Assembly (NCBI GenBank): GCA_934593275.1
Contig: CAKTQE010000066.1
Coordinates: forward strand, 1-10,843
Direction of reading: 5' to 3'
From: an uncultured Oscillospiraceae bacterium
GTDB taxonomy: Bacteria; Bacillota; Clostridia; Oscillospirales; Oscillospiraceae
Length of the DNA: 10,843 bases
The notes below the pieces were generated by a model. That model was not told where the DNA came from. It did no database searches and saw only the letters and a list, made by a program, of their open reading frames with translations. Made by a program: the position numbers and the translations under genes. Shown here in pieces: positions 1 through 10,843 of the stretch. Every line of letters starts with the position of its first letter. Position 1 is the stretch's first letter.

Positions 1-78
1 GCAAGTTTTATCTTGTGGTGGTTCATTATCCCACGTAGTGGATTCCTCCACTACGCTGACGCTACGGTCGGAATAACA
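1..78. repeat. MITE-like palindromic element, copy A (5' truncated by window edge)
   Basis: This is the right-hand part of the 123-bp element described at 182-304. It contains the internal GTAGTGGA/TCCACTAC hairpin and the right terminal arm ending TCGGAATAACA at 68-78. Like copy B, it carries a G-to-A change relative to the TCGGAATGACA ends of copies C, D and E. Its left arm lies outside the window. Confidence 0.8.
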
Positions 79-181
79 AAATGGGGGATGTATCTGGTTT
101 TTATCGGTAACAGTCCCGTCCTTTCAGGTGCGGAACGGCACATATACAACCCCTGCGAAAAACCGGAACCACCCCCCGACA

Positions 182-304
182 TGTCATTCCGAGCGAACGC
201 AGTGAGTCGAGGAATCTTCCCAAGTGGCAAGTTTTATCTTGTGGTGGTTCATTATCCCACGTAGTGGATTCCTCCACTACGCTGACGCTACGGTCGGAAT
301 AACA
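182..304. repeat. MITE-like palindromic element, copy B (full length, 123 bp)
   Basis: The left end TGTCATTCCGA (182-192) is mirrored by the right end TCGGAATAACA (294-304). The imperfect terminal inverted repeat continues inwards for nearly 40 bp, as far as GAGGAATC on the left and GATTCCTC on the right. An internal hairpin pairs GTAGTGGA (261-268) with TCCACTAC (273-280). It contains no ORF of its own. Structurally it is a miniature inverted-repeat element, a type common in intergenic DNA of Clostridia. I did not identify a named family, and no target-site duplication is obvious because it sits inside a tandem unit. Confidence 0.85.
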
Positions 305-406
305 AAATGGGGGATGTATCTGGTTTTTATCGGTAACAGTCCCGTCCTTTCAGGTGCGGAACGGCACATATACAACCCCTGCGAAAAACCGGAACCACCC
401 CCGACA

Positions 407-529
407 TGTCATTCCGAGCGAACGCAGTGAGTCGAGGAATCTTCCCAAGTGGCAATTTTTATCTTGTAGTGGTTCATTATCCCACGTAGTGGATTCCTCC
501 ACTACGCTAACGCTCCGGTCGGAATGACA
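407..529. repeat. MITE-like palindromic element, copy C (full length, 123 bp)
   Basis: The ends are TGTCATTCCGA (407-417) and TCGGAATGACA (519-529), an exact 11-bp terminal inverted repeat. It has the same length and internal hairpin as copies B and E. It lies about 90 bp beyond the 3' end of the GIY-YIG gene, and the sequence after it (530-600) is a diverged version of the spacer that follows the other copies. Confidence 0.88.
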
Positions 530-619
530 TAATGGGGGACGTTTTTTGCGTTTTCCCGAAACAGTTCCGTCCTTGGTAGGGCGTAACGGTACACAGGACA
601 TTCCGCCACGTAGCAATCG

Positions 620-907
620 CTATCTCCACTCCATCGATAAATCTTTCCAATCTGGGTTGTTTTGCTGGACCAGTTTGATCTTTTTCTCCCTGCGCCAGTT
701 TTTTATCTGTTTTTCTCGTTCGATTGCAGTCCGAACATCGGTAGTCACTTCATAATATACCAATTTGTCTACAGAATACTTACTGGTAAAACTTGGTACA
801 ATATGGTTTCTATGTTCATACAATCTGCGTTCCAAATTACTTGTTACACCAACATACAACACACTGTCACACCAGTTTGAAAGGATGTAAACATAGTAGC
901 TGTTCAT
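620..907 (-). CDS. Small GIY-YIG nuclease-family protein (UPF0213-like)
   Basis: This 95-residue protein consists of a single GIY-YIG domain. The first motif is YYVYI at residues 4-8 and the second is YVG at 18-20. The helix that follows carries arginines 27-28 and His32, and the conserved block AIEREKQIKNW at 61-71 supplies the family glutamate, Glu63. The length matches stand-alone UPF0213/YhbQ-type members, which are predicted nucleases of poorly defined function. The ATG at 905-907 is preceded by AAGGTGAG (913-920), and the gene ends in TAG. It is flanked on both sides by copies of the 123-bp palindromic element (407-529 to the left, 1011-1051 and 1155-1277 to the right). That suggests it may travel with, or act on, those repeats, which is inference only. 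No DNA-binding or transposase domain is fused to it. The family assignment is firm; the role is unknown. Confidence 0.9.
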   Translation of the reverse strand: MNSYYVYILSNWCDSVLYVGVTSNLERRLYEHRNHIVPSFTSKYSVDKLVYYEVTTDVRTAIEREKQIKNWRREKKIKLVQQNNPDWKDLSMEWR

Positions 908-950
908 ACGTACTCACCTTTTTCCGAAAGCACTTCTGTTTCTTTCCCGT

Positions 951-956
951 ATTATC
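951..956 (-). promoter_or_regulatory. Possible -10 box for the GIY-YIG gene
   Basis: On the minus strand GATAAT lies 43 bp upstream of the start codon and matches TATAAT at 5 of 6 positions. I see no good -35 at 16-18 bp. The same string (ATTATCCCAC on the plus strand) also occurs inside the palindromic elements, so it may be a repeat remnant rather than a promoter. Confidence 0.25.
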
Positions 957-1010
957 CCACAATTTACCCGAAGTAACTTTTGATGGAACGTAATTTCAAT
1001 TTCCACCCGG

Positions 1011-1051
1011 GTGGATTCCTCCACTCCGCTTGCGCTCCGGTCGGAATGACA
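1011..1051. repeat. MITE-like palindromic element, copy D (right arm only)
   Basis: Only the right-hand 41 bp of the element is recognisable, from GTGGATTCCTCC to TCGGAATGACA (1041-1051), followed by the usual spacer start. The expected left arm and centre are missing, and the GIY-YIG gene with its upstream region occupies that side. A 12-bp palindrome CCACCCGGGTGG (1003-1014) marks the junction. This could be a decayed copy or the scar of a rearrangement. Confidence 0.7.
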
Positions 1052-1154
1052 TAATAGGGGACGTTTTTTGTTTTTATCAGCAATATTTTCGTAATTTAAG
1101 GTGCAGAACGATACAGATACAACCCCTGTGGACAATCAGAGCCATCCCCCGACG

Positions 1155-1277
1155 TGTCATTCCGAGCGAACGCAGTGAGTCGAGGAATCTTCCCAAGTGA
1201 CAATTTTTATCTTGTGGTGGTTCATTATCCCACGTAGTGGATTCCTCCACTACGCTGACGCTACGGTCGGAATGACA
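1155..1277. repeat. MITE-like palindromic element, copy E (full length, 123 bp)
   Basis: The ends are TGTCATTCCGA (1155-1165) and TCGGAATGACA (1267-1277). It is preceded and followed by the same spacer types as copies B and C, and the trailing spacer is recognisable to about 1345 (GTGCGGAACGGCACATA). From there to the pilD stop codon at 1412 I see no gene and no convincing intrinsic terminator. Together with copy D, this accounts for most of the gene-free interval 908-1411. Confidence 0.87.
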
Positions 1278-1411
1278 TAATGGGGGACGTATCTGGTTTT
1301 TATCGGCAACAGTCCCATCCTTTCAGGTGCGGAACGGCACATAGTCCGTTCCCTATGGTTTCGCTGACAGGCGGTTTTTTTCAGCCAACGTATTCTGAGA
1401 ACGTCCGTTTT

Positions 1412-2200
1412 TTACACAAACAACCCCAAATACGCCTCCAGGATGGGTTCTCCGAACAGGAGGGTGCATATGGCAGCGGCGGTAATGGCTGGACCCCAGG
1501 GGAAGAGGGGGGTGTTGGTGCGGCGGGTGGCGAGGAGGCCAAAGAGGATGCCAAGGATGCAGGCGGCGAAGAGGCACAGGAGGTTCCCTTTCCAGCCAAG
1601 GTAGAGTCCTGTGAGGAACAGGAGTTTGATGTCGCCGCCGCCCATGGCTTCTACGTTGCGGAGTTTTTCGTAGAGCAGCACCAGGGCCAGTAGACCCCCG
1701 GCTACCAGGAAGCCGCCCAGGAGGCTATCGAGCCAGAGGGATGCAGGGGCCTTTTGCAAAAGCAGGAACACCGGACGCAGCGCGAGTCCCAAAAGGATGC
1801 ACCGGTCCGGGATCATATACCCCTCCAAATCCGCGAAAGCGCAGGTCAGCAGGATGCTGGAAAGAAAAGCGTATTCAAGGGTTTGGAGCGAAATATCATA
1901 TTTCATCAGGAGGGCCACAAAGACCGCCGCCGTGGAGAGTTCCGCCAACAGGTGGGCGGGGGAGAGTTTTTTCCCGCAGTAGCGGCATTTTCCATGGGTT
2001 GCCAGAAAGCTCACCACAGGAATCAAGTCCCGGGGGGCCAAAACATGGCCGCAAGTGTCACAATGGGAGCGGCCTTTCAGCACCGATTCCCCATGCACCA
2101 GCCGCCAGGCCAGACAATTGAGAAACGAGCCAACACACAGCCCCAGAACCACCGCAAGGGTGATGCAGTAGGCGGTAATATAGGGGGTGGAATAAAGCAT
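1412..2200 (-). CDS. pilD: Prepilin peptidase / N-methyltransferase (A24 aspartic protease, PilD family)
   Basis: This polytopic membrane aspartic protease removes prepilin leader peptides and N-methylates the new N-terminus. The 262-residue product has the family layout. An N-terminal membrane helix (about 8-30) is followed by a cytoplasmic zinc-type tetracysteine loop (Cys47, Cys50, Cys72, Cys75). The two catalytic aspartates lie in DLEGYMIPD (Asp124) and GGGDIK (Asp190), and further hydrophobic helices run to the C-terminus. I chose the ATG at 2198-2200 because AAAGGAG (2209-2215) sits 8 nt upstream. The reading frame is open to 2254, but that extension merely translates a heptamer repeat. 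It is the last pilus gene of the locus, separated from the prepilin gene by 703 bp of repeats, so its expression may be uncoupled from pilBTC. Confidence 0.95.
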   Translation of the reverse strand: MLYSTPYITAYCITLAVVLGLCVGSFLNCLAWRLVHGESVLKGRSHCDTCGHVLAPRDLIPVVSFLATHGKCRYCGKKLSPAHLLAELSTAAVFVALLMKYDISLQTLEYAFLSSILLTCAFADLEGYMIPDRCILLGLALRPVFLLLQKAPASLWLDSLLGGFLVAGGLLALVLLYEKLRNVEAMGGGDIKLLFLTGLYLGWKGNLLCLFAACILGILFGLLATRRTNTPLFPWGPAITAAAICTLLFGEPILEAYLGLFV

Positions 2201-2224
2201 GGGGGCGGCTCCTTTCGATTGGAA

Positions 2225-2256
2225 AATTGACAATTGACAATTGACAATTGACAATT
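2225..2256. repeat. Heptamer tandem repeat (AATTGAC), about 4.6 copies
   Basis: The plus strand reads AATTGAC four times and then AATT, starting 25 bp upstream of the pilD start codon. Each unit contains TTGACA on the plus strand and TTGTCA on the minus strand, which resemble a -35 box, but I find no suitably spaced -10 on either strand. Heptamer arrays of this kind recur between genes in Clostridia and may change copy number by slippage. Confidence 0.9.
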
Positions 2257-2274
2257 ATTTGGGGGTCGGGTGGT

Positions 2275-2298
2275 TTTCGCATTTTTCGAAATGCGAAA
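2275..2298. repeat. Perfect 10-bp inverted repeat with TTCG/CGAA tetraloop
   Basis: TTTCGCATTT (2275-2284) pairs perfectly with AAATGCGAAA (2289-2298) across a 4-nt loop. No T-run follows on either strand, so it is not a standard intrinsic terminator. It lies upstream of pilD. It could be an operator dyad, an RNA-stabilising hairpin, or part of the local repeat family. I see no other signal in 2299-2360. Confidence 0.75.
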
Positions 2299-2360
2299 CG
2301 GTGATAGATGCGTTAAATATGCGGTAATACGGAACAAATGTATCGTAGGGTATTCAACCT

Positions 2361-2400
2361 GTGGGGGTGAATGGTATGACCCGATATACGGTACCCCCAC
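2361..2400. repeat. Inverted repeat adjoining the structured repeat array
   Basis: GTGGGGGT (2361-2368) pairs with ACCCCCAC (2393-2400) around a 24-nt loop. It abuts the first copy of the 122-bp structured repeat at 2402. It may be a decayed neighbour of the same repeat family. Confidence 0.6.
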
Positions 2401-2401
2401 T

Positions 2402-2822
2402 GTAGCGGCGGCAATCTGCCGCCAACCGGCCGCAAGGCCGGAACCGTGGTACGTTCGTATCCGTATCGACCCACGGGGCCAGCCCCTGGCGGGGCTGGAT
2501 GGCGTTGGGTCAACGCCGCTACATTGCGTGTACCGTTGTACGTAACGGGTGTAGCGGCGGCAATCTGCCGCCAACCGGCCGCAAGGCCGGAATCGTGGTA
2601 CGTTTGTATCCGCATCGACTCACGGGGCCAGCCCCTGGCGGGGCTGGAGTGGCGATGAATCATCGCCGCTACATTGCGTGTACCGTTGTACGTAACGGGT
2701 GTAGCGGCGGCAATCTGCCGCCATCCGGCCCGGAGGGCCGGAACCGTGGTACGTTTGTATCCGCATCGACCCACGGGGCCAGCCCCTGGCGGGGCTGGAT
2801 GGCGTTGGGTCAACGCCGCTAC
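2402..2822. repeat. Three-copy array of a 121/122-bp multi-hairpin repeat (copies at 2402-2522, 2551-2672, 2701-2822)
   Basis: Each copy begins GTAGC and ends GCTAC, which form a closing stem. Between them five hairpins tile almost without gaps. In copy 1 they are GGCGGCA/TGCCGCC (2407-2423), CCGGCC/GGCCGG (2426-2441), CCGTGG/CCACGG (2444-2476), CCAGCCCC/GGGGCTGG (2479-2498) and GGCGTTG/CAACGCC (2501-2517). The copies are separated by a conserved 28-bp linker that contains CCGTT/AACGG. Differences between copies largely preserve pairing. The array lies between the prepilin and pilD genes, and no protein-coding gene is credible within it. It could be a mobile palindromic repeat or a structured RNA. 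I do not recognise a named family. Confidence 0.9.
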
Positions 2823-2856
2823 ATTGGGTGGTTCTAAGTGGTAAGGTTCCTCAAAG

Positions 2857-2880
2857 CGGGGCCGCAACCCGTCGGCCCCG
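2857..2880. repeat. GC-rich hairpin downstream of the prepilin gene
   Basis: CGGGGCCG (2857-2864) pairs with CGGCCCCG (2873-2880) around an 8-nt loop, starting 23 bp beyond the prepilin stop codon. On the minus strand it is followed by CTTTGAGG rather than a run of T, so it is at best a weak terminator. It could instead be a 3'-end-stabilising hairpin for the pilBTC-prepilin transcript. Confidence 0.5.
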
Positions 2881-2903
2881 GAGGAGGTTTGGATGGGAGA
2901 ATT

Positions 2904-3341
2904 TTAGCCGCCAGTAGCAGGAGCCACAGGCTCTATTTTAACAATCGCCTTATCATCAGCCTTGCTGGTAACTTTGTATGTAACGGTAGACTTCTCTCCC
3001 CATGTGCCAACCACCTGGCCAGCAATTTCAAGTTTATCATTCGTTTGCTTACCAACGCACTCATAGGGATTAGCACTTTCTGCTTGCTTAGCCACACTGC
3101 CATCTTTCTGCAAAACATATACTTCATTTTCTGCAGGAACCTTACCTTCCTCCGCAGTCAGGAGTGTCGCCATAAAGGAAGCATAGCCGGAGCGGATATT
3201 GGCCTCGTCGGTGGCGACTCTGGCCTTGTTCAGGGAAGCTGTAAAGGTAGGAATCGCAATCGCCACCAACACAGCGATGATGGCCACAACGATCAGCATT
3301 TCCATCAGGGTGAAGCCCTTGGAATTTTTCATCTTGCGCAT
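2904..3341 (-). CDS. Type IV prepilin (class III signal, PilA-like)
   Basis: This is probably the major structural subunit of the pilus. The 145-residue precursor starts with a short basic leader ending in Lys8-Gly9, followed by the processing site G/FTLME. Phe10 would become the methylated first residue, and Glu14 is the conserved Glu5 of the mature pilin. A hydrophobic helix of about 20 residues follows (15-35), then a small polar globular domain and a C-terminal PATGG. Mature length is about 136 residues. There is only one cysteine (in NPYECVG), so the intramolecular disulphide loop of many Gram-negative pilins is absent. The ATG at 3339-3341 has GGGAG (3353-3357) 11 nt upstream. It follows pilC by 98 bp and precedes the repeat array. 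It could be a minor pilin, but it is the only pilin here. Confidence 0.93.
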   Translation of the reverse strand: MRKMKNSKGFTLMEMLIVVAIIAVLVAIAIPTFTASLNKARVATDEANIRSGYASFMATLLTAEEGKVPAENEVYVLQKDGSVAKQAESANPYECVGKQTNDKLEIAGQVVGTWGEKSTVTYKVTSKADDKAIVKIEPVAPATGG

Positions 3342-3356
3342 AGTATTTCGTTCTCC

Positions 3357-3372
3357 CTTCTTTTTTAAGAAG
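3357..3372 (-). promoter_or_regulatory. Small hairpin abutting the prepilin ribosome binding site
   Basis: On the minus strand CTTCTT and AAGAAG form a 6-bp stem with an AAAA loop. The right arm runs directly into, and overlaps by three bases, the AAGGGAG ribosome binding site. The stem is A/U-rich and weak. It could stabilise a processed 5' end of the pilin mRNA or modulate initiation, but it may be chance. Confidence 0.35.
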
Positions 3373-3439
3373 TTTTCTTTATTTTATGTATTCACCAGAC
3401 CGGGTTGAGCGTCCGGCGGATAACATCGAAAAAATTGAA

Positions 3440-4651
3440 TCAAACAATACTGCCGTACATGGTAAACATGGGCAAGTACACGCCTAAAAGCAGCAGCACC
3501 GTGACAATGGCCAGGCCGATGGTGATGCACGGCTCTAAAATGGACAGGAGCCGCTCGGTTGCCAGGGAGACCTCGTTATTGAAGTAATCCCCGACCACGG
3601 TGAGGGTTTTTTCCATATTGCCGGACTGCTCCCCTACCCCGGTCATTTCCGTTAAGAGTTTGGGGAAATAGGGGCTTTGGGCCATGCTCTCGGAAAGGCC
3701 TTTGCCCATTTCCACATTCTGCCGGGCCTTGCGGATGGCCTGGGAGACCATGCCGTTGCCAATGACGTTGGCGGTAACATCCAGGGCTTTCACCAGGGGC
3801 AGACCCGCCGTGACCATGGTGGCCATGGTGGAGGAGAACTGGGCGGCGGCGTTCATCATATGGAGCTTGTGAAAGGGGGACCAGGTGAGCTTGTTTTTAT
3901 CCAGCCAGGCCCTGCCCCGGGGATTCCGTTTGATTAAAATCCGGGCCGTGACCAGGGCCAGGGCGATAAGAGCCAGGACCCACCAGCGGGTGATCATAAA
4001 GTCCGACACCGCCATCATGGCCTTGGTAATGGCGGGCAGCTCCACGCCCAACTCCGCAAAGGTGGAGGTAAAGGCGGGGACGGCCTTTACCATAACGATG
4101 ATAAAGACGATGATGGCCACGATGATGACCATAATGGGATAGGTCAAGGCACTGGCCACCTTGGCTTTGACCTTGGCGGATTTGTCAAAATAGGTATAGA
4201 GCTTGCCAAAACAGGTTTCCAGGGTGCCGGATTCCTCACCGGCCCGAACCGTTTCCACAAAGGTGGGGGGCAGGCCCGGGCAATGGGTCTCAAAACTCTG
4301 GGCCAGGGAGTAGCCGCCGGAAACGTCCTCCGCAACCAGGCGCAGCTTTTCCCGGAGATGCTTGTCCGCCGACTGCTCGGCCACCATTTCCACACACCGG
4401 ACGATGGGGAGGCCGGAAGTCAGAATGATGGAAAACTGGGAACACATCATGGCCAGGTCTTTTTCTTTAATTTTATGGGTGCCGATTTCCCGGGTCAGGA
4501 TGCTTTTCTGCTCCTTGACGGGGGCAATGGCAGTGATCACGGCGCAGGTAGAGCGCAGCTGGGTCACTGCCTCATACTCATTGTAAGCCTTGACCACGCC
4601 GGAGACCTTTTGCCCCTCCAGGGTCAAGCCACGGTATTTAAAGGTCGTCAA
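3440..4651 (-). CDS. pilC: Type IV pilus inner-membrane platform protein (GspF/PilC family)
   Basis: This integral membrane protein couples the cytoplasmic PilB and PilT motors to pilin insertion and extraction. The 403-residue length is typical of the family. It has two T2SSF domains, at about 68-190 and 268-393. Each contains the paired signatures of the family: TSGLPIV with GEESGTLE in the first, and TAGLPLV with GEQSGNME in the second. Membrane segments lie at about 170-192, 222-240 and 375-396. The start codon is TTG (4649-4651), supported by GAGGTGA (4659-4665) 7 nt upstream; there is no nearby ATG in a good context. It lies 32 bp downstream of pilT, in the same operon. A short N-terminal region (1-60) precedes the first domain, as in other PilC proteins. 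Confidence 0.95.
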   Translation of the reverse strand: MTTFKYRGLTLEGQKVSGVVKAYNEYEAVTQLRSTCAVITAIAPVKEQKSILTREIGTHKIKEKDLAMMCSQFSIILTSGLPIVRCVEMVAEQSADKHLREKLRLVAEDVSGGYSLAQSFETHCPGLPPTFVETVRAGEESGTLETCFGKLYTYFDKSAKVKAKVASALTYPIMVIIVAIIVFIIVMVKAVPAFTSTFAELGVELPAITKAMMAVSDFMITRWWVLALIALALVTARILIKRNPRGRAWLDKNKLTWSPFHKLHMMNAAAQFSSTMATMVTAGLPLVKALDVTANVIGNGMVSQAIRKARQNVEMGKGLSESMAQSPYFPKLLTEMTGVGEQSGNMEKTLTVVGDYFNNEVSLATERLLSILEPCITIGLAIVTVLLLLGVYLPMFTMYGSIV

Positions 4652-4658
4652 AGAAGAT

Positions 4659-4665
4659 TCACCTC
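4659..4665 (-). promoter_or_regulatory. Ribosome binding site that fixes the TTG start of pilC
   Basis: GAGGTGA on the minus strand ends 7 nt before the TTG at 4649-4651, between the pilT stop codon and pilC. It is the only good Shine-Dalgarno match in this 32-bp gap, so it decides the non-ATG start. Confidence 0.75.
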
Positions 4666-4683
4666 AATTTTGCTGTGGAATGG

Positions 4684-5739
4684 TCAATAACAGCCGGGGC
4701 CGCGAAACCGCTCCGGGTCCCGGGCGTAGCGTTGGGCGGTGGCCTGGGCCACAGTCCCCTCCCGGACCAATTTTTGCAGGGCATCATCCATAAGAACGGA
4801 ACCCTGCTGGCTGTTCATGCCGATAAAGCTCTCAATTTGGGGGGTCTTGCCCTCCCGGATCAGGTTGCGGATGGCGGCGTTTACCACCATGATCTCACAG
4901 GCCGCTACCCGGCCCCGGCTGCTCTTTTTGGGAAGCAGCTGCTGGGAAATCACCGCCCGGAGGGTGGCCGCCAGCTGGATGCGCACCTGTCGCTGCTGCT
5001 CCTGGGGGAAGACATTGACCATCCGGTCCACGGTGTCCGCGGCGGAATTGGTGTGGAGGGTGGCAAAAACCAGGTGGCCGGTTTCCGCGGCGGTGAGGGC
5101 GGTTTCGATGGTATTTAAATCCCGCATTTCGCCAATGAGAATCACGTCCGGGTCCTCCCGGAGAATGGCCCGGAGTCCCGCAGCATAGGAAGCGGTGTCA
5201 TAGCCGATCTGCCGCTGGTTGATGACACACCGGTCCGGGGTGTAGACATACTCAATGGGGTCTTCCAGGGTGATGATGTGGGCGGAGCGGGTATGGTTGA
5301 TGCGGTCTAAAATGGCTGCCAGGGTGGTGGACTTGCCGGAGCCGGTCTCCCCCGTTACCAGGACGATGCCGGAACGGTAATCGGGAAAGGATGCCACCAC
5401 CGGGGGAAGATTCAGCTCTTCCAGGGCGGGAATGCCCTGAGCCAACAGGCGGATGGCAGCGGAAAGGCTGCCCTGCTGGCGGAACAGATTCACTCTGGTG
5501 CGGATGTTTCCGGGAAAGCTCAGGGACAAATCCAACTCTCCCATGGATTCAATTTCCGCAAACCGGGACTGGGCCAGGGCCTTTCCGTAGTCCTCGCAGT
5601 CCTGGGCCGTCAGGGGTTCCTGGGTCAGGTTTTCCAGTTCGCCGTCAACACGGACCCGAACGGGCAAACCCGCCACAAGGTGAATATCGGAGGCCCGGGC
5701 TTCCCGGGCCATGGTGATCAAATTGTCCAGTGAAATCAT
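4684..5739 (-). CDS. pilT: Type IV pilus retraction ATPase PilT
   Basis: This hexameric motor depolymerises pili and drives twitching and DNA uptake in systems that have it. The 351-residue protein has an N-terminal PAS-like domain (ASDIHL at 16-21) and a RecA-like ATPase core. The core shows Walker A GETGSGKST (130-138), the Asp box ITLEDPIEY (156-164), Walker B DPDVILIGEMRD (196-207, Glu204) and the His box GHLVFATLHTNSA (221-233). The motif AIRNLIRE at 289-296 is the PilT hallmark that separates it from PilB-type extension ATPases. The ATG at 5737-5739 has GAGGAG (5746-5751) 6 nt upstream, and this site overlaps the pilB stop codon, which points to translational coupling. Its presence predicts retractile pili. 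Confidence 0.97.
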   Translation of the reverse strand: MISLDNLITMAREARASDIHLVAGLPVRVRVDGELENLTQEPLTAQDCEDYGKALAQSRFAEIESMGELDLSLSFPGNIRTRVNLFRQQGSLSAAIRLLAQGIPALEELNLPPVVASFPDYRSGIVLVTGETGSGKSTTLAAILDRINHTRSAHIITLEDPIEYVYTPDRCVINQRQIGYDTASYAAGLRAILREDPDVILIGEMRDLNTIETALTAAETGHLVFATLHTNSAADTVDRMVNVFPQEQQRQVRIQLAATLRAVISQQLLPKKSSRGRVAACEIMVVNAAIRNLIREGKTPQIESFIGMNSQQGSVLMDDALQKLVREGTVAQATAQRYARDPERFRGPGCY

Positions 5740-5749
5740 GGAATTCTCC

Positions 5750-7441
5750 TCAGGTCATGGAACTGATGGCTCTGGCAGCTTCCGGGAAGCTGATCTCTCC
5801 CCGCAGCACCAAATCCCGGCAGTTGTCTTTCATGGTGACAAGACCCTGCTGCAAGGCCACGGCCTTGAGTTTATCCGTATCGGCGTCATCGGTGATCTGG
5901 CGGCGGAGGGTCCGGTCCACGGTGAGGATTTCAAATACCGCCCGACGGCCCCGATTACCCAGGTGGTTGCACTCCTGGCAGCCCTCGCCTTTGTAGAACT
6001 GGACGTCCGCGTCTTCGTCAATGCCCAGCATGATTTTTTCATCGGCGGTGGGGGTATAGGCTCTCCGGCAATGGGGGCAGATTTTCCGCACCAACCGCTG
6101 GGAAACCACGCCCCGGAGTGCGCTGGCAATCATATAAGGCTCCACGCCGATGTCTACCAACCGGCTAATGGTGGAAACGGCATCGTTGGTATGGAGGGTA
6201 GACAGCACCAGATGGCCGGTAATGGCGGCCCGGACCGCAATGGAAGCGGTCTCGCCGTCACGGATTTCGCCTACGGAAATCACGTCCGGGTCCTGGCGCA
6301 GGATGGAGCGCAGACCCACGGCAAAGGTCATGCCGGTTTTTTCGTTGATCTGGCACTGGTTGGCACCGGGAATGTTGTATTCCACTGGGTCTTCCAGGGT
6401 CATAATATTGGTTTCCTCCCGGCAAAGCTCCTGAATCATGGCGCACATGGTGGTGGATTTACCGGAGCCGGTGGGTCCTACAATGAGGATGACACCGGAA
6501 CTGTTTTGAAGCAGTTGGTCATAAGCCCGCTCGTCTGCTCCCTCCAGGCCGATGGTCTTCCGGTTGATGCGGCCCGCGGATTTGTCCAGCAGCCGCAGCA
6601 CCACCTTTTCGCCGTAAACCGTGGGGATGGAGGAAATACGCAAATCGATTTCCTTGTCCTTGGCGGTGACCATGGCACGGCCATCCTGGGGGATTTTCCG
6701 CTCGGAAATGTTCATGCCGCCCATGATTTTCAGGCGGGAGATCACCGTAGCCTGCAAATTGGCGGGGACGGTAAAGACCCGGCGGAGAACGCCGTCAATA
6801 CGCATACGCACCACCATTTCCCCATCCTGGGGTTCCAGGTGAATATCAGAAGCGTCTTCCGTAATGGCCCGCTCGATGACGGAGTTTACAAAGCGGATGG
6901 TGGGGGCCTCGGCGGCGGAGGTATCCACGGCCTTGGCCATCTGCACCGGCACAATATCCGGCTGGGCAGTGCCGGCCTCCCGCTTCATTTCCTCAATGGC
7001 CCGGGCGGTACCCTCGTTGCCGTAGAGGGTGGCAATGGCCTGTTCCGTGGCCCGGCGGGTAGAGATCATGGGTACCACCTGCTTATGGGAAGCGGACTTG
7101 ATCTCCTCCTGGGCAACAAAGTTCAGAGGGTCAGCCATGGCCACATAAATCTCGTCTTTGACCAGCTTCACCGGCACCACGCAGTATTTTTTCGCAATGG
7201 CCCGGGGGACGAATTTGGCCAGTTCCAGAGGAATGGAGACCGCCGTCAAATCCACAAAATCCACGCCCAGCTGCATTTGCAGGGCTTCAATAAGCTGATG
7301 CTCTGTAATCATGCCGCTGCCGATCAGCACGTCACCCAGACGCTCTTTCGTCTGCTTCTGGATGGCCAAAGCATCCCGCAGCTGGTCCTGATCAATGACC
7401 CCGGCGGAGATCAGCAGATCGCCCAAACGCATATAAGCCAC
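5750..7441 (-). CDS. pilB: Type IV pilus assembly (extension) ATPase PilB/GspE with tandem MshEN motifs
   Basis: This hexameric motor powers pilin polymerisation from the cytoplasmic face of PilC. The 563-residue protein begins with an MshEN (GspE-N) domain that carries two equally spaced copies of the c-di-GMP-binding signature: Arg5-Leu6-Gly7, Gly14, Leu21, Gln28, and Arg34-Leu35-Gly36, Gly43, Leu50, Gln57. The ATPase core follows, with Walker A GPTGSGKST (322-330), the Asp box TLEDPVEY (348-355), Walker B DPDVISVGEIRD (384-395) and the His box GHLVLSTLHTND (409-420). Cys455, Cys458, Cys488 and Cys491 form the zinc-binding tetracysteine of this family. The start is GTG (7439-7441), 8 nt from AGGAGGG (7450-7456); an in-frame ATG three codons later is less well placed. 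It is the first gene of the pilus operon and lies 10 bp from pilT. Confidence 0.96.
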   Translation of the reverse strand: MAYMRLGDLLISAGVIDQDQLRDALAIQKQTKERLGDVLIGSGMITEHQLIEALQMQLGVDFVDLTAVSIPLELAKFVPRAIAKKYCVVPVKLVKDEIYVAMADPLNFVAQEEIKSASHKQVVPMISTRRATEQAIATLYGNEGTARAIEEMKREAGTAQPDIVPVQMAKAVDTSAAEAPTIRFVNSVIERAITEDASDIHLEPQDGEMVVRMRIDGVLRRVFTVPANLQATVISRLKIMGGMNISERKIPQDGRAMVTAKDKEIDLRISSIPTVYGEKVVLRLLDKSAGRINRKTIGLEGADERAYDQLLQNSSGVILIVGPTGSGKSTTMCAMIQELCREETNIMTLEDPVEYNIPGANQCQINEKTGMTFAVGLRSILRQDPDVISVGEIRDGETASIAVRAAITGHLVLSTLHTNDAVSTISRLVDIGVEPYMIASALRGVVSQRLVRKICPHCRRAYTPTADEKIMLGIDEDADVQFYKGEGCQECNHLGNRGRRAVFEILTVDRTLRRQITDDADTDKLKAVALQQGLVTMKDNCRDLVLRGEISFPEAARAISSMT

Positions 7442-7449
7442 AGAAAAGG

Positions 7450-7458
7450 CCCTCCTCT
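7450..7458 (-). promoter_or_regulatory. Strong ribosome binding site that fixes the GTG start of pilB
   Basis: AGAGGAGGG on the minus strand ends 8 nt before the GTG at 7439-7441 and 17 nt before the alternative ATG at 7430-7432. The spacing favours GTG. Confidence 0.8.
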
Positions 7459-7539
7459 CTGAATCACATTTTTACGCAACATGAAGTCATATTTTACTTG
7501 TAAAAGTAATATTTTTATCTTTATGGCGCACCTGACAAT

Positions 7540-7568
7540 ATTCTACCATTTTAGTCATAAATTTGCAA
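7540..7568 (-). promoter_or_regulatory. Predicted sigma-A-type promoter of the pilBTC-prepilin operon
   Basis: On the minus strand the -35 candidate TTGCAA (7563-7568) and the -10 candidate TAGAAT (7540-7545) are separated by exactly 17 bp. Transcription would start near 7533 and give a leader of about 90 nt. The leader contains a weak TTACTT/AAGTAA hairpin but no riboswitch that I can recognise. Confidence 0.6.
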
Positions 7569-7776
7569 TATCTAACTGTTTTTTTATTTTCAATTTTTCG
7601 GTTTTGAACCGCCCGGTATCCTCCTTGCAGGTCTACCTCTACAGAGTAGGCGAGGGGTGGGAGGACAGGGGGTGGCAGGTTTGCCGTCCATGCAAAATAT
7701 TTGTTTCGTATTAGCGTATATTGAACGTATTTACAATCGAATGATGCCCGTAAAACGCAAAAACGTGGTACGTTGA

Positions 7777-7872
7777 CGTAGGGGTGGTGCTTCGCGCAGC
7801 GAATCAAAAACAATTGATTGCCGGGGGCAATCATTATATATTGATTCGCTGCGCGGAGCAACCACCCCTACG
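7777..7872. repeat. 96-bp long-palindrome element (MITE-like)
   Basis: The left arm begins CGTAGGGGTGGT (7777) and the right arm ends ACCACCCCTACG (7872). The arms are about 31 bp and differ by one bulged base and one G/T-type mismatch; both include CGCGCAGCGAATCAA or its complement. Inside, GATTGCC (7816-7822) pairs with GGCAATC (7826-7832) over a GGG loop, so the whole element folds into one long hairpin. It differs in sequence from both other repeat families here. It lies between the EF-G-like gene terminator and the pilB promoter. The rest of the gene-free interval 7442-8019 shows only the promoter and terminator listed separately. Confidence 0.85.
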
Positions 7873-7983
7873 ATACATTTGTTACGAATCACCATATTTT
7901 CAACGTATCTATTGTCTTTTTGTGCCTATAAAATGTGGAAAACGTGGTGTGTTGCCATTCCTGCATTTGGAATGCCGTGATGT

Positions 7984-8015
7984 AAAAAGCCAGGGACTGT
8001 TGCCCCTGGCTTTTT
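7984..8015 (-). terminator. Intrinsic terminator of the EF-G-like gene
   Basis: AAAAAGCCAGGG (7984-7995) pairs perfectly with CCCTGGCTTTTT (8004-8015) around an 8-nt loop, immediately after the TAA at 8020-8022. On the minus strand the GC-rich stem is followed by TTTTT. The structure is symmetrical and could also act on the plus strand. Confidence 0.9.
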
Positions 8016-8019
8016 GGTT

Positions 8020-10080
8020 TTATTCTGCTTTCGCGTCAGCGATGATCTTGGCCTGGTTGGCCTTGGGGACTTCTTCGTAGCGTTCGAAGTTCAGCTCGAA
8101 GGAGCCTCTGGCCTGGGTCATGGCGCGGAGGTCGATGGCGTAGCCGCTCATTTCTGCCATGGGGACCTCGGCCTCTACAATGGTGTTGCCCTTGTTGTCG
8201 GGGTTCATGCCCATGACACGGCCACGGCGTTTGTTCAGATCGCCAATGACGTCGCCCATGTAGCTATCGGGAATGGTGACTTTCAAAGAACCGATAGGCT
8301 CTAGGAGGGTGGCTCCGGCGTTGGGCATGGCTTCCTTAAAGGCCAGGATGGCGGCCATCTTAAAGGCCATTTCGTTGGAGTCCACGGGATGGTAGGAGCC
8401 ATCGTAGAGGACTGCTTTCAGGTTGACCATGGGGTACCCGGCCAAGGGGCCTTTCTGAACGGCTTCCTGGATGCCCTTTTCTACGGCGGGGTAGAAGTTC
8501 TTGGGCACGGAGCCGCCGAAGACTTCCTCGGCAAAGACCATGCCGTCCTGCTCCTCCTGAGGCTCAAAGCGGATCCACACGTCACCGAACTGGCCGGAAC
8601 CGCCGGTCTGCTTCTTGTGACGGCCATGGGCCTGGACGGTCTTCTTGATTTTCTCCCGGTAGGCAATCTTGGGGGTGGTCAGCACCGCCTCCACGCCAAA
8701 GCGGGATTTCAGCTTGGAAACCAGCACATCCAGCTGCTGGTCGCCGGTGCCGGAAATAACCAGCTGCTTGGTCTCCGGATTATTCACCACGGTGAAAGAG
8801 GGATCTTCCTCGTTCAGCCGGTTCAGGCCGGTGCCAACCTTTTCTTCCTGGCCCCGGGTCTTGGGGGCGATGGCCATGGAGTAGCAGGGGTTGGGATAGG
8901 GGATCTGCTTCAGGGAGACCACCTTTCTGGGGTCACACAGGGTATCGCCGGTCTTGACCTTGTCCATCTTGCCGATGGCACCGATGTCGCCGCAGGAGAG
9001 GACCTTGACCTCGGTGTTCTTCTTGCCGCACATGACATACATCCGGCCCAGCTTTTCGGTATCGCCGGTGCGGGCGTTGACCAAAGTGGTATCCGGGGTG
9101 ATCTCGCCGGAGAGGACCTTGATAAAGGAATACTTGCCGAACTGGTCAGAAACGGTTTTCCACACAAAGGCTGCGGGCACGCCGCCGGGAGAAACCACGA
9201 ATTCCTCCACCTTGCCATCGGCGGTGGTGGCCTTGTGGTAGTTGCCCTCCACGGGGTTGGGGAACAGGTCTACAATGTGGTCCATGAGCATGAGGCTGCC
9301 CAGGCAGTTGACACCGGAGCCGCAGAGCACCGGGAACAGGCTCAGCTCCCGCACGCCCTGGTGCAGGCCCGTGATCATTTCACGGTAAGTAAAGCTGTCG
9401 CCCTCAAAGAACCGGTCCATCAGGGCCTCGTCGGTCTCGGCCACGGCTTCTTTCAAGGCATCGTTGAATTCTTCAATAACGGAAGCCTTGTCCTCAGGGA
9501 CTTCGATTTCCACACGCTTCAGGTTCTGCATCTCGTAGGCCCGCTTGTTAAGGACATCGATGATGCCGGTAACCTTGTGGGAAGCGTCCCAGATGGGAAC
9601 GATGACAGGGGCGATTTTATTGCCATAACGCTCCCGGAGGGCGTTAAAGGTGGCGTTGTAATCGGAATGGTCCTCGTCTACCTTGGAGATGTAGACAAAC
9701 CGGGGCATATTCCGCTCCTCGCAGTAGTTCCAGGCCTTTTCAAAGCCCACGGTAATGCCGTCCTTGGCGGAAAGCACCAGGATGGCGGCATCGGCAGCCC
9801 GAAGGGCTTCCATGACCGCACCGGAGAAATCAAAGCCGCCGGGGGTATCGAGAATGTTGATTTTGGTATTGTGGTACTCTACGGGAATAACAGAGGTGGA
9901 AATAGAAATATTACGGCGGATCTCCTCGGGGTCGTAGTCACTGACGGTGTTGCCGTCGGCGTTCTTGCCCATCCGGTCGATGGCACCGGTCATATACAGA
10001 AGGCTTTCTGCCAGAGCGGACTTGCCGCTGCCGCTGTGGCCCAGAAGGCAGATATTACGAATGGCGTTTACAGTATACAT
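8020..10080 (-). CDS. Elongation factor G-like translational GTPase (EF-G paralogue, EF-G2-type)
   Basis: This 686-residue protein has the full EF-G architecture: a GTP-binding domain followed by domains II-V, ending in the EF-G C-terminal region (around YMGDVIGDLNKRRGRV). The P-loop is GHSGSGKS (14-21), which is typical of the EF-G-like paralogue group rather than canonical FusA. The G3 motif reads DTPGGFDF (78-85), so the switch II histidine that activates the hydrolytic water in canonical EF-G (DTPGH) is Gly82. The G4 motif is SKVD (132-135) instead of NKxD. I therefore call it a paralogue and not the essential elongation factor; its activity cannot be inferred from sequence alone. The ATG at 10078-10080 has AAAGGAG (10092-10098) 11 nt upstream. 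The frame stays open to 10155 but without ribosome binding support. It is monocistronic, with its own promoter and terminator, and there are no ribosomal-protein neighbours. Confidence 0.92.
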   Translation of the reverse strand: MYTVNAIRNICLLGHSGSGKSALAESLLYMTGAIDRMGKNADGNTVSDYDPEEIRRNISISTSVIPVEYHNTKINILDTPGGFDFSGAVMEALRAADAAILVLSAKDGITVGFEKAWNYCEERNMPRFVYISKVDEDHSDYNATFNALRERYGNKIAPVIVPIWDASHKVTGIIDVLNKRAYEMQNLKRVEIEVPEDKASVIEEFNDALKEAVAETDEALMDRFFEGDSFTYREMITGLHQGVRELSLFPVLCGSGVNCLGSLMLMDHIVDLFPNPVEGNYHKATTADGKVEEFVVSPGGVPAAFVWKTVSDQFGKYSFIKVLSGEITPDTTLVNARTGDTEKLGRMYVMCGKKNTEVKVLSCGDIGAIGKMDKVKTGDTLCDPRKVVSLKQIPYPNPCYSMAIAPKTRGQEEKVGTGLNRLNEEDPSFTVVNNPETKQLVISGTGDQQLDVLVSKLKSRFGVEAVLTTPKIAYREKIKKTVQAHGRHKKQTGGSGQFGDVWIRFEPQEEQDGMVFAEEVFGGSVPKNFYPAVEKGIQEAVQKGPLAGYPMVNLKAVLYDGSYHPVDSNEMAFKMAAILAFKEAMPNAGATLLEPIGSLKVTIPDSYMGDVIGDLNKRRGRVMGMNPDNKGNTIVEAEVPMAEMSGYAIDLRAMTQARGSFELNFERYEEVPKANQAKIIADAKAE

Positions 10081-10160
10081 AGTCAATGTTACTCCTTTCG
10101 GGAGAGCCTCTGCTCTCCAGAGGTAAAATGAGGGTGTGGTCAATTCACCCGACAAATGAC

Positions 10161-10189
10161 ATTATACACGAAACCGGAGCCGATTTCAA
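10161..10189 (-). promoter_or_regulatory. Predicted sigma-A promoter of the EF-G-like gene
   Basis: On the minus strand TTGAAA (10184-10189) and a perfect TATAAT (10161-10166) are separated by exactly 17 bp. The expected start near 10154 leaves a 5' untranslated region of about 75 nt before the ATG at 10080. The remainder of the gene-free interval up to 10350 is AT-rich and shows only a small GTGGT/ACCAC hairpin (10281-10293). Confidence 0.8.
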
Positions 10190-10355
10190 TTCTTTTTTCG
10201 TCAAATTGCAAAATATGTATTTTCTATTAAGGACAGATGGATTTTACAGCAAAACACACAAAGAGCCTTTCCAATTTTTGGTGGTTTTACCACTTGTCAA
10301 AAAGCAAATGGTACAGATGGCAACACTCTGGCAGGTCAAAGGCCCGCCGGGGTAC

Positions 10356-10386
10356 AAAAAATGGGACGGCCAAGGCCGTCCCATTT
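10356..10386 (-). terminator. Intrinsic terminator of the aldolase gene
   Basis: AAATGGGACGGCC (10359-10371) pairs perfectly with GGCCGTCCCATTT (10374-10386). On the minus strand the stem is followed by a run of six T (10361-10356). It starts 13 bp after the TAA stop at 10400-10402. Confidence 0.93.
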
Positions 10387-10399
10387 CGGAAGGTATTTT

Positions 10400-10843
10400 T
10401 TACAGCTTTGCCTTGACCGCGTTGATCATCTCCACGCATTCCTGGGCAATGGCCTTGTCGGACTCCTGGAGGTCCAGCAGCGGGGCGCGGACGCCGCCGA
10501 TGTCGGGGCCGCCGGTGAGACGCAGGATTTCCTTGATCATGGCGTACATGTTGCCCTTGCCGGAACACATCTTGTAGATGATCTGGCAAGCATCCTGCTG
10601 CAGTTCCCGGGCCTTGGCCAGGTCATGACCGGTGGTGGCCAGCTCGTAGATTTTCAGGAAGACCTCGGGCATGGCACCGTAGGTGCCGCCAATGCCGCCG
10701 GTAGCACCGGAGACCAGGCCGCCCAGCAGCTGCTCGTCGGGTCCGTTGAAGACCACCTTGGCACCGCAGTGTACCCACTTCTCAATGTCTTCCACAGGCA
10801 TGGAGGAGTTCTTCACACCGATGCAGCGGGGGTTTTCCAGCAT
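10400..10843 (-). CDS. Dihydrodipicolinate synthase / N-acetylneuraminate lyase family aldolase (C-terminal part)
   Basis: This is the C-terminal half of a class I aldolase of the DapA/NanA family, TIM-barrel enzymes that act on pyruvate through a Schiff base. The visible 147 residues begin inside the protein: Lys11 in the fragment, within CIGVKNSS, is the expected Schiff-base lysine. It is followed by FNGPDEQLLGGLVSGATGG and IGGTYGAMPEVF, which resemble the N-acetylneuraminate lyase branch (DEQLL and GxxGxIGxTY) more than lysine-pathway DapA. The catalytic tyrosine and N-terminal half lie beyond the window edge, so the methionine codon at the edge is not the true start. Substrate assignment is tentative, between sialic acid, another keto-acid sugar, and dihydrodipicolinate. 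The fragment ends at a TAA followed by a strong terminator. Confidence 0.88.
   Translation of the reverse strand: MLENPRCIGVKNSSMPVEDIEKWVHCGAKVVFNGPDEQLLGGLVSGATGGIGGTYGAMPEVFLKIYELATTGHDLAKARELQQDACQIIYKMCSGKGNMYAMIKEILRLTGGPDIGGVRAPLLDLQESDKAIAQECVEMINAVKAKL

Follow-up and report, generated by a model that had tools for sequence, protein, structure and literature searches.

REPINs are doublets of REP sequences that form hairpins (PMC3116915). In Pseudomonas fluorescens, the available parts of the original report (Bertels and Rainey 2011, PMC3116915) describe inverted REP doublets with a spacer, which form hairpins in single-stranded DNA or mRNA and have RAYT genes nearby; they occur in tandem clusters that include their flanks, and compensatory changes are called common. 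The GTAG-REP head-head dimers of Di Nocera et al. (2013, PMC3733652) carry GTAG outermost on opposed hairpin units with spacers of 20-100 bp, some of them containing stem-loops, and likewise form tandem clusters with flanking DNA; some lie inside palindromes. The sections available of that paper mention at most two stem-loops per spacer and name Proteobacteria, Cyanobacteria, Chloroflexi and PVC as host phyla, with Firmicutes absent from the names. In E. coli, a REP and an inverted REP with a linker form tandem BIMEs, the REPs being imperfect palindromes with a bulge, and the action of TnpA-REP on single-stranded REP requires GTAG (available sections of PMC8266576). Clostridia are named for the IS200 subclass in the accessible portion of PMC6006769. 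The titles and abstracts of the open-licence literature searched held no report of REPINs or RAYTs in Firmicutes or Clostridia.

The window, that is, the whole stretch of 10,843 nucleotides analysed here, contains one three-copy array and one further GTAG...CTAC palindrome. With a probability that we put at about 0.83, the array is a tandem run of three REPINs (BIME-like head-head dimers of GTAG-tagged REP palindromes) that spread via a RAYT and whose spacer is unusually structured. It is most likely a known kind of element in a host group, the gut-type Clostridia, for which that literature gave no such report, and would thus extend to them REPIN/RAYT systems that the sources available describe mainly from Proteobacteria. 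The array and its parts are as follows.

2402-2522, unstranded: REPIN copy 1, 121 nt, GTAGC/GCTAC closing stem and five hairpins
2402-2406/2518-2522: closing stem of copy 1
2407-2423: hairpin 1 of copy 1, GTAG-tagged end
2426-2441: hairpin 2 of copy 1
2444-2476: hairpin 3 of copy 1
2479-2498: hairpin 4 of copy 1
2501-2517: hairpin 5 of copy 1, inverted GTAG-tagged end
2551-2672, unstranded: REPIN copy 2, 122 nt, fifth hairpin altered
2701-2822, unstranded: REPIN copy 3, 122 nt, second hairpin longer
2523-2550, unstranded: linker 1, 28 nt, identical in sequence to linker 2
2673-2700, unstranded: linker 2, 28 nt, identical in sequence to linker 1
2388-2401, unstranded: left flank of copy 1, forming an imperfect inverted repeat with 2523-2536

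Each unit consists of GTAG plus a hairpin, a 77/78-nt spacer made of three hairpins, and an inverted hairpin plus CTAC. In all three copies, each end carries a GC-rich hairpin with GTAG at its foot, the two in opposite orientation, so that two hairpins with perfect 7-bp stems face each other. Judged on the window's own letters, this is the anatomy by which REPINs are defined. The array differs from the P. fluorescens REPINs in hairpin sequence, in host phylum and in its spacer of three contiguous hairpins, and no RAYT is among the annotated ORFs of the window. The three spacer hairpins also exceed the number given for GTAG-REP dimers, whereas the palindromic context of some of those dimers recalls the flanks of copy 1, in which 9 of the 12 nearest bases (2388-2401 against 2523-2536) are complementary. 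The perfect stems contrast with the bulged REPs of E. coli.

Folding each copy on both strands bore out the architecture proposed by an earlier, sequence-only reading, namely three copies each with five hairpins inside a closing stem and 0-3 nt between neighbours; the longer second hairpin of copy 3 was also present. As plus-strand RNA, copies 1-3 had minimum free energies of -73.8, -70.4 and -77.9 kcal/mol (z of -5.7, -5.5 and -5.4), and none of 200 shuffles folded equally well; the plus-strand centroid of copy 3 was a different fold with a long hairpin. The minus strand gave z of -6.4, -6.0 and -7.0, the third hairpin of copy 2 taking a different fold there, and single-stranded DNA parameters gave -6.2, -5.8 and -5.9, with the closing stem contained in the minimum-energy structure of copy 3 only. 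Since both strands fold far better than shuffled sequence, folding of the array is not strand-specific, and the proposal that pairing is kept specifically in the plus strand gains no support, the other strand folding at least as well.

A branched structured RNA, transcribed in either direction relative to the pilus operon, with selection acting on its multi-hairpin fold, would account for the strong folding of all three copies and for the one compensatory pair between them. We consider it very unlikely, because the minus strand folds at least as well, because no Rfam 15 covariance model matched anywhere in the window up to E=1, and because of the covariation itself. In a three-row alignment, 131 of 132 pair cells were standard (the one unpaired cell being in copy 1); in hairpin 5 of copy 2 one pair changed on both sides, from U-A to A-U, and three pairs changed on one side (U-G, G-U and G-U), but all covariation measures were equalled by 160 of 500 shuffles. 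The compensatory change noted in hairpin 5 is real as a difference, without excess over chance; counting the loop, it amounts to four substitutions across nine bases, and a single event might have produced it. Selection on structure is not readable from the three window copies alone: their covariation is too thin and the wobble changes too few, and relatives are therefore needed to decide. The case also counsels caution, in that strong folding of a repeat together with pairing-preserving changes can come from a mobile DNA palindrome and need not point to an RNA.

Relatives of the window's PilC in genome_contigs reached about 42% identity, five of them from MAGs whose titles read Clostridia, Clostridiales, Ruminococcaceae or Oscillospiraceae bacterium; public contigs also carry PilC proteins of 92-95% identity. 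We compared 394 genomes from the order of one such MAG; the nearest by the EF-G-like protein were G116, G273 and G360 (83-85%), and the genus of G273 supplied a set of 121 genomes. DNA searches with the array or copy 1 gave short partial matches in two of five genomes, in three of the 394 (at most two candidates scored per genome) and in none of 61; the partial matches in one genome, G002 (L009, L012), are GTAG...CTAC elements with other spacers. The end hairpin was then sought in the 121 genomes as GTAGSGGCGGC-N5-GCCGCC with at most one mismatch, the reversed pattern serving as control. It was found in 75 of them, many with one or two matches, which is the control level, whereas G427, G486, G446 and G402 had 229, 176, 42 and 36 matches (112/117, 87/89, 16/26 and 16/20 per strand) against 0-3 reversed-pattern matches (0-2 per strand). 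Dispersed, mostly extragenic copies occur in these four relatives. The nearest genomes, G116, G273 and G360, had 0, 2 and 0 matches against 1, 3 and 1 in the control. A distant-mode search of phages and plasmids gave no match, and a 23-mer was absent from viral contigs. As a separate observation, the general hairpin pattern occurs in at least 120 viral-contig stretches (IMG/VR loci L058-L137), with up to 11 matches per stretch among those listed.

Many of the relatives' hairpins are paired face to face, in two-hairpin forms of 48-49 nt (L036, L038, L041, L054) and in larger elements of 72-145 nt; additional hairpins occur within some spacers, the 138-nt element of L037 being an example. For other hairpins, a CTAC partner of the kind searched for was absent within 260 nt. 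Most relatives have GTAGG at the ends and the window has GTAGC. A covariance model built from the three window copies (stricter filters, at most 29 candidates scored per genome) scored those copies at 142-146 bits and found 12 places in 7 of the 121 genomes, the best at 36.9 bits. No five-hairpin copy like the window's was among these places; the nine that were located are dimers with GTAG/GCAG at one end and CTAC/CTGC at the other, and several match on both strands. One of the places (G493:C94:20701-20808) lies about 530 nt upstream of a RAYT gene that holds hairpins of the window's GGCAATCTGCC kind inside.

We drew 113 distinct dimers from DNA chosen largely for its hairpins, and 100 of them had spacers of at least 25 nt; the median z of these 100 spacers was -0.2, with 13 below -2 and 8 below -3. 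The window spacers (-3.0, -3.2 and -3.6) are among the more structured ones, as a structured RNA would predict, but the free variation of spacers among relatives speaks against that explanation. Most spacers of relatives fold no better than shuffled sequence, and those with several hairpins are in the minority; because relatives keep the ends while their spacers are mostly unstructured, it is the ends that define the element class. The search pattern put no constraint on the fifth pair of the end hairpin. Among 128 distinct contexts in 22 genomes, which are not independent within one genome, this pair was Watson-Crick in 127 (TA 92, AT 17, CG 12, GC 6) and G-T in one. The end hairpin thus keeps structure rather than sequence, and the suggestion that structure is what selection maintains, undecidable from the array, finds support at this position in the relatives. 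In a 306-nt locus of G486 (L253, 8514-8819), the spacer of one dimer, of the GTAGGGGCGG type, encloses another of the GTAGGGGAGG type; nesting of this kind is a possible route to multi-hairpin spacers.

The dimers' surroundings bear on their mode of insertion. On 20-kb pieces of G427 and G486, of which ORFs of at least 150 aa cover 87%, 37 of 49 dimers lie mostly outside such ORFs. None of 112 dimers in relatives was flanked by direct repeats of at least 4 nt, so no target duplication was seen, and the flanks tend instead toward inverted repeats (mean 4.79 of 12 positions complementary, against 3.79 for shuffled pairings, with a maximum of 4.38 in 500). A MITE of a DDE-type transposon would share with these elements the terminal inverted repeats of about 10 bp (TGTAGCGGCG) and the dispersal of the dimers, but given the missing direct repeats, the lean of the flanks toward inverted ones and the presence of the hairpins at RAYT genes, it is highly improbable.

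PF01797 matched in 70 of the 121 genomes, mixing IS200-like with divergent proteins, and a profile built from 11 of the local divergent proteins matched in 71. An H-x-H motif and a tyrosine close to the C-terminus are conserved across their alignment; on this basis, together with PF01797 and the flanking hairpins rather than a RAYT-specific model, we class them as predicted RAYTs (HUH/Y1 transposases). GTAG hairpins lay within 150 nt or inside at 43 of 60 RAYT loci inspected in 50 genomes (upstream at 21, downstream at 27, on both sides at 17; inside the domain at 27) and were absent altogether at 17. Hairpin feet reading GTAG numbered 50 in 19.1 kb of RAYT flank against 5 in 63.7 kb farther away.

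Two RAYT-flanking hairpin types were counted, and found in 34 and 29 of the 121 genomes. The first reached at least 24 copies in 7/7 genomes whose inspected RAYT carries it, against 10/114 others (Fisher P 3e-7), and the second at least 11 copies in 4/4 carriers against 11/117 others (Fisher P 2e-4), both thresholds having been set post hoc from the counts and a subset of RAYTs having been inspected. Copy number therefore goes with the hairpin type at the RAYT for both types, with exceptions, some type-rich genomes having an inspected RAYT with another hairpin type or none. G427, the hairpin-richest genome, has one RAYT, with a hairpin of its abundant kind (GTAGGGGCGGCTATCAGCCGCCC) 131 nt upstream. 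An indication from PF01797 that this genome has no Y1 transposase was overturned by the local profile, which found this one. Neither PF01797 nor the local profile found a RAYT in G486, despite its 176 matches, or in the nearest genomes G116, G273 and G360. The many hairpin types and RAYTs of these gut-type Clostridia form natural pairs for testing hairpin recognition by HUH enzymes.

Because related genomes combine GTAG-hairpin ends with RAYT genes, the DNA palindrome fits, and of the two alternatives first put forward, a branched RNA and a protein-recognised DNA palindrome, the data favour the second; a plus-strand RNA gains no support from Rfam, minus-strand folding or the spacers. The anatomy of the window array, the like-built elements in relatives and the association of these with RAYTs were observed directly. 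From the relatives and the work on TnpA-REP, we infer that a RAYT encoded elsewhere in the genome would bind and cut the GTAG-hairpin in single-stranded DNA and so bring about its spread, and that by this analogy a RAYT moved the window copies. Since the linkers are identical, the element probably inserted once, between the pilin and prepilin-peptidase genes, and was then amplified in tandem together with its flank. If the array is indeed a run of REPINs, the host RAYT is expected to be flanked by, or to contain, GTAGCGGCGGCAATCTGCCGCC.

Twenty-seven of the 60 RAYT genes have GTAG hairpins within the matched domain itself (45 in 27.9 kb, against 14 in 97.1 kb beyond 350 nt; examples are L262, L264, L268, L269, L274, L332, L333, L342, L345 and L351). 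Counted from the beginning of the domain, 19 of 22 plus-strand hairpins start at 108-120 nt and 21 of 23 minus-strand hairpins at 280-340, with both strands represented in 14 genes; the hairpins encode inserts such as VGAATCRP. The parts of the REPIN/RAYT literature covered make no mention of such internal hairpins. As a tentative and rather doubtful extension, a Clostridia RAYT-REPIN lineage may carry GTAG hairpins at two fixed in-frame sites of many transposase genes. The HUH core would then be the spacer within a large REPIN, and the enzyme might act on the gene or message that encodes it; the array in the window would derive from such a system, its spacer having filled with hairpins that are perhaps left over from nested insertions.

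The array sits between a prepilin peptidase gene (1412-2254, minus strand) and a type IV pilin gene (2904-3341, minus strand), adjoined by PilC-, PilT- and PilB-like genes. Whatever its origin, and compatibly with its being a run of REPINs, it might now act in the pilus operon message, stabilising the upstream pilin mRNA or serving as an attenuator before the prepilin peptidase gene. This is conceivable though on balance unlikely: the genes on either side share one strand, and REPs have been hypothesised in mRNA stabilisation and termination (available sections of PMC3733652), but no terminator-like site lies inside the array. Terminators and promoters at 2100-3500 were at chance level only, the three terminator-like sites found being on the plus strand within the pilin gene, against 1.9 in shuffles. 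The array might affect the expression of pilin or of the prepilin peptidase.

The second GTAG...CTAC palindrome, at 7778-7871 (GTAGGGGTGGT...ACCACCCCTAC), folds as one long hairpin (7777-7870, -67 kcal/mol), and the stretch flanking it on the right (7866-7943) forms a 71% inverted repeat with 2273-2350, which lies to the left of the array. The window also holds three copies of a repeat of about 300 nt (22-547 and 995-1294), for which, with its GIY-YIG gene, the open-licence literature offered nothing relevant. Its arms are GTCATTCCGA/TCGGAATGAC, and the copies surround a small GIY-YIG nuclease gene (620-907, minus strand), perhaps as another repeat with an enzyme partner.
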